From Meghimatium bilineatum (Eukaryota > Mollusca > Gastropoda > Stylommatophora > Philomycidae), in assembly GCA_034231615.1 (NCBI GenBank), contig CM067317.1:17808264-17872263 (forward strand): 64,000 nucleotides of DNA, given 5' to 3'. This document shows positions 1-64,000 of the stretch, piece after piece (positions within the stretch are counted from its first letter, which is position 1; the number at the start of each line of letters is the position of its first letter). A program made the position numbers and the translations under genes. The notes below the pieces were generated by a model. It made no database searches, was not told the origin of the DNA, and saw only the letters and a program-made list of their open reading frames with translations.

Positions 1-169
1 CAATGGTCTGTTTTATGTAACACAATCAATGGTCTGTTTTATGTAACACAATCAATGGTCTGTTTTATGTAACACAATCAATGGTCTGTTTTATGTAACA
101 CAATCAATGGTCTGTTTCATGTAACACAATCAATGGTCTGTTTTATGTAACACGATCAATGATCTGTTT
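1..169. repeat. 26-bp minisatellite, cut by window start
   Basis: About 6.5 nearly identical copies of a 26-bp unit beginning CAATGGTCTGTTTTATGTAA. Only isolated base changes separate the copies, which suggests a young or recently homogenised array. The left end lies outside the window, so the full size is unknown. Confidence 0.95.
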
Positions 170-379
170 GGGATCTACTTCTCTCCGCAGGAACGTATAG
201 TGAATTTTCTCAGTGTGATATACGTCTTCGAAATGCCAACTTTCTTAATGGTTTTTCTTCGAAATACCGTCCCCGCCAATGTATTTTGATGCAGCAGCCT
301 GCTTGCATCGTAGCACCCCACGACACAGTCTCGCCTCTTGAAACATTCTTTTAGCGTCCAGGAAGTTAGCGAAATTAAT

Positions 380-600
380 CCTTTCTCGCACCTATGAAAG
401 CTTCTACAATGCTCAAATTTTGAAAGCCTAAACCAGAATAAAGAAGGTCCTTATAAGACAGTTACTCTTTGCAGATGATGCTGCAATTACGATACACTCA
501 AAAAAGAAATATCCTAACATAGCAATACAGCATAAACAATTCATCACCATTTTGAGATAGCACAAACATACTTGTTCTAAAAGAATATTCACCTAATTTC
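380..600 (+). pseudogene. LINE-D reverse transcriptase fragment with FADD motif
   Basis: One frame reads LIRQLLFADDAAITIHS at about 453-503. This is the catalytic palm motif of RTE-like LINE reverse transcriptases, in which family members typically have LLFADDAAL. Upstream residues (AQILKA, RIKKV) match the usual stretch before this motif. Both aspartates of FADD are intact, but the frame is short and its surroundings carry stops, so this is a dead fragment without the rest of the domain. It is the same group as the longer copy at 36.7-39.1 kb. The family assignment is from memory of conserved motifs, not from a search. Confidence 0.75.
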
Positions 601-605
601 TATAC

Positions 606-766
606 TTCTTCTTCTTCTTCAGCGTTCATTCTCAAACTCCCACTGGATTTCTCTTGTAACAGGACAATGATCCTACAAGATTTCCAGTTGAATGTAGTCC
701 AGAGAATGGAAATGCGTTGTGTTGCCTCTTTTGCACCAATGACCCAACACATCCGTCTTCCGTGGT
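606..766 (-). mobile_element. GAA-tailed SINE-like repeat, copy 1
   Basis: Read on the minus strand, the repeat ends in GAGAATGAACGCTGAAGAAG followed by more GAA units, which act as its 3' tail. The body (CTGGACTACATTC, ACAAGAGA-type segments) is shared with copies at 41.0, 46.3, 52.3 and 58.2 kb. No RNA polymerase III boxes are obvious, so its tRNA, 5S or other ancestry is undecided. Confidence 0.7.
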
Positions 767-1600
767 ACTTCTATACTATTTAACATATATTCCATACACA
801 TTTTCAAAGCATAAGTTGAGTGTTGCATGAGTCTAGCGTATACCAAACTTCTATTTGTTTTCGCTACCGTTAAACTAATGTCGTACTTTGTCTCTGTTTT
901 CGGAGTTTACATTGAATCGACCACTTAGATTTAAACTCTATACTATAGAAAATGCGCATGTGGGATAAATATATGGGAAAATACGAACCCATCAAAACTA
1001 ACTTTTACAAATATTCGGAACTAGTTCAAGGAAACATACAATATATTTAGTGTGTAAATAATTATTAAACCAACAACAAAGACTATCGTCCTTACCACAA
1101 TGAACATAATCGTCCCAGAAATCTTCTACAATAACGTAATTATATATTTTAATATTTTGGTATATTTGCAGTGATAAAAGTAAGAGATAACTTAACTAAA
1201 ATAAATATATTGGAAGATGATTTATTTGTTGGAAGTAAAAGAAATGTAGCAAGGAATACTGTTGATATTGTAGAATAGTATCGACATCCTGTCCGTGTGT
1301 TGTGGTGGCCATCGGTCTTTGTCTCTTCCTGGAAGAATGTACATAGATAATATGTAGCCATTATAAGAATCGATTGCAGGTATGCCTCAAGTAAAACTGT
1401 GTTTCAAGCAAGGAATTTGAAAGAACTGGGTGGTTAAGATTTACTAATCACAAAATGGCACATAATTTGACGTCTTATTCAGGTTTGCCAGATAGTTGTT
1501 ACAAATGTTTTTATGGCCAAAGAGTAGGTACATAATTATTTGACTCCAAAATAGAGAATGAAATACTAAAACATACTAAACACACATTAAACCCAGAAGC
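767..1600. other. no recognisable feature
   Basis: AT-rich single-copy-looking DNA. The 70-codon minus frame at 1149-1361 has no recognisable motif. Confidence 0.5.
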
Positions 1601-1603
1601 AAA

Positions 1604-1798
1604 ATGCAATTGAAATCAAATTTAATATCGTCTTGTATTCATTACTTTTTCATAGTGGACGACAATGTTATTAAACAATTTATGGAATTTGAAATTATTC
1701 AGGGAGTTAGACAAGGATACATAATGTTTAGAGTGAAGAAGACATACGATAAACGAGTAACGGGAATTTTGAGAATACATATACTTCCCCGTCTGTAG
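1604..1798 (+). pseudogene. possible LINE reverse transcriptase scrap
   Basis: A 64-codon frame contains FEIIQGVRQGYIMFRV. This resembles the GVRQGCILSP motif of LINE reverse transcriptases, with the usual Cys and Ser-Pro lost. Nothing else of the domain is seen, so the call rests on one short motif. Confidence 0.4.
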
Positions 1799-1800
1799 AA

Positions 1801-2750
1801 ATAGAAGGGACTCTTACTTGGATGCTCGGAGTGTTGCGCTGCCGGTTCAAAAATTACTTATTACTAAAACCTAACAAGCTAAATGGAATCTGTAGTTAAG
1901 ACATCTCATTGTGTCCACGGGTTTGGTGTTGTAAATCGGTTCCCAACCTTAGGTTACAATCCGATTCCTTGGATCATTTCATTTACAATATGCTTGAGGA
2001 TTATCGCTTCAGTTACTTGTTTTGATCGATTCTATGTGAAAAGTATAAGTTAGTATCTACGCAGGACATACAACAAAAGAAGCTCAATAATTTTAATTGA
2101 ATTATTGCCATCTTGTCAATACCTTGTCTAAGCACATATACAAATTGGAAACACCAACAACACACTGGGCAATGATCGAAGAGAGAAATACATGCATAAC
2201 CTGTCGATAAACAACAAAAGCAAATTCCATACTAAGAATTAATGGTCTATACTGATAGTATGTGTTTGTTAAGATTAATAATCGCCCAGACCAGATAACA
2301 GATTACGGAGGAAATTGAAACGTCATTTAACACTTTTTTACATTAACATTTAGCCTGAAAATGAATCGTGATGACATCTGAAATGTAGTACATCTATTTA
2401 TAATAGGAATAATTTCACTGTCATAAACAACATGTGCTTCAACATCGCGCAGCTGGTGGTCTATTTTGTGATATGAAAATATAAATAGAAATACACCATG
2501 TCGCCTAGTATATCTACAAATAATTATATAAATCAATGGACAAATCATTGATTAGAAAACTTACCACCATCCCTCCCGTACATCTCAATGATTGAGAATT
2601 GAATTGACTATATCTCGTCATCATTCCTTTCCATTTAATTGATAAATAATAATACAATTTTTATAACATTATAGTAAATAACAATATTTATGCTATAAAT
2701 AATAACAAAATTATCATAGGACATGCGACAATCCCGCAGTAAGAAAACTA
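1801..2750. other. no recognisable feature
   Basis: AT-rich DNA. The 73-codon minus frame at 2327-2548 shows no domain. Nothing tandem or inverted was noticed. Confidence 0.5.
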
Positions 2751-2947
2751 AGATACTATAACAACTATGATAAAGTAATATTGTCACTGATTACTAATAT
2801 AACTACTAAATAGAAGAAATAATGTCAATGAGAACACAGAGCTAATGTTTTATGTGTTATTTCTCATTAACGTTATTTTTGATATTTATTAATTATATTA
2901 GTAATCATTGACCATATTACTTTATCATAGTTGTTATCGCAATACTG
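2751..2947. repeat. long inverted repeat (about 85-bp arms, about 20-bp loop)
   Basis: The left arm (2751-2835) and the reverse complement of 2856-2947 share blocks such as AACAACTATGATAAAGTAAT and GATTACTAATATAA and pair at roughly 85 percent. The loop is about 20 bases. This could be a small foldback transposon (MITE) or a local inverted duplication. No clear target duplication was found. Confidence 0.85.
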
Positions 2948-2954
2948 TAGCTAT

Positions 2955-3160
2955 AATATATCACTATGTAGTATAGTGTATTATGTTTTATTATGTAGTA
3001 TAGTAAATTATCACATCACCTAGCTACGTCCATCATATATAGTATTACATCCCATCGTATCATATATTAATTCCAAACATTATATCATATATCATATCCA
3101 ATCACATCGCATTATATACCATATCATATCCTATATGATATATACATATATATTAGAGAG
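2955..3160. repeat. AT-rich low-complexity tract
   Basis: Degenerate ATATCAT and TATATCATA words repeated irregularly, ending in a short TATACATATATAT run. Confidence 0.7.
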
Positions 3161-3324
3161 ATATGTGTCATTTTAGGCGGACAATTAAGAATCGCATGCG
3201 TTGTCAGTGCTCGAATAGGAATAAAGAATATGGAGAATATAATATCTAACAAATATGTAAACGTAAAAATAGGAACATGTTGAAGTATACCGTTGCTCGC
3301 GACAGTACAGGTCTGAATTCTAGC

Positions 3325-3405
3325 TGAATTAACTTGGATCCCGTTCGTTATGTTTTTGATTATTGTTGGACTTTTAATTGGTCGCTATTTACATGAATGA
3401 AGTCG
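3325..3405. repeat. dispersed repeat related to the 33.2-kb foldback arm
   Basis: CGTTCGTTATGTTTTTGATT followed by a TTGGTCGCTATTTA-like block matches the left arm at 33236-33310. The region 43935-43990 has a weaker match. No inverted partner is seen here. Confidence 0.5.
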
Positions 3406-3711
3406 CATGTGAAACATAACCATGTCCAACCAATATATTTCATGCAAATCAGAAATGAGTTCATGTTTACGCTTTTGTTGACAGGTCTCTTGACAGTCGC
3501 GTGACACCCTATAGGGACTGAGATACCCTATCAAGTGGAATATCATAATATAAGAGTGAAACATGATGAAAAACGTCGGTTGTGTCTGTACAAAGGCGCA
3601 TTGTGAACGGGAGAGGTAACCAGATTTAAAATATTTAATATGCGTAGTTTCATTCAGGTTTCATGACTTTGCTGAACTCAGATTAACAAGTCGATCGGTC
3701 TGCATCCATCT

Positions 3712-3805
3712 GCGCGTTACGCACTGAGAGCCCCACCCCCGACCCGCCCGAACCTCAGAGTCATTTCAGGGTGAGCCTAGGCGGGCCTCTCAGTGTGTAG
3801 CGAGC
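3712..3805. repeat. GC-rich hairpin
   Basis: GCGCGTTACGCACTGAGAGC at 3712-3731 pairs with the complement of GGGCCTCTCAGTGTGTAGCG at 3783-3802, with a few mismatches and a GC-rich loop of about 48 bases. It stands out in AT-rich surroundings. It may be the end of a small element or a structured transcript; neither is shown. Confidence 0.65.
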
Positions 3806-4053
3806 AGCTTGCTGGATTCACCAGTAGTCGTATTTACTGAGAAATGCGCCTTTTCCATATTTCATTTTGGTAAATAATGTATTTTTTTCCGCTATAAATG
3901 AACTAGGTCTGCACGTAAATTATCGGCGCATATATGACAGTCAAGAAGCAGTGCATGTTAATCTCTTATTGATAGCATATTAACCGACAAGTATTTGATA
4001 GGGAGAGGCGAGGTGAAAGAAGAAACTCTTACACAGATGGTTTCACACACATG

Positions 4054-4123
4054 TTCTATTCTATTCTATTCTATTCTATTCTATTCTATTCTATTCTATT
4101 CTATTCTATTCTATTCTATTCTA
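4054..4123. repeat. (ATTCT)14 microsatellite
   Basis: Fourteen perfect pentanucleotide copies without interruption. Confidence 0.97.
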
Positions 4124-5280
4124 ATGTTGCTCATGCCGAACTGAAAGATAGACTAGACGTTGCAAATCGTCACAGGTTCTAATGTTCATGGATGTTCTTT
4201 CATAAGAAAGGTCATCTAGTTATACTAGCAGAGGAAAAACTACGGCGTCATAGTGAGGGTAGTATTTCCTTTGGAACTTCACTTTTAGAACCAATTCTCA
4301 CTTGCATCGCTAGTTCAAATACTTCTCTAAAATATATTTTTTCGTAGATCTCATGCGGTGTCAGTTATATTGGTGTATCCTACTATTATTTTTGCTTTTC
4401 ATTACAGGCAACGCAGAATATATTCAAAGGGACATCTGATCCATTGCATGGCGGATAATTAATTACTCTTTGAGAGATCAGAAGACAGGATGATTATGTA
4501 GAATAATGTGGGAGATAATGCACGCGAAATCCCTGCTGTTTATGGTAACAACCTACCAATTCTGTGACGCCTGTATCTTGTGCGCGTGTATAATTATAAA
4601 AAGTGCGTTCATAAATAGTTTTCCACCGATATTGCCTATTTTTTCCGTAATTACTGAACGTATAGACTTCATATTTTGCATGAGTGCATTATTTTTTAAC
4701 CACATTACATAATTATGATTAATTATTATCTACATTGAACGGATTTATCCCAGCAGTAGCTACAAATGCCGTTGTTAATGTATCAATACTTTTCTTTTGA
4801 TAGTCATAATAGTAGACGAGTTTACATTAAAAATTACTATATTATTTTGTCAATGAAGAGATTTGCGTATTACTTGCTTATTGATGTATTTTGCTCTCCT
4901 GCTATTCATTGGCTATTAGTCAAAGTGTGAATGTACTAGCCAATTAAAAGCACGATGTAATACGAAGACGTCATCATTGATTTAATTATATTGCCGTGAA
5001 ACGTCTTTAGTGAACAACTTCATGCATGAAATAGAACGATCATAGAACGTCACTTAATATTTCCATGTGTGACACATTAGGTAAGCATTTATTTAGAGGT
5101 TTCATAATTCATTATATTAAAATAAAAGCAGAATGTCATTTTCCTCAAAGGTGTATCTCATATTCGACGTGTTTTTATTGTAATGTTTTCAACATATCAT
5201 GTTTTCGTCTTGTGAGAAAACCACATTTAGTAACTATGATAAGTAAATATGTGAGACAAATCAGGGAGATCCGTAAAGAA
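4124..5280. other. no recognisable feature
   Basis: AT-rich DNA. Frames at 4506-4712 (68 codons) and 5065-5313 (82 codons) show no domain, and the second runs into the LINE-A tail. Confidence 0.5.
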
Positions 5281-5284
5281 AATT

Positions 5285-5382
5285 ATGTCTATGGTCTATC
5301 CCCAGGTGAATGATTGTTGATCGCATTCGCACTTGCCGTTAAGCGTAGGGGTGGTATCTTAAGCTGTCGTTATGATATTGTA
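5285..5382 (-). mobile_element. LINE-A 3' tail, shortest copy
   Basis: The + strand carries CCCAGGTGAATGATTGTTGA and GTTAAGCGTAGGGGTGGTA, nearly identical to the 3' end of the LINE-A copy at 31.1 kb. It is heavily 5'-truncated to under 100 bases, typical of failed target-primed reverse transcription. Confidence 0.8.
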
Positions 5383-5394
5383 AAAAAAAAAGTA

Positions 5395-5650
5395 AAGTAA
5401 CCCATATCAATTATTAATGCCGTAGGGTTATGAGATCTTATTGATCTCACATGTCTGAGGCTCTGCAAATGAGGGCGGCAGCCTTCTCCTCTCCTTCGCA
5501 GTCTTTACGTCCCGGATTAATCCGATACCCAGTTGTTAAGGTTGGGTAGAACCGGGAGCCGTTGCGAACTGAAAAAACATTTCCATCTAAGCTGGGGAAT
5601 GAACCCAGGACCACTCATATAAGAAGCCAGTGCGAACATGTGGACATGCA
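5395..5650 (-). mobile_element. tRNA-derived SINE, type 1
   Basis: On the minus strand a tRNA-like head contains CCTGGGTTCATTCCCCAG (B-box-like; its complement is at 5591-5608), preceded by a degenerate A-box region. The body GGGACGTAAAGACTGCGAAG follows, and the element ends near 5395. It is not a tRNA gene because the cloverleaf is not completed. It sits directly beside the LINE-A tail. Confidence 0.6.
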
Positions 5651-5715
5651 TCTATTTGAATGTCGAGCTTTGTTTCTTTTTTTTTAGTAGATAATAGGTG
5701 TAGTCAATAGATTTA

Positions 5716-5885
5716 AGTCAAGAAGATCTATACAAGTCAAGAAGATCTATTTAAGCCAAGAAGATCTATTCAAGCCAAGAAGATCTATTCAAGTCAAGAA
5801 GATCTATTCAAGTCAAGAAGATCTTTTCACGTCAAGAAGATCTATTCTTCTATTCAAGTCAAGAAGATTTATCCAAGTCGAGAAA
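5716..5885. repeat. 19-bp minisatellite
   Basis: About nine copies of AAGTCAAGAAGATCTATTC with minor changes, losing regularity at the right end. Confidence 0.93.
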
Positions 5886-6590
5886 ATCGAAAATAATATT
5901 TCTTAAAAAATGCTATTTTCCTCAACTTTATATCTTAAGGATGCGGCACTGAAGACGTTACAAAGAGGAAAAGATGGACACCTTTATAAACCTGTTAGTA
6001 AGAAAGACTCTCATTATCAGCTCTTATGCAACTCGCCAGCCAATTAAAGCAATTTCCGACAGAATGTTACATTATAGCAATCATGTATGGCAATAATTTG
6101 AAATCCAGGAGCTGCCTCGTCTTAATCAACTCTACAAAAATGTGACATTTCTTTTGAGGTCATATATTTTTCTGAGCAATTCATGATAACCTGACTGCAT
6201 GTATTATATGACATCCCAGTAATTATAGAAAAAATATGTGTAAAATAACTTAGATTACTTCATTTTACTTTATGTTTTGAATAATTAACAAACTGTTTTG
6301 TTACCGCACAGCACATGTTAATAAATTACATAGATAATTTTGCCAAAGTGTGACCACCCTCCTTCAGCATGTAAATAATTCATATCTTTCCTGCTTTATT
6401 ATATCAACAATTCCTCTTCCATCCACACTCTTTTCAACAATAAGCACACAAAATAGAACGCATCGATTCGTTTCAAAATCAAAGTACTCCGCATGTTTGA
6501 ACTGTATGAAATAAAACTCATAAAATTAAAGATAATGGTAAGATGATTAAACAATATGGATTCTGGATCTGCTTTCATGAAGTCAGATAC
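5886..6590. other. no recognisable feature
   Basis: AT-rich DNA with no motif, repeat or long frame. Confidence 0.5.
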
Positions 6591-6925
6591 ATGGTAAACA
6601 GCGGATATTCATAAAGTAAAATACGTGGTAGAAAGGAGATAGTCATAAAGTAATATACGTGATAGACGGATATTCATAAAGTACGATACGTGGTAGACTG
6701 GGGAGATTCATAAAGAAAGATACGTAGTAGACAGGGATATTCGTAAAGAAAGTTACGTGGTAGACAGGGAGATTCGTAAATAAAGATACGTGGTAGACAG
6801 GAATATTCGTAAAGAAAGATACTTTGTAGAGAAGGGATATTGATTTAATAAAATACGTGGTAGACAGGGTATATTTATAAAGTAATATATTTGTTTGACA
6901 GGGAATATTCATGAAGTAATAGCGA
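6591..6925. repeat. 31-33-bp degenerate minisatellite
   Basis: About ten copies of a unit containing ATACGTGGTAGACAGGGATA and TTCATAAAG, more diverged than the other arrays here. The 95-codon minus frame over it (6643-6930) is a by-product of the repeat. Confidence 0.9.
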
Positions 6926-6939
6926 AACATTTGTTTCAG

Positions 6940-7810
6940 CGATACAAAATGAGTCAGTCAAGGATGTGTCCTATCACCATGTCATGTGGGATGTAAGAAA
7001 TGACCAACATAGAAATAACTTCGACCTACTCAGCATCGGCGGTTTCGACATATCACAGCTAAGATATACTGGCGATACATCATTGAGACATAGTCAACCA
7101 GGTCTCAAATAATTCATAAACTCCATTAAATAAAATATTGAAAAAACATAAACTTTAACTGAATGGAAACAAGACCAAGAATATGAAAAGCAAACAAAAC
7201 CACTAGCACGTTCTCAATCAGTATCAACAACAGTGCATTAGAAATAGTCACCAGTTTTGAATACCTTGGTTCTCTTAGTAATGGCTGTTGCTATGATGAA
7301 GTCAGAAGGAGGTTGGCTATCGAGTTGAAGATGCTGATACAAGTGAACAATATATGGCTCAGCTGCTGCAAAACCACAAAACTAACATTCCTAGGAGCTT
7401 GTATGTTTCAGTGGCATATATGGGTCGTGAATCCAGGACGATCATCAACAAAGTGATAAAATATAGCAGCATTTGAAACAAAATGTTAAAGAAAAATCAT
7501 CAGAAATACCATGGACCAAAATAATCAGCAATATAGTCACCATGAGAGAAATGAAGGTAAACAAAAACTGACTAAATAACATGGTTCTTTCCAGAAAACT
7601 ACACTGTTTTGACCATATTAAACGCCATGACAACTTAGAGAAGATCATAATGGAGGGGATGATGTCAGGGGGACAAATAAGAGACAGACCAAGAAGAAGA
7701 TGGAAGAAAGACATCAAAGACCACCTGAATATGACAGTAACAGAAGCAGGAAGATTCCCTCAAAATCGAAAGATGTTTCGAAAGCTGTGTAATGATGACT
7801 GCTAGATCCT
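6940..7810 (+). pseudogene. LINE-B reverse transcriptase, 3' half, broken
   Basis: VSQGCVLSP at 6953-6979 is the conserved reverse-transcriptase motif before the palm. YTGDTSL, just downstream, is a damaged form of the FADDTSL catalytic motif. The C-terminal part is clear at about 7581-7803: LHCFDHIKRHDNLEKIIMEG, a basic RDRPRRRWKKD stretch, and FPQNRKMFRKL before the stop, matching the usual end of LINE ORF2. Several stops and frame changes lie between these blocks. The C-terminal blocks recur at 32.2-32.8 kb and 18.5 kb. The beginning is missing, probably through 5' truncation, and it starts within 30 bp of the minisatellite to its left. Confidence 0.85.
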
Positions 7811-8835
7811 GTTCTCGATATGCTACTTGATGATATATATATACATATTTACAAGAAAATAATATATTAGATATTTTAAAAAGAAAAGCCGAAGACATAT
7901 GAGTTGGTTCGACAGCAGCAAATATCGCAGTTGTACAATAAACTAGTAATGCAACATAATTCATGGAAATAAAACATTCATATTGTTTCACATTTGCATT
8001 ACAGTATTTTGCCTTGCAGCATCAAGTGAGGTAACGAATTCCTTTTGTTGACCAAGGAAAAATTACAATGCCCCTTTATGGTGAGAAATCGACTTTGTTC
8101 ATTGATGCAAGTCTGTATTGGAATGATAAATCTCTTTTGTGGAACACTGCGCTATAAAATGCAACATGTGAGTTTACCCATGTTATTTTATTCTGGCGTC
8201 AAAGACAGCGTCAACATTTGTGTACAATTTAAATAATGTAATTGATATGAGACAAATTAAGAATACACATCCGGTATCGTGTGTAAGGAAGACTAGATGA
8301 TGTAAATAGAAGGGAAAACTGTGTGACGAATTTGAACAAAATCCTAAGGGAAATTACAAAGGTTTAATGTAGAAGGAAACAATAGTTGGAAAAGCAAATA
8401 AAATGAAAACTTGCATATTTGTCGATTTGATTATCGAAGCAGAATCGATGTTTCTCAATGTCTGTAAATATCACATTCCAAAAAAAATGAGCTTGCAAAA
8501 AAAAAATGAAAAAAAATATTAAGTGCAAACTCCCAATGCCCATCAGCAGGAGAAGACAAGAGGTTAACCCTGTCTGCAAATCATTGAATTGGTCAGTCAA
8601 GCATAGTCCTTGGAGTTAGCCATGCACATATTCCTCGTGGACACGATGACAATTATGCCTGGCATTCAGGACAATGGTTAAGGGATGTGGCTTTTCTAAA
8701 ATTGTTGGCACATCATTTCCATCCTGGTGGTTGATGGGATTAAGTGTATGTTCTGACAGAGTGAAACAGCCTACTGTTGTTGCACTGGCAACGCTAATGG
8801 ATAGGAATGAATTTAATAATGTCACAACTGTAGCG
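7811..8835. other. mostly unrecognised DNA
   Basis: No known element. Two adjacent minus-strand frames (8616-8852 and 8364-8600, 78 codons each) lie in a slightly less AT-rich patch around 8600-8800. They may be a decayed coding fragment of unknown kind, but no motif was recognised. Confidence 0.4.
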
Positions 8836-8925
8836 TGTGTACGGCTTTCCATGTATTGTTTCTATTCATATACGTGTGTATGGCTTTAAACGTATTGTTT
8901 ATACTCATATAACCTGCTACTTCTA
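8836..8925. repeat. 46-bp duplication
   Basis: Two imperfect copies of a unit with GTGTGTACGGCTTTCCATGT or GTGTGTATGGCTTTAAACGT, followed by ATTGTTT and a shared CTCATAT-like end. Confidence 0.75.
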
Positions 8926-9600
8926 CTGCTATTTCTACTAATACTATTATTATTATTACAATACTAATGTACAAACTACTACTACTACTAATGTACAAAC
9001 TGTTACTACTACTATTGTGCATTGTACTGCTAATACAATTACTACTACTATTAATTTACAAACTACTACTATTAATGTACAAACTACTACTACTACTACT
9101 AATGTACAAACTACTACTACTATTACTACTACTACTACTAATACTACTAATGCACAAACTCCAACTACTACTACTATTGTACAAACTACTACTACTACAA
9201 CTATTGTACAAACTACTACTACTACTACTCCTACTACTACTAATGCACACACTACTACTACTACTATCGTACATTGTAATGCTAATACAATTACTACTAC
9301 TATTAATTTACAAACTACTACTACTACTAATGTACAAACTACTACCACTACTACTGCTAATGTACAAACTACTACTACAGTACTGCTGCTGTGACAAAAC
9401 TACTACTAGTACTTTTACTGCAATAATACTACCACTAATACTGTTGCTGTAGCTGATTTTTGAACTACTACAGTTCTGCTATCACTATTATTATTGCTGC
9501 TACCACTACCACCACTAGGGAGACAAGTACTTTTTCTGATAGTACCATTGGAACTAATACCACTACCACTACTACCGCTAATACCAATATTGATAATGCA
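8926..9600. repeat. compound (ACT)n microsatellite
   Basis: Runs of ACT/CTA broken by a recurring AATGTACAA or ATTGTGCATTGTA segment, so a higher-order unit of 25-40 bases is superimposed on the trinucleotide. Because the period is three, long poly-Leu, poly-Thr, poly-Val and poly-Ser frames appear in five frames; none is evidence of a protein. It decays rightwards into CCACTACTACC-like sequence. Confidence 0.95.
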
Positions 9601-9844
9601 TTAATTGTTACAACTAAATATATCGAAATTACTGAAGTCTTTGATACGACTGTGAATCGTGTGATGTTACTCACCCACTTGTTTCCCTGCCTACCTCTTA
9701 CTCACTTCTTCCCTTCGGACTTTACCCTCAATTATGGTCTTCAACAAGGTGCCATGTCTGTTAATGTTGTCCAAAATATTGTATTTGATGTTTATTTCCT
9801 TTAATAATTCTTTCTCCATATTTCAGTTTTGCTAGAACCTTTTT

Positions 9845-10640
9845 GTTTGTTTACTTCTCCGTCGATGGTGTTCTCCATATTCTTCTATATATCCACATAT
9901 CAAAGACATCTATTCTGTTTTCTAATTGTTTGTTTAGTGTCCATGTTTCTGAGCCATAACTTAATATAGAATAGATGTAGCATTTTATGATTATCATTTT
10001 TAACATGTTTGTAATGTGTTTAGATGTTAATATTTTCATCATATCATTGAAAGTACTTTTAGCCATTCATATTCTCCTTTTAACTTCTATTTCACATCTG
10101 CCGTCATTTGTGATTATGTGTCCAAGATATTGATAGTGTTCTACTTGTTGCAGTTTCTCTCCATGAATGTTTATGTTTAGCGACAATGTTTATATTATGT
10201 GACTTTGCTGATTATCATGCTTTTTGTTGTTAAAAAAATATTTATATAAAGTCCATATTTGTTACTTGATTTATCGACTTGATCTATTAGTCGCACAGCA
10301 AACATGGGCCATAGCGTATAGAAAGATAGATATATTAGTCTATGTAATTCATGTTCTTGACAATATTTCTAAATCTGCCGTTCATCATAATATACTCTTT
10401 CTTGGTTCCTCTTTCTGTCTCCATGACGTTTCCATGTATATACTCTTATAGTTTCGTGTTAAAATAATGTGTTATGTATGGTCATGTTGTTATCCTCACA
10501 AAACGGTATGACTTTCTCCTCTGTCATTTCTTGTCCCTAGTCCAAATTGTGTTCCCAGTTCCTTGTTCATTGTGAAAAATGTTCTTATTGGAGTCACTGT
10601 TCCTATAATATTATGTCCACGTCAATATTGTCGCAGTATC
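9845..10640 (-). pseudogene. LINE-C fragment: endonuclease piece joined to RT C-terminus
   Basis: From the 5' side (high coordinates), LGTRNDRGEKVIPFCEDNNM at about 10500-10565 matches the late endonuclease domain of RTE/CR1-type LINEs. The C-terminal part follows: HYQYLGHIITNDGRCEIEVK near 10070-10140, then AKSTFNDMMKIL and YGSETWTLNKQL (9851-10066). The whole reverse-transcriptase core, expected between them, is absent, so about 1.5-2 kb has been lost. The C-terminal blocks match the copy at 50.5-51.2 kb. The left end breaks off in the middle of the domain. Confidence 0.8.
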
Positions 10641-10721
10641 ACAACTGTTAATCATAATTCAACATAATATTTCTTTGTTAACATTATCACGGTCACTAAA
10701 TGAATATTCACAACTTTCTAT

Positions 10722-10975
10722 TTCCAGTTCTTCTAAATTCATTCTAAAACTCTTGCAGGTTAACAGAACGTCGCATAGACAACAGAATGCATTGTGTCAC
10801 GATTTACAGCTTAGCTGTACGTGATCTATGGATCACTTTAGTACTTTTCGGAATGAGAGAGCTCACCACATCCATTAAATCTCATTAGTTGATAATTATT
10901 ATGACTACCTGGTAACTGTGTCGCTATTCTTTATTCCTCTTTCGGTCCCGCAACACACGAGCAATCGACGTTGAG
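10722..10975 (-). mobile_element. GAA-tailed SINE-like repeat, subfamily B copy
   Basis: It aligns over its length with 18748-19025. It shares AACTCTTGCAGGTTA versus AACTCCTGCAGATTA near the tail, and TGTCGCTATTCTTTATTCCT versus TGTTGCTATTCTTTGCTCCC near the head. The GAA tail is reduced to a few bases (AGTTCTTCTAAA on +). Confidence 0.7.
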
Positions 10976-11337
10976 ACTTTGCCATGTTACCCTGTTAAAC
11001 TGTTTAATATTGTTTCGTGCTATAGTCCTCAATCTCTTTTATTTGCAATATTCCTGTTGTAAGTGTGCTCGCCACACTTGCAAATTATGACTAATGTTCT
11101 CTAGACATGCGTGTCCTATAATATGTTAACAAGTAAGGAGTGTCTTCATTCTGACATGGTTAAATAGCCCTCGTATGAGACTGTTTCAGGACTTCCACAT
11201 TAATTGTCCCAGCTGCCCATGATAGACTCAACATTCTACTATAGTACCACATCTCTGTTGTCACAATAATATGCAAATTAAAACCACATATTTCTTAGTT
11301 ACTATATGAGAGAATAATATTTAAAGTCAATTATTTT
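10976..11337. other. no recognisable feature
   Basis: Unique-looking AT-rich DNA. Confidence 0.5.
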
Positions 11338-11742
11338 TCTTTCGAAGATCCATAGGTACCCAATACTAGACACTACTTTCGAAGATCCATAGGTACCCAT
11401 TACTAGACACTACTTTCGAAGAGTCATGGGTATCCATTACTTGACACCACTTTCGAAGATCCATAGGTGCCCAATACTAGACACTACTTTCGAAGATCCA
11501 TATGTACCCATTACTAGACACTACTTTCGAAGAGTCATGGGTACCCATTACTTGACACTACTTTCGAAGAGTCATGGGTACCCAATACTTGACACTACTT
11601 TCGAAGAGTCATGGGTATCCATTACTTGACACCACTTTCGAAGATCCATAGGTGCCCAATACTAGACACTACTTTCGAAGATCCATAGCTACCCAATACT
11701 TGACACTACTTTCGAAGAGTCATGGGTATCCATTACTTGAGA
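11338..11742. repeat. 37-bp minisatellite
   Basis: About eleven copies of a unit starting CGAAGATCCATAGGTACCCA. Two variants, GATCCATAGG and GAGTCATGGG, occur in blocks, and a multi-unit block seems to be duplicated, as the order of variants repeats. Confidence 0.96.
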
Positions 11743-13255
11743 ATACAGTTTTACATTTTATGTGTGGTATTCTATTCGGGCAGGGTCGTTCCTAGGAGAA
11801 GAACAGAGTACGTACATATGAGATAATCTAAGTACGATGCAGCCAGATCGTTGTCGTTTCAACAATGTGTTTCCATCTAGCAATACTCATCATCAATGGG
11901 TCGTCGTTCATGTCCTAGCTATCGATCGTTATGTTTATAATGAACGTCCCTCATAACGTAGATTTCCTTATCCTCTCACATCACTCTTCATATCCACTCA
12001 TCAATTCTCATCTGTAAAATGTTTTACATTTTAATCAAATCAATCTTCCATATTTTTTTCTAATTTCTTTTACCAATTCTTATTTTCTCATTTATCGCAA
12101 TTTCTTCCCTGGCATCACACTTTCCAAATCCGCCGCATCTCTACTCGCCAACCAGATTTCTAAATCATAACAATGCTTAGCCTCCGTTAAACTACTTATG
12201 CATATATCACCTTATGTCTTAACACTGGTAGGACAGATGACTAGACAAGATATATGTATGTTTGACTTGATTGATCAAAATAAGAAATATTGCTGACCCC
12301 CATCATATTTTGCATAAGAACACAGTCAAATACACATTTATAATGAAATGTATGAGCACAGTGGCAATGGGGTTTTTACGATGATCTATGACATAATGGG
12401 GAACCTAAGAGTGCAACAACAGTGGAATATGTTTCCAATAACAGCTTGGCGATCTATATCATGTCAGGTTCAGTAGAGGTGAAAGACAAGGAAATTGAGT
12501 TTAGTTGTGGTACTGAAGATTATGGCACGGAATACTGACATGATGATAGAGCTCTGAATGAGTATGTGTCTATCGCTTCTGCTCCCTACACCACGTAGTC
12601 GTGGTTTACATTTAGATTTATGTTTGTCTGCATATGTTTATGAGGAATTTTATTGAAAGCTTTCGTAAGTACTAGATGCATATCTTACTGAATGTGACAG
12701 TAGGTCGTAATGCAAGAATGGGCAATATAGTCACGGTTTAAAACTGACCGCCATTCCCGACCTCGTGAAATTGATTTTAAATAGTTATATGAACTGTATC
12801 ATAAACTCTGACAATACGAAATCATATTTCTGAGACAAATTGTATAATACGATGTGTATTGGTGGGAAGGTAAACATTATTACAACAACACATTAATGTT
12901 CCTAGTTGAAAACAGTGTTGCTCGATCGTCTCAAAGTTTAAGTATCTGCCAATATAATATAGGCTAATAATATTGCCACACATAACTCCTTAGTGTCGTA
13001 GGAATACCACACTGGATATATGAACACAGCAAGTGATGCACACAAATCTATCCTCGACCATTCTGAGAAGTGGAGATATATCACGCCCAGATCATTCTAT
13101 GATGTTATCAATTCATATTTTCTGTGTCCTCCTCTCCCCCTTCCACCCTCGATTGTTTATTGCAAAATAATTTTAGAAAGTGAGTCTCTTATCTAAATCT
13201 GCCAATATATCTACTAGTGAAATGTTTTAGCGGACTTTCTTTTTTGTCCGCTTGT
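11743..13255. other. no recognisable feature
   Basis: About 1.5 kb without tandem repeats, LINE motifs or frames over 60 codons. It is one of the longer single-copy-looking stretches. Confidence 0.5.
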
Positions 13256-14115
13256 AGTTTCCCATCCACATATTGTTCGTTCGTCCAGCACAAGTGATGA
13301 TGACCATGTGTTACATCCACTTTTGAGAATTCCCTAAGAGGTATGTCCTTGATTATGGGTTTGTAGACGGCTAATGAGCCCTACTATAGCTGTACATGTT
13401 CTTGGACAGTTCAGACATCGAATGACGACGGATCTTGGTCTATCCGTGACTCTCTAGCTGCTCTCGCTGTTGAGCTACTGAATTTCTCCTCTTTTCACAA
13501 GATGATGCAGCTCTTATTGATTTTAGAACGCCATGTAGATCTATTTTATGCAAGTTCTTCCTATGTATCGTGGTCTATTTCAAAGGCTTTTAGTGAGTTT
13601 TTTAACGAGTCTTTGTAGCGCTTCTTTTTGCCACCTTGAGATCGTGTACCCTTCTCTAGCTCACCATAGAGAAGTATCTTTGTCAGGCGATGGTCTGGCA
13701 TACTCACCACATGACCTGCCAAACGAAACTGTGTATGCACCAGGATCGTGTCAATGCTTGGGATACCAGCTCTATCTAGGACAGTGGTATCTGGAATCGC
13801 GTCTTGACATCTGATGTTCATAATTTTTCTGAGAAAGGTGGTGTGAAAATGATTGCGTTTTTTTTCACATGAAGTATATACATAATAAATCGTTCTCTAG
13901 CGTATAACAGCACTGGAAGTACCACTGCTCTGTAAACTTTCAGCTTAGTCTTATTGTTAATGCCATTTGTACGCCACACATTTCCGTACAATCTGCCGGA
14001 AGTACTGCTTGCCTTGACGATCCGTGTATACACTTCCTCATCAACGTTGACATTTTGTGATAACGTACTGCCTAGATATGTGAATCTATTCACAACTTTC
14101 ACTGCTACGTCATTT
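13256..14115 (-). pseudogene. LINE-D C-terminal fragment with zinc-finger tail
   Basis: From high to low coordinates: VNRFTYLGSTLSQNVNVDEE (14041-14102 region) and VLPVLLYARERF, the connection region after the palm; then IPDTTVLDRAGIPSIDTILV, MPDHRLTKILLYGELEKG and SQGGKKKRYKDSLK (13561-13821); then a degraded CxxC...HxxxH finger near 13350-13420 and a short 3' tail. This is the classic C-terminus of an RTE-like animal LINE. It is 5'-truncated after the palm and has at least one frame change near 13825. The same end is found at 20.9, 28.2, 33.3, 44.4 and 58.7 kb. Confidence 0.9.
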
Positions 14116-14179
14116 ACCTTTATTTAGGGCTCGAGATAGTTTTTTTCCATGGGCTTGTAGTATCATGTATACACATCTT

Positions 14180-14395
14180 AGTGGCCCCGCTGTATACGTG
14201 AGATAGTTGAATCACATTTGATTAATCCTAGCAATCGCTTTGTATATTTTAAGTGGTTTAATTACATTGTGTACATCCTAGCGATCGCTCTGTATACTTG
14301 AGATGCTTGAATCACATTTTGAATCACTAGGTAAAAACTTTTATACTGGGTTTCTTAGCAGCTTTTATACTGGGTTTCTTAGCTGGGTTTTTTAG
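14180..14395. repeat. local short tandem duplications
   Basis: Two to three diverged copies of a 55-60-bp unit with ATCCTAGCGATCGCTCTGTA and TTGAATCACATTT (14180-14330), followed by a 23-bp unit, CTTTTATACTGGGTTTCTTA, about 2.5 times. Confidence 0.75.
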
Positions 14396-14683
14396 CGAGA
14401 AAAAAAATCATTTTTCTCGTATTACTATACAATTATAAACTCTTTATAAAGGTTTATCTTCTAAATCACGATACTCGGGTTTCGAAATACGTACTGCACA
14501 TCAACACGACTTTAAAATGAGCTTACAATTCAATAGTGTCTACTACTGGTATATTTGAGAGGAAATGACATAATGACTTGATTTTAATGACATAATCCAA
14601 TGTCAGTGACGTAAACATTATTGAATGTGGATAACATCGCTAATTTGACACACATTTTTGGTTATATATGGCATTATGACGTT
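14396..14683. other. no recognisable feature
   Basis: Short AT-rich spacer. Confidence 0.5.
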
Positions 14684-14878
14684 ATTGTCTCTTGTCTTTC
14701 CCCGGTGAATGATGGTTGATCGAATCCACTTCTGCCGTTAGGCTTAGGGATCGGAGCCTTAGTTGGCATTCCAAGGTTAAATGTGTCGCCTTTGTTGCAT
14801 TGAGACCATATTTCTTCAAGGTTGTATTGATGTTTTCTATCCAATGTTTTCTTAGTCTACTTTTCTATATTCGGATAT
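14684..14878 (-). mobile_element. LINE-A 3' part (right-hand half follows an insertion)
   Basis: The + strand carries the LINE-A end CCGGTGAATGATGGTTGATC and continues colinearly with the 31.1-kb copy up to CTATATTCGGATAT. There it is broken by an unrelated 1.26-kb block and resumes at 16134-16145 with ATATCCGGATAT, continuing as TTGTTTTATGCTGTTATTGG. Together with 16139-16625 this is one LINE-A copy, truncated at its 5' end. Confidence 0.85.
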
Positions 14879-16133
14879 GTGGTGCAAAGTGAAAGCGCTA
14901 CTCACAGTGGACCCAGGGTTAGGAGATAACCAAGAACCCAAATGTACCTCCTCGTGATACACCTTGATAACAGAAAAACAGCGGCTCGTTCTGATTCTGG
15001 CTAAATCATTTGGGGATCGTGTCCGTGAATTTGGAGCTAGCAGATGGAAAGAGATATGCTTGCATAAGAGACAGACACTATCTCCGACACCATAGGCGCC
15101 AACATATGCAGTGGCACTGTCGATACACAGCGACGTATATAAGTCTAGTCGAGCATTGGGGGGGGGGGGTCAGCCATTGAAATGGTATGAAAAACCATAT
15201 GCCTGGCGAGAGACAAAAAGACTACACAATGAGTACTATGAAAGGGTAGTACAGCGCCAGATGGAAGTGCCAACTGCAAATAAAAAAATAAAAAGTGAAA
15301 AAGAGTCCCAAGGAAATCGGAACTACAAGCTCTGTTAGCTTGAGACAAGATTCTAGTTACCCGAGTTCCATATGATCAGAGACCCACATCCAATGGGCAC
15401 CCGGCAAAGAAAGAAGATCTGGTCCAATTCTAATGTCGAGCTTTCCTATACCAGAAACATGCTCGCAGAGAGAAAAGGTTCCGTACCCCAATGGGCTCAG
15501 GCACAAACGGGACAACGAACGATGCCCTGGTCCAACTCTACTGGAGAGCTTCCTATACCGGAAATAAACTCTCGGAGAGAAAGGGTTAAGTACCCGATGG
15601 GCTCAGGCGTAAATGGGATACGGTCGCTCAGCTCTAGAACGACTTAATCCCTAACAAGTGGTGTGAGACTCGAATTTGAACGAGGGATTCACGACGTCGG
15701 TGAACGACACATCGGCTAAGAAGGCGAAAGAATCAGGGTCCAACTCTTCTGTCTTCTTCCTCATCCGGAAACAGGCTCGCAGATGAGAAAAGGTTCATTA
15801 TCCGATGGGCACAAGCACAGATAGTCTAATTACACGAGGCAAGTTCATAGACAGTGGAACACCTCATGCGAGATAGACGTGAACGACAATCGACTCGGCG
15901 AAGAGTCACTACACACTCTCGTACCCGTCGTAGATATTCAGGCTGTCATGGACTAGGGAAGCCTACTACCCGAATTAAAGGCATGACGAAAACCGATGTG
16001 CTGGACTTCAGACGTCCAGACCACAAAGTGGCCAACCGAGATGCAAATAATACAGTTTTGATGTTAAACTTGCAGTACAACATACTTCACACTCCCTGAC
16101 GGGAATCACACAATATATTCGTTGTGAAAGACA
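14879..16133. mobile_element. unknown GC-rich insertion, about 1.26 kb
   Basis: This block interrupts a LINE-A copy and is bordered by ATATTCGGATAT (14867-14878) and ATATCCGGATAT (16134-16145), a likely 12-bp target duplication with one mismatch. A duplication of that length fits target-primed retroposition better than cut-and-paste. The base composition is clearly richer in G+C than the neighbours. Inside are about three diverged copies of a roughly 110-bp unit (15418-15510, 15529-15620, 15740-15820) sharing CTGGTCCAACTCT, GAAACA-GCTCGCAGA and CCGATGGGC segments. Frames at 15111-15338, 15372-15647 and 15854-16099 have no recognised domain. No terminal inverted repeats and no A-tail are visible. 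The family is unknown. Confidence 0.7.
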
Positions 16134-16138
16134 ATATC

Positions 16139-16625
16139 CGGATATTATTTTGTTTTATGCTGTTATTGGTATTTCGTTTTTGTTCTTTCTCATAAAATGA
16201 CGGAACAATTTTGCTATTTGTCTTTCGACATGCTCAATACATGATATTATACCTACTCCTTTCATAATTTCTTATGTTAAAACCTAACACTCCATCTCAA
16301 TTGTGACGATTTTACTTTGCTGCAAGACTGCCAATGATCACGTTTGACATCGGTAGAAGAGTGTTGGTATACACTTTGTAGATTTATTTGTCTTTCGATT
16401 TTCACTTTCAATTTTGGGTAGAGAAGTAATGGTGAATGTTGGTAAGTCACTGTGTTTGCTTTCTTACACCTTGTTTTTATTTCTTTGTCTAGTTTTTCAC
16501 TTTTAGAAAAAGACTGCCTAGATAATTAAATTCTTTGGCTTGTTTAACTGTGGTGTTATCTTTTGTTATATACATTCGTGTTGTAGAGACGACATATTAC
16601 TGAACGTCTATTTTTGTACTTGTAC
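16139..16625 (-). pseudogene. LINE-A, second half of the split copy
   Basis: It continues the colinear match to 31330-31830: CTCATAAAATGACGGAACAA, a GACATGCTCAATACATGATA block, GGTAGAAGAGTGTTGGTATA and GGCTTGTTTAACTGTGGTGT all have counterparts there. On the minus strand this is the region from the YLGS motif to the ORF end, with several stops. It fades out near 16625. Confidence 0.8.
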
Positions 16626-17035
16626 AGCTCATATTTTAGGTTGAATACAGTTTGTAAGATTAAGGAAGATACATTAATAATAAAAAGAAACCATGAAACA
16701 GAAGTAGGTTGATATGTGTATGAGAAACAGTGTACAATACAAAAATCTGTGCCTAAGGGTCCAGTATATAGATTATGGATTTTCGTAACTTTGTGGTTAA
16801 ATCTGTTTGATATGTGATAAGAGAACATGGGTTCTAATAATCCTTGTGACTATCGCTTGCAACCAAGGGAAATACGTGCTAACAGTGGTATTCGCGGGAA
16901 ACAGCGTGCGACGTGGTTGAAAAGAAAAAAACAAATTTATTCATATTCATGGTGTATCCATCAACCCAGTATTTTGTGTTTCAGCTGTATTGACTCTCTA
17001 AGCAATATAATTACGATCAGTAGTTTGCCATTTCA
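16626..17035. other. no recognisable feature
   Basis: No motif. The 90-codon minus frame at 16556-16828 is mostly an antisense shadow. Confidence 0.45.
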
Positions 17036-17039
17036 TTTT

Positions 17040-17118
17040 GAACGATACGGACAATTTTCTGTGGCGAGATTCACACCATGTACCACGGCCGTCACAGACG
17101 CGCTCTGCAAATGTTGAT
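17040..17118 (-). mobile_element. tRNA-derived SINE head, type 3
   Basis: On the minus strand GCGCGTCTGTGACGGCCGTG, then GTGTGAATCTCGCCACAG, matches the head of the fuller copy at 56.46 kb (GTGCGTCTGTGACGGCCAAG). Only the tRNA-like part is kept. Confidence 0.65.
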
Positions 17119-18505
17119 AAAGACATAGTACATATGGGCAAACCTGAATATAATGAAGTCAACCACCTACTCCTTCTTAGCTGTTTTTATACAAAGACAT
17201 AACAGCATTTAAAGAACAGTGGTTGAAGGTGTGATGGTTATACAAGAGAAATGGACAGCCTAAACAGATAATGGGTCAGAGACGTGATACAATTTTCTGT
17301 CGTGATTACATCAGATCCACAGGGCTAGAATTATGTTTAGTTCAGAGCATCCATAGAAGTCCACGTTTAGAAAAGAATATGTCATCATAATTATCGATGC
17401 CGAAAGTGCATTCTGTGTTTTTTTTAAATAAATTAATCGCAAAAAGAACAAAAGATGAATAAATAGGGTACTGAAGCTTCATTTTGAAGCGAGGAAACAT
17501 TGAAGACATATTAAAGAAAAATGTATGAATTGAACGTTATTACGAAATTAGAAATTTGGTTTTGTTCTTCAATCAGAGAAAACTCACTTCACGACTCGAC
17601 AATGTCGGCTAATTATGATGATCTGCACTTAAGAAATAAATTGCTATAAGTGGCCTCCTCTACGGAGCATATTGTCAATACTAAATAACATAACTTAGTC
17701 CAACATAATAGAACGCGTTGAGGGCTATTTGAGTAATTGGTTCTGACATTTCCAGGCGAAAAGAACTCGCAGAGAAAACGATTATATATAATGCATGTTG
17801 ACGTCAACTTCCCTATGAAACAAATCGTAATTCTACCATATCAAGAAATTCACAGGGTTATCATAGATAAGGATTATCTAGTATTTTTAATGGGTCTATG
17901 AAGACCATAAATTAATAAACATGTCTGTTAAGTTTGGTTCTTGAAAATAAATTTACTTTTTCTTCTCAAACTTGACCATAAAAATTGTTGAAAGTTAATT
18001 GTGGACACTGTTAAGCTCCAAAGAGATTGAGCTGGATTTATCGTGGTAACAACATATTATGTTATTCACATATATTATTTTTAATGGTTTTCCAATTTTT
18101 CCAGTATGCTGTACGTCTAACTGAATACATTGTCAAATATTTATCTTTCTGTACGCATAGTACCTACATTTGTTGTGACCATAGCGGACTCTGAAGTAAG
18201 TGATTCACTTTTCTATAGTGATGAGCTGGTGGGTTGCTGATCCAGCGGTGATGAGCTGGTGAAATGTATCATCTCTTTTTAGATCACTGAATACTTTGAA
18301 TTAGACATGGTTAATATTATTTGAGAATATCTTTCTTATTGAATTCCACATATGTGAGTGTGAATCTTTGACAATCATTGGAAAAAGGAAAAGTACACTA
18401 AAAACATGTGAAACAGAATCTTACATAAGTCTTCACAATATCATTAACAACATATTCACAAATATGGACATAAATGACAGAAATTAATCTAAACCAAACT
18501 GACTG
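17119..18505. other. no recognisable feature
   Basis: About 1.4 kb of AT-rich DNA. A short duplication of GTGATGAGCTGGTG (18220-18262) is the only structure noticed. Confidence 0.5.
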
Positions 18506-18738
18506 AAAAAAGTGGTTTCTTAATAGAAAATTATAATATCTTCGCCATATAAAATATCATGACAGCCTATTAGACAGTAATGGAGGGGATGGTGCCATGG
18601 TGTCGACAAAAAGGTTAGCAAAATGGAAGATTTCACAAGATATTAAAACCACATGGAAATGACATTCAAGAAGCATAACATTTAGATGAATTGCAGTAGC
18701 AGTCAGGAGTGACTGTGATGAAGGATTAGATGAAGTGT
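18506..18738 (+). pseudogene. LINE-B C-terminal scrap
   Basis: Reading on +, residues YLRHIKYHDSL, GGDG and DIKTTWK line up with LHCFDHIKRHDNLEKIIMEG and DIKDHLN in the 7.6-kb copy, including the spacing to the end of the ORF. Frameshifts separate the blocks. The last bases merge with a 44-bp minisatellite. Confidence 0.65.
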
Positions 18739-18747
18739 AACAGGAGT
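18715..18747. repeat. 44-bp minisatellite, left portion
   Basis: GATTAGATGAAGTGTAACAG followed by GAGT is the right part of the unit repeated at 19035-19180. The array is split here by a SINE. Confidence 0.75.
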
Positions 18748-19025
18748 CTTCTTCTGCGTTTATTCTCAAACTCCTGCAGATTAGCAGGATGTAGTCGGGA
18801 GAACGGAATACTTTGTGTCATGGTTTACAGGATTGCTCCTATATCTGCGCCTTTCGGCCCGACACATCTGACTTTAGCATGGCTTTGGGTCACTGACCCT
18901 ATATGGGATGGGACAGCCAACTCCATCCCATAACCTCCTTAGTCGCCTTTTACGACATTCATGGAAGGTAAACAGTGTTGCTATTCTTTGCTCCCCTTTT
19001 GGGCCCCGGCAACACAAGGGCGATC
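18748..19025 (-). mobile_element. GAA-tailed SINE-like repeat, full subfamily B copy with target duplication
   Basis: The 278-bp element is flanked by AACAGGAGT at 18739-18747 and 19026-19034, a 9-bp target duplication. On the minus strand it starts GATCGCCCTTGTGTTGCCGG and ends GAGAATAAACGCAGAAGAAG. This fixes both ends of the family, with the GAA end as the 3' tail. No ORF or clear pol III box was found. It landed in a 44-bp minisatellite. Confidence 0.85.
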
Positions 19026-19185
19026 AACAGGAGTAATGAATGTCTATGCTGAATGATTAGATGGAGTGTAACAGGAGTCACGAATGTCTATTATGTATGA
19101 TTAGATGAAGTGTAATAGAAGTCACCAATGTCTATAATGAATGATTAGATGAAGTGTAACAGGAGTCACGAAAGATTTTGATGAC
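19026..19185. repeat. 44-bp minisatellite, right portion
   Basis: Three to four copies of a unit with GATTAGATGAAGTGTAACAG, GAGTCACGAATGTCTAT and an AATGAAT-type spacer. Confidence 0.9.
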
Positions 19186-20930
19186 TCCTACATGTGCTCT
19201 AATAAATGTTATGTGATGATGATGATGATGATGGTCGTAATGTACAGCCACAAACTTGTATACATGTTTGTGTAATACGTATATTATGTGTTAAAGAATT
19301 AGATAGTTGTATCAATCTCAGCATACAATGTCATAAACCTTTGTCTTTACCATGCATAGGGGATAGGAATTTTCAGGTCTTAAGACGTAACTGCCTACAG
19401 GCAGTTCAAATGTCATTTTCTTCATTCAATAAGTTTCTGGAAATAACTTTTCTTTCACTAATCTCTTTTAGGTCATTGTGTTTCAATTTATTAATGTATA
19501 TTGATGATTATCGATAACGTGATTTCAAATAATATCACACTTTGCATATAGTGTTATACGGGATGCCACAGTGTAACGTGTTGTGTCGTGCTTAGTGGTG
19601 TTAATAAACATTTAAAAACGTGGATACTATTAATATGTATAAGTCATTGTGTGTCAGTTTTGCTTCCATTGCTTCTCTCTTTCTTTTCGCAGTGTTATAC
19701 TTATTAATTGCGTTTACTGCTTCAATGTAGTAAATGCAATTTTTTATATTAATACAAACGTCTTTTCCTGAGTAAATTACATTGTACAATTTGTTGTCTA
19801 CAAAAACGAAGCATGAAAAATTTAAATAAAAATAATACTCCTTCTGCAATTCATCAAAAACTTACTATAGAAGAAACCCGTGTAGAGACATTATCACAGT
19901 TGGGTGTTATTTTAAGACCACACACGGGATACATATTGTCAACATAAAAAAAGCATTTCAAGTAAGAATAGACTATTGATATCATAATACGCTGACATAT
20001 GTGTGAGACGATAAATATTATGTGACTATTCCGTGATCGTATAGAAGGTTAAGTAATGAGAGAAGCTGCTCCACTAATTACTTTCCCCCTTAATAACTGG
20101 CCACAAGACGATAAGGCAATATCATAACACTGACAGTTAAGTTCTTTCACCATACATATATTTGTAAATAATTCACGAATGCGATAATTACACATGTCTA
20201 TAGTGCATCAGAAAATACTTCGTGAAAGATCATGTAATATCTCAAATAATTGCGCTTTATAATTGTTTTTTACATGTTCGCATTTCATATATTTCGACAC
20301 TGATTGATGCGTACGTAAATCGAATGCTGTGCACGAGCTATATATGTGTTATAATAATTTTATCACTGAAAATGCAATTTAAAGAATTTAACAAAGTACA
20401 GAAAAAGTGTATTGACAGTTGTGTTCCAATAAAGCATCTTGAGAGTATTTACAATTATTTGTCGTGACAAGCAATCTGAAGCAGGTATGAATCAGTTGTA
20501 GCTAATAGGAACTATCAAAACATGCATTTTGTTAACTAAATATGTCGAACCATGAAGGATTTTTGTCTGTTACAGAATAAGCAAAGGAAAATGTCATTGC
20601 TGGACTATTGCGTCTAATGTCTGAACTGTCACGTCCCTGCTCTGCTCAATATTTCATGCTCAAGTGTGTCCTAGCAAACACTTACTTAATCATCATGTGT
20701 TCTCAAATGTCCTAGCAACACTTTACTTAATGATCATGTATTCACAAATAATAACAACCAGTAAACAACGTTTCAAAATTGCTTTATAAATATGTCGAAA
20801 ATGTGATATACTGCTAGTGAAAGCGGTAAACATTAAAATTAAATGAGAAAATTAAAGAAACTCATGGAAACATCGTTTTCAATCCTGTACCCAATGCAAA
20901 CATCAGCCATACTTAAGAAATATTTCGTTA
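19186..20930. other. mostly unrecognised DNA
   Basis: It contains a short (GAT)6 run near 19214-19232 and a two-copy 44-bp duplication at about 20655-20740 (TGTCCTAGCAAACACTTACT, then TGTCCTAGCAACACTTTACT). Frames at 19206-19517 (103 codons) and 20222-20467 (81 codons) have no recognised domain. No splice-supported gene model could be made. Confidence 0.45.
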
Positions 20931-20934
20931 ATCA

Positions 20935-21348
20935 CAAGTGATGATGACCATTTTTTACATCCACTTTTAAAAATTCAATTACATTTTGACCATACATAAT
21001 AGTTCGTAGATGGCTAATGAACCCCATTTCGAGCTGTAAATGGCCTTGGACAGTTCGAGCATGGAATGAGTCCTTGTAGCGCTTCTTTTGGCCACCTTGA
21101 GAACGTTTACCCTTCTCCAGCTCACCATAGAGAAGTATCTTTGACAGGCGATGGCCTGGCATACATACCAAGTAATCTTCCCATCGAAACTGTTTCTGCA
21201 TCAGGATACTGTCAATGCTGGGGATACCAGCAAAGATAGTGGTATCTGGAAACTTGTCTTGCCATCTGATATTCACAACGTTTCTGAGACACGCAGTGTG
21301 AAAGTGATTGCATTTCCTCACTTCACGATTTAAGGTATACCAGTTCAC
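20935..21348 (-). pseudogene. LINE-D C-terminus with internal deletion, open for 138 codons
   Basis: The frame 20932-21348 reads EVRKCNHFHTACLRNVVNIR, IPSIDSILMQKQFRWEDYLV, MPGHRLSKILLYGELEKGKR and SQGGQKKRYKDS, the standard LINE-D C-terminal blocks. It then jumps straight to ARTVQGHLQLE and FISHLRT, which belong to the terminal finger region. About 200 bases present in the 28.2-kb copy are missing at this junction, along with the first Cys pair. The reading frame across the deletion stays open, which makes it the longest intact LINE frame here. Confidence 0.9.
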
Positions 21349-21364
21349 CCAATTATTGTATGGT

Positions 21365-21665
21365 GTTTTACATTATGTAACGTAAATAAAGACATGTCCC
21401 ATGTCAGAAACCTGCCGTCGGGATGAAGATAACTCTTTATTTAATTAGCCGCAGTGATTATACGGCGGGGTGGCCAGTTCAATTCCATTCTGTGTTTCCC
21501 TTCTTTAACTCAAACGCCAGGTACCCATTTATGCCTGTGTCGACTGGAGGAACGGTCCTGTAAGTCGCAAAATCACAACTCGGTTTTATTTTGTCCCGGC
21601 GTGGTTTCGAACCTGGCAAACTGTAACCTGCGCATTATCACTAGACTACCGCACTCCACATACAG
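21365..21665 (-). mobile_element. tRNA-derived SINE, type 2
   Basis: On the minus strand the head reads GCGGTAGTCTAGTGATAATG (A box) and CCAGGTTCGAAACCACG (B box, complement at 21603-21613). The body contains GAACTGGCCACCCCGCCGT and AAGAGTTATCTTCATCCCGA near the 3' end. A second copy on + lies at 48.27-48.54 kb. The B box is a perfect consensus, so this family may be fairly young. Confidence 0.85.
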
Positions 21666-22330
21666 CGTCAAAAGGATACTGAGAGTGATATTATTTATTT
21701 TACTCAAGAAATATATTGATATGGACATTATAAATATTAGGCTACCCGCATAATTTAATGAATGTAAGTCAAATTGTTGCAGAGTAAACTGTTAGCAAAC
21801 AAAGGATAACTTTGAAAAAACTGTATAGTATTGTCCATGTACAATCACATTTTTGCAAGAAACGTGTCGGCAATTATTGCACAAATGCATGACTCCATTA
21901 TACGATGAAAAGAGAAACTCAATTCTGAAGTGTACACAGTATTCTAATACTATACATATGTAGCATACGTCAATAAATTTCAGTAAAAATTAAAGGAACA
22001 TTACAGAATAATTTCAACACGAGTATAAAATAATAAGCAGTATAATAAATATAATGTAAATAATATTATATTCTGAAAATAGTGGCAGTTTGCAAAGAGG
22101 AAGTTTTAAGCAGTATCGGGCAAGGAAACAATATATGCGAAGAATCTGCAAAATGTTTTCCCACTGAAGTATAAAATTGATTGAATTTAATTTGCAGAAG
22201 AATAGTTCATTGTCCCATTCTATTTTTTTGTTTGGTATCCTTATCTAAGTAAAGAAAGTGTGGTTGATACCGTTTCCGTGTTTTTTTCTCCACATCAAAC
22301 TACTATTTAATCTTAATATTTTCATGTTCT
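21666..22330. other. no recognisable feature
   Basis: AT-rich, no motif. Confidence 0.5.
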
Positions 22331-22600
22331 ACATTCAGACTAAACCAGAGACTAAAATGGTTCGACTACTTAATGAGAATGAACCCGTATTGACAAGTGA
22401 CACGAGCATTCAACATGAACATTGAATTAACAAGATACAGAGGAAGATCACAAGGATGGTTTATGGAGGGATCTTCCAACATTCTGTGGTGTCACAATTT
22501 TACAGTATATCAAGGGTCCAAACGTGCCATAATCTGATAAGCGACAGTCATTTAAACCTGCTACGCCTTACAGCAAAAGTAGAGAAAAGATAACAGATAC
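22331..22600 (+). pseudogene. LINE-E C-terminal scrap
   Basis: RLNQRLKWFDYLMRMNPY, then RYRGRSQGW, corresponds to the R-K-W-F-G-H and RGRP-R-W blocks at the end of many LINE ORF2 proteins. The DNA AAAATGGTTCGACTACTTAA is close to AAATGGTTCGTACACATGAT at 51.89 kb. Stops break the frame. Confidence 0.65.
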
Positions 22601-22649
22601 ATAGACAAGCAGACAGATCAATATATATATATTGATATAATGATAGATA

Positions 22650-22873
22650 GATGGCTAGCTATATAAACAGATACAGAGACGGACAGACGGACGGACATAC
22701 GGACGGACATACGGACGGACATACGGACGGACATACGGACGGACATACGGACGGACAGACAGATAGACATACGGACGGACATACGGACGGACATACGGAC
22801 GGACGGACGGACGGACGGACGGACGGACGGACGGACGGACGGACGGACGGACGGACGGACGGACGGACGGACG

Positions 22874-22919
<46 letters not shown>

Positions 22920-22926
22920 TAGATAT

Positions 22927-22987
<61 letters not shown>

Positions 22988-22990
22988 CAG
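22650..22990. repeat. tetranucleotide block (GGAC/AGAC/AGAT)
   Basis: Ordered zones: ATACGGACGGAC 12-mers, then pure (GGAC)n, then (AGAC)n, then (AGAT)n to 22987. The 95-codon Thr-Asp-Gly frame over it is an artefact of base composition. Confidence 0.97.
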
Positions 22991-23028
22991 ATTGTCTACA
23001 GGCTATAATTAATCGTGGTTCTGGTTAA

Positions 23029-23046
23029 TATATATATATATATATG
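23029..23046. repeat. (TA)9 microsatellite
   Basis: Short pure TA run. Confidence 0.9.
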
Positions 23047-23414
23047 GTAAGTGTACAATTGTCTATGAATGATATATATGTTAATTTAAACGGTATCAGT
23101 ACAAGGTGTCAATGACTACTATGTATGATAACGATAACAGTGTCTATGGATACTATACATGGCAACACATGATGATGCTTATGAAATGTGTTATAATAAA
23201 CACAATTTTATTTTATATATAGTGGCGGGTAATATACGGTCATGTGAATGAAAATCTCTGTACAAATTATTCTTTCTGGTTCAACAGTATGATCCATAAA
23301 TAATACATGCGCTTGTCCTAGAGATCAGAAAACTTTACTTTGAGCTACAAAAAAAAAACATTAAAAAAAAATACAAACAAGAAGAAAAACAGAAAAAATG
23401 TTTTTGGCTCTTTA

Positions 23415-23740
23415 CCACATAACAAATGTACAACCCTAAGAATTCCAACAACTATGTTTTAGACAACTCCAAGAAAATTGCAGCGAGAAAGGTTAGACAT
23501 TTCTTCATTGCCTTCGTCGAACTAACCAAGGTTGTTGCTACTGTTAGCAGCGCATCACTCTATATGGCAACCAAGGCCATTGCATGTCCCTCGAAACTGT
23601 TACAACTATTGCTTCATTACAAGAAGGCAGTCATCCATTTGGATAGCTGAATATCTGATAGTTTTGATGACAAGAGTGCTGTCAAACAGGGATGTGTACT
23701 TGATCTAACGTTCTTCGATATAGTCTTTTCTAACTGACTA
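23415..23740 (+). pseudogene. LINE-D-like reverse transcriptase fingers fragment
   Basis: The frame from 23426 reads RHFFIAFVELTKVVATVSSA and CPSKLLQLLLHYKK. After one stop it continues in the same frame as KSAVKQGCVLDLTFFDIVFS. These match the RTE-like motifs FIDLTKAFDTVSR, CP-RLL-II-FH and GVKQGCVLAPTLFGIFF in order. The first catalytic Asp region (FVELTK) has Asp changed to Glu, and one stop separates the halves. It ends before the FADD motif. Confidence 0.85.
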
Positions 23741-23796
23741 CATTATAAATTCGGAAGGTGACACACTTATGGTATATATAATCATCATCTCGTTTT

Positions 23797-23920
23797 ATGT
23801 AAATAACAAATAGCTGAAAGATATTATGGTGATGCATAACTGCTGAAATAAGATTGATCGTATGTGTATGCAAATAGCTGAAAGATATGGTGATGCATAA
23901 AAGCTGAAATACGTTTGAAT
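23797..23920. repeat. 62-bp duplication
   Basis: Two copies of TAGCTGAAAGATAT followed by GGTGATGCATAA and GTATGTGTATG, differing by small indels. Confidence 0.85.
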
Positions 23921-24109
23921 GTATGTGTATGTTCCCTCATTAAAATAAATCTGATGATACTTACTGCTTCTGTTCTCCGCAAGTACAAAACGAGATCAGA
24001 CAGCCTATGCAATTATAAAGCTTTATTTACACGGAATTAATTACATGTTTAGGTGATTCGTTGATCTTTGCCATTTGTAAAAAAAATCAATTGAACTCTA
24101 TCTATTAGC

Positions 24110-25715
24110 TAAACCCTTTGTTTCCTTTCAGCCTCAGGGGTAGAAGAGTTTTATGGAGACGGCCGCTTGTGTGCTGAGTACATTGTGGAATTTGTCGCCT
24201 CTTTTATTTCGGTGGTCCATTGTTTTCGTGGTCGGCCTCTAGATCTGCCTTCACTGTATATGTGTAGCATGGATTGCTGATTTGTGCAAACCATTTGATC
24301 TGTTGACTCTTAATATATTCCAAGGTTGGGGTGGTGGAGGTTTTTTGTCTAATACCCTCATTCTTCACCCTCTCTCTCTTAGCGATATTCTTAGGATTCT
24401 ACATAAGCATGCCATTTCAGCTGTCACTAGTTTACGTTTGTGTTGTGATGTTGTTGTCCATGTTTGACATTGGTAGAACTGCGTTCGCATAATAAACATT
24501 TTGAATAGTGTTATTTTGGTGTTCAAATCAACATTTTTGTTTCTGAATATTGGGTAATTTGTCATAGGGCTTGGTATGCTTAACTATATATATTGTGTAT
24601 TTCTTTGTTGCTCTTGCCGTCTGTTATTATATTCATTTCTAGTTATATGAATTCTGTCAGGTGTTTACGTCTGTTGTTTCCAATATATATATATTTATTT
24701 ATTGCTGTTTCTTTCTGGTCTTCCTATCCTCATTACTACCGTCTTTTCTATAGTTATCTTGGTGCAAAATGTTTGGCATACATGATGTAATCTGTTTATT
24801 TGTCTTTGTAGTTGCACTTCTGTCCATGCTACAAGTGATTGATCGTCTGAAAATAGCAGTTCGTTTAATTTATCATTTAGGTTGTTTTCTTTCGTTGTCA
24901 TTGCTACTTTGCAGATGCGTTCTATATCTGTTATGAACAATAGAGGGGATAGTACACATCCCTGTCTCATTCCCGAGTTAATTTGGAAATTATCGGATGT
25001 ACCTGTGCTCTTTCTTACTGAGCATTGACTCTTGACGTATATGCTCTGACATAGGCTTATGTTGGGGAACCCCACATGTCTTTAATGGTATCCATAGTTG
25101 TGCTCTACCCATTCTGTCAAAAGTATTTCCTTAGTCCACGAAAGCCAAACATAAGTCTTAGATATGTTGTATCACTCTTTCTAAAAGTTATTGAAGGCGA
25201 AGATTTCATGTGTACAACTTTTATTTTTCTGAAAGCCTAATTGTGAGTTGTTGAGCCCCGTTGTTTAATATATGTGCGCATCATTCTCTCTAGTCTCTTG
25301 CTAAGGATTTTTCGTATGTGGCTTAAGAGTGGTATGCCATTGTTCGTACTGCCTTTTTTCTTTCAGATGGGAACAATCACCGATTCCACTCCTATGGTGT
25401 CTTTTGTGTCTTCCATATCACATTGGACAGTCTCTGTAGCCACTTTATACCTGCCACTGTTAGCATTTAAATTATTTATATAGGTATGTCGTCTATTCCA
25501 GGTGCTTTGTTATATGGTGCATGCTTAACTGTGTCTTCAATTTCCGATTTCGGGATGCATGGTTCTATGTCTTCATCTATTGTATTTTTTGTTGTATTCG
25601 CTTCTCCTTGCTTTAAGTTTAACAGTTGATGTAAGCAATTTTTCCATTTCAACACGATTTCTTGAGGTCTTTTTAGTATGTTGCCGAGTTCATCGTTGAT
25701 TGGAACTACATGTAG
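24110..25715 (-). pseudogene. LINE-F, most complete reverse transcriptase in the window
   Basis: From high to low coordinates: NILKRPQEIVLKWKNCLHQL and AKHAPYNKAPGIDDIP-like residues (25690-25480), the region before the fingers; IPLLSHIRKILSKRLERMM (about 25335-25280), the fingers motif; GMRQGCVLSPLLF and NELLFSDDQSLVAW (24695-25075), where the catalytic loop is FSDD instead of FADD; then LNTKITLFKMFIMRTQFYQC and AEMACLCRILRISLRERG (24365-24565), the post-palm region; and a final IKSQQIKWF block near 24300. Multiple stops and frame shifts are present. The endonuclease part is absent, so it is 5'-truncated at about 25715. A second copy is at 34.4 kb on +. Confidence 0.88.
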
Positions 25716-28155
25716 TAAATATGGAAATATGATTAGAAATGGATGTAAATTATAGACGTGTCAATGTAATTACGGGAATAGAAAGCACAAAAGAAATGAA
25801 ATTAAAATTAAACAGTGACAATTACGAAAATAATTGGAATAAGAAAAATACGAGAATGCAAAGAACATGAACAGATTGAACATTTTGTAGGAAAGGAATA
25901 GAGAGCGTTCATTTTGGCAAATAAAAAACATTCAGCACTTTGAATCTTTTTAATAACAAAGAAAATGTGTTGAGATTTAAAAAAATGACGGATGATAATT
26001 GACCGCTCGACATTACAGCTAGCATGAACCACAACAGAAAAAATGATTCAACCAGATCATATTCCATATCTGCGTATAGAAATGGACGACACGACATTAT
26101 ATTGTAGCGTTTCATATAGAATAAATAGAACTTATAAAAACTAGCTGGAATCCAAATGATCTTATTCAGTGATTCCCAAACAAGACTACATATCGTCACT
26201 GCTACGAAACATGATATGTTTTTGCTTATTATATTCAACCTTTATTTTTTACATGTAAAATACGATTTAGTCCAAAAACATTTTAAATATCAGATTAAAT
26301 AGAAGATGCACATACATATATAATGGCGAGGAATGACCTTCAATTCGCGGACATTAGTCATGTCTGGTGATATCAGCGATGTGACAATCAAATACAATTG
26401 GGTCCAGTGTCAAAACTACGGCGATCCTCGAAGTATATTTTCTAACTTATGGATCCCTCACCCATGATACTAGTCTTTAAGTTGTATGTTTATGTTATTC
26501 TACGTCCAGATCTCTACATCGCCTTCCATCTAAGGTGAATTAACACTTTGAGGTGAAGTTTTTTTCTTGGACGAACTATTGTGTTATGCCCTGAAGTGCT
26601 CAGCACCCGTGCCTTTTTCAGGGCTTATCACATCGTTATACCATGAACCGTATTTGAGACAGGACAAACCATCACGACGGACTATATCTAAAACTAATAT
26701 AAACAGTTACACATACCCATTAGTTTTCGTTATAATCCGTCGTGTTTGAGTGAAACTATTATAAAAACATGTGTTTTACATAAGTACAATTGTTGTTACG
26801 TTTCACATAGTTATCTTATATTGATGTCGTCCATATACATAATAACTTACAGATTTAGCAAGTAAACAAAAGTGGTTATTATGTATGTTTAAGATGTATT
26901 ATTATATTATTATACTTCTGCTTCCGTTTCCAAACATCTACTGGTTAGTGTTTCCAAACATCTACTGGTTAATGTGTATCTTAGGTTATGCAGCAGTGTC
27001 TGGTGTTCTATAGTTCATAGGATGTATGTTAATGTCTGAATCTCCACGTTGGTTGGTCACTCTACATATCTGGATATATCTTGATGGTCATCTACAATAT
27101 TCTTAAGAATCCCTGCTCTAATGATGTTGTGTATGTGATCTTTCCATATTCAGACAGGACACGAGACAGAGGTCAAGTTATTATCGCTTAGTTTTCTAGC
27201 TTGATGTCTCTGTTCGGTGAAGACAAAGTTTCCCAATTCTGTACAGAAAGCATTAATCCGCTTCCCTGCAGAAGTGATACGAGAGTAAAAGCTGGATTTC
27301 ATCGATTAATATTTCTGGAGTCTTATATGCTCCCATTTTCAATTTATTTCCAAAGTTTTTCCTGTTTTTGTGTGTTGTAGTTTTATTTCTTCTGCGTGAT
27401 TTCTGATTTTACAAAATGATTTTAGAAAGTGATCTCAAATAACTTCTTTTACAGGCGACAGTTTTATTTTTTAAATCCGTGCAACTGTTGTATAGCTATT
27501 TGCATCATTATTTTTTGTGCTGATATGAATTATTCTTAACTGCCGTTACCTTCATTATTTTACGAAGTTTTATTTGTCGCATTGAGCCGTATTTATCCCT
27601 AAATTACACTTTGTAATATTTTTATAACAAACCAGTTTGACCCCTATGTCTTGGTCAATTTTGTACTAACACTTTTAACGGTTTCTTCCCTTTAAAGCAA
27701 AATGTTTTTCAGTGAATCTTTGAAACATTAAAGATGAAACATTACAGATGATACATGATTTGTTTGATATTCGGCATGTATTTACACTTGTGAAACGTTA
27801 TTTTTTTTAACATATTGTGTAAATAAAAAATGTGTACACTTTTAGAAAGTTGTCATTTTCTTATTTAGTGTTATTTGCTTTAGTTTTCTAAAATGATGAT
27901 ACTTTCAGCGTGGATGCCACTTTAGTTTGTTTTAGCATTCTTTTTTTAAAAAAAAACAACTATTTTCATAAAAACACAGTGTAGAATAAGGGGTACCGCT
28001 CTCATAGAAAAAATAATATACAGCATTTCCAATTAAATTTTTAATAATATGTATAACTGAATCTAGTGCTCGTGGAGTATTCAGTAATTATATTTTAGAA
28101 AGGAAATCATACAAGGTGTAATTGAGGGCTATGCGATTGCTTGCTCTATTTCACG
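25716..28155. other. mostly unrecognised AT- and T-rich DNA
   Basis: About 2.4 kb without LINE motifs. It includes a strong hairpin at 26673-26744, a 24-bp duplication at about 26930-26972 (TTTCCAAACATCTACTGGTT) and a T-rich tract from 27300 to 27960. Overlapping frames at 25808-26238 on the minus strand show no domain. Confidence 0.5.
26673..26744. repeat. 72-bp hairpin
   Basis: CACGACGGACTATATCTAAA at 26673-26692 plus ACTAAT pairs with 26719-26744 (reverse complement CACGACGGATTATAACGAAA plus ACTAAT), 23 of 26 bases, with a 20-base loop. Confidence 0.85.
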
Positions 28156-28159
28156 CCGT

Positions 28160-28790
28160 GATGTTGTGTTTTATAAGTGCAAAAACTCAATCATTTTCAC
28201 ACAAATTGTCTCAGAAAAGTTATGAACATCAGATGGCATGATAAGATTCCAGATACCACTGTCCTTGATAGAGCTGGTATCCCAAGCATTGACACGATCC
28301 TGATGCAGACACAGATTCGTTGGGCATGTTATTTGGTGCGTATGCCAGACCATCGTCTGCCAAAGATACTTTTCTATGGTGAGCTGGAGAAGGACACACG
28401 ATCTCAAGGTTGCCAAAAGAAGCACTACAAAGACTCGTTAAAGAACTCACTATAAACCTTTGAAATGGACCACGATACATGGGAAGATCTTGCACAAAAT
28501 AGATTACATGGCGTTCTAAAATAAATAGGGGCGCATCATCTTGTGAAAAGAGGAAAAATGCATCAGCTCAACAACGGAGAGCAGCTAGAAAGTCACGAAT
28601 AAACCAAGATCCGTCTACAGTCGTCATTCCATGTCCGAAATGTCCAATAACATTTACAGCTCGAATAGGGCTCATTAGCCATCTACGAACTCATAATCAA
28701 GGACATAACTAAAATTGAATTTTCAAAAGTGGATGTAACAAATGGTCATCATCAGTTGTGATGGATGAACAACAATATAAGTGCATTTGT
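28160..28790 (+). pseudogene. LINE-D C-terminal fragment, zinc finger intact
   Basis: The frame 28177-28455 reads CLRKVMNIRWHDKIPDTTVL, AGIPSIDTILMQTQIRWACY, MPDHRLPKILFYGELEKD and KKHYKDSLKNSL. After a stop and frame shift it resumes with PCPKC, then TARIGLISHLRTHNQ and a stop near 28710: a full CxxC-x12-HxxxH C2H2 finger. The 3' tail GTGGATGTAACAAATGGTCA and GGATGAACAACAAT follows and is shared with other copies. It starts after the palm, so it is 5'-truncated. It is the best reference copy of the LINE-D 3' end in this window. Confidence 0.9.
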
Positions 28791-29277
28791 TGTGGACCTC
28801 CCTAGAAAGTTTTTTTTGAAGTTACAGAGTTACGCGTTATGATTGGTACTCATGGTAGAAGGAGTGCCGCTTCGTTGAGAGGGTTACATAGAAATCCCGA
28901 ATATAATTAAGTCAATCCTTCACACAGTTTGACCCACTTTATTTAATCAAAGATACCTAGACACCTATGAATTGTCATCTATACTCCTGGCAGGAAGATG
29001 ATTGATGATGCATCTACGGAAGATAACATATTAACATATAAAAAATCCGGTAAAATAAAATGAATCATGTTTGACTGCGCCATCCATTATGTACTTCTTT
29101 TTTTCCATTCGGTTTGAATGTGCTTAGTTAGAACTTAAGTTTTACCTCTTTTATAAACTGCACTGTGTTTTGTAACGTGTACAGAGGGTAGTCAAATTTG
29201 TCTTTCAATCTCGATTCTCTTTGCCAAGTTCTGTATGACATTTCTTAAAACTAGTTTGTCTCTTCAATAAACTTGAC
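28791..29277. other. no recognisable feature
   Basis: Spacer between the LINE-D tail and a minisatellite. Confidence 0.5.
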
Positions 29278-29470
29278 ATTGTTGTGTAACTCGCACGGAG
29301 GTAAGTAGATCGTTGTGTAACTCGCAAGGAGGTAAGTAGATCGTTGTGTAACTCGCACGGAGGTAAGTAGATCGTTGTGTATCTCGCACGGAGGTAAGTA
29401 GATCGTAGTGTAACTCGCACGGAGGTAAGTAGATCGTTGTGTAACTCGCAATGAGGTAAGTAGATCATTT
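29278..29470. repeat. 31-bp minisatellite
   Basis: About six copies of GTTGTGTAACTCGCACGGAG followed by GTAAGTAGATC. The unit contains GAGGTAAGTA, a good 5' splice-site consensus, repeated by chance. Confidence 0.95.
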
Positions 29471-30340
29471 CTTCTAGTGTTGCTTCTCTGTACGGTGTGT
29501 TTGTTTCAGTATGTCATATTAGGAACATTCTTGAAATATGTACTGCAATGTAAGGTACATGTTCGCATGGCCTTTGTGTCACTCTTGACTGTACATAAGT
29601 GTGACTACATAGTGTCTACCGAGGCGTAGTGTGAAACCTCGTTCTGGTCTGTTCATAATTTTGTATTAACATTGTTTTGGTTGCTTTCTGTTTGCTTGCT
29701 GTGATAATTTGTTTCTTTTTATGATGAAATGTTACCACGCGTGGTTTATCATAATCAGCATCCTCCTTAACCAGCCAATGTGCTTTAGTTTCCAGATATT
29801 TCACAGTTTGATAGTACCGCCTCCATTACTACGGTTAAATACTCAGTTCGGTCAGTATAATTGCGTATTGCTGATTTTGCATCTATCAGAAATAGCATAT
29901 ACTTCATGAGAAGAATGACGCTGAATAATGTTGGTGTTGTGATTTTGATGCCTGAATTCCTGCATCGTAATTAGCATTAGTTTGTCTCTGCTTCATAAAC
30001 GCATCCACTTCGACACAGCTATATATCTCTATTCTCACTGTTTCTATGTGTAGCCGGGGCCGAAGTGGAATCCAAGAATAGCGCCACAGTTCCATAGCCT
30101 ATCATCCATGTTGTGAGGAGCGGTTGAGGAAATTTGCGAATACAATTGACGTTTCTATCAATTAGAAGGTTAAAGTGACATAAACGCCATGTAGAAGTCG
30201 GATATGTCAGGATGAGAGTCGAAACTAAGCCTTAATCCATAATAGTGCGCGTTTCGACATAATAATAGTCCTGGATTGCATTCTGCTAATCTACATAAGG
30301 TTAAAACGGATCAAAGACGAAGAGCATTTGACTATAATTT
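29471..30340. other. no recognisable feature
   Basis: Unique-looking DNA. Frames at 29616-30095 show no domain. Confidence 0.5.
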
Positions 30341-30565
30341 TAACTAACTTACAACAGTCAACTTAAAACAGTCAACTTACAACAGTCAACTTACAACAGT
30401 CAACTTAGAAAAGTCAACTTACAACAGTCAACTTACAAAAGTCAACTTATAACCGTCAACTTATAACCGTCAAATTACAACAGTCAACTTACAACAGTCA
30501 ACTTACAAAAATCAACTTATAGCCGTCGACTTACAACAGTCAACTTACAACCGTCAACTTACTCA
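30341..30565. repeat. 14-bp minisatellite
   Basis: About fifteen copies of AACAGTCAACTTAC, with GAAAA, ATAACC and ATAGCC variants. Confidence 0.95.
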
Positions 30566-30654
30566 GTTATAATAGCTTTCTGGCACACGAACATTTGTTG
30601 ATACTGTCAAAATCCCAGACAATGATTGAATAGGGCCAAACGCAGTGGCACAGA

Positions 30655-30790
30655 CATGAATAAATCAGACACACCTGCATCATACGTGACTACATCAGAG
30701 ATGACTAAATCATACATTACTAAATTACACATGACAACATCAGACATGACAACATCAGACATAACTATTTCATACATGACTTCGTTTTTT
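30655..30790. repeat. 15-bp degenerate minisatellite
   Basis: Copies of CATCAGACATGACAA with diverged members. The 96-codon and 108-codon frames across it are repeat artefacts. Confidence 0.85.
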
Positions 30791-31109
30791 ATCTGCAAAT
30801 TCTTGAGTAGATGTAATGTCCTGTTTACGCAGAAACTCCTATCAATCGAAGATATCAGACCAGTTAGCATGGATGTCACAAATATTAGGGTAAACATATC
30901 TGCTTGGGAACAGCATATACATCACTATTTAATATTTGCTACAGGAAGATAAAAGACCAGAAGAAGAAATAATGTTAACACTATAGAGACCCAAAGGGCA
31001 TATATGATTGACTTCACTGTACCTCATGTTTCACAATATCTAATATAATTTTTCAATATGCATTCGGGTTCCCCATATGCAGTCCGCCCATCTGAAATAA
31101 GAGGCAAAG
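30791..31109. other. no recognisable feature
   Basis: AT-rich spacer. Confidence 0.5.
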
Positions 31110-32035
31110 TCTACTGTCTATTGTCTTTCCCCAGGTGAATGATTGTTGATCGCATTCACACTTGCCGTTAAGCGTAGGGGTGGTAGCTTAAGCTGTCGTT
31201 TCAAGGCCAGATGTGTCGCTGAGGTTGGATTTAGTCCATGTTTGTTCAAGGTTATCTTGATGTTTTCTATCTACCGTTTTTTTGGTCTACTTTTGGTTTT
31301 ATGCCTGGATATTCTTGTATTATATGCTCTTATTGATATTTGGTTTGGCTTCATTCTCATAAGGTGATCGAACCATTTTACTTGCTGTCTCTCAATATGT
31401 TCGATACATGATATTATAGCAACTCTTTTCCTAACTTCTTCATTTCTTATTTTATCTAGTTTGGTAACCATTGCAGAATTCTCAGACACTTCGTTTCACA
31501 TTTGACAATTTCTCTTTGCTGCGAAGCTGTTAAAGACCATGTTTGACATTGGTAGCACAGTGTTGGTATAAAAATTTTAGATATTATTTGTTTTTTTAAT
31601 TTCCATCTTGATCTTTGGATGAAGAAGTAATGGTGAAAGTTGATAAGTCACTGTATTTGCTTTCTGGCACCTTGTTTCTATTTCTCTGTCTAGTCTTCCA
31701 ACTTCGGAAAAAATGCTGCCTAGATATGTAAATTCTTTGGCTTGTTTCACTTTGGTGTTATTTATTGTTATATTCATTGGTGTTGAAGACTTGCTAATTT
31801 TGATAACTTCTGTTTTTTTGTACATTAATTTTCATGTTGTACTTCTGACATGATAACAGCAATGCATTTATGTGCTTTTGCCGTCTCCTCATCTTTGTGT
31901 ATTAAACTTTGATCATCAGCAAATAATAGTTCATTGATTTCATTGTTACGTTCCTCATCAGGTTTATTTGCAATGTTTTCCTCTTTGTTTATATGAGCTT
32001 CTTTTATTATTCTGTCCATGTATATGTTGAGGCAA
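31110..32035 (-). pseudogene. LINE-A, longest copy: RT palm to 3' end
   Basis: From high to low coordinates: INELLFADDQSLIHKDEET (around 31870-31935) with an intact FADD catalytic loop; KQAKEFTYLGSIFSEVGRLD and REIETRCQKANTV (31577-31825), the thumb region; then RNEEVRKRVAIISCIEHIER, QQVKWFDHLMRMKPNQISIR and SRPKKR (31271-31489), the C-terminal block; and the conserved 3' tail ending at about 31115. Frames change near 31825 and 31500. The fingers and endonuclease are missing, so it is 5'-truncated at about 32035. It defines the order for all other LINE-A scraps. Confidence 0.9.
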
Positions 32036-32239
32036 AGTCAATAGGCGAAATTTAAAATAGAATTATTAAACTTCCACATATTCGTCTCGCAGCTTGAGTC
32101 AACACCCTTGTCTAATTCGACTACACCACAACTCTTTAAAAAAAACCGATGAAATTGTAGTCAACACATTTAATAAAGAATGAAATCAGTATCAAGGTTA
32201 GTACAAGAGATACAATTATTACGCAATCAGTGTCAACAT

Positions 32240-32830
32240 CAGCGAAGTAGTAGTAACGAATTTTTAATACCTTGGTTCTCTTATCAACAGTAACTGTGAT
32301 AAGAAGTTAGAAAAAAGGTTGAATATCGAGCCAATGAAGCTGATACAATTGAAAAACATGGCTGAGCTTCTATAAAACAGTAGAACTAACAATCCTAAGA
32401 GCATACATATTCCCAGCGGCAATATGTGGGTGTGAATCCTGGATAATAACCAACAGAGGGAAAAATAAAATAGCAGCATTTGAAACAAAATATTACGGAA
32501 AAACTTCAGAATATCAGGGACCAAATAAGATCAACAATGTGGTAATACTGAGAGAAATTAATGTAAAAAAAACTGGCTAGACAGCATGGTTCTTTTAAGA
32601 AAACTACACTATTTTAGGCATATCAAACACCTAGATAGCCTAGATAAAACCATAATGGCGCGGATGATGTCAGGGAGACGAACAAGAGGCAGACCAAAAA
32701 TAAGATGAACTTAAGACATCAAAGACCACCTGAACAATAACAAAACAGAAGAAGGAAGACTATCCCTAATTATCGACAGAAGTGTCGAAATGCTGTAATG
32801 ACTGCTACATCCTGTTCAGTATATGCTACC
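32240..32830 (+). pseudogene. LINE-B 3' half, second copy
   Basis: DNA blocks TACCTTGGTTCTCTTATCAA, AACATGGCTGAGCTTCTATA, AAACTACACTATTTTAGGCA and GGATGATGTCAGGGAGACGA line up in order with 7262-7800. Protein remnants of the same LINE-B C-terminus are visible but broken by stops. It is truncated upstream of the connection region. Confidence 0.8.
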
Positions 32831-33235
32831 AGGTGATGAATATTGTTAAAGTAGTATCACGTGAACACTTTCAAATCGTCAGTCTCAAGTAAAAATCACG
32901 CAGTAATCTCCAAAAATATGCACCTTTACACACGTTACAGTAGGGTATCAAACATGCGATATTTGAAAACAAGGCACATACATATACTTTGGAATTACCC
33001 CGTGGTTTTAGCAGTGGGGATAATTTAGAGAGCACTTAAAATGGGAATGTGCAACCAGCGACTACGAAAACTATCAGCATACATTCCTTTCACGATGTAC
33101 TGTGACGGTCCTAGCAATCATGCGGTTGTTCATAGTTTATCACGATCGATGTAGAACAATAAACTGAAGCCATTCATCACTCGAGCCATTGGTACATTTT
33201 AATCGTGACTTTCACAAGTAAGATGCTCTCTTTAC
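32831..33235. other. no recognisable feature
   Basis: Unique-looking DNA. Confidence 0.5.
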
Positions 33236-33548
33236 AGAATTAATTAGGACTTCATTCGTTACGTTTTTGATTGTAGTCTTGATTTTCGTTGGTCACTATT
33301 TATATACTTCCATGGATATTTGTGGCCCGAATAGGGCTTGCTTACCAGTCATTTATCAATTCATAACACATTTTCAAAATTAGAAGTAACAAATAGCCTT
33401 CATCACAAGTGATGGACGAACAATATTGTATATACTTGGAGTTGTATGCCAAAAATAGGCAAGGAGACTCGAAGTATATAAATAGTGATCACCGAAAATC
33501 ACAACAATAATAAAAAAACGCAACGAATCTATTCATAATTAAGTATGT
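33236..33548. mobile_element. foldback (MITE-like) element with LINE-D tail in its loop
   Basis: The left arm, 33236-33310 (CGTTACGTTTTTGATTGTAG, GGTCACTATTTATATACTTC), is repeated inverted at 33470-33545 (reverse complement CGTTGCGTTTTTTTATTATT, TGATCACTATTTATATACTT). Arms are about 75 bp and roughly 80 percent identical. The loop holds 33320-33432, a LINE-D 3' tail. Related arm sequence occurs at 3.33 kb and weakly at 43.94 kb. No target duplication was identified with confidence. Confidence 0.75.
33320..33432 (+). mobile_element. LINE-D 3' tail fragment
   Basis: CCCGAATAGGGCTTGCTTAC and GTGATGGACGAACAATA correspond to the finger and 3' tail at 28670-28775, diverged, with no usable frame. 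Confidence 0.75.
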
Positions 33549-34080
33549 ACATATGTCTTATAAATTCTGTCGAAAGTCACGATTTAATCGAACAACGTTC
33601 TGCATCATATCGGATGTTCTTAACCACGTCTGTACAACAGTGTCTATAGAGCTTGACAGTAAAACGCCATACATCTTGGCAGATCCAACTGCCCCGACGT
33701 TTTTATTATTCACTACACGCAGTTTGCTTATTTTTGTTATACACCTAATTACAAACACGGTTCATTTAAAGATCAGCCATCTGATGTGAACCGTTCTAAG
33801 ATTCAGTAATCTAGACAAAGCTGTTGTGCAATCGAGACAAATGGATCTGTGTATGATGCTATGTGATCATGTAATCCTAGTGCTACAAAATGCATCAATG
33901 ACAGAGCGTTTACAAAATTACATATCAGGCAGTGTCACAAGGTGTCATGAATGCCCGTGATCACCCGCTGGAAGACTGATTGTGGCACTATTTGCTCTTG
34001 CTAGCAATACACATCATCACATTGGATTCTAGTATGTATCAATTCTAAAAGTTTTGTGAAAATATCTTTTAGAAAGAATG
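33549..34080. other. no recognisable feature
   Basis: The 78-codon + frame at 33553-33789 has no recognised domain. Confidence 0.5.
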
Positions 34081-34084
34081 AAAT

Positions 34085-34400
34085 GTGGGAATAGTTAAAC
34101 TATTGAAAGGTGGCAATAGTTAGATAATTGAATAATCGCAAACGTTAAACTATTGACGGGAGGTAAAAGCTAAACTATTGAAAGATGTATTAATCTATTT
34201 AACTATTAACGATTTAAACTATTAAATTATTTACACTATTAAACTATATGCAAGTTATTGAAAAGTAACAAAAGTTAAACTATTGAAAAGTGGCAAAAGT
34301 AACCTATTGAAAGATGGCAGTGTTAAACTATTGAGAGCTGGCAATAGTTAAACTATTGGAAGGTCTATTAACTTATTACAATATTTAACTAGCAATTATT
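34085..34400. repeat. degenerate satellite, left part
   Basis: Irregular copies of a 24-30-bp unit with AGTTAAACTATTGAAAGGTG and GGCAAT. It is interrupted by a LINE-F copy and resumes at 34905. Confidence 0.85.
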
Positions 34401-34419
34401 AAACCAAGCTTATTAAACC

Positions 34420-34900
34420 AATATAGCACCAATCATCAGCAAAAAATATGTAGATTTAAACACCAAAATAACACTATTCAAAATAATTATGTCAACGCTT
34501 TGCTACCAATTCCAAACGTTGACAACGACAGCACAAGACAAACCGAAACTTGTGATTGCTGAAATGGCATGCTTACGCATAATCCTAGGAATATCGCTAA
34601 GAGTCAGTGTGAGGAATGAGGACATTCGGTAAAAAACAGCACCACCACAATCTTAGAATATAGCAAGAGACAACAGATCAAATGGTTTGCACACATCAGC
34701 AGACTATCATGAGACAGTATACCACAACAATCTATGATTCACAGATACAGCAAAGACAGATGTACGGCCGACCGTGAAAACGATGGACCACTGAAATAAA
34801 AGAGGCGGCAAAGTCCACAATATTCTCAGCACACAAGAGGGCAGTCTTCAGAATACTCTTCCACCCACGACGACAAAAGACAACAAAGCGTTTTAGCGAA
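34420..34900 (+). pseudogene. LINE-F C-terminal copy inserted in a satellite
   Basis: The frame reads KYVDLNTKITLFKIIMSTLC and AEMACLRIILGISLRVSVRN, matching DLNTKITLFKMFIMRT and AEMACLCRILRISLRERG of the 24.4-kb copy, and continues to the shared ORF end (CCACCCACGACGACAAAAGA). It has several stops. The same satellite lies on both sides, so it probably inserted into it. Confidence 0.85.
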
Positions 34901-34904
34901 TAGA

Positions 34905-35010
34905 TATAATTATTTAACTATTTAAACTATTAAACTATACGCACATTATTGAAATGGGGCAATAGTTTAACTAATGAAATGGGGCAATAGTTAAACTATT
35001 GTACATCATA
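34905..35010. repeat. degenerate satellite, right part
   Basis: TTTAACTATTTAAACTATTA, then GAAATGGGGCAATAGTTTAA and a second GGGGCAATAGTTAAACTATT, the same unit as 34085-34400. Confidence 0.85.
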
Positions 35011-35014
35011 GATG

Positions 35015-35105
35015 TCATCTTCTTCTGTGCTCATTCTTAGGCTCCCTGTGGTTCACAGGGTTTAGTCTGGACAACATATCTAATAGTTTACACATTGTCT
35101 GCTAA
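35015..35105 (-). mobile_element. GAA-tailed SINE-like repeat, partial
   Basis: On + ATCTTCTTCTGTGCTCATTC, then TTAGTCTGGACAACATATCT; tail-proximal part only, diverged. Confidence 0.5.
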
Positions 35106-35465
35106 ACCAAAGCATGAGTCAATATCGAGAATGCGGGAATTTGGAGTGAGGATGGGCATGGCCCGTAGAGAACCCCTGACAAAGATTTCAAATAGATCAG
35201 TGAACCAACATAGAACCGGAACCATCAGCCGTTATACCCTGAGAGATTTACTGAAGCGGAGATCTGAGTATATATGGACGTACCCAGTGTGCGAAGAGGA
35301 TAATCAACAGACCTAATACCTAACAATATCTTAGCCTTTGAACACGACACGCGTCTTCTGTGTCATTTTGACCCATATGTTGTGTGTCGTATGGGCAAAT
35401 CACCATAACGCCTTGTACTACATGCATGGTAATGTTCTGCACACGAGATCGTTATTCAACTAGTA
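35106..35465. other. unrecognised, slightly GC-richer patch
   Basis: A 73-codon + frame at 35095-35316 (basic, Arg-rich) has no recognised domain. Its composition differs from the neighbours, so it may be part of an unrecognised element. Confidence 0.4.
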
Positions 35466-35469
35466 TTGA

Positions 35470-35605
35470 ATTTTGAAAAGCCACTATTGCACCCAATCGT
35501 ATCGAGATTACGGTATGGATGTTTGGCGTTCGAACCACCTAGTTCGACACGTTGGATTTACGAGGCGAGCATTCTATCAACTCTGCTACCTCACAGACAA
35601 AAATT
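35470..35605 (-). mobile_element. tRNA-derived SINE, type 4
   Basis: The minus strand reads GAGGTAGCAGAGTTGATAGA (A-box-like) and GGTGGTTCGAACGCC (B box, complement around 35525-35539), with tRNA-like spacing. No perfect acceptor stem, so not a tRNA gene. Confidence 0.65.
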
Positions 35606-36300
35606 AATATTGTGTACGTGATTTTAAATAAAAATATAAGTATCACTTCAGAAGTAGTAGAATGTACATTTTGTTTCAGTATGTATGTACTATATTTTAA
35701 CTGTAATTGACTTTATGCGTGTAGTAATGACATACTGTACAACATTCATTGTTCAATGAATGTAATTAGACTGGTGTTATAATTGAGGGATATACGGAGT
35801 CCATGGCCCTGTTACGTCTGCAGAGCGTTTCGCCAACTTTCACCATTATAGGTTTGGGCAGTACAACATTATAAAATACCTCCTTAAGTGTTGTTTACAA
35901 TAAGAATAACACATTAGAGTCTTTCTATTACACATGCATCAATTCAATGTAATTATTTGAACATACATGCACATTTCACATATACTAGTAACGCAGTTAG
36001 CTGTGTAGCGGCCAAATCACTCGCTCAATGACCAGGCGATTCAACTAGTGACTAGGTAGATTAAAAACTATGTATGATGTCATCCTGATTCATTGCACAT
36101 TTGCAAGTATTACCATTACGGTAACTGATGATTTCGATCTTAATCAAATATGCATGTCCTTTAAAACGTTAATGGCATGTTGAATATTGATTAGTTACGC
36201 TTTCAGAACTGACGTGCATACATTTTACAGACAATGATGTGCCTCTCCCGTTCAGAAAGTTCGGCTGCACCAACAATTGTTTTTAGAAAAAACAGTGGCT
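35606..36300. other. no recognisable feature
   Basis: AT-rich DNA. Confidence 0.5.
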
Positions 36301-36478
36301 CTATCTTCAGCAATTCACAAACAGTATATTTCCTGCACTATTGTCTTCACCAAGTCACAAACAGTATATTTCCTGCACTATTGTCTTCACCAAGTGACAA
36401 ACAGTATATTTGCTGCACTATTGTCTTCACCAAGTCAAAAACAGTATATTTGCTGAACTATTGTCTTCACAAACTGCA
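36301..36478. repeat. 40-bp minisatellite
   Basis: Four copies with exact 40-bp period from 36321 (ACAGTATATTTCCTGCACTA, TTGTCTTCACCAAGTCACAA), preceded by a partial copy. Confidence 0.95.
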
Positions 36479-36720
36479 GTGGCGATTACTAATCACTAAT
36501 ATTATTATGCAGCGTTAAAAAGCATAGAATCTATACGCAACCGCAGGTCACCTTATCAAATGAATAATGAATCGGGGAAGTAATTAGGAGGTTGTACAAG
36601 CCTCAACTATAATACTAAACTATTAATTCATACACGCCTCGATTATAAGACTATACGATGACTTCTATAAGCCTCAGTTGTAAGACTATAAAGTGACTTC
36701 TACATGACGTTAGTACAGTG
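36479..36720. other. no recognisable feature
   Basis: Short unique spacer before the LINE-D copy. Confidence 0.5.
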
Positions 36721-36722
36721 TT

Positions 36723-39060
36723 TTGCATCGAATTCAATACCGGATGAAAACTATATGGATATCCAGTAATCCAGCTGCTGAAAGAGTCATCTTCCGTCTC
36801 GCTGAAATTGGCGAGTTTAATGATAAACCAACGGATAAAGAGGTACGCGACAACGTGCACAGTGTCCACAATGATAAAGCAAGCAATGACACCATACACA
36901 GTGTCCCCAATGATAAAGCAAGCAATGGCACCATGCACAGTGTCCACAATGATAAAGCAAGCAATGGCACCATGCACTGTGTCCCCATTGATAAAGCAAG
37001 CAATGACACCATGCACAGTGTGTCGCCAATAATAAAGCAAGTAATGACAATATACACAGTGTCGCCAATGATAAAGCAATCAATAACGCCATACACAGTG
37101 TTCCCAACGATAAAGCAAGCAATGACACCATGCACAGTGTTCACAATGATAAACCAAGCAATGACACCGAGCACAGTGTCCCGTGATAAAGCAAGCAATG
37201 ACACCATGCACAGTGTCGCCAATGATAAAGCAAGCAATGACACAATGCACAGTGTCGCCAATGATAAAGCAAGCAATGACACCAAGCACAGTGTCGCCAA
37301 ATGATAAAGCAAGCAATGACACCATGCACTCTGTCCCCAATGATAAAGCAAGCAATGACACCATGCACAGTGTCTCTCATGATAAAGCAAGCAATGCCAC
37401 CATAGTGTCTCTAATGATAAAGCAAGCAATTACATCATTCACAGTGTCTCTAATGATAAAGCAAGCAATGACACAATATACAGTGTCGCCAATGATAAAG
37501 CAAGTAATGACACCATAGTGTCTCTAATGATAAAGCAAGCAATGACACTATTCCTGGTGAATTCATCAAATAATACCATGAAGTTATCTAGAAACACCTT
37601 TATGAGTTGTTAATTCAGTGCTGCAAAAAAGGTCGAAATTCCCCAAGATATACGAGAAGCAAATGTTGTTACACTGTGTGAGAACAAAGGTGACACATGC
37701 GATTGTAATATTTACAGAGAAATACCATATTATGGGTGACAGGACAAGTGTTCTCATGTGTAATATGAATCTTTTACAGAGATTGACGGAGCGCACGCGA
37801 GTCACAGTGTAGTTTTCGATCTGTTCGATCTACCACTAACATTATCTTCGCTCTTAAACAAACCCAAGAAAATTGCTGAGAGCAAGGAAGATCTTTCTTC
37901 ATTGTTTTCATCGACCCAATCAAGGCTGCCGATATTGTTAGCAGGGCATCACTCTACATTGTGCTCGAGTCTATGGGATGTCCATCGAGAATGTTACAAC
38001 TCATCACTTACTTCCATGACAATATGAAAAAATTAATCCAATCTGATAGCAAAACATCTGACAACTTAGACGTCAAAAGTGGAGCCAAGCAAGTACGTGT
38101 CCACGATGCAACCATCTTCGGTATATTCTTCTCCGTCCTCCTACATTGATATTGTAAGCTCAGAATGTGACTTCCTCATTCGATCGAGATTTGATGACTT
38201 CATGATTAACGTGACGTGTCTGAAAGCGAAAATGCATACCCCTGAGATCCTTTCCATTGGACTTCTGTACGTTAACAATGCAGCTCTAGTGGCTCATAAT
38301 AAAACGATACTACAAGAACTGCATAGCAGTTTGGCAATGGCTGCAACACGTTCTGGCTGTCAATAAACATCAAGAAAACTGTGGGCATCCGCCAAAACGC
38401 TCCCACATTACCGACTAAAACACTGAATAATGTGCAACTTGAATAGTTACATAACGTTAACTTCTTGGTTTCCAATGTCACTGCAACACTATTGCGCTTC
38501 AAAGAAATAAGTGCCGGAATAAGAATTGCAGCCACCACGTTCTGAAAACTGTAAAATAAAGCATGGAGGTAATACAAAATTACAGCGGCAAGATAGATTA
38601 TGATATACCAAACATATATAATCAGTGTCTTTCTCTACAGATTGAAATTATGGACACATTACGAGGTAAGAAAAAGGCGGAATATCTACAGATTAGATTG
38701 TCTCCCGTACAATTCTGAACATTAGTTGGCAAGACAAAATCACCAATACCAACGTTTTCAGGCAGGCCAGAATTTCAACAATAATGTCCAATTGTAGTAA
38801 CTGAAGACTTAGGTGGCTTAGCCACATTCAGAGGACGAGCAACATCCTCATCCTAAAACAACTGCTATATGATTTGATGTTACATGGTGAAAAAAAAAGA
38901 TGCGGACCCCAGCAGCGATACACATGTTTTGTCAGCAAGTCCAAAAACTGGGAAAACCTGCTGAAAGATTACGACGCACGGAGAACTAGCGTGTATAATG
39001 ATGCATGGTCTTTTGAGAATTCAATAACAAGCAGAGCGAAAGAACGATGACGGATGTGTA
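36723..39060 (+). pseudogene. LINE-D-like copy whose RT contains an expanded minisatellite
   Basis: Before the array the frame reads AEIGEFNDKPTDKEVRDNVH, the usual stretch ahead of the NGKAPGNDGIP motif. After it, NDKASNDTIPGEFIK continues into HLYELLIQCCKKGRNSP, SQCSFRSVRSTT, FFIVFIDPIKAADIVSRA, MGCPSRMLQLITYFHDNMKK, KSGAKQVRVHDATIFGIFFS and LSIGLLYVNNAALVAHNKT, the full run of RTE-like reverse-transcriptase motifs from fingers to palm. The catalytic loop is altered to YVNNAA, so both Asp are lost. The C-terminal region up to about 39060 is more decayed. There are many stops and shifts. No endonuclease is present. It is the longest LINE stretch here, and the 36858-37550 array lies inside it. 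Confidence 0.88.
36858..37550. repeat. 39-bp (13-codon) minisatellite inside a LINE RT gene
   Basis: About 18 copies of CACAGTGTCGCCAATGATAA plus AGCAAGCAATGACACCATG. Each unit encodes a variant of KASNDTMHSVPND in the frame of the surrounding LINE. The first and last units are continuous with LINE coding sequence on both sides. Two units lack six bases. Because 39 is divisible by three, long frames run through on both strands (for example 36723-37304 on + and 36734-37429 on -), but they are not genes. Confidence 0.95.
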
Positions 39061-39460
39061 AAACGCAACAACCCAGCCTACGAGTCTTTCCCATGTGTCT
39101 CCTTTCTTCTTCTTCTTTCTGTCCTCATGTACATTTCGGTGTTGAGGGTAGAGTGAGTGTACGGTCTTGTCAGAGTAAATCGCTCATAGATCAGCAGATC
39201 CAGTCATTAGAAGCACTTCCTTGCTCGTATACTTCCAACTGTAGCAAGTTTTCTTCAGACCGTCTAAGAATAATTAAGACCATAGACAGTAGTATGTACA
39301 TACATTAAATGTTGTCGGGTATGTAGGTATAGATTATGCAAACAATCACGGATATGATATACAAATACCTTAAATATTGATGATACTGAAAAGATCATAC
39401 CAGAATGATAATAGGACAATATAATCTAACGTTTAGATCAAATACCTTCTTCAGAAACAA
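39061..39460. other. no recognisable feature
   Basis: The 84-codon frame at 39054-39308 may include the decayed end of the LINE-D copy. Nothing else was recognised. Confidence 0.45.
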
Positions 39461-39464
39461 TAAT

Positions 39465-39756
39465 GGTGCCTTAAGTACATTATTGATACAACTTCGTATG
39501 AAATAAATCAACTCCTAAAGGAAATACATATCAACCACATAACGTATTGTAGACATATAAATAGACGCGATGCCTTACTGAAAACCTTACTTGGTGGTAG
39601 AGTTGAGGGTAGGAGATCAAGAGGTAGTCAATGATACATGTATGACGAAATGATCATGTGATCTACAGATAGGTTACAGTCTAGCAAAGTGCACTACCAA
39701 ACACGAGACAGAAGACTGAGATACGTTGCAGAGTCGGCACTTGACGATAAACGACG

Positions 39757-39765
<9 letters not shown>
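39465..39765 (+). pseudogene. LINE-C C-terminal scrap
   Basis: LLKEIHINHITYCRHINRRD, then LLKTLLGGRVEGRRSRGSQ and TRDRRLRYVAESALDDK, matches the end of LINE-C at 50.98-51.23 kb (LLKEIQTTQIH, GEDRRVRGRK-like, TRDRGCRG). It is followed at once by a TA run that may have grown from its 3' tail. Confidence 0.75.

Positions 39766-39790
<25 letters not shown>
39757..39790. repeat. (TA)n microsatellite
   Basis: About 16 TA units at the end of the LINE-C scrap. Confidence 0.93.
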
Positions 39791-39792
<2 letters not shown>

Positions 39793-40135
39793 GAAGAATA
39801 ACACAGATAAAAAGACATAAAACAAGTTATCCAATTCACTTCATTACATATATTCTGCTCTAGCTATGTATGTAACGAATACATTGATTTTTTTTAAAAA
39901 AACTTTGAATGTATGTGAAGAACACGTTAAGTTGACATGAATTCAAGGCAACAAGTGCGTCCCATCTGGCATTGGGGATTAGTTTAAAGTTCCAATTCCT
40001 AAACTTAACGTCAAGCTTCATTATCCGCCTAGATTTAAACAATAGACAAATCTAGATAAAATAATTTGTAAAACAAATAACGTTTGGATTGCTGAATGTG
40101 GGCATATATTTGAGAACGAATTAATTTCATAATAC
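39791..40135. other. no recognisable feature
   Basis: AT-rich DNA. Confidence 0.5.
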
Positions 40136-40139
40136 AGAT

Positions 40140-40300
40140 GAAGATGAAAATTGTATCCCGCAGGGGGGTATATTACAGAACTGTATCGCACAAGGTGGCT
40201 ATATTATACACCTGATATTATACAACTATATCACACAAGTTAGCTATGTTATATATGTGTTATATTATATGTTATATACGTGTCATATATAGGAACAAAA
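40140..40300. repeat. degenerate 30-35-bp repeat
   Basis: Three diverged copies with AACTGTATCGCACAAGGTGG, CTATATTATA and AACTATATCACACAAGTTAG. Confidence 0.6.
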
Positions 40301-40419
40301 GTATACACTCATAATTGTGTTCAGCAACTTAATATGCGAAATATAAATCTGAATATCATTTCAAATGCTTGTTTATTAAAGAAATTGATGAAGCTTATGA
40401 CGTGGGATTTATTCAAATA

Positions 40420-40505
40420 ATGAGGTTTCACGTAAGTAATGAGTTTTCATTGAAATAATGAATATGTCATTCAAATAATGAATATTTGATTTTAATAATT
40501 AGATT
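40420..40505. repeat. short AATAATGA-type repeats
   Basis: Four irregular copies of TTCAAATAATGA-like words. Confidence 0.6.
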
Positions 40506-40699
40506 ACTAGATAGGACTTTGCTGAAACGGAGGGAGGGTGGCAGTGAAGGACTATTATTAACAAATAATTTCTTTATTTTTTGTGTGGAGGTTTCGCTAA
40601 TAGTTTCATCACTAACATTTGAAAAGCAATCATACCGCAAATGCCGACTTCAGTGGTAAAGAGGTTAATGGAATACTCTCACTTGCTACAACATATGGT

Positions 40700-40890
40700 A
40701 GGTAACCAGACGAAATATTTCCAGATAAAATATATATGATAAAATATATCCAAACAAAATATCCCAAAATAAAATATTCACAGGGCAAAATATTTCCAGA
40801 CAAACTATTCCAGACAAATTTTTTCCAGACAAAATATTTCAAACAAAATATTTCCATACAAAATATACCAGTCAAAATATCTTCAAGACT
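40700..40890. repeat. degenerate AAAATATTTCCAGACA repeat
   Basis: About ten copies of a 13-20-bp unit around AAAATATTTCCAGACA with frequent length changes. Confidence 0.85.
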
Positions 40891-41047
40891 AGATACAAAT
40901 ATAATATATAACATATTTCATACAAACTGTAATAATGGTTAGGTAAGAATATAACTAGTAAATAATTATAATATAATCTTCAAATGATATGGATTGTCTC
41001 ATAAATGATAGATAGTTCCTTTATCGGGTTAACTAAATAACATTATT

Positions 41048-41225
41048 GTTCTTCTTCACCGTTCATTCTCAAATTTTCCGCAGGATCTCGCTTATAGCGA
41101 GACTCTCTTGTCTCTCTCATAGACAATATACGTACCAGATGTCTAGCAGGATGTTGTCCAGAGAATGGGATGCATTGTGTCGCCGTTTTCTTTACTCTAA
41201 TGACCCGACACATCCGTCTTCGATA
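41048..41225 (-). mobile_element. GAA-tailed SINE-like repeat, subfamily A copy
   Basis: On + TTCTTCTTCACCGTTCATTC, then GTTGTCCAGAGAATGGGATG, CATTGTGTCGCC and ACCCGACACATCCGTCTTC, in the same order as 606-766. Confidence 0.75.
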
Positions 41226-41439
41226 TTGTTCAAAATACGAGGCTATGATTTTTCAATGAGCAGTGGGTGGTGAAAGGAAAAGAGACAGACATGGACAATC
41301 CTAGATTTACATGCTAAAAGAATGGTTGTGGCATATTTTTCTATACTCGTCTAAATGGATGAGGACAGGGGGTGTGTGAAGAGATTTATGTGCTGATATC
41401 TACAATGTTGCATATCACCGACCATGTCAGGTTATAGAT

Positions 41440-41605
41440 CTTATTTTTATAAAAACACATAGTTGGTTTTTGGAATTCATGTCTCGGCCTCTGTTTATTC
41501 TTCTGTCGTCTGTACAAATACTTCCAGGATATTTCAATTCCTGCACTTGTTTTAGTAGTTTATATTTATCTGTATATTGATTGTACAGGGTACTCTGCCT
41601 ATAGA
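41440..41605 (-). pseudogene. LINE thumb-region scrap
   Basis: Minus frame YTDKYKLLKQVQELKYPGSI, then CTDDRRINRGRDMNSKNQ, resembles the KEFKYLGSIVTEDGRIDREI motif that follows the palm in LINEs, with YLGS changed to YPGS. Only this block is kept. A C9 run lies upstream at 41660-41670. Confidence 0.65.
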
Positions 41606-41734
41606 AATTATATATCGCACGAAAAAGTCTGAAATTCGGCGTTCTTCGCGAAGTAGGCGCAGCCCCCCCCCACTTCCCCACCGATAATGAGGACACGTAG
41701 TCATAGTAACACGGTGTGAACCGTTAGAGCATTA

Positions 41735-42175
41735 TATGTTGTCTATCCCCAGGTGGAATTGTAGATTCCACATATGCCGTTGAGCGTAGGGATTTGAACA
41801 TTAGCTGTAGTCTGCGTTTCAGAGTCAGCTTTGTTGCTCTGGTTGAGGTGTACTAATGTTTATTGAGAGTGGTCGTGATGCTGTCTTTTCACCTTTTTAC
41901 TAGGTCTGTCCTTGACTCTGTATTCCGATTCCATCTTGTTATACGCTCTTATGGGAAGTTTATTGTTCATCCTCATAAAATGTCCAAAGCATTGTATCTG
42001 TTATTTCTCTAAAATTCGATTAATTGTGTGATATCTATTATCTTTTTGATGGTTTCATCTTCCTTAGGCATTTCATTTTGCGACGGTCGATCTTTCTCTT
42101 ATGTGTAGATGTCAGTTGTCAGTGCTGGCATTTTTTACTGTGGTATAAATATGCTCTTAATCATTTGTTAGATCT
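41735..42175 (-). pseudogene. LINE-A 3' part, diverged copy
   Basis: On + CTATCCCCAGGTGGAATTGT and CCGTTGAGCGTAGGGATTTG start the tail, followed by CATCCTCATAAAATGTCCAA and a decayed C-terminal block to 42175. More diverged than the 31.1-kb copy, so older or a separate subfamily. Confidence 0.75.
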
Positions 42176-42219
42176 TAGAGCATTACTGGGCAAATGAGCG
42201 GCATCGGTGCAACGTCCTC

Positions 42220-42520
42220 CCTGCAAAGCCATCTATACTTCTCTCCACGCTAATTTAAACGTTATATATGTGAAACATACCTTAATAAATAATATAAGAA
42301 AAAGACAATCTTCTTTTTTGGGCCACTTCATGAGACAGGCAAGTTTGGAGAACATAGTCACAACAGGCAATATTGAAGGCAACAGAGACAGAGGGCGACA
42401 ACGTGAGAAAATATTTGACAGTTTGACAACATGGCACGGCAGGGAAACAGCAACAATTTTGATACATAATACTGTGGACAGAGAGCTGTGGAGAGCCATG
42501 AGCCATGGCACCTGATGATG
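42220..42520 (+). pseudogene. LINE-G C-terminal fragment, open frame
   Basis: The 102-codon frame from 42207 contains NNIRKRQSSFLGHFMRQASL, ENIVTTGNIEGNRDRGRQRE and DRELWRAMSHGT followed by a stop. This is the standard C-terminus of a LINE ORF2: the R-K-FLGH block, the GRGRQR block and a DR-WR-M end. This piece is uninterrupted, so it may be younger than its relatives at 43.3 and 59.7 kb. Confidence 0.85.
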
Positions 42521-43260
42521 ATTATATGCGATGGTCCAAGAAATTTAAAAAAAAGTAACACTTGAAACTTTTTATTACTAAAAAAGAGCTTTGTGACATC
42601 ATACCACATGAAAAAACTCAATCTGGCACGCCGACCAAATAGGGTGCAAACGCTGGCCTTGAACCACTGAGACACGTAGAAAGATCAGGTAATCCACTGC
42701 ATCGGGTCTCGTGTCTATTCGAAAGGAATTTCTGGTCACTGGCTTCAGGTGAGGTAATTTGAGAAGATTGACCATATATGATTTCGAGTTCTAGGTTGTT
42801 TTATCCAACCGATTCTCTTTTTTTGATGTGTAGCATGGATCGGCCAACAAAGCAGTCCAGTGTGAGATGTAGCAACGCTACACTTTATAATTGTCCGGTC
42901 TGTAGGCGTCCAATAATGATATATCGTTGTTCTGTAGTGAGATTAGCCAAGCCTGCGCATTTAATTTTTCACTGAATTTATTCAAGGAACGTTAATCTTC
43001 TATATGCAATTAATAATAGGGTCAGAGAGTTTTGTATTCAGCAAATTTCATGGGATTTTCATTAAATTTGTCATGAGTTATTGTCAAAAATGTTGTTTTG
43101 ACCATGAACTCTTTCACGACCTCCCAAATAATTCCGTGATCACACTTCGGGTAACCACGAGAAGTCAATGACCAGGTGGACACAGTAATAGGTTGAATGA
43201 AGTTCAATTGCTGAATATCTTTTATAAATGTAATTTTTTTTTAAATGTCCCTTTCTTTTT
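42521..43260. other. mostly unrecognised; possible SINE trace
   Basis: At 42600-42715 the minus strand has a weak tRNA-like pattern (AGTGGTTCAAGGCC) that is too poor to call. The remainder shows nothing. Confidence 0.4.
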
Positions 43261-43264
43261 TTAT

Positions 43265-43600
43265 AAATGTGGTATTTTATATGTGTGATGAAAATCCCAT
43301 GGACAGCCATGAAAACTAATGTAGAACTCCTCAGAGATTCTGGAGTAAAAAGACAAAATAAAGCAAAAATTAGAAGCGTTTTAGTGCAAGTGATGAGAAG
43401 AGCAAAATGTGAACAACCACTGATGGGAGCAAGGGGAGAGGAGACAGCCACAGACAAATACATAAATTGCTGGAAAGATTGTCACTGTGGCACGAGAGAA
43501 TGACACCAACTGAACTCATTAACAACACAAGCGACAGAGAGTTGTGGAGAAACATGATCGATTACACAGCTCAGTATGGTATTTGATTTATTGATTAATT
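43265..43600 (+). pseudogene. LINE-G C-terminal fragment
   Basis: The frame 43267-43503 has VLVQVMRRAKCEQPLMGARG and ETATDKYINCWKDC. After a one-base shift it gives CHCGTREMTPTELINNTSDR and ELWRNMIDYTAQYG, matching LIHNTVDRELWRAM in the 42.4-kb copy. One frame shift separates the halves. DNA near 59.78-59.87 kb (CAGCTAAACTTATTAACAGC) is a worse copy. Confidence 0.8.
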
Positions 43601-44440
43601 TTAAATGATATAGATGCATTGTACAACTCTTTCCTCACTGAAATCGGTAGTTCTGAACCTTTCTTTCCCGTTTGTAATTTTTGAGACAGCTGTTCTTTTT
43701 TCTTCAGTGCAAGTAATTTTCTTATACGCGGTAATTCAATAGAAAAGTATACGTTTTACCAATGCCTTTACGCGCATGGATTGATCATACACTTTGCCTT
43801 GACAATAACTATAACACAGTCATTAAGCAAGCCCAACATAAGGAGAAATGTAGCAGCTTAACAGCGGAAACGTGCTAGAAATTGAGTCCTTCACACATTA
43901 TACAGTCAAGGGGAATCATCGGTTTCATCCAACAAACGTGATACTATTTTACGTGTTTCTTGATTCTCATTGGTCACGTTGTGTTTACTGTGTGCGCGAG
44001 CCAAAGAAAGCTCCAGGGAAAATCTTATATTGTCTCATTTGACGGATAAAACCGATAAGTCCACACAACACCATACATGACGAGTGACTCGGTAGAAAAG
44101 CACAGACAGATCAAACAGCTAGGAGAAGACAAGTTCTACTCGAGTCTGAAAAATCAACCTCACACATGCATGCTTCTGACCGTCTGTTCATGCAAATGAG
44201 GACCATGTCTAAATAATATGTACTAAAATGTCGATGGTATTGAAATAGCCTTTACAGTCTCAAAACATATGAACAGTTCACACAGTCTTGACTCGCTTTC
44301 TTGGCTAGTATACGTGTCTTCGAGTACGTTTGATAAACTTATAATTGTGTCCATCAATTTGAAAACAGCACTGTCCAAAAAAAGTCCACACATTTTCAAG
44401 CACATGAAGTGGTCATATGATTCTCTGATTGTCTACCGAC
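43601..44440. other. mostly unrecognised
   Basis: At 43935-43990, TTTTACGTGTTTCTTGATTC and CATTGGTCACG recall the 33.2-kb foldback arm. Frames at 44223-44457 show no domain. Confidence 0.4.
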
Positions 44441-44442
44441 CT

Positions 44443-44565
44443 GTAGTACCAACATAATGCTCCTTACACATCTACAAACTCAATAATAAGGATACAACTA
44501 ACTAAATTTTGATAAAATGTATGCAACAAATTGTTATCACTATGATGGAGGAACAACAACATATA
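44443..44565 (+). mobile_element. LINE-D 3' tail fragment
   Basis: CTCCTTACACATCTACAAAC, AAGGATACAACTAACTAAAT and ATGATGGAGGAACAACAAC correspond to 28679-28775. Confidence 0.75.
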
Positions 44566-44925
44566 ATTTAGAATAATAATTCTCATAAGAATTGTATTTA
44601 AGTGTCTGAATTTATAGAGTACAAGATGGAATCAAAAGCAATTTAAATTGTGTTATATAATTTTGCAATGTATTTATCAGTCAACATTTATTGTTTATAT
44701 CAAATTTGCTGCAACCCCGTACGGTAAATAAGCGTTCTTCAACAAAAATTAAATCCTTGAACAATATAGAATTATTTCTAAATAGCACACAAGGATAGTA
44801 GGTGGCGGCGGCATGCTCCTGCTGGGAAAGACTGGTGTAGATAATCAAGGACATGTCGGATCATCTATAAAAACGTTTTGTTTTGCAATTATGATATGTT
44901 TACTAGTCAAGAGGGAATGTTACAA
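44566..44925. other. no recognisable feature
   Basis: AT-rich DNA. Confidence 0.5.
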
Positions 44926-44929
44926 CAAC

Positions 44930-45075
44930 ACGTTGCACAGCGAGGAGTCGAAGAATTAATAAACAAAACAAGAGGAGGCAAAGAATACAGAACATTGGAC
45001 GAGTAGAAATGGTCATGATAAATTTTGATCAATAGGAAGAGCAGAGTTATGGGAAATATATACAAGATAAAGAAT
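44930..45075 (+). pseudogene. possible LINE C-terminal trace
   Basis: GRAELWEIYT near 45030-45062 and an Arg-rich RRQRIQN just upstream recall the DR-LW end of LINE-G. Short and shifted; low confidence. Confidence 0.3.
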
Positions 45076-45104
45076 AGGACGAAACACGAATGATACTATG
45101 AAGT

Positions 45105-46190
45105 AAGATATATGGTCATACGTTAGACGGTGAGATAAGAGAGATCGCCATGTTAGAAAGTGAGATAAGAGAGATCGTAATGTTAGAAAGTGAGATAAGA
45201 GAGAATATCATGTTAGAATGTGAGATAAGAGAGATCGCCATGTTAGACAGTGAGATAAGAAAGATCGCCATGTTAGACGGTGAGATAAGAGAGATCGCCA
45301 TGTTAGACGGTGAGATAAGAGAGATCGCCATGATAGACGGTGAGATAAGAGAGATCACCATGTTAGACGGTGAGATAAGAGAGATCGCCATGTTAGACGG
45401 TGAGATAAGAGAGATCGCCATGTTAGACGGTGAGATAAGAGAGATCGCCAAGTTAGACGGTGACATCAGAGAGAATGTCATGTTAGACGGTGACATAAGA
45501 GAGAATGTCATGTAAGACGGTGACATAAGAGAGAATGTCATGTAAGACGGTGACATAAGAGAGAATGTCATGTAAGACGGTGACATAAGAGAGAATGTCA
45601 TGTAAGACGGTGACATAAGAGAGAATGTCATGTAAGACGGTGACATAAGAGAGAATGTCATGTAAGACGGTGACATAAGAGAGAATGTCATGTAAGACGG
45701 TGATATAGGAGAGAATGTCATGTGTGACGTGACATAAGAGAGAATGTCATGTTAGACGGTGACATAAGAGAGAATGTCATGTAGGACGTGACATAAGAGA
45801 GAATGTCATGTAAGACGGTGACATAAGAGAGAATGTCATGTAAGACGTGACATAAGAGAGAATGTCATGTTTGAGGTGACATAAGAGAGAATGTCATGTT
45901 AGTCGGTGAGATAGGAGAGATTGTCATGTTAGACCGTGAGATAAGAGAGAACGTGAGATAAAAGAAAATGTCATGTTTGTGAGATAAAAGAGAATGTCAT
46001 GTTAGACTGTGAGATAAGAGAGATCGTGAGATAAGAGAGAATGTCGTGTTAGATAGTGCGATTAGAGATATCGTCATTATAGAAAGTGAGATAAAAGAGA
46101 TCGTCATGCTAGAAAATAAGATAGATCGCCATGTTCGAATGTGAGTTATAGAGAATGTCATATTTGACGGTGCGATAAGAGAAATAGTCA
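45105..46190. repeat. 30-bp minisatellite, about 36 copies
   Basis: Unit GTTAGACGGTGAGATAAGAG plus AGATCGCCAT. The left third carries GAGATAAGAGAGATCGCC. The middle is homogeneous for GACATAAGAGAGAATGTC with TAAGACGG, and the right end is mixed and shorter. The 30-bp period keeps both strands open (121 codons +, 201 codons -), and these frames are not genes. Confidence 0.97.
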
Positions 46191-46254
46191 TAAGTTGGAA
46201 TGATATAATAATACTGTATTATCCAACAAATAAGAATGTGTCGGGTCTGTGGCG

Positions 46255-46390
46255 GAAATAAAACAGCAACACATAGCATTACCATTCACTGGACTACATT
46301 TCTGTTGGAGATATAGTAGGGTCATAATTCTGCTGCAAGAGAGATTCAGCGGGAGTTCGAGAATTAACGCAGAAGAAGAAAAAATACAGT
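46255..46390 (+). mobile_element. GAA-tailed SINE-like repeat, subfamily A copy
   Basis: ACTGGACTACATTTCTGTTG, AAGAGAGATTCAGCGGGAGT and GAGAATTAACGCAGAAGAAG to the GAA tail, on + this time. Confidence 0.75.
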
Positions 46391-46539
46391 ACTAAGAGAC
46401 GATGTCAAGAAGTGAAGATTGTATAAAGACAGCAAACAACCAAAAAGAAAGGCATGCAAGAGTGAGAAATAAATGAATTACTTTTCGAGAAAAGTACCCT
46501 AACAAAAGAGGATACGATTATTTAAGATTATGAAAACAG

Positions 46540-46580
46540 TTTAAAGAGAGAGAGAGAGAGAGAGAGAGAGTGAGAGAGAG
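46540..46580. repeat. (GA)n microsatellite
   Basis: About 18 GA units with one TGA interruption. Confidence 0.92.
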
Positions 46581-48262
46581 GCAAAGATAGAACTGAAGGA
46601 GTAAATTACATCATCTAAGTATCATTGCATGAGTTAGCAGAGGCTTGCAAGTTAACGATGTGCTAACGTTTAATACACACTGTTATGACAATTTGTCAAT
46701 CACGAAATTGCACACACATAAAAATCGCACTAATTGATTCGACCAAAAGGATTTTATTGAGGACATACCAAATCAGGCGACGAGAAAAAGAACGGTCCTG
46801 CTAACAATTTATATCATGATTCCTAATACGAAAATACAACGATAAATAACTGACAGATTAGAGCAACAAAAAGAGAAGCCTAGTATTATTATAATAGCAA
46901 ACAACATCAGCAATATATAATGAAAATAGACGAAAACTAATACTTTGTAGATGAACTCTATATCTATAGTTTCGCACGAACTCTTTACATTACCCGACGA
47001 TTGAAATCTATAATTCCAGGAACAGGCTAATTGATGAGTACAAAGATAACGACCGACCCATGAACATAGACTCACTGAAATAATAACCGCCTTGTTAAGT
47101 TATTATACTAACGATCTTATACAGATGGACGTATTAACATGGATGATGATAGTTGAGTAATGACTAGCGCTGAATTATGTTTAAAGTGTGGAGGAGTTGC
47201 ATCATTCGTAGACAACACTCTCTCTCTATCCCTGCACCGACAGTGTTCCAGTGGCAAGATAAATCAAGACGACTGAAGATGTACCAGGATGCAGTGGTTG
47301 ACCAAGTTGTTCTACGTGTCTCATAAAACCTGTGCGTTTCACAACTCTATGCTAGAAAGTGCATTGCAGTTCGTTGAATATCAACTGTTTCATCCGAGCT
47401 TACCGTAATATCCAGGTTTTGCATGCTTGGGTAAAAATGCCCTGTGTTTACCAAGTCTCTCGGTTACCTTCACCTGGTTTGGCCGGAATGTCAAAACCGT
47501 TACCGCGATGTGACCGCATCCGCATGCTAACAAATAAACGTATTAACATAATAACTTAAAGAATTATCCTCCACTGAAATTAAGAGTAATTTACTCATTA
47601 TTAATCGAATTGCAGACAAAATAAAACCAACCAACTAATTAACATAGACTACATGCCACATGGAATGTAATTACATGAACTTACTTTATATGGAAGCTAA
47701 CGAATTAGCATCGACTGAATGCTGAAACGGACTTAATTATAGTTCAATTAGTCGCACCGGTATGCTGTGTTCCAAAACAGCTAAATAATTCAACATATTC
47801 CGTTAATAATAGTACTGGGCAAACCGTGAAGGTGTGAGTTCTCTAATGATATTGGCTATTGTTATATCGGTGACAAGGATGCAACACTGATTTCAACTAA
47901 TCAGTTAGCTTTAATACTTCCACAAAGACTGACGGACACTGCGAGAATCTGACACTCAGAAATCAGCTGTGAGTAACAGCCCTCCTCATCTACTCGGGTT
48001 TCCTTTATTACTTTGTAATCACTAGCTTGTTGTCGCTGCTACTGAAAAACCTTTCTTCAGACGAGTCTCATTCTGGTCGCCTCTCGTGTGTAATTAGGAT
48101 TGAAGCTATTTCTAATTCGAGTACCCCATTCATTGGTAGAATAGTGAACTGTGGATGGTGAGACTAGTTTAGAACATTTTCATTACTGTCTGTGTGTGAG
48201 AGAGGGAGGAGGGAATAGAGAGAGAAGTAAATAAGATTAAGTAAGAATATTATATATTGAAT
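46581..48262. other. no recognisable feature
   Basis: About 1.7 kb without repeats or motifs; the longest frame is 88 codons on minus (46809-47075), with no domain. One of the few candidate single-copy stretches. Confidence 0.5.
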
Positions 48263-48267
48263 AAACG

Positions 48268-48545
48268 AGGAAGGCGGTAGCTTGCTTGCTATCATCGGGT
48301 TATAGCGTGCCAGGTTCGAAACCACCTCCGGACAAAAAATAAATAATCTGGTTGTGATTTCTCGCTGGACACTACCACTCCTCCAGTCGACTCAGCTGTA
48401 AATGAGTACCTGACGCATGAGTTAGGGGAGATAAAAACAGCAAGGAAGGGAACTGACCACCCCACCTAATAGTCTCTGCGGCTTAGTACATGAAGAGTTA
48501 TCTTCATCCCCGACGCCATATGCCATAGTACCTACCTTTACCTTT
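48268..48545 (+). mobile_element. tRNA-derived SINE, type 2, full-length-looking
   Basis: A-box region GGTAGCTTGCTTGCTATCAT, B box GGTTCGAAACC at 48313-48323, body GAACTGACCACCCCACCTAA and AAGAGTTATCTTCATCCCCG, and a 3' end in TACCTACCTTTACCTTTTTT. Same family as 21.37-21.67 kb in the other orientation. About 275 bp. Confidence 0.88.
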
Positions 48546-49220
48546 TTTAATTAATATAAATTTAAATATTATAGATTATAATATTATTTAAATATTATAC
48601 TATATAATGTCTTTTGAAGTTAAGGGATTACGTCATATGAGCAGTAATATCGGCAGGTGCATTGCCGCTTCGTTGTGATGGATGTAATATACATGGGATA
48701 GCTCGAGTACAGTGAAATTAATCCTTTACGTCTTTTTTTCCTTTGAAAAAAGTAGTGGAGAATCGAGTTCGTGCTCGCATGTTTGTAATTAACAAAATTA
48801 CATTTACCAGTTGCGTCACGAAAGGGATATGAACCATACAGCATGACTACATCTCATGTCTTCAAAATGATGAATATTAAAACACCCCAATATTGATTGT
48901 CCTTATTATGACACACAAACCAGACTCCGGGTCAAACTACGATTCCTGAAAAGGACAACATAAGACATTCGGCCAAAATATACGCCCAGATATAGCCACA
49001 TTAAAACGATTATGAGGTTGAAAGGACATAGCTCGATCCAACAAGATAATTCCATCAACAAACAAACAACATGATGAATATTGACTGTATCACTGGCAGA
49101 GATAAAGACAGTCTCTTAGTTTAACGGGAACCTATACACTGTCCTCTAGTATCAGTAACTGTTACTATCAAAATTATTGAAATGTCTTCATTAAAATCTG
49201 TGGAGACACCATTTTAATAT
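48546..49220. other. no recognisable feature
   Basis: AT-rich at 48546-48605 (ATAATATTATTTAAATATTA), otherwise plain. Confidence 0.5.
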
Positions 49221-49221
49221 A

Positions 49222-49378
49222 GGAGTGACACCAACAGTTTACCGCGACGACTGTTGTGTACCTTACTTGATTCATGTGACCAACAGTTTACAGCGACGAC
49301 TGTTGTGTACCTTACTTGATTCATGTGACCAACAGTTTACCGCGACGACTGTTGTGTACCTTACTTGATTCATGTGTC
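49222..49378. repeat. 49-bp minisatellite with palindromic core
   Basis: Three nearly identical copies of CCAACAGTTTACCGCGACGA, CTGTTGTGTACCTTACTTGA and TTCATGTGA. CAACAG and CTGTTG form a short inverted repeat in each unit. Confidence 0.95.
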
Positions 49379-49433
49379 GCATAGATAATATCGCATTGAA
49401 TAACACTATGAAATAAATATATCCTTTATTCAA

Positions 49434-49865
49434 GTATTGTCTATTTGCTTTGCCCGGTGAATGGTAGTTAACCGTTTATACACGCTCTGTTAAATGTAGG
49501 CGTGTGACCATCAGTTGTCGTTCCAATGCCAGTTGTGTTTTCTTGGTTACGTTGAGACCTTATGTTTTCAAGGTTATCTTGATGTTTTATATCTGCCGTT
49601 TTCGTGGTCTTCCTTTGGGTCCACATTCGGATATTCTTTTGTTGTATGCTCTTATTTGTATTTGGTTTTCGTACATTCTCATAAGGTGACCTAAACCTTT
49701 TATTTGCTGTCTTTAGATATTGTCAATATGTGATAGTGTAACTACTCTATTCCTAATTTCCTCCTGTCTTATTTTCTCTAGTAACCATTGCAGCTTTTCA
49801 CGTGCATTCCATTTCATATGCAACGATATTAATGAATGGGATATTAGTATTAACATAAAAGTATG
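49434..49865 (-). pseudogene. LINE-A 3' part
   Basis: TTTGCCCGGTGAATGGTAGT (tail), TTATCTTGATGTTTTATATC, GGTCTTCCTTTGGGTCCACA and CTCATAAGGTGACCTAAACC follow the 31.1-kb copy colinearly. The ORF remnant has stops and ends before the thumb motif. Confidence 0.82.
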
Positions 49866-49888
49866 TCATGTTAGATTTGATATTCTTT

Positions 49889-50140
49889 AAAACTGTTGTA
49901 GTTATTGTTGGCATGTAGTGTATCCGTAATCATCTACTTAATGGAAAGTTTAAACTATTGTAGCCACTTTTTGCATGTAATGAATCTGTGATGCTCTACT
50001 TAATGAAGTATTTTAACTGTTGTAGTCATTGTTTGTATGTAAGGATTTTGTGAGCATCAACCTATGGAAGTGTTGAAGTGTTGTAATCGTGTTCGCAAGT
50101 AATAAATCTGTCATCATCTACATATTGAAATGTTAAAAAA
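49889..50140. repeat. 62-bp degenerate minisatellite
   Basis: Four copies about 61-62 bp apart, each with AACTGTTGTAGT, a GCATGTAATGAATCTGTGAT-like block and CTACTTAATG. Confidence 0.85.
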
Positions 50141-50229
50141 TAGATTTCTGCCGTTTGTTTTTTTAGCTGGATAAGGACAATGAATAGTGATATTTTTACC
50201 TGCCATGAGATGAATAAGAAGGTTGAGGG

Positions 50230-50395
50230 AATTCAGTTACCTGTCACATCTCATATATGATTACATTTACCTGTCACATCTCATATATGATTACATTTAC
50301 CTGTCACATCTCATATATGATTACATTTACCTGTCACATCTCATATATGATTACAGTTACCTGTCACATCTCATATATGATTACAGTTATTCAGA
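50230..50395. repeat. 30-bp minisatellite
   Basis: Five copies of TTACCTGTCACATCTCATAT plus ATGATTACAT. The 67-codon frame over it (Tyr-Leu-Ser-His-Leu repeats) is an artefact. Confidence 0.96.
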
Positions 50396-50479
50396 AACCA
50401 TGTTAAAGTCGGATGTGTTTCTCTAAATGGCGCGATTATTGTAACCAAACTGCAAACCACGATACAACGTATTCTTTGC

Positions 50480-51245
50480 TTCGATCTTTTTTTACCAGAA
50501 AGTGAACAGGAACTACAAAGATGAATATATCAAGACGGTAGATTAAGTAATGAATATGGACTAGACATTAAAAAAATCATGATATTCAGCAATGTCATAG
50601 GAAAAAACATATCAAACATAAAAATACACGAAGAGAAACTAAAACAAGTTGAGCAAAATCAATATCTCGGTCACATAATTATAAATGATGACAGATGGGA
50701 AAAAGAGATTAAGAGGAGAATCGGAATAGCCAAAAGTACTTTCACCCACATGAGGAAAATACTAAAATATAATCAAATTACAAACGAGCTAAAATGAGAA
50801 TTATAAAATTCTACATCTGTTCTATATTAATGTATGGCTCAGAAACATGGACAATAAACAAAAAAATTATAAGACAGAAGTGATGCCTTTGAGATGTGGA
50901 TATATAGAAGAATAGGCAAAAAATTATGGAAAGAGAATAAAACTAACAAAGAAGTTCTAACAACAGTTCGTATCAAGAAAGAATTACTAAAGGAAATACA
51001 GACCACGCAAATACACTAGTTTAGACATATTGAAAGCGATGACACCTTGTTTGAAGAACTTACTTGAGGTTAAAGTCGAGGATAGGCGAGTTAGAGGTAG
51101 GAAGAGATACAAGTGGGAGAGTAGCATCAATAGATGGACAGGATGCAGTCTATCATAATGCAATGCCAAGACAAGAGACAGAGGGTGTCGGGGGGTATGT
51201 TGCAGCCAACCTTGGTTGCGGAGATGGCACTCCATAATGTTATGA
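50480..51245 (+). pseudogene. LINE-C 3' part: thumb to C-terminus
   Basis: ESEQELQ, then KIHEEKLKQVEQNQYLGHII, DDRWEKEIKRRIGIAKSTFT (50579-50797), YGSETWTINKK, FEMWIYRRIGKKLWKEN and KEVLTTVRIKKELLKEIQ in order, and GCSQPWLRRWHSIML-like tail residues. This is the complete post-palm part of a LINE ORF2, with a few stops and shifts. The catalytic domain is missing because of 5' truncation. Best LINE-C reference here. Confidence 0.88.
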
Positions 51246-51334
51246 TTATTTCTGTAATTCTAATGTCATAATTGTATCGTTAATGAAAATTCCCAATGTG
51301 TTTCAGGCACTATAACGTAGTTACAGATTGTGTC

Positions 51335-51450
51335 TCGGTCTGCTATGCTATTACATTCAATCTCCGCTGCATGACATTGTTCAGAAGGCAATGACAAACT
51401 ATTGAATGCATTTATATTACTTATAAAATCACTTCACAAAAAAAATGGTA
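51335..51450 (+). mobile_element. tRNA-derived SINE body, type 3
   Basis: TTCAGAAGGCAATGACAAAC followed by ATTACTTATAAAATCACTTC and an A-run matches the body at 56560-56625 (CTCAGAAAGCAATGGTAAAC). The tRNA-like head is largely lost. Confidence 0.55.
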
Positions 51451-51835
51451 TGCCCTTAACATGATATACTACCAAAAAACCGATGAGTGTTACATTAGTC
51501 AAGACCTATTCCAAATTATAAGGCGCGCGGATAATATCACGCATCTTGGCTGATTCTACAGATCAGTTGTTTGGTATTGTTTTCCTTGTGTATAACCATT
51601 GACTGCAAGTTACGGATCACTTTTCTTTGCGTATAATTTGTTTAACCATTCACTGAGAAGTTACAGATAACTGGGATCAGGAAAGATGAGAGATACAGTC
51701 CGTGGTGTGTATGTTCAGTCGTTGACCGTGTGTTATGTGCAACAAGAGAGGAAGATTACCATGTGTGAGAATGAGGCGTCTAAGAAGATCAGGAAACAAA
51801 ACATGAAATGATCGTGTGAGAAATTAAGAATTACA
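51451..51835. other. no recognisable feature
   Basis: It contains a small duplication around GTATAACCATTGACTGCAAG and TTAACCATTCACTGAGAAG; otherwise nothing. Confidence 0.45.
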
Positions 51836-51839
51836 GCGG

Positions 51840-52110
51840 AATATTGAAAAAGTGTCTGTGGTCAAATATATTGAACAAAAGAGACTGAAATGGTTCGTAC
51901 ACATGATGAGAATGAACACATTTTGACCAGCAGCAAGAACATACAACATGACTATGAAAATAAAAAGACGAAGGGTTAAATAAAGAAAATATAGGTTGAA
52001 GTAGTTTTCATTGTTCTGAGACGTCACAAAATTACTGCATATATCAAGCGACCAAGAATGACAAAGCCAAAAACAGGATGGCATTCAATCATTCGATGCC
52101 GGCATTAATC
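51840..52110 (+). pseudogene. LINE-E C-terminal scrap
   Basis: VVKYIEQKRLKWFVHMMRMN, then RTYNMTMKIKRRRVK, the same blocks as at 22.33-22.6 kb. Stops are present and the terminal QKQDGIQSF is decayed. Confidence 0.75.
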
Positions 52111-52309
52111 CTGCGACGACTAACATCCAAAGCAAGGAAAAGACAATAGATGCATGAATGGATGGATAGAAAGTTAATGTATTATATGTGACGCTAGAAT
52201 TCTATTTAAATTGATCGTGCCAGGTCAACTTCATTGGTAACGGATGTTGCCATTTGAGTTTAACGGAAAATAACGCTATTTATTATTGTATTCAGTATAC
52301 TACTGAAGA

Positions 52310-52470
52310 CGGACATGTTGGGCCATTGGCGCAACAAATGGCGACACAATTTGTTTCCATTTTCTGGACTACATTCTGCTGGAAATCTAATTGGACCATT
52401 GTTCTGCTAAAAGAGAGATCCAGTGGGAGTTTGAGAATGAACGCTGAAGAAGAAGTATTCCATATATATA
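52310..52470 (+). mobile_element. GAA-tailed SINE-like repeat, subfamily A copy
   Basis: GTTGGGCCATTGGCGCAACA, CTGGACTACATTCTGCTGGA, AGAGAGATCCAGTGGGAGTT and GAGAATGAACGCTGAAGAAG, the most complete subfamily A copy. Confidence 0.85.
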
Positions 52471-52980
52471 TATTGCTTATTAATGATGAGAGTGCTTATT
52501 ACAGTTATCATTTGTCAAATAAATGAGCATACAGTGTAATAGAGAAAGTCCGTGTGGGAATAACGTCTAACAGTAGTGTAACACAATTATACAATGAGAT
52601 AATCGAATGCTCTATGTTTACTAATAAAAATGACGGTCTGTAAGAAATCAAAATAATAGAAGATAGCTTGTCAAACATAAAAAGTAACCACGTGGCAACG
52701 GCATGAAATAAATATATTCTAAAAATGACAGTGAAAAAAATCTTGGCCTTGAAATTATAATTTGGTAAATGGAAATATGTTGTAACGTGTTAGCAACAGC
52801 GTTGATCAACCTATCAATATCTCTCACGAAATTAATTATTATATGAAGAAATATATTTTGAAAGGGTGATTAGGGTTTCAGTGTATTGAACATAGAAATG
52901 AAAATTAAGGTCAGAGTACAGAAATTAATAAAGAATAATTATACACAAATCGATACTTAATTGTCCTATTGGATTTTTCA
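52471..52980. other. no recognisable feature
   Basis: AT-rich DNA. Confidence 0.5.
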
Positions 52981-52984
52981 TTAG

Positions 52985-53165
52985 CTATCTATCTAATATA
53001 ATCTACTCCAATCCAATCTAATCCAATCTAATCAAATCCAATCGAATTCAATCCAATTCAATCCAATCCAATCCAATAGATTCATCCATGCATCCATCCA
53101 TCCAACCAAAAACCCACCCAAACCCACGCATCCATCCATCCATCCATCCATCTATCTATTTATCT
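52985..53165. repeat. (AATCC)n and (ATCC)n compound microsatellite
   Basis: TCTAATCCAATCTAATCAAA-type pentamers change to CATCCATCCATCC tetramers and end in CTATCTATTTATCTAT. Confidence 0.93.
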
Positions 53166-53620
53166 ATAAGCTGCAGCCCTTGTTTTCCATGCGGCGTTAT
53201 GGTGTTAGAAGTGTTCTCTGTGGATGACCTTCCTGTGTAAACTTTTCATAGTCAGACTTATCACATTTGTCCATTGTGAAATGTCTGTGGCCATGTATTC
53301 TTTGTCCATTAAATTTAGTTTTAAACAAACTGAGAACATGCACAGTCTTAAATTTGTTTTACTTAAACTGCAGATATATAAAGTGTTATTACAACAAAAC
53401 TGATTTCGTTGTAGTTGATTTATATCTTGTAAAACTACTGTCAAAATACTATACAGATATAGAATGATAGTTTATAACTCAATTTCATTTTTAGAACTCA
53501 ATCAGTATTTGCAGATCAAGCGTGTGTATTATGTTTAGTAGTTTTTGTACATAAATAGTACCTACTATGATAATCTTGCGCAAAACGATTATACTATTAA
53601 ACACATAGTGCATTTCGATA
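53166..53620. other. no recognisable feature
   Basis: Overlapping 79- and 66-codon frames at 53205-53467 show no domain. Confidence 0.5.
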
Positions 53621-53624
53621 CATC

Positions 53625-53815
53625 GAAACACGACTTTATAGTGCGATACTGGAAAATACTATGTTATAGTGCGGTACTGTGAAACACTATGTTATAGTGC
53701 GATACTGGAAAACACTATGATATAGTGCGATACTGGGAAACACTATGTTATAGTGCGATACTGCGACACATTATGTTCTAGTGCGATACTTCGAAACGCT
53801 ATGCTATAGTGCGTT
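53625..53815. repeat. 28-bp minisatellite
   Basis: Seven copies of TAGTGCGATACTGGAAAACA plus CTATGTTA, with small changes. Confidence 0.95.
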
Positions 53816-54765
53816 CTAAAACCGGTATCGTCCGGTTGCATCCAATATCTAAAAAAAGAAAAACAACTGTGCGAATCACAAACAAAATATAAAAATAATC
53901 TTGTATTGTTATTGTCATTGTGATTTTATAATTAATAGTTGCGCATACAAAACCCAATTCTAAACCGGCAACTTCCTGCCCTTTTGTAGACAAAATTTTA
54001 AATTGAATGCATAAAACACAATTTTGTGATTTTGTAAATGTGCATGTCAAGGTTCGCCATGTATGGTACTATCTCCAATTGTCATCTATAAATGTTTTAT
54101 CGAATTGTATGATTTAGTTTCCGTTTTTCTCGCATCTTTCCAAGAAAAATACATTGATGGGTGATATGTTAATGAGTAGCTGAAATATTGTAAATTAAAG
54201 CACTACACGAGTTTTAAGACACACTATAGGTTCAGCCTCTGTAATGTATTTGCAACTTGGCCTATTTACGGCAGTGGTTGCAATTATTATCCGCAACTCA
54301 ATGTGAAATGATACGTGATTTACTATTTATTGATTTTATCTTTATACCATTTTTTTCTTCAAATTGTAAACATTCACAAAATATGCCAAATGAAGTTATG
54401 ATCCTCATTACCTGCTGCTAATCAAAGATGGTCATACTTCAATATACGATATATACATAAATCGTATCTTAGTTATGTTATTACATGCGAATAATAACAG
54501 GTAACATTTTACAAAACGAATTTAATATTCAATATTCCATGACAATCTGTCGTGATATCACATAGTATCACATAGTTTTTGAGTTATAATTAATTTTGTC
54601 GCGAATACTTAATTTCTAAACCTAATATAAGAGTCTGCTAGATATTGAGTGTGGACGTAAAACAAACAATTATATTGATGGAGCCCTTCTTATAATCTAA
54701 CAAAAGTAGCAAAGAGTTATACGAACACGTGTGTCGTCTCTCTACTATATAAGTATTTGTATAAC
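53816..54765. other. no recognisable feature
   Basis: AT-rich DNA without motif or array. Confidence 0.5.
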
Positions 54766-54770
54766 TATAT

Positions 54771-55110
54771 GTACGAGGGCGAATTGAAAAGTTTTACCTC
54801 CAGAGCTATAACTTTGACAATAGTGCTTCTAGCAACGTGACAATTATGTGAAAATAATCTCTAAGAACGTGACCACCAGAAAATGTAATGTCATACGCCT
54901 GGAACGTGACGCATGTTCACAACAGGCATAAAATAACGACAATTGTATGGAAAAATGTCTGAAACAACGTAATGTGATGGAATTCCTGGTGGCGGAAGGT
55001 CGTGCGCCCACCGACGTGCATCTAAAAATGAATTCGGTATATGGTGACAACTATGTGGAGGTAAGTACTGTCAGGAGGTGGGGAGAGGCTGTAAAAGGCG
55101 CTGTGCTGTC
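54771..55110 (+). mobile_element. mariner-type transposon, 5' end only
   Basis: The left end TACGAGGGCGAATTGAAAAG, right after a TATG site, matches the terminal inverted repeat usual for many mariner elements. A frame starts at 54947 and reads KQRNVMEFLVAEGRAPTDVH, LKMNSVYGDNYVEVSTVRRW, the N-terminal helix-turn-helix DNA-binding domain of a mariner transposase. At about codon 50 the match stops and unrelated sequence follows. The catalytic Asp triad and the right terminal repeat are absent, so it cannot move. The frame is intact as far as it goes, which suggests moderate age. Confidence 0.8.
54947..55105 (+). pseudogene. mariner transposase N-terminus (truncated)
   Basis: About 53 residues of the paired-type helix-turn-helix region survive: FLVAEGRAPTDVHLKM forms the first helix pair and VYGDNYVEVSTVRRW the second. 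The frame stays open to 55214, but residues after GEAVKG are not transposase-like. The start is the first Met, about 175 bases inside the left end, as usual for mariner. Confidence 0.75.
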
Positions 55111-55535
55111 CTCTAATTGTACACAATATGTTATCTTTTCGTATCTTGTCATGCATCTATCTTTTCGTGTCGTTTTCATTTGGCCGCCCCTCCAATGCTC
55201 GGACCGGATTGACTAGCGTCACTGTGTGTCGACATGATTTAGAAACATTTAGTCTCTCTTGCGAAGTCTATTCTCTTTTCATCTGCAGCCTCCAAATTCA
55301 CGGACACGATCCCCAAAAAAGTTTAGCCAGAATGAGTACGAGCAGCTGTATTTCTGTTACCAAGGTGCACCACCAGTAGGTAATGTTGAGATCGTTGTTA
55401 TCTTTTAACCCTCAGTCCGCCGAGAGCCTTGCCATACCCTTTGCACATCAATCAACATCTGATCGGGACTCTGAGTCTACATACACTTGGATGGCTACTG
55501 GAACGGAGAGCGGAACACTAATGGGAGTGCCACGC
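55111..55535. other. no recognisable feature
   Basis: Slightly GC-richer DNA. Frames at 55128-55379 and 55487-55684 show no domain; the second overlaps a SINE. Confidence 0.45.
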
Positions 55536-55539
55536 GTGC

Positions 55540-55685
55540 TGTGACACTTGTTTATAATAAAAAAATCAAGAATCCTAGCGATCTACGTAAACAATACTCT
55601 TGCAAATACGACGGCACTAATCGGGTTCGAACCAGGAATTTCTTGAGCACAAAGGCTTGTTTAGTCCATGACCGTCTGCATTAGA
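55540..55685 (-). mobile_element. tRNA-derived SINE, type 5
   Basis: The minus strand reads GACGGTCATGGACTAAACAA (A-box-like) and CCTGGTTCGAACCCGATTAG (B box, complement at 55616-55635). It resembles a tRNA head but has no complete cloverleaf. Confidence 0.65.
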
Positions 55686-56235
55686 AGAAATATGTACATA
55701 ATTAATTAAGCCGTTTTTGTCACTATATGGTATTATTGTCGTGTGTCGCTGGTCACATTTATATACGTGGAATCGACTTGGATATTTTTGTCACGTGATT
55801 CCAGGTAAATATATATATATATATAGTGACAACAGAATCCACGATAATAATCTAGAAAAGAAACAAATGAAGGCCTAATAAAGTATATGCAGAGGTCTTC
55901 TATGGGGAAGGATATGCTTAGTCACTAAACCAGCGTGATAACTAGTAAGAGAACTACAAGAAAATAGCTGTGTCTAGCGTAATATGATTATAATATAAAC
56001 ACAAGCATGCGCCGGACATATGCTTGATATCAGGCAGTAAAAATAAATGGTTTTTCCCCCGTTGTCTCTATATAATTGACAGTTACTTCCAACATTATTT
56101 ATTTAATTTTCTTTAATGTTTTTTATGTTGTTATGGTTACGCTAAAGTATGCAGGGGTTTGAAGATGTATGACCATTGATAATGTCATTGATAAAGGAAG
56201 GAGCCGGAGGAGATAGCGTTCCACTTTGCTTTTGC
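55686..56235. other. no recognisable feature
   Basis: Includes a short TA run at 55808-55825; nothing else. Confidence 0.5.
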
Positions 56236-56242
56236 TGATCTA

Positions 56243-56400
56243 TTGTCTATTTTCTATCCTCAGGTGAATGATTTTGGATATAATAAGCACCTGCCGTTAA
56301 GCGTAAGGGTGGGGGGCTTCGGATGTAGTTCCAACGCCAGGTGTTTCGCCTTGGCTGCATTATGCCCATGTTCGCTCAAGGTTATCTTGATATTTTCAGA
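56243..56400 (-). mobile_element. LINE-A 3' tail
   Basis: CTATCCTCAGGTGAATGATT, CTGCCGTTAAGCGTAAGGGT and CAAGGTTATCTTGATATTTT match 31125-31265. It stops abruptly at 56400 (5' truncation). Confidence 0.85.
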
Positions 56401-56461
56401 GATGTATAGGATATGCTAGTGTATACAAGTGATATATCTTTAATATATATCTTCATACATC

Positions 56462-56665
56462 TATATGTCCGGCTCTGTGGAGGACTGGTACAAAGTGCGT
56501 CTGTGACGGCCAAGGTACCGAGTTCGATCACCGCCACAGGCAAATGAGCATCCTGACCGCTCAGAAAGCAATGGTAAACTACACATGTATTATAATTTCC
56601 TAGAACATCCTTACAGCCCAAAAAAAGGAGTTAATGGGAACGTCCACCTAAGAAGCTAGGTAATT
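56462..56665 (+). mobile_element. tRNA-derived SINE, type 3, fullest copy
   Basis: Head GGCTCTGTGGAGGACTGGTA, GTGCGTCTGTGACGGCCAAG and GAGTTCGATCACC (B-box-like, 56520-56532), then body CTCAGAAAGCAATGGTAAAC and an A-rich stretch near 56620. Partial copies lie at 17.04 and 51.34 kb. Confidence 0.75.
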
Positions 56666-57395
56666 TGGTTCAGTCTATAATCAATGAATTTAAAAAAAAT
56701 AGTAAATAGCAATCCGATAACTTCTAGAGGTTATCCAAAAACAAACCTGATCCACATTTTTGTCGGAAGTTCATTCTGTCTTCGCAAATATTTATCCCGA
56801 TCGCCCTCTTGGGGAAATAGATGCGCGTCTCTTCGTATTTGATGAATGACATATTTCCGATAACGTGGCCTGAAAACTGGATTCACCAATCCATATTGTG
56901 ACAAGACAGCGTTGGTGGAAGTGATTCGAATTAATGATAGTAAAGCGAAGAACAGGATGGTTTCTTAACTGTAACTAATGCTTCGTGTTTACACTTTTGG
57001 ATGAACTCCCTGGCTCCATAAAGCGAATTTTAGAATAAGGATATATTCTTGTTATGGTAACATTACGCAGGACGTACACGATCAGTGTCATACCACAGGG
57101 AACGCATTGGATGCGAACCACATAGTGTGAATCCACAGAGAAAATATATGAAATACAACAGTAATAACAAATAACTATATATACTAAACATGACGTGTAA
57201 CTGAGAAATGTCATCGGGTGCAGTGGTTCTCATTCTTTTGGGTTCGTGGTGCTATACTGACATTTATCATTTCCCGTGGTCCCATGGCGCCTATAAAGAA
57301 ATCTTTGCTTTTATTTACAAGTCTCCAAGGCTTTTAAAGCTTTATCGGTATTCTTCAACTGTGATTAATTATTAAACATGCATTCCGATATTGGT
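56666..57395. other. no recognisable feature
   Basis: No motif. Minus frame 56975-57214 shows no domain. Confidence 0.5.
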
Positions 57396-57399
57396 GATG

Positions 57400-58260
57400 T
57401 ATAGAGCCGTTTGTATAAGGACATCTTGTGTTCCACACAACTTGCTTTGCAGAGAAGGTCATGTGGAACAAATTGTCATTTCGTGAACAGAGTAACTGCG
57501 ACAATATTGTTGTGTGTGTATACATTTGTCTGTGTTATTTTTCCCACAGATATAAACCGGGTACATGTAATTCATTCGGTGTGAGTTCCTTTAGACGACC
57601 GTATCCTTGTTTTCATGACATGCTTAGTTCTGACTTGACCATTTTGTACAATTTGTTGACATTGTCGTGGCCCTGGCTATAGTTCCTGTTTTACTATCTC
57701 CCAAGTATTTTCATAAATTGATTTAGAAGCGACTATTTACTTCCTAAAGCGTTGAATTAACGGGACAGAGGGAGTTTTCCTCCTCCTTTTGTAAATGTGG
57801 CAGTATTTTTCATTACCTGGTGTGTCAAAATTAGCCGATATACATTGTGTAGTTTTTTTCTAGATAAGTCAACGATATTTTGTCTGTTGGTGTGAATGTG
57901 GTTGTCCTATATGGTACTTCGCATGGCTTGTAAGACTGATTTTGTATCACATAACCTTGTGAATATTTGGGATATGTAGTCTCGATTATTGAGTTTTTGA
58001 ACTTCTATGAGTACGGCAGTTTCATTTCCCCCTGAAACGTGTGCATTATATTCATGTGACACAGAACTGTTCGTACTTGGGTGTCGCATGGACACATAGT
58101 GTATTGTCAACTGCCCCCATTATTTGTGTCGTGTGTGGCTGATCCACATGAGCACACATGCGCGGCAGATATTTCTGGAATTTAGGCCCGACAGAACCGG
58201 CCTTTCCGCTGAAGATGAATGTGTCGGGCCATTTGTGCGAATAAAGCGTCAACACAACGC
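57400..58260 (-). pseudogene. possible LINE-H RNase H region
   Basis: Minus frame 57907-58110 reads NETAVLIEVQKLNN, then TRLCDTKSVLQAMRSTI. This resembles the E-x-x-A and TDSKSVLQAL motifs of an RNase H domain in jockey-type LINEs, with the first motif Asp changed by TDSK to CDTK. Minus frame 58052-58255 (GKAGSVGPKFQKYLP, ATPKYEQFCV) may be the stretch just before it. No other motif is clear, so this is a moderate call; it is opposite in strand to the LINE-H tail at 60.2 kb. Confidence 0.4.
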
Positions 58261-58375
58261 ATTTCCATTTCTGAACTACATTCTTCTGGAAATCTAGTAG
58301 GACTATTGATATGCTACAAGATAGATCCAGAGGGAGTTCGAGAATGAAATCTGAAGAAGAAGAAGAACAGGTCTT
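58215..58375 (+). mobile_element. GAA-tailed SINE-like repeat, subfamily A copy
   Basis: TGTCGGGCCATTTGTGCGAA, CTGAACTACATTCTTCTGGA, GAGGGAGTTCGAGAATGAAA and a CTGAAGAAGAAGAAGAACAG tail. Confidence 0.85.
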
Positions 58376-58690
58376 TGACTATCATATTTCTCCGTGACTA
58401 TTCTGCAAGTCTCCATCGCCACATACAATTGTGTATTTTGTTGGGATTTACATTTTTAAGACACGCATTTCCCTAAATAATCATTGGTGTACCATAAAAT
58501 CACATAATGCATTAGATCATTATTATCTGATCACATGAAATATTTTACTGTTTACTGCAGTAAGCAGTCATATCTAAGGATGTAAAGTGGGAAGTGTAGA
58601 CTGCAACATCACATAGGTTAAGCAAATCAAAATGCATGCTGAAGTTGTTTGTGTCAGTCCGAAAGCTGCAGCTATCGAAGTGGAGAAACG
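58376..58690. other. no recognisable feature
   Basis: Short spacer. Confidence 0.5.
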
Positions 58691-58699
58691 CGATTTAGC

Positions 58700-58905
58700 T
58701 GCGGAGAGCAGCTAGAAAGTCACGGATGGACCAAGATCCGGCTACTGTCGTCATTCCATGTCCGAACTGTCCATGGACATTTACAGCTCGAATAGGGCTC
58801 ATTAGCCATCTACGAATTCATAATCAAGGACATAACTAAAATTGAATTTTTAAAAGTGGATGTAACAAATTGCCATCATCACTTTGTAATGGACGAACAA
58901 CAATG
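58700..58905 (+). pseudogene. LINE-D terminal zinc finger and 3' tail
   Basis: Starts inside the ORF end (GCGGAGAGCAGCTAGAAAGT) and reads PCPNCPWTFTARIGLISHL followed by RIHNQ and a stop: an intact CxxC-x12-HxxxH finger, even though nothing upstream remains. Tail GTGGATGTAACAAATTGCCA and GGACGAACAACAATG follows. Over 200 bases it is very close to the 28.56-28.77 kb copy. Confidence 0.88.
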
Positions 58906-58965
58906 CGATTTACTTGATGCTGATGAAGACGTGCTTTCCCATGTCGGGATTTGACATCTGCATGT
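58906..58965. repeat. dispersed repeat, inverted partner at 61.77 kb
   Basis: CTTGATGCTG, then TTTCCCATGTCGGGATTTGA and CATCTGCATG, matches the reverse complement of 61765-61800 and 61862-61872. Family unknown. Confidence 0.65.
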
Positions 58966-59640
58966 CTTAATGTATTATCAACAGAACTATGTTTGGTGTC
59001 TATGTTCTGCGACAGTTGTGTTGGTTTTTGAAGGTTGAAAGGTAGCGATCTGTACTATTCGGTGCATGCTTTTACTGTAGCGTAATAATTCGCATGCCGA
59101 CTAGCAGACCAGGATTTCATGTGTATAGGTTATTCGTGTTTTTCGAATACAACTTAATATCGTGGCTCATCCAGCCGCAAGGATTATTGGTACCATAGTT
59201 AAAGATCTGGGAATGTCGAGGAATAGCACAATCTCTGCTACGATTTCTAGTTGGCCATTACTTAGCTGGGCACTTTTGGGAAAACCGTGTTATATGATGC
59301 TGGTTCATACCGAGATACCTTTAACTTTTTACATTTATTTCTCTGTTATACATCTAACAATTTAAACTAACATTTTACACATTGCTAATACCGACACAAT
59401 GTAGGAAGTCCTAGCATTTATATTTATAATTTGTCCATAACCATAATCTTTCATGGTTTGCGAACAAAAACACAACAACTATGAGTTATTGAGAGATTAT
59501 GACAGATGTAACCAGAAATAGTTTCTACTTGTAATCACATAATCGGTAATCACATCACGTGGTTAATGATATTCATGATATTTAATGATATTCATAGTGA
59601 CAATAAAAGCACTCGAGTGTTGCCAAGGCCAGAAAATTTG
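58966..59640. other. no recognisable feature
   Basis: Frame 59162-59365 shows no domain. Confidence 0.5.
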
Positions 59641-59880
59641 GAAAATGCAAGCAATTTTACCTGCAATGCATGTCGTACGAGGCGTCTCAGACGATGAACT
59701 CGACTGTGCCATTCCATGGATGGTCAAAGTGACCCATACACCATGCTAGAGTAGGATGAGGATAAGGTATCACTGTGCCACAGAAATATATCACCAGCTA
59801 AACTTATTAACAGCACAAAAGAGAGAAAGAGCTGTGACGAAACATGATCGCTTAAGTTACTTGGTATGACATTATTTATT
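59640..59880 (+). pseudogene. LINE-G C-terminal trace, very diverged
   Basis: KLINSTKERKSCDET and the DNA AAACATGATCGCTTAAGTTA parallel ELINNTSDRELWRNM and AAACATGATCGATTACACAG in the 43.55-kb copy. No frame of length. Confidence 0.55.
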
Positions 59881-60038
59881 GATTGAGATATCCTGGTATA
59901 CTGTCGTTGATGTAAATGTGATATCATACAGGTTTGCACTTCTGATATCATTAGACTGAGAAATGACAATGGGCGAGGGAATTGTGTTGAAACTACTTCA
60001 CGAGCACATGATGGAAGTGAACACTAACATAACACTTT

Positions 60039-60098
60039 TTAGGGTTAGGCTTAGGGTTATGAGTGGTTTTGTTTTACATGACTAACCCTAACCCTAAA
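60039..60098. repeat. telomere-like inverted repeat
   Basis: TTAGGGTTAGGCTTAGGGTT at 60039-60058 faces TAACCCTAACCCTAA at 60083-60097 across a 23-base loop, so the two arms can pair. It is too short and too far from any array to be a telomere. Confidence 0.9.
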
Positions 60099-60243
60099 TA
60101 AAAAATATTATTACAATTAATAAAGGATAAACATAAACTGACACACATTGCCAAGGGAAATAATTACATCGGGAGAGAGGGATACGGGTTCCAAACAACA
60201 ACCGATTTAACATATAACATATGAAAGGGCGGACCAACTGTCT

Positions 60244-60650
60244 ATGGGAGGTGCTGCCGAAGACCTGCCGGATATGCCGGTCACCTGCCATCGGAAAAAA
60301 CAGATGATCAAGTCAATAAGAAAGCCACAAACACCAACACAAGATGATTATCACATTATGAACAGATCAGAACAGGTTATAATTCTACGTCTCAGAACAG
60401 GACACAACCGACTCCGCAGTCACATGTATACAAAGTTCAAGATTGGAAACACAGCCATGTGTACATGTGGACAGGCAGCACAGAGTGCCAAACATATACT
60501 TCAAGAGTGTTCTGAGCATGAAACGCTGAGGCAGACATATTGGCCAGAGGAAACAACACTGGAATCAAAGCTCTATGGGACAATGTATGAACTACAAAAG
60601 ACAGTGGGTTTTATTAAGGAAACAGAATTGCAGATATAGACATGTTTCAA
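60244..60650 (+). pseudogene. LINE-H C-terminus with Cys/His tail, intact frame
   Basis: The 131-codon frame reads SEQVIILRLRTGHNRLRSHM, YTKFKIGNTAMCTCGQAAQS, AKHILQECSEHETLRQTYWP and LYGTMYELQKTVGFIKETEL, then a stop. In jockey-type LINEs with RNase H this is the C-terminal module: an LRTGHN block followed by a CxC-x9-H-x4-C knuckle thought to bind nucleic acid. All four Cys/His positions are present. The RNase H domain itself is missing, so the copy is 5'-truncated. The open frame suggests it is fairly young. Confidence 0.88.
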
Positions 60651-61125
60651 GTGAACGAAAGAAGAAAAAGAAAATATTTAACATATACATATGCATAATG
60701 GTAATACAAAATGAATAAGTGAAACAATAGGCATAAAGGTGCCAGGTCTGCTGAATATTAATAGCCAGTGACATTTTAATACGCGTGCAGGAATGATACA
60801 AGTATGCACGCACAGAGATAAAGGAAGTCCGATTTTGTTCGAATCCTTTGTGAACTATACAATCCTGTGGACTCATCGGTTCAGATCCTTCAAAAGTAAA
60901 TACATCTGACATGTGCGATGATTTTCATTGACTTCAGACACAATGTATACGAATGAAAATCACTGAAAAAAATTGACCAGTGTTATATTCGAGGAGTTAT
61001 TTCTAATGAATCTATAGAACTGTATAATTGTTTTGATTGTCTTCATTAGAACAACAATTTAAAAAAAAAAAGATATATATTTACATATGATGTATAAAGC
61101 GGGTGTCCTAAGAATATCTTGTACA
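60651..61125. other. no recognisable feature
   Basis: A short 3' tail of LINE-H may run to about 60690; an A11 run lies at 61060. Nothing else. Confidence 0.5.
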
Positions 61126-61129
61126 GAAA

Positions 61130-61385
61130 GATGAACCAACACAAACGCTCCCAAATATTCGAAAATTCGCAAGGTAACATATTTAAACCACAAAAAAAGA
61201 TAATGGTTTAGAAATATTTAAAATGGACGAGAATTTCCAAGAAGCAGTAGAAGAGGCAGACTAAGAATATGGTGGATACCCGGGTAGCTTAGAGACGTAG
61301 ACCTTCTCAACATGACATTATAATAGGCTGGGTAGCTTGCACAGAACCGACTGGCTTGCATAGTGGCAATTAGGATAACAATCAG
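61130..61385 (+). pseudogene. LINE C-terminal scrap
   Basis: PRSSRRGRLRIWWIPG, then LRDVDLLNMTL and LAQNRLACIVAI, corresponds to the GRPRKRWIDGV, DL and LAQNRSAWR blocks at the end of LINE ORF2 proteins. Two stops. Group not decided. Confidence 0.6.
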
Positions 61386-61955
61386 CATAGAAGAAATCAG
61401 GTAGACGATAATTATCAAGTCTAAAAGTAAAATATCGTAGTTACTATGTATGCTATGACACAGTGTATCCGTTTTCCTGGATAAAAATCTGATAATCATT
61501 GAGTTTGTCAACGATAGCAGAAAAACAACACGTTTGTTTTAGATACACTGACATTCACATTGCTCTTAGAATCCAACGGTTAGAAGCAGATATGAAATGT
61601 AGTATTGTAACTCTAGTGGTACACTAGGTCAACGAATTAGAGATTGTGTACGGGACTCAGATCAAACAACCAATAACTCAGATCGCTACCTCTTAACCAA
61701 CATGACCAAAAAAATTCACTCAAATCGTTCTGGATTGGATAACCGGAGTGGAAGGATACGTTAAGTCATTCAGATGTCACATCCCGACATGGGGAAAGTG
61801 CAGTTAAAATAACCTGTAACTTTACTTTGATATTTACACCTTTCGTACTGACGCAACCAGCATCAAGGTTGTCTTTGATCACTTAACCTATGTAGTGACG
61901 CTACAAACATTACCCCGTAACATCATGTGTCAGTTCTTGCGATACGTACGGCAAA
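61386..61955. other. mostly unrecognised
   Basis: It contains the inverted partner (61765-61800) of the 58.9-kb dispersed repeat. Minus frame 61218-61511 shows no domain. Confidence 0.45.
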
Positions 61956-61959
61956 TGAT

Positions 61960-62110
61960 GTTGCTATTCTTTGCTGTCATTTCGGTCTCAGGCAATACAT
62001 TGTCAATATTGCTATTATGTTATTCTTATATTTTGTACTTCTCGGGTATTCATTCTCAGACTCCCGCTATATTTCTCATTAAAAACAATGGATGCTGTGA
62101 TTTATGCATC
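61960..62110 (-). mobile_element. GAA-tailed SINE-like repeat, rearranged copy
   Basis: GATGTTGCTATTCTTTGCTG (head of subfamily B) and TATTCATTCTCAGACTCCCG (tail-proximal part) lie only about 60 bases apart, in an order not seen in other copies. Confidence 0.5.
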
Positions 62111-62615
62111 TTTAGCGAAAGTTTGTTTCGTTAAATAATATATGATGTGTTTCGCAAAAATGCGGTCTCTGATTCCCGCAATCAACACACAAAGGACACA
62201 AATACAAAGGCTGAAGAAACTATGCAGAGTGCTTTACGTGAAGCTATCAAGCGATCTGCAAACTGTTGTCGATTACATGTGATAACAGAAGCGCATTTAA
62301 AATCGTGTACAAACTTCGACATTCACAGTGGAAGGTAGTGTAATATAAAATCAGAAATAAATTACAAAGCGTACATTTTTAAATCATCCAAATTTCAATT
62401 TTAGCATTGAAATGTATCTGTTTGAAGTATATAAATGAGAAACATAAAACACGACTTAGTGTTTAAACGCGTTTTTGCTGCTCTTATTTTTCAGCTGAAA
62501 TAAGAGAATCGAATATTAATTTCACTAGAGAATTAAATGGTCGATCAATCAATCAGTCAATACACAGTTCACCATAGTGAAAAATTCGATTACGTGTTTT
62601 CGTTTGATACTGTAA
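62111..62615. other. no recognisable feature
   Basis: AT-rich DNA; the 63-codon frame at 62147-62338 has no domain. Confidence 0.5.
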
Positions 62616-62617
62616 AT

Positions 62618-62690
62618 ATACCTGGCCTGTTGGTTAAGACATTGGCCTTATACGTATGTCGCATGTTTGATCACAGACTTTTTGATATAT
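62618..62690 (+). mobile_element. tRNA-derived SINE head, type 6
   Basis: GGCCTGTTGGTTAAGACATT (A-box-like) and GCATGTTTGATCACAGAC (B-box-like) at tRNA spacing. Only the head is seen. Confidence 0.55.
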
Positions 62691-62694
62691 GAGT

Positions 62695-63045
62695 ACTTGT
62701 TAAATTGTCACTAACAAGGAGGATTGTCTTAAGTCTGTCAGTGGTCGGTATCACTAACACGATTGGTTGTCTTAGTCTATATAACTAACACAGTCAATTG
62801 TCTTAATCTAGAGAGTGGTTGGCGAAACTAGCGACAGTTTTTTTGGTCTTAAGCTGCTTGATTGCCGCAATCACCACCACATGGGGGGTCAGCGTGTCGA
62901 CGGTGCCACTAACACATATGGTTTTAAGAGGGTTAATTGTTGGTCTCTCTCTAACACAGTAGGTGTTATTGCATCAGTGGGTTGTCGGGGTAACTAATTT
63001 AGTGGCTTCTCGTAAGTAAGTCAGTTGTCACCGTCACTAAAACAT
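62695..63045. repeat. degenerate CACTAACAC repeat
   Basis: Five to six irregular copies of a 45-60-bp unit with ATCACTAACAC and GGTTGTCTTAGTC-like words; old and decayed. Confidence 0.7.
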
Positions 63046-63057
63046 TCCATCTCGGTC

Positions 63058-63139
63058 TGTTTAATTATTGCACTACAATATGTGTGAGTCTCACTGACTG
63101 TTTAATTATTGCACTACAATATGTGTGAGTCTCACTGAG
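63058..63139. repeat. 41-bp perfect duplication
   Basis: Two copies of TGTTTAATTATTGCACTACA plus ATATGTGTGAGTCTCACTGA, differing only at the last base. Confidence 0.95.
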
Positions 63140-63269
63140 TGTTTGTTTTCCGCGATATTCTTTCAAAAACGTACTCTATCCAATGTGTCACTGAATATTG
63201 TCCTCCAATTAATTCATAGGCAAAAGCAAAATTACTGAACATTCTCTTTAAAAATCACGGCATTCCTAT

Positions 63270-63500
63270 GGATAGTTCTGCGTGGCGATCTCACTCCATG
63301 TCACTCATCTTGTTATAGTTGTGAGTGCAGACTTCACTCAGTTTCACTCATCTTGTTATAGTTGTGAGTGCAGACTTACACAGTTTCACTCATCTTGTTA
63401 TAGTTGTGAGTGCAGACTTCACACAGTTTCACTCATCTTGTTATAGTTGTGCGTGCTTATCTTTTAGAGCATTACTTATTTTGTTATAATTCTGCGTGTC
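63270..63500. repeat. 43-bp minisatellite
   Basis: Four good copies from 63301 of TCACTCATCTTGTTATAGTT plus GTGAGTGCAGACTTCACTCA, with diverged copies at both ends. Confidence 0.93.
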
Positions 63501-63870
63501 GAATAATTTAAAAAAGGAGGGGGGGGGGGTGGCGACGGAGGTCAAATATAACATATAAAGTATAGATGTAATTTATGGACTACCCCAAGTGTTAATAATA
63601 ATTGACAATGTACATCACCAGACATCACACGTCAACGGAATCACAATGATGAAGGATATCTAATAGATATGTGGTCTGTCCTTGAGTTTTGTTGCTTCTA
63701 AGTCGTGTTAACTATTGATAACATGTGTATGTATTCTCGTCTGTAAACGTAGTACCATTGTGTTTTCCCAGTTCTCTTGTTTCCATAGTGATGGATTGCT
63801 TTCTTAGACTGGATGTCTGCCACGGTTTCACTCATCTTGGCTGATGCAGCTTATTATTGGTCACGTATAC
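63501..63870. other. no recognisable feature
   Basis: A G9 run at about 63520; otherwise unique. Confidence 0.5.
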
Positions 63871-63871
63871 C

Positions 63872-63945
63872 TTGTGTTGAGTATACCTTGTGTTGAGTAT
63901 ACCTTATTTTGAGTATACCTTATTTTGAGTATACCTTGTATTGGC
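63872..63945. repeat. 16-bp minisatellite
   Basis: Five copies of GTATACCTTGTGTTGA, two with CTTATTTTGA. Confidence 0.93.
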
Positions 63946-64000
63946 ATTGGTAGACAACTGTACTCATATAATTTATCTCAGTCGGCTTACCACATGCTTG

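Follow-up and report, generated by a model that had tools for sequence, protein, structure and literature searches.

In the stretch of Meghimatium bilineatum DNA analysed here (64,000 nucleotides, hereafter the window), a minisatellite is found between two parts of a decayed LINE, which raises the question of whether the array grew out of the element, was carried in by it or came to lie there by chance. There is good support for a local origin of the array out of the LINE, as had been proposed in the initial annotation, and the evidence comes from the LINE-coding flanks, from the element's own RT0-like motif and from the alignment of a one-unit version to ORF2p. Insertion and decay of the LINE, followed by growth in place of its 39-bp reverse transcriptase (RT) segment to 18 units, is very probably the history of the locus.

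The array and its units

The array was delimited in two ways. TRF reports a 39-bp tandem array of 18.1 copies at 36849-37548 (85% matches, score 932), while cutting at the core GATAAAGCAAGCAAT gives 18 units followed by the tail GACACTATTCCTGGTG, and the approximately 18-fold repetition of a 39-bp unit first read from the letters is therefore confirmed by both. Being tandem, with a unit size between 10 and 100 bp, the array is a minisatellite. Its main features are:

36849-37543, plus strand: minisatellite, 18 units of about 39 bp with consensus GACACCATGCACAGTGTCCCCAATGATAAAGCAAGCAAT (DTMHSVPNDKASN), from TRF and from the unit split and alignment
36849-36887, plus strand: unit 1, with EV-x10-KA spacing

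The unit length is 39 bp in 13 of the 18 cases, the remaining five being of 41, 37, 40, 35 and 35 bp. The expansion had been described as in frame, which holds unit by unit for those 13 but not for the whole array, given the five frame-breaking units. The mean pairwise p-distance among the 18 units is 0.138 (range 0.026-0.243). Moreover, the repeat is confined to this place within the window: a 21-base piece of the unit, searched with up to 3 mismatches, gave 17 matches, all 17 inside the array, and none in 100 dinucleotide shuffles.

Two further properties of the array were considered and set aside. The 158-bp row of TRF was rejected as a four-unit higher-order repeat, because the likeness at lag 4 does not exceed that of randomly ordered units (0.136 vs 0.138). 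Two consensus units fold with -11.9 kcal/mol on the minus strand (z -3.19, 1 of 200 shuffles as good) and with -8.1 kcal/mol on the plus strand (z -1.56, 15 of 200 shuffles as good), but little weight was given to a hairpin, as any tandem array whose unit holds a short inverted repeat will show pairing between neighbours.

The surrounding LINE

The element that hosts the array, labelled LINE-D in the initial annotation, is preserved as a series of fragments:

36768-36857, plus strand: 5' LINE flank NPAAERVIFRLAEIGEFNDKPTDKEVRDNV, one open frame into unit 1, directly before the RT0-like motif
37544-37570, plus strand: array tail running into the LINE, DTIPGEFIK, in a frame different from that of the 5' flank
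37614-38458, plus strand: remaining part of the decayed reverse transcriptase, broken up across three frames (KVEIPQDIREANVV..., ESQCSFRSVRSTTNIIFALKQ..., FFIVFID..., LSINIKKT...)
38715-39047, plus strand: probable C-terminal part of the same LINE (LNISWQDKITNTNVF...), matching an ORF at 20932-21348 (minus)

The 5' flank and unit 1, as cut, overlap by 9 bases. The coding sequences pointed out earlier on the two sides of the array, NDKPTDKEVRDNVHSVHNDK upstream (from 36819) and NDTIPGEFIK downstream (from 37541), are both present, albeit in different frames.

The identity of the element was established on a read-through protein of 329 residues, in which the broken frames were joined and the array was cut to one unit. 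Residues 13-240 of the 329 are collinear, across the array site, with 8c8j_A (named RNA-directed DNA polymerase) at E 1.5e-4, and the same protein matches 8sxt_A (named LINE-1 ORF2 protein) at E 1.6e-4, values that flatter the match somewhat, in a way not corrected by shuffles, as the frames were picked by eye under the guidance of known LINE sequences. The alignment to 8c8j_A is nearly identical to that with ORF2p, and by these two matches the reverse transcriptase is of the LINE kind. Each of the nine sequences listed to E 1 belongs to LINE-1 ORF2p or R2 or is named a reverse transcriptase in some other way, with R2 appearing from E 0.044. The match to RVT_1 (E 2.8e-5) lies below the curated cut-off (24.3 vs 29.6 bits). 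The ORF2p alignment includes the 5' flank from EIGEF on and extends as far as FSVLLH in the decayed RT; the flank's own share of the score is small, versions with two to four units, in which it is left unaligned, scoring 52 vs 61.

Shorter pieces carry less of this signal. The four RT fragments scanned singly gave no Pfam match, and neither the shorter joined pieces (first and third) nor the whole frames with X at stops matched RVT_1. Against the PDB, the best match of the first joined piece was 8c8j_A (E 0.66), followed by an esterase (E 0.84), and the second joined piece gave five proteins at E 0.35-1.1, each of R2 type or bearing the name reverse transcriptase. HicB and Poty_PP matched in Pfam below threshold, which was ascribed to chance. 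Relatives were also sought in viral contigs and in bacterial and archaeal contigs, and none was found there.

As regards the ends of the element, the first 69 of the 111 residues of the probable C-terminal part match the 138-aa ORF at 20932-21348, with 22 of 69 identical and an E of 5e-9 in a single comparison; sequences like these two we take to be LINE C-termini. On the other side, where an APE-type endonuclease would be expected, the 3 forward frames of 34000-36860 gave no Pfam match of any kind, in a blunt scan that also missed the downstream RT. Just 5' of the LINE fragment, at 36304-36470, there is a 40-bp array of 4.2 units (94% matches), whose consensus looks unrelated to the 39-bp unit.

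Origin of the unit

The unit, HSVHNDKASNDTI, corresponds to the RT0-like segment of the LINE itself. Together with its flank, unit 1 reads EVRDNVHSVHNDKASNDTI from 36840 and displays the pattern EV-x10-KA, which occurs twice in the window (in the array and at 25544, minus), whereas 100 shuffled windows gave 0.03 occurrences on average; this spacing points to unit 1 as the original LINE segment. The collinearity of the read-through and the spacing of the motif make the unit homologous to a segment of the surrounding transposable element. When scored against the ORF2p segment, the version with one unit reaches 61, that with none 57 and those with two to four 52, and none of 2000 shuffles reaches 61. 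The lead of one unit over no unit is small because the flank NDKPTDKEV happens to resemble the unit.

In one detail the first description of the motif has to be corrected. The unit had been placed at a conserved K-A-x-x-x-D-x-IP motif of the LINE, while the actual sequence, KAS-NDTIP, is one residue short of KAxxxDxIP; it is likewise one residue shorter than the motif of ORF2p and of a second LINE in the window, and the read-through alignment to ORF2p has a single-residue gap at this point. Since the extra codon is present in 0 of the 18 units, the shorter form predates the array.

Other LINE remnants in the window

A DNA copy of part of the RT of the array LINE is found at 23459-23730, with 70% identity over 281 columns. 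A further element is also present:

24695-25553, minus strand: second decayed LINE, with an ORF matching RVT_1 (E 4.4e-8) and the RT0-like motif once

In this second LINE the motif, EIEDTVKHAPYNKAPGIDDIP at 25544 (minus), is single, without any array, and lies upstream of the RVT_1-matching ORF. It was ruled out as a sister copy, because there is no DNA-level match between the two elements and because the motif region is not significantly similar by alignment (score 32, with 250 of 2000 shuffles as high).

The remnants bear on an alternative history, in which the LINE subfamily carried a short array at the motif before insertion and only the number of units changed later. Nothing speaks directly for this history; it is entertained because the window yielded no sister copy that spans the motif, the RT copy at 23459-23730 stopping short of it. 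An array within the conserved RT0 should, however, disable the reverse transcriptase, which would make an active parent with such an array improbable unless it was moved in trans, and 5 of the 18 units break the frame, though possibly at a later time. On balance, an array inherited from the parent is very unlikely.

Two other places in the window recall LINE sequences. The segment 375-503 has a weak match (E 0.004, LLFADDAA) to a region further on in the RT of the array LINE and is perhaps another RT remnant. Furthermore, 60244-60639 holds a 131-aa ORF with cysteines and histidines, which presumably recalls the C-terminal end of other LINE proteins.

Probable growth of the array in place

In the favoured history, a LINE copy would have inserted here and then decayed, after which the 39-bp RT-coding stretch with the RT0-like motif would have been tandemly duplicated in place. 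The first duplication would probably have started from short, imperfect direct repeats standing 39 bp apart, GATAAAG...GACA, through slipped-strand mispairing or unequal exchange, and subsequent local duplications would have brought the array to 18 units. From the present state of the locus we infer that the array grew after insertion, that slippage was involved, that the short repeats played a part in it and, with this, what caused the first duplication.

In the one-unit state, GATAAAG (7 bp) and GACA (4 bp) recur at lag 39, with 12 of 24 matches, a value equalled by 1.2% of position-lag pairs, and repeats at this distance would favour slippage. The repeat is nevertheless weak: of the 106 lags compared, 39 shares score 7 with five others and is surpassed by lag 51 (12 of 13 matches) and by lag 21. 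The units themselves carry traces of the later steps. A 4-bp deletion common to units 15 and 18, and a T variant near the middle common to units 14, 15, 16 and 18, are marks of local duplication. There is also a weak indication of greater likeness between neighbours than a random order would give (0.124 vs 0.137; 2.6% of 5000 permutations as low, for one of eight lags tested). Finally, the divergence between units (0.138) is lower than that between the two RT copies (about 0.30).

Two other readings were weighed. The RT0 motif of the LINE family might be slip-prone in general, its codons making direct repeats 39 bp apart, in which case other dead members of the family would have acquired similar arrays independently; we regard this as very unlikely. 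The other holds that an independent minisatellite arose or landed in the LINE by chance and resembles the motif by coincidence. Tandem arrays are indeed abundant in the window (43, with TRF rows merged by hand, covering 11.2% of the bases), so that an array within the LINE is no surprise, and the chance likeness of the flank leaves the version without any unit nearly equal in score (57 vs 61). Against coincidence, the unit carries the motif at the right spacing, in a pattern expected 0.03 times per shuffled window, and both ends of the array run on into LINE coding sequence at the right place, which makes this reading most improbable.

Relation to known systems

Minisatellites and satellites derived from transposons, LINE ORF2 included, have already been described (PMC3389668, PMC9659126). 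A count for the human genome gives 7,276 minisatellites derived from transposable elements, 601 of them from L1 outside L1PA, and an AluJo-derived array is reported with 17 repeats of 52 bp and units added in situ (Ahmed and Liang 2012, PMC3389668). The present array, with part of a transposable element apparently expanded in tandem in place, is like the human single-locus cases of that study, but it belongs to another genome and another LINE, its repeat consists of a conserved RT motif, and the copies diverge more (mean 0.138) than the 95% identity required there (PMC3389668). Satellites with parts of LINE ORF2 are also listed, namely PROsat of Phodopus, Pvc 20 of the seal and HinfI/SCR1 of the chicken, from CR1 (PMC9659126); the array shares with them tandem repetition involving ORF2 coding sequence, whereas it is one short local array within the window and they are listed satellites (PMC9659126).

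As for the mechanism, the model of Haber and Louis, as summarised in PMC6947457, derives the birth of minisatellites from direct repeats of 5-10 bp. The proposed origin agrees with it in that the unit spans the gap between short direct repeats and would be expanded by slippage or unequal exchange, but differs in that no more than 4 bp (GACA) are exactly repeated at the junction, the in-register GATAAAG lying farther upstream. A non-exhaustive literature search returned no paper on the motif in question among the titles and abstract openings. The interest of the locus is that parent (the coding motif) and product (the minisatellite) are visible together, as a clean, textbook-style case; knowledge of how minisatellites arise is unchanged by it.

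Coding capacity and long open frames

The array has no coding role. Long open frames run over it because the 13-codon unit lacks a stop, and the stop-free frames overlapping it rank first (231 aa, minus) and third (196 aa, plus) in the window. These frames are what would speak for an array kept as a translated repeat domain, a reading that can be given almost no credence: none of the five length variants keeps the frame, the array is not spanned from end to end by any stop-free frame, and the changes between units show no coding constraint. The latter are about evenly spread over codon positions 1, 2 and 3 (21, 15 and 20). In the LINE frame, 15 of 56 changes are synonymous against 21% expected with transitions weighted (p 0.195), or 27% seen vs 17% expected without such weighting, and no synonymous excess is significant in any of the three forward frames.

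The array had also been credited with the longest frames of the window, which is mostly right: the first and the third are due to it, but not the second (211 aa, minus), which sits in another array at about 45 kb. Long frames in such windows may thus be repeat artefacts. That other array, at 45122-46123, has a 30-bp unit (27.8 copies by TRF at 45122-45951, with more rows to 46123) and hosts the 211-aa frame.
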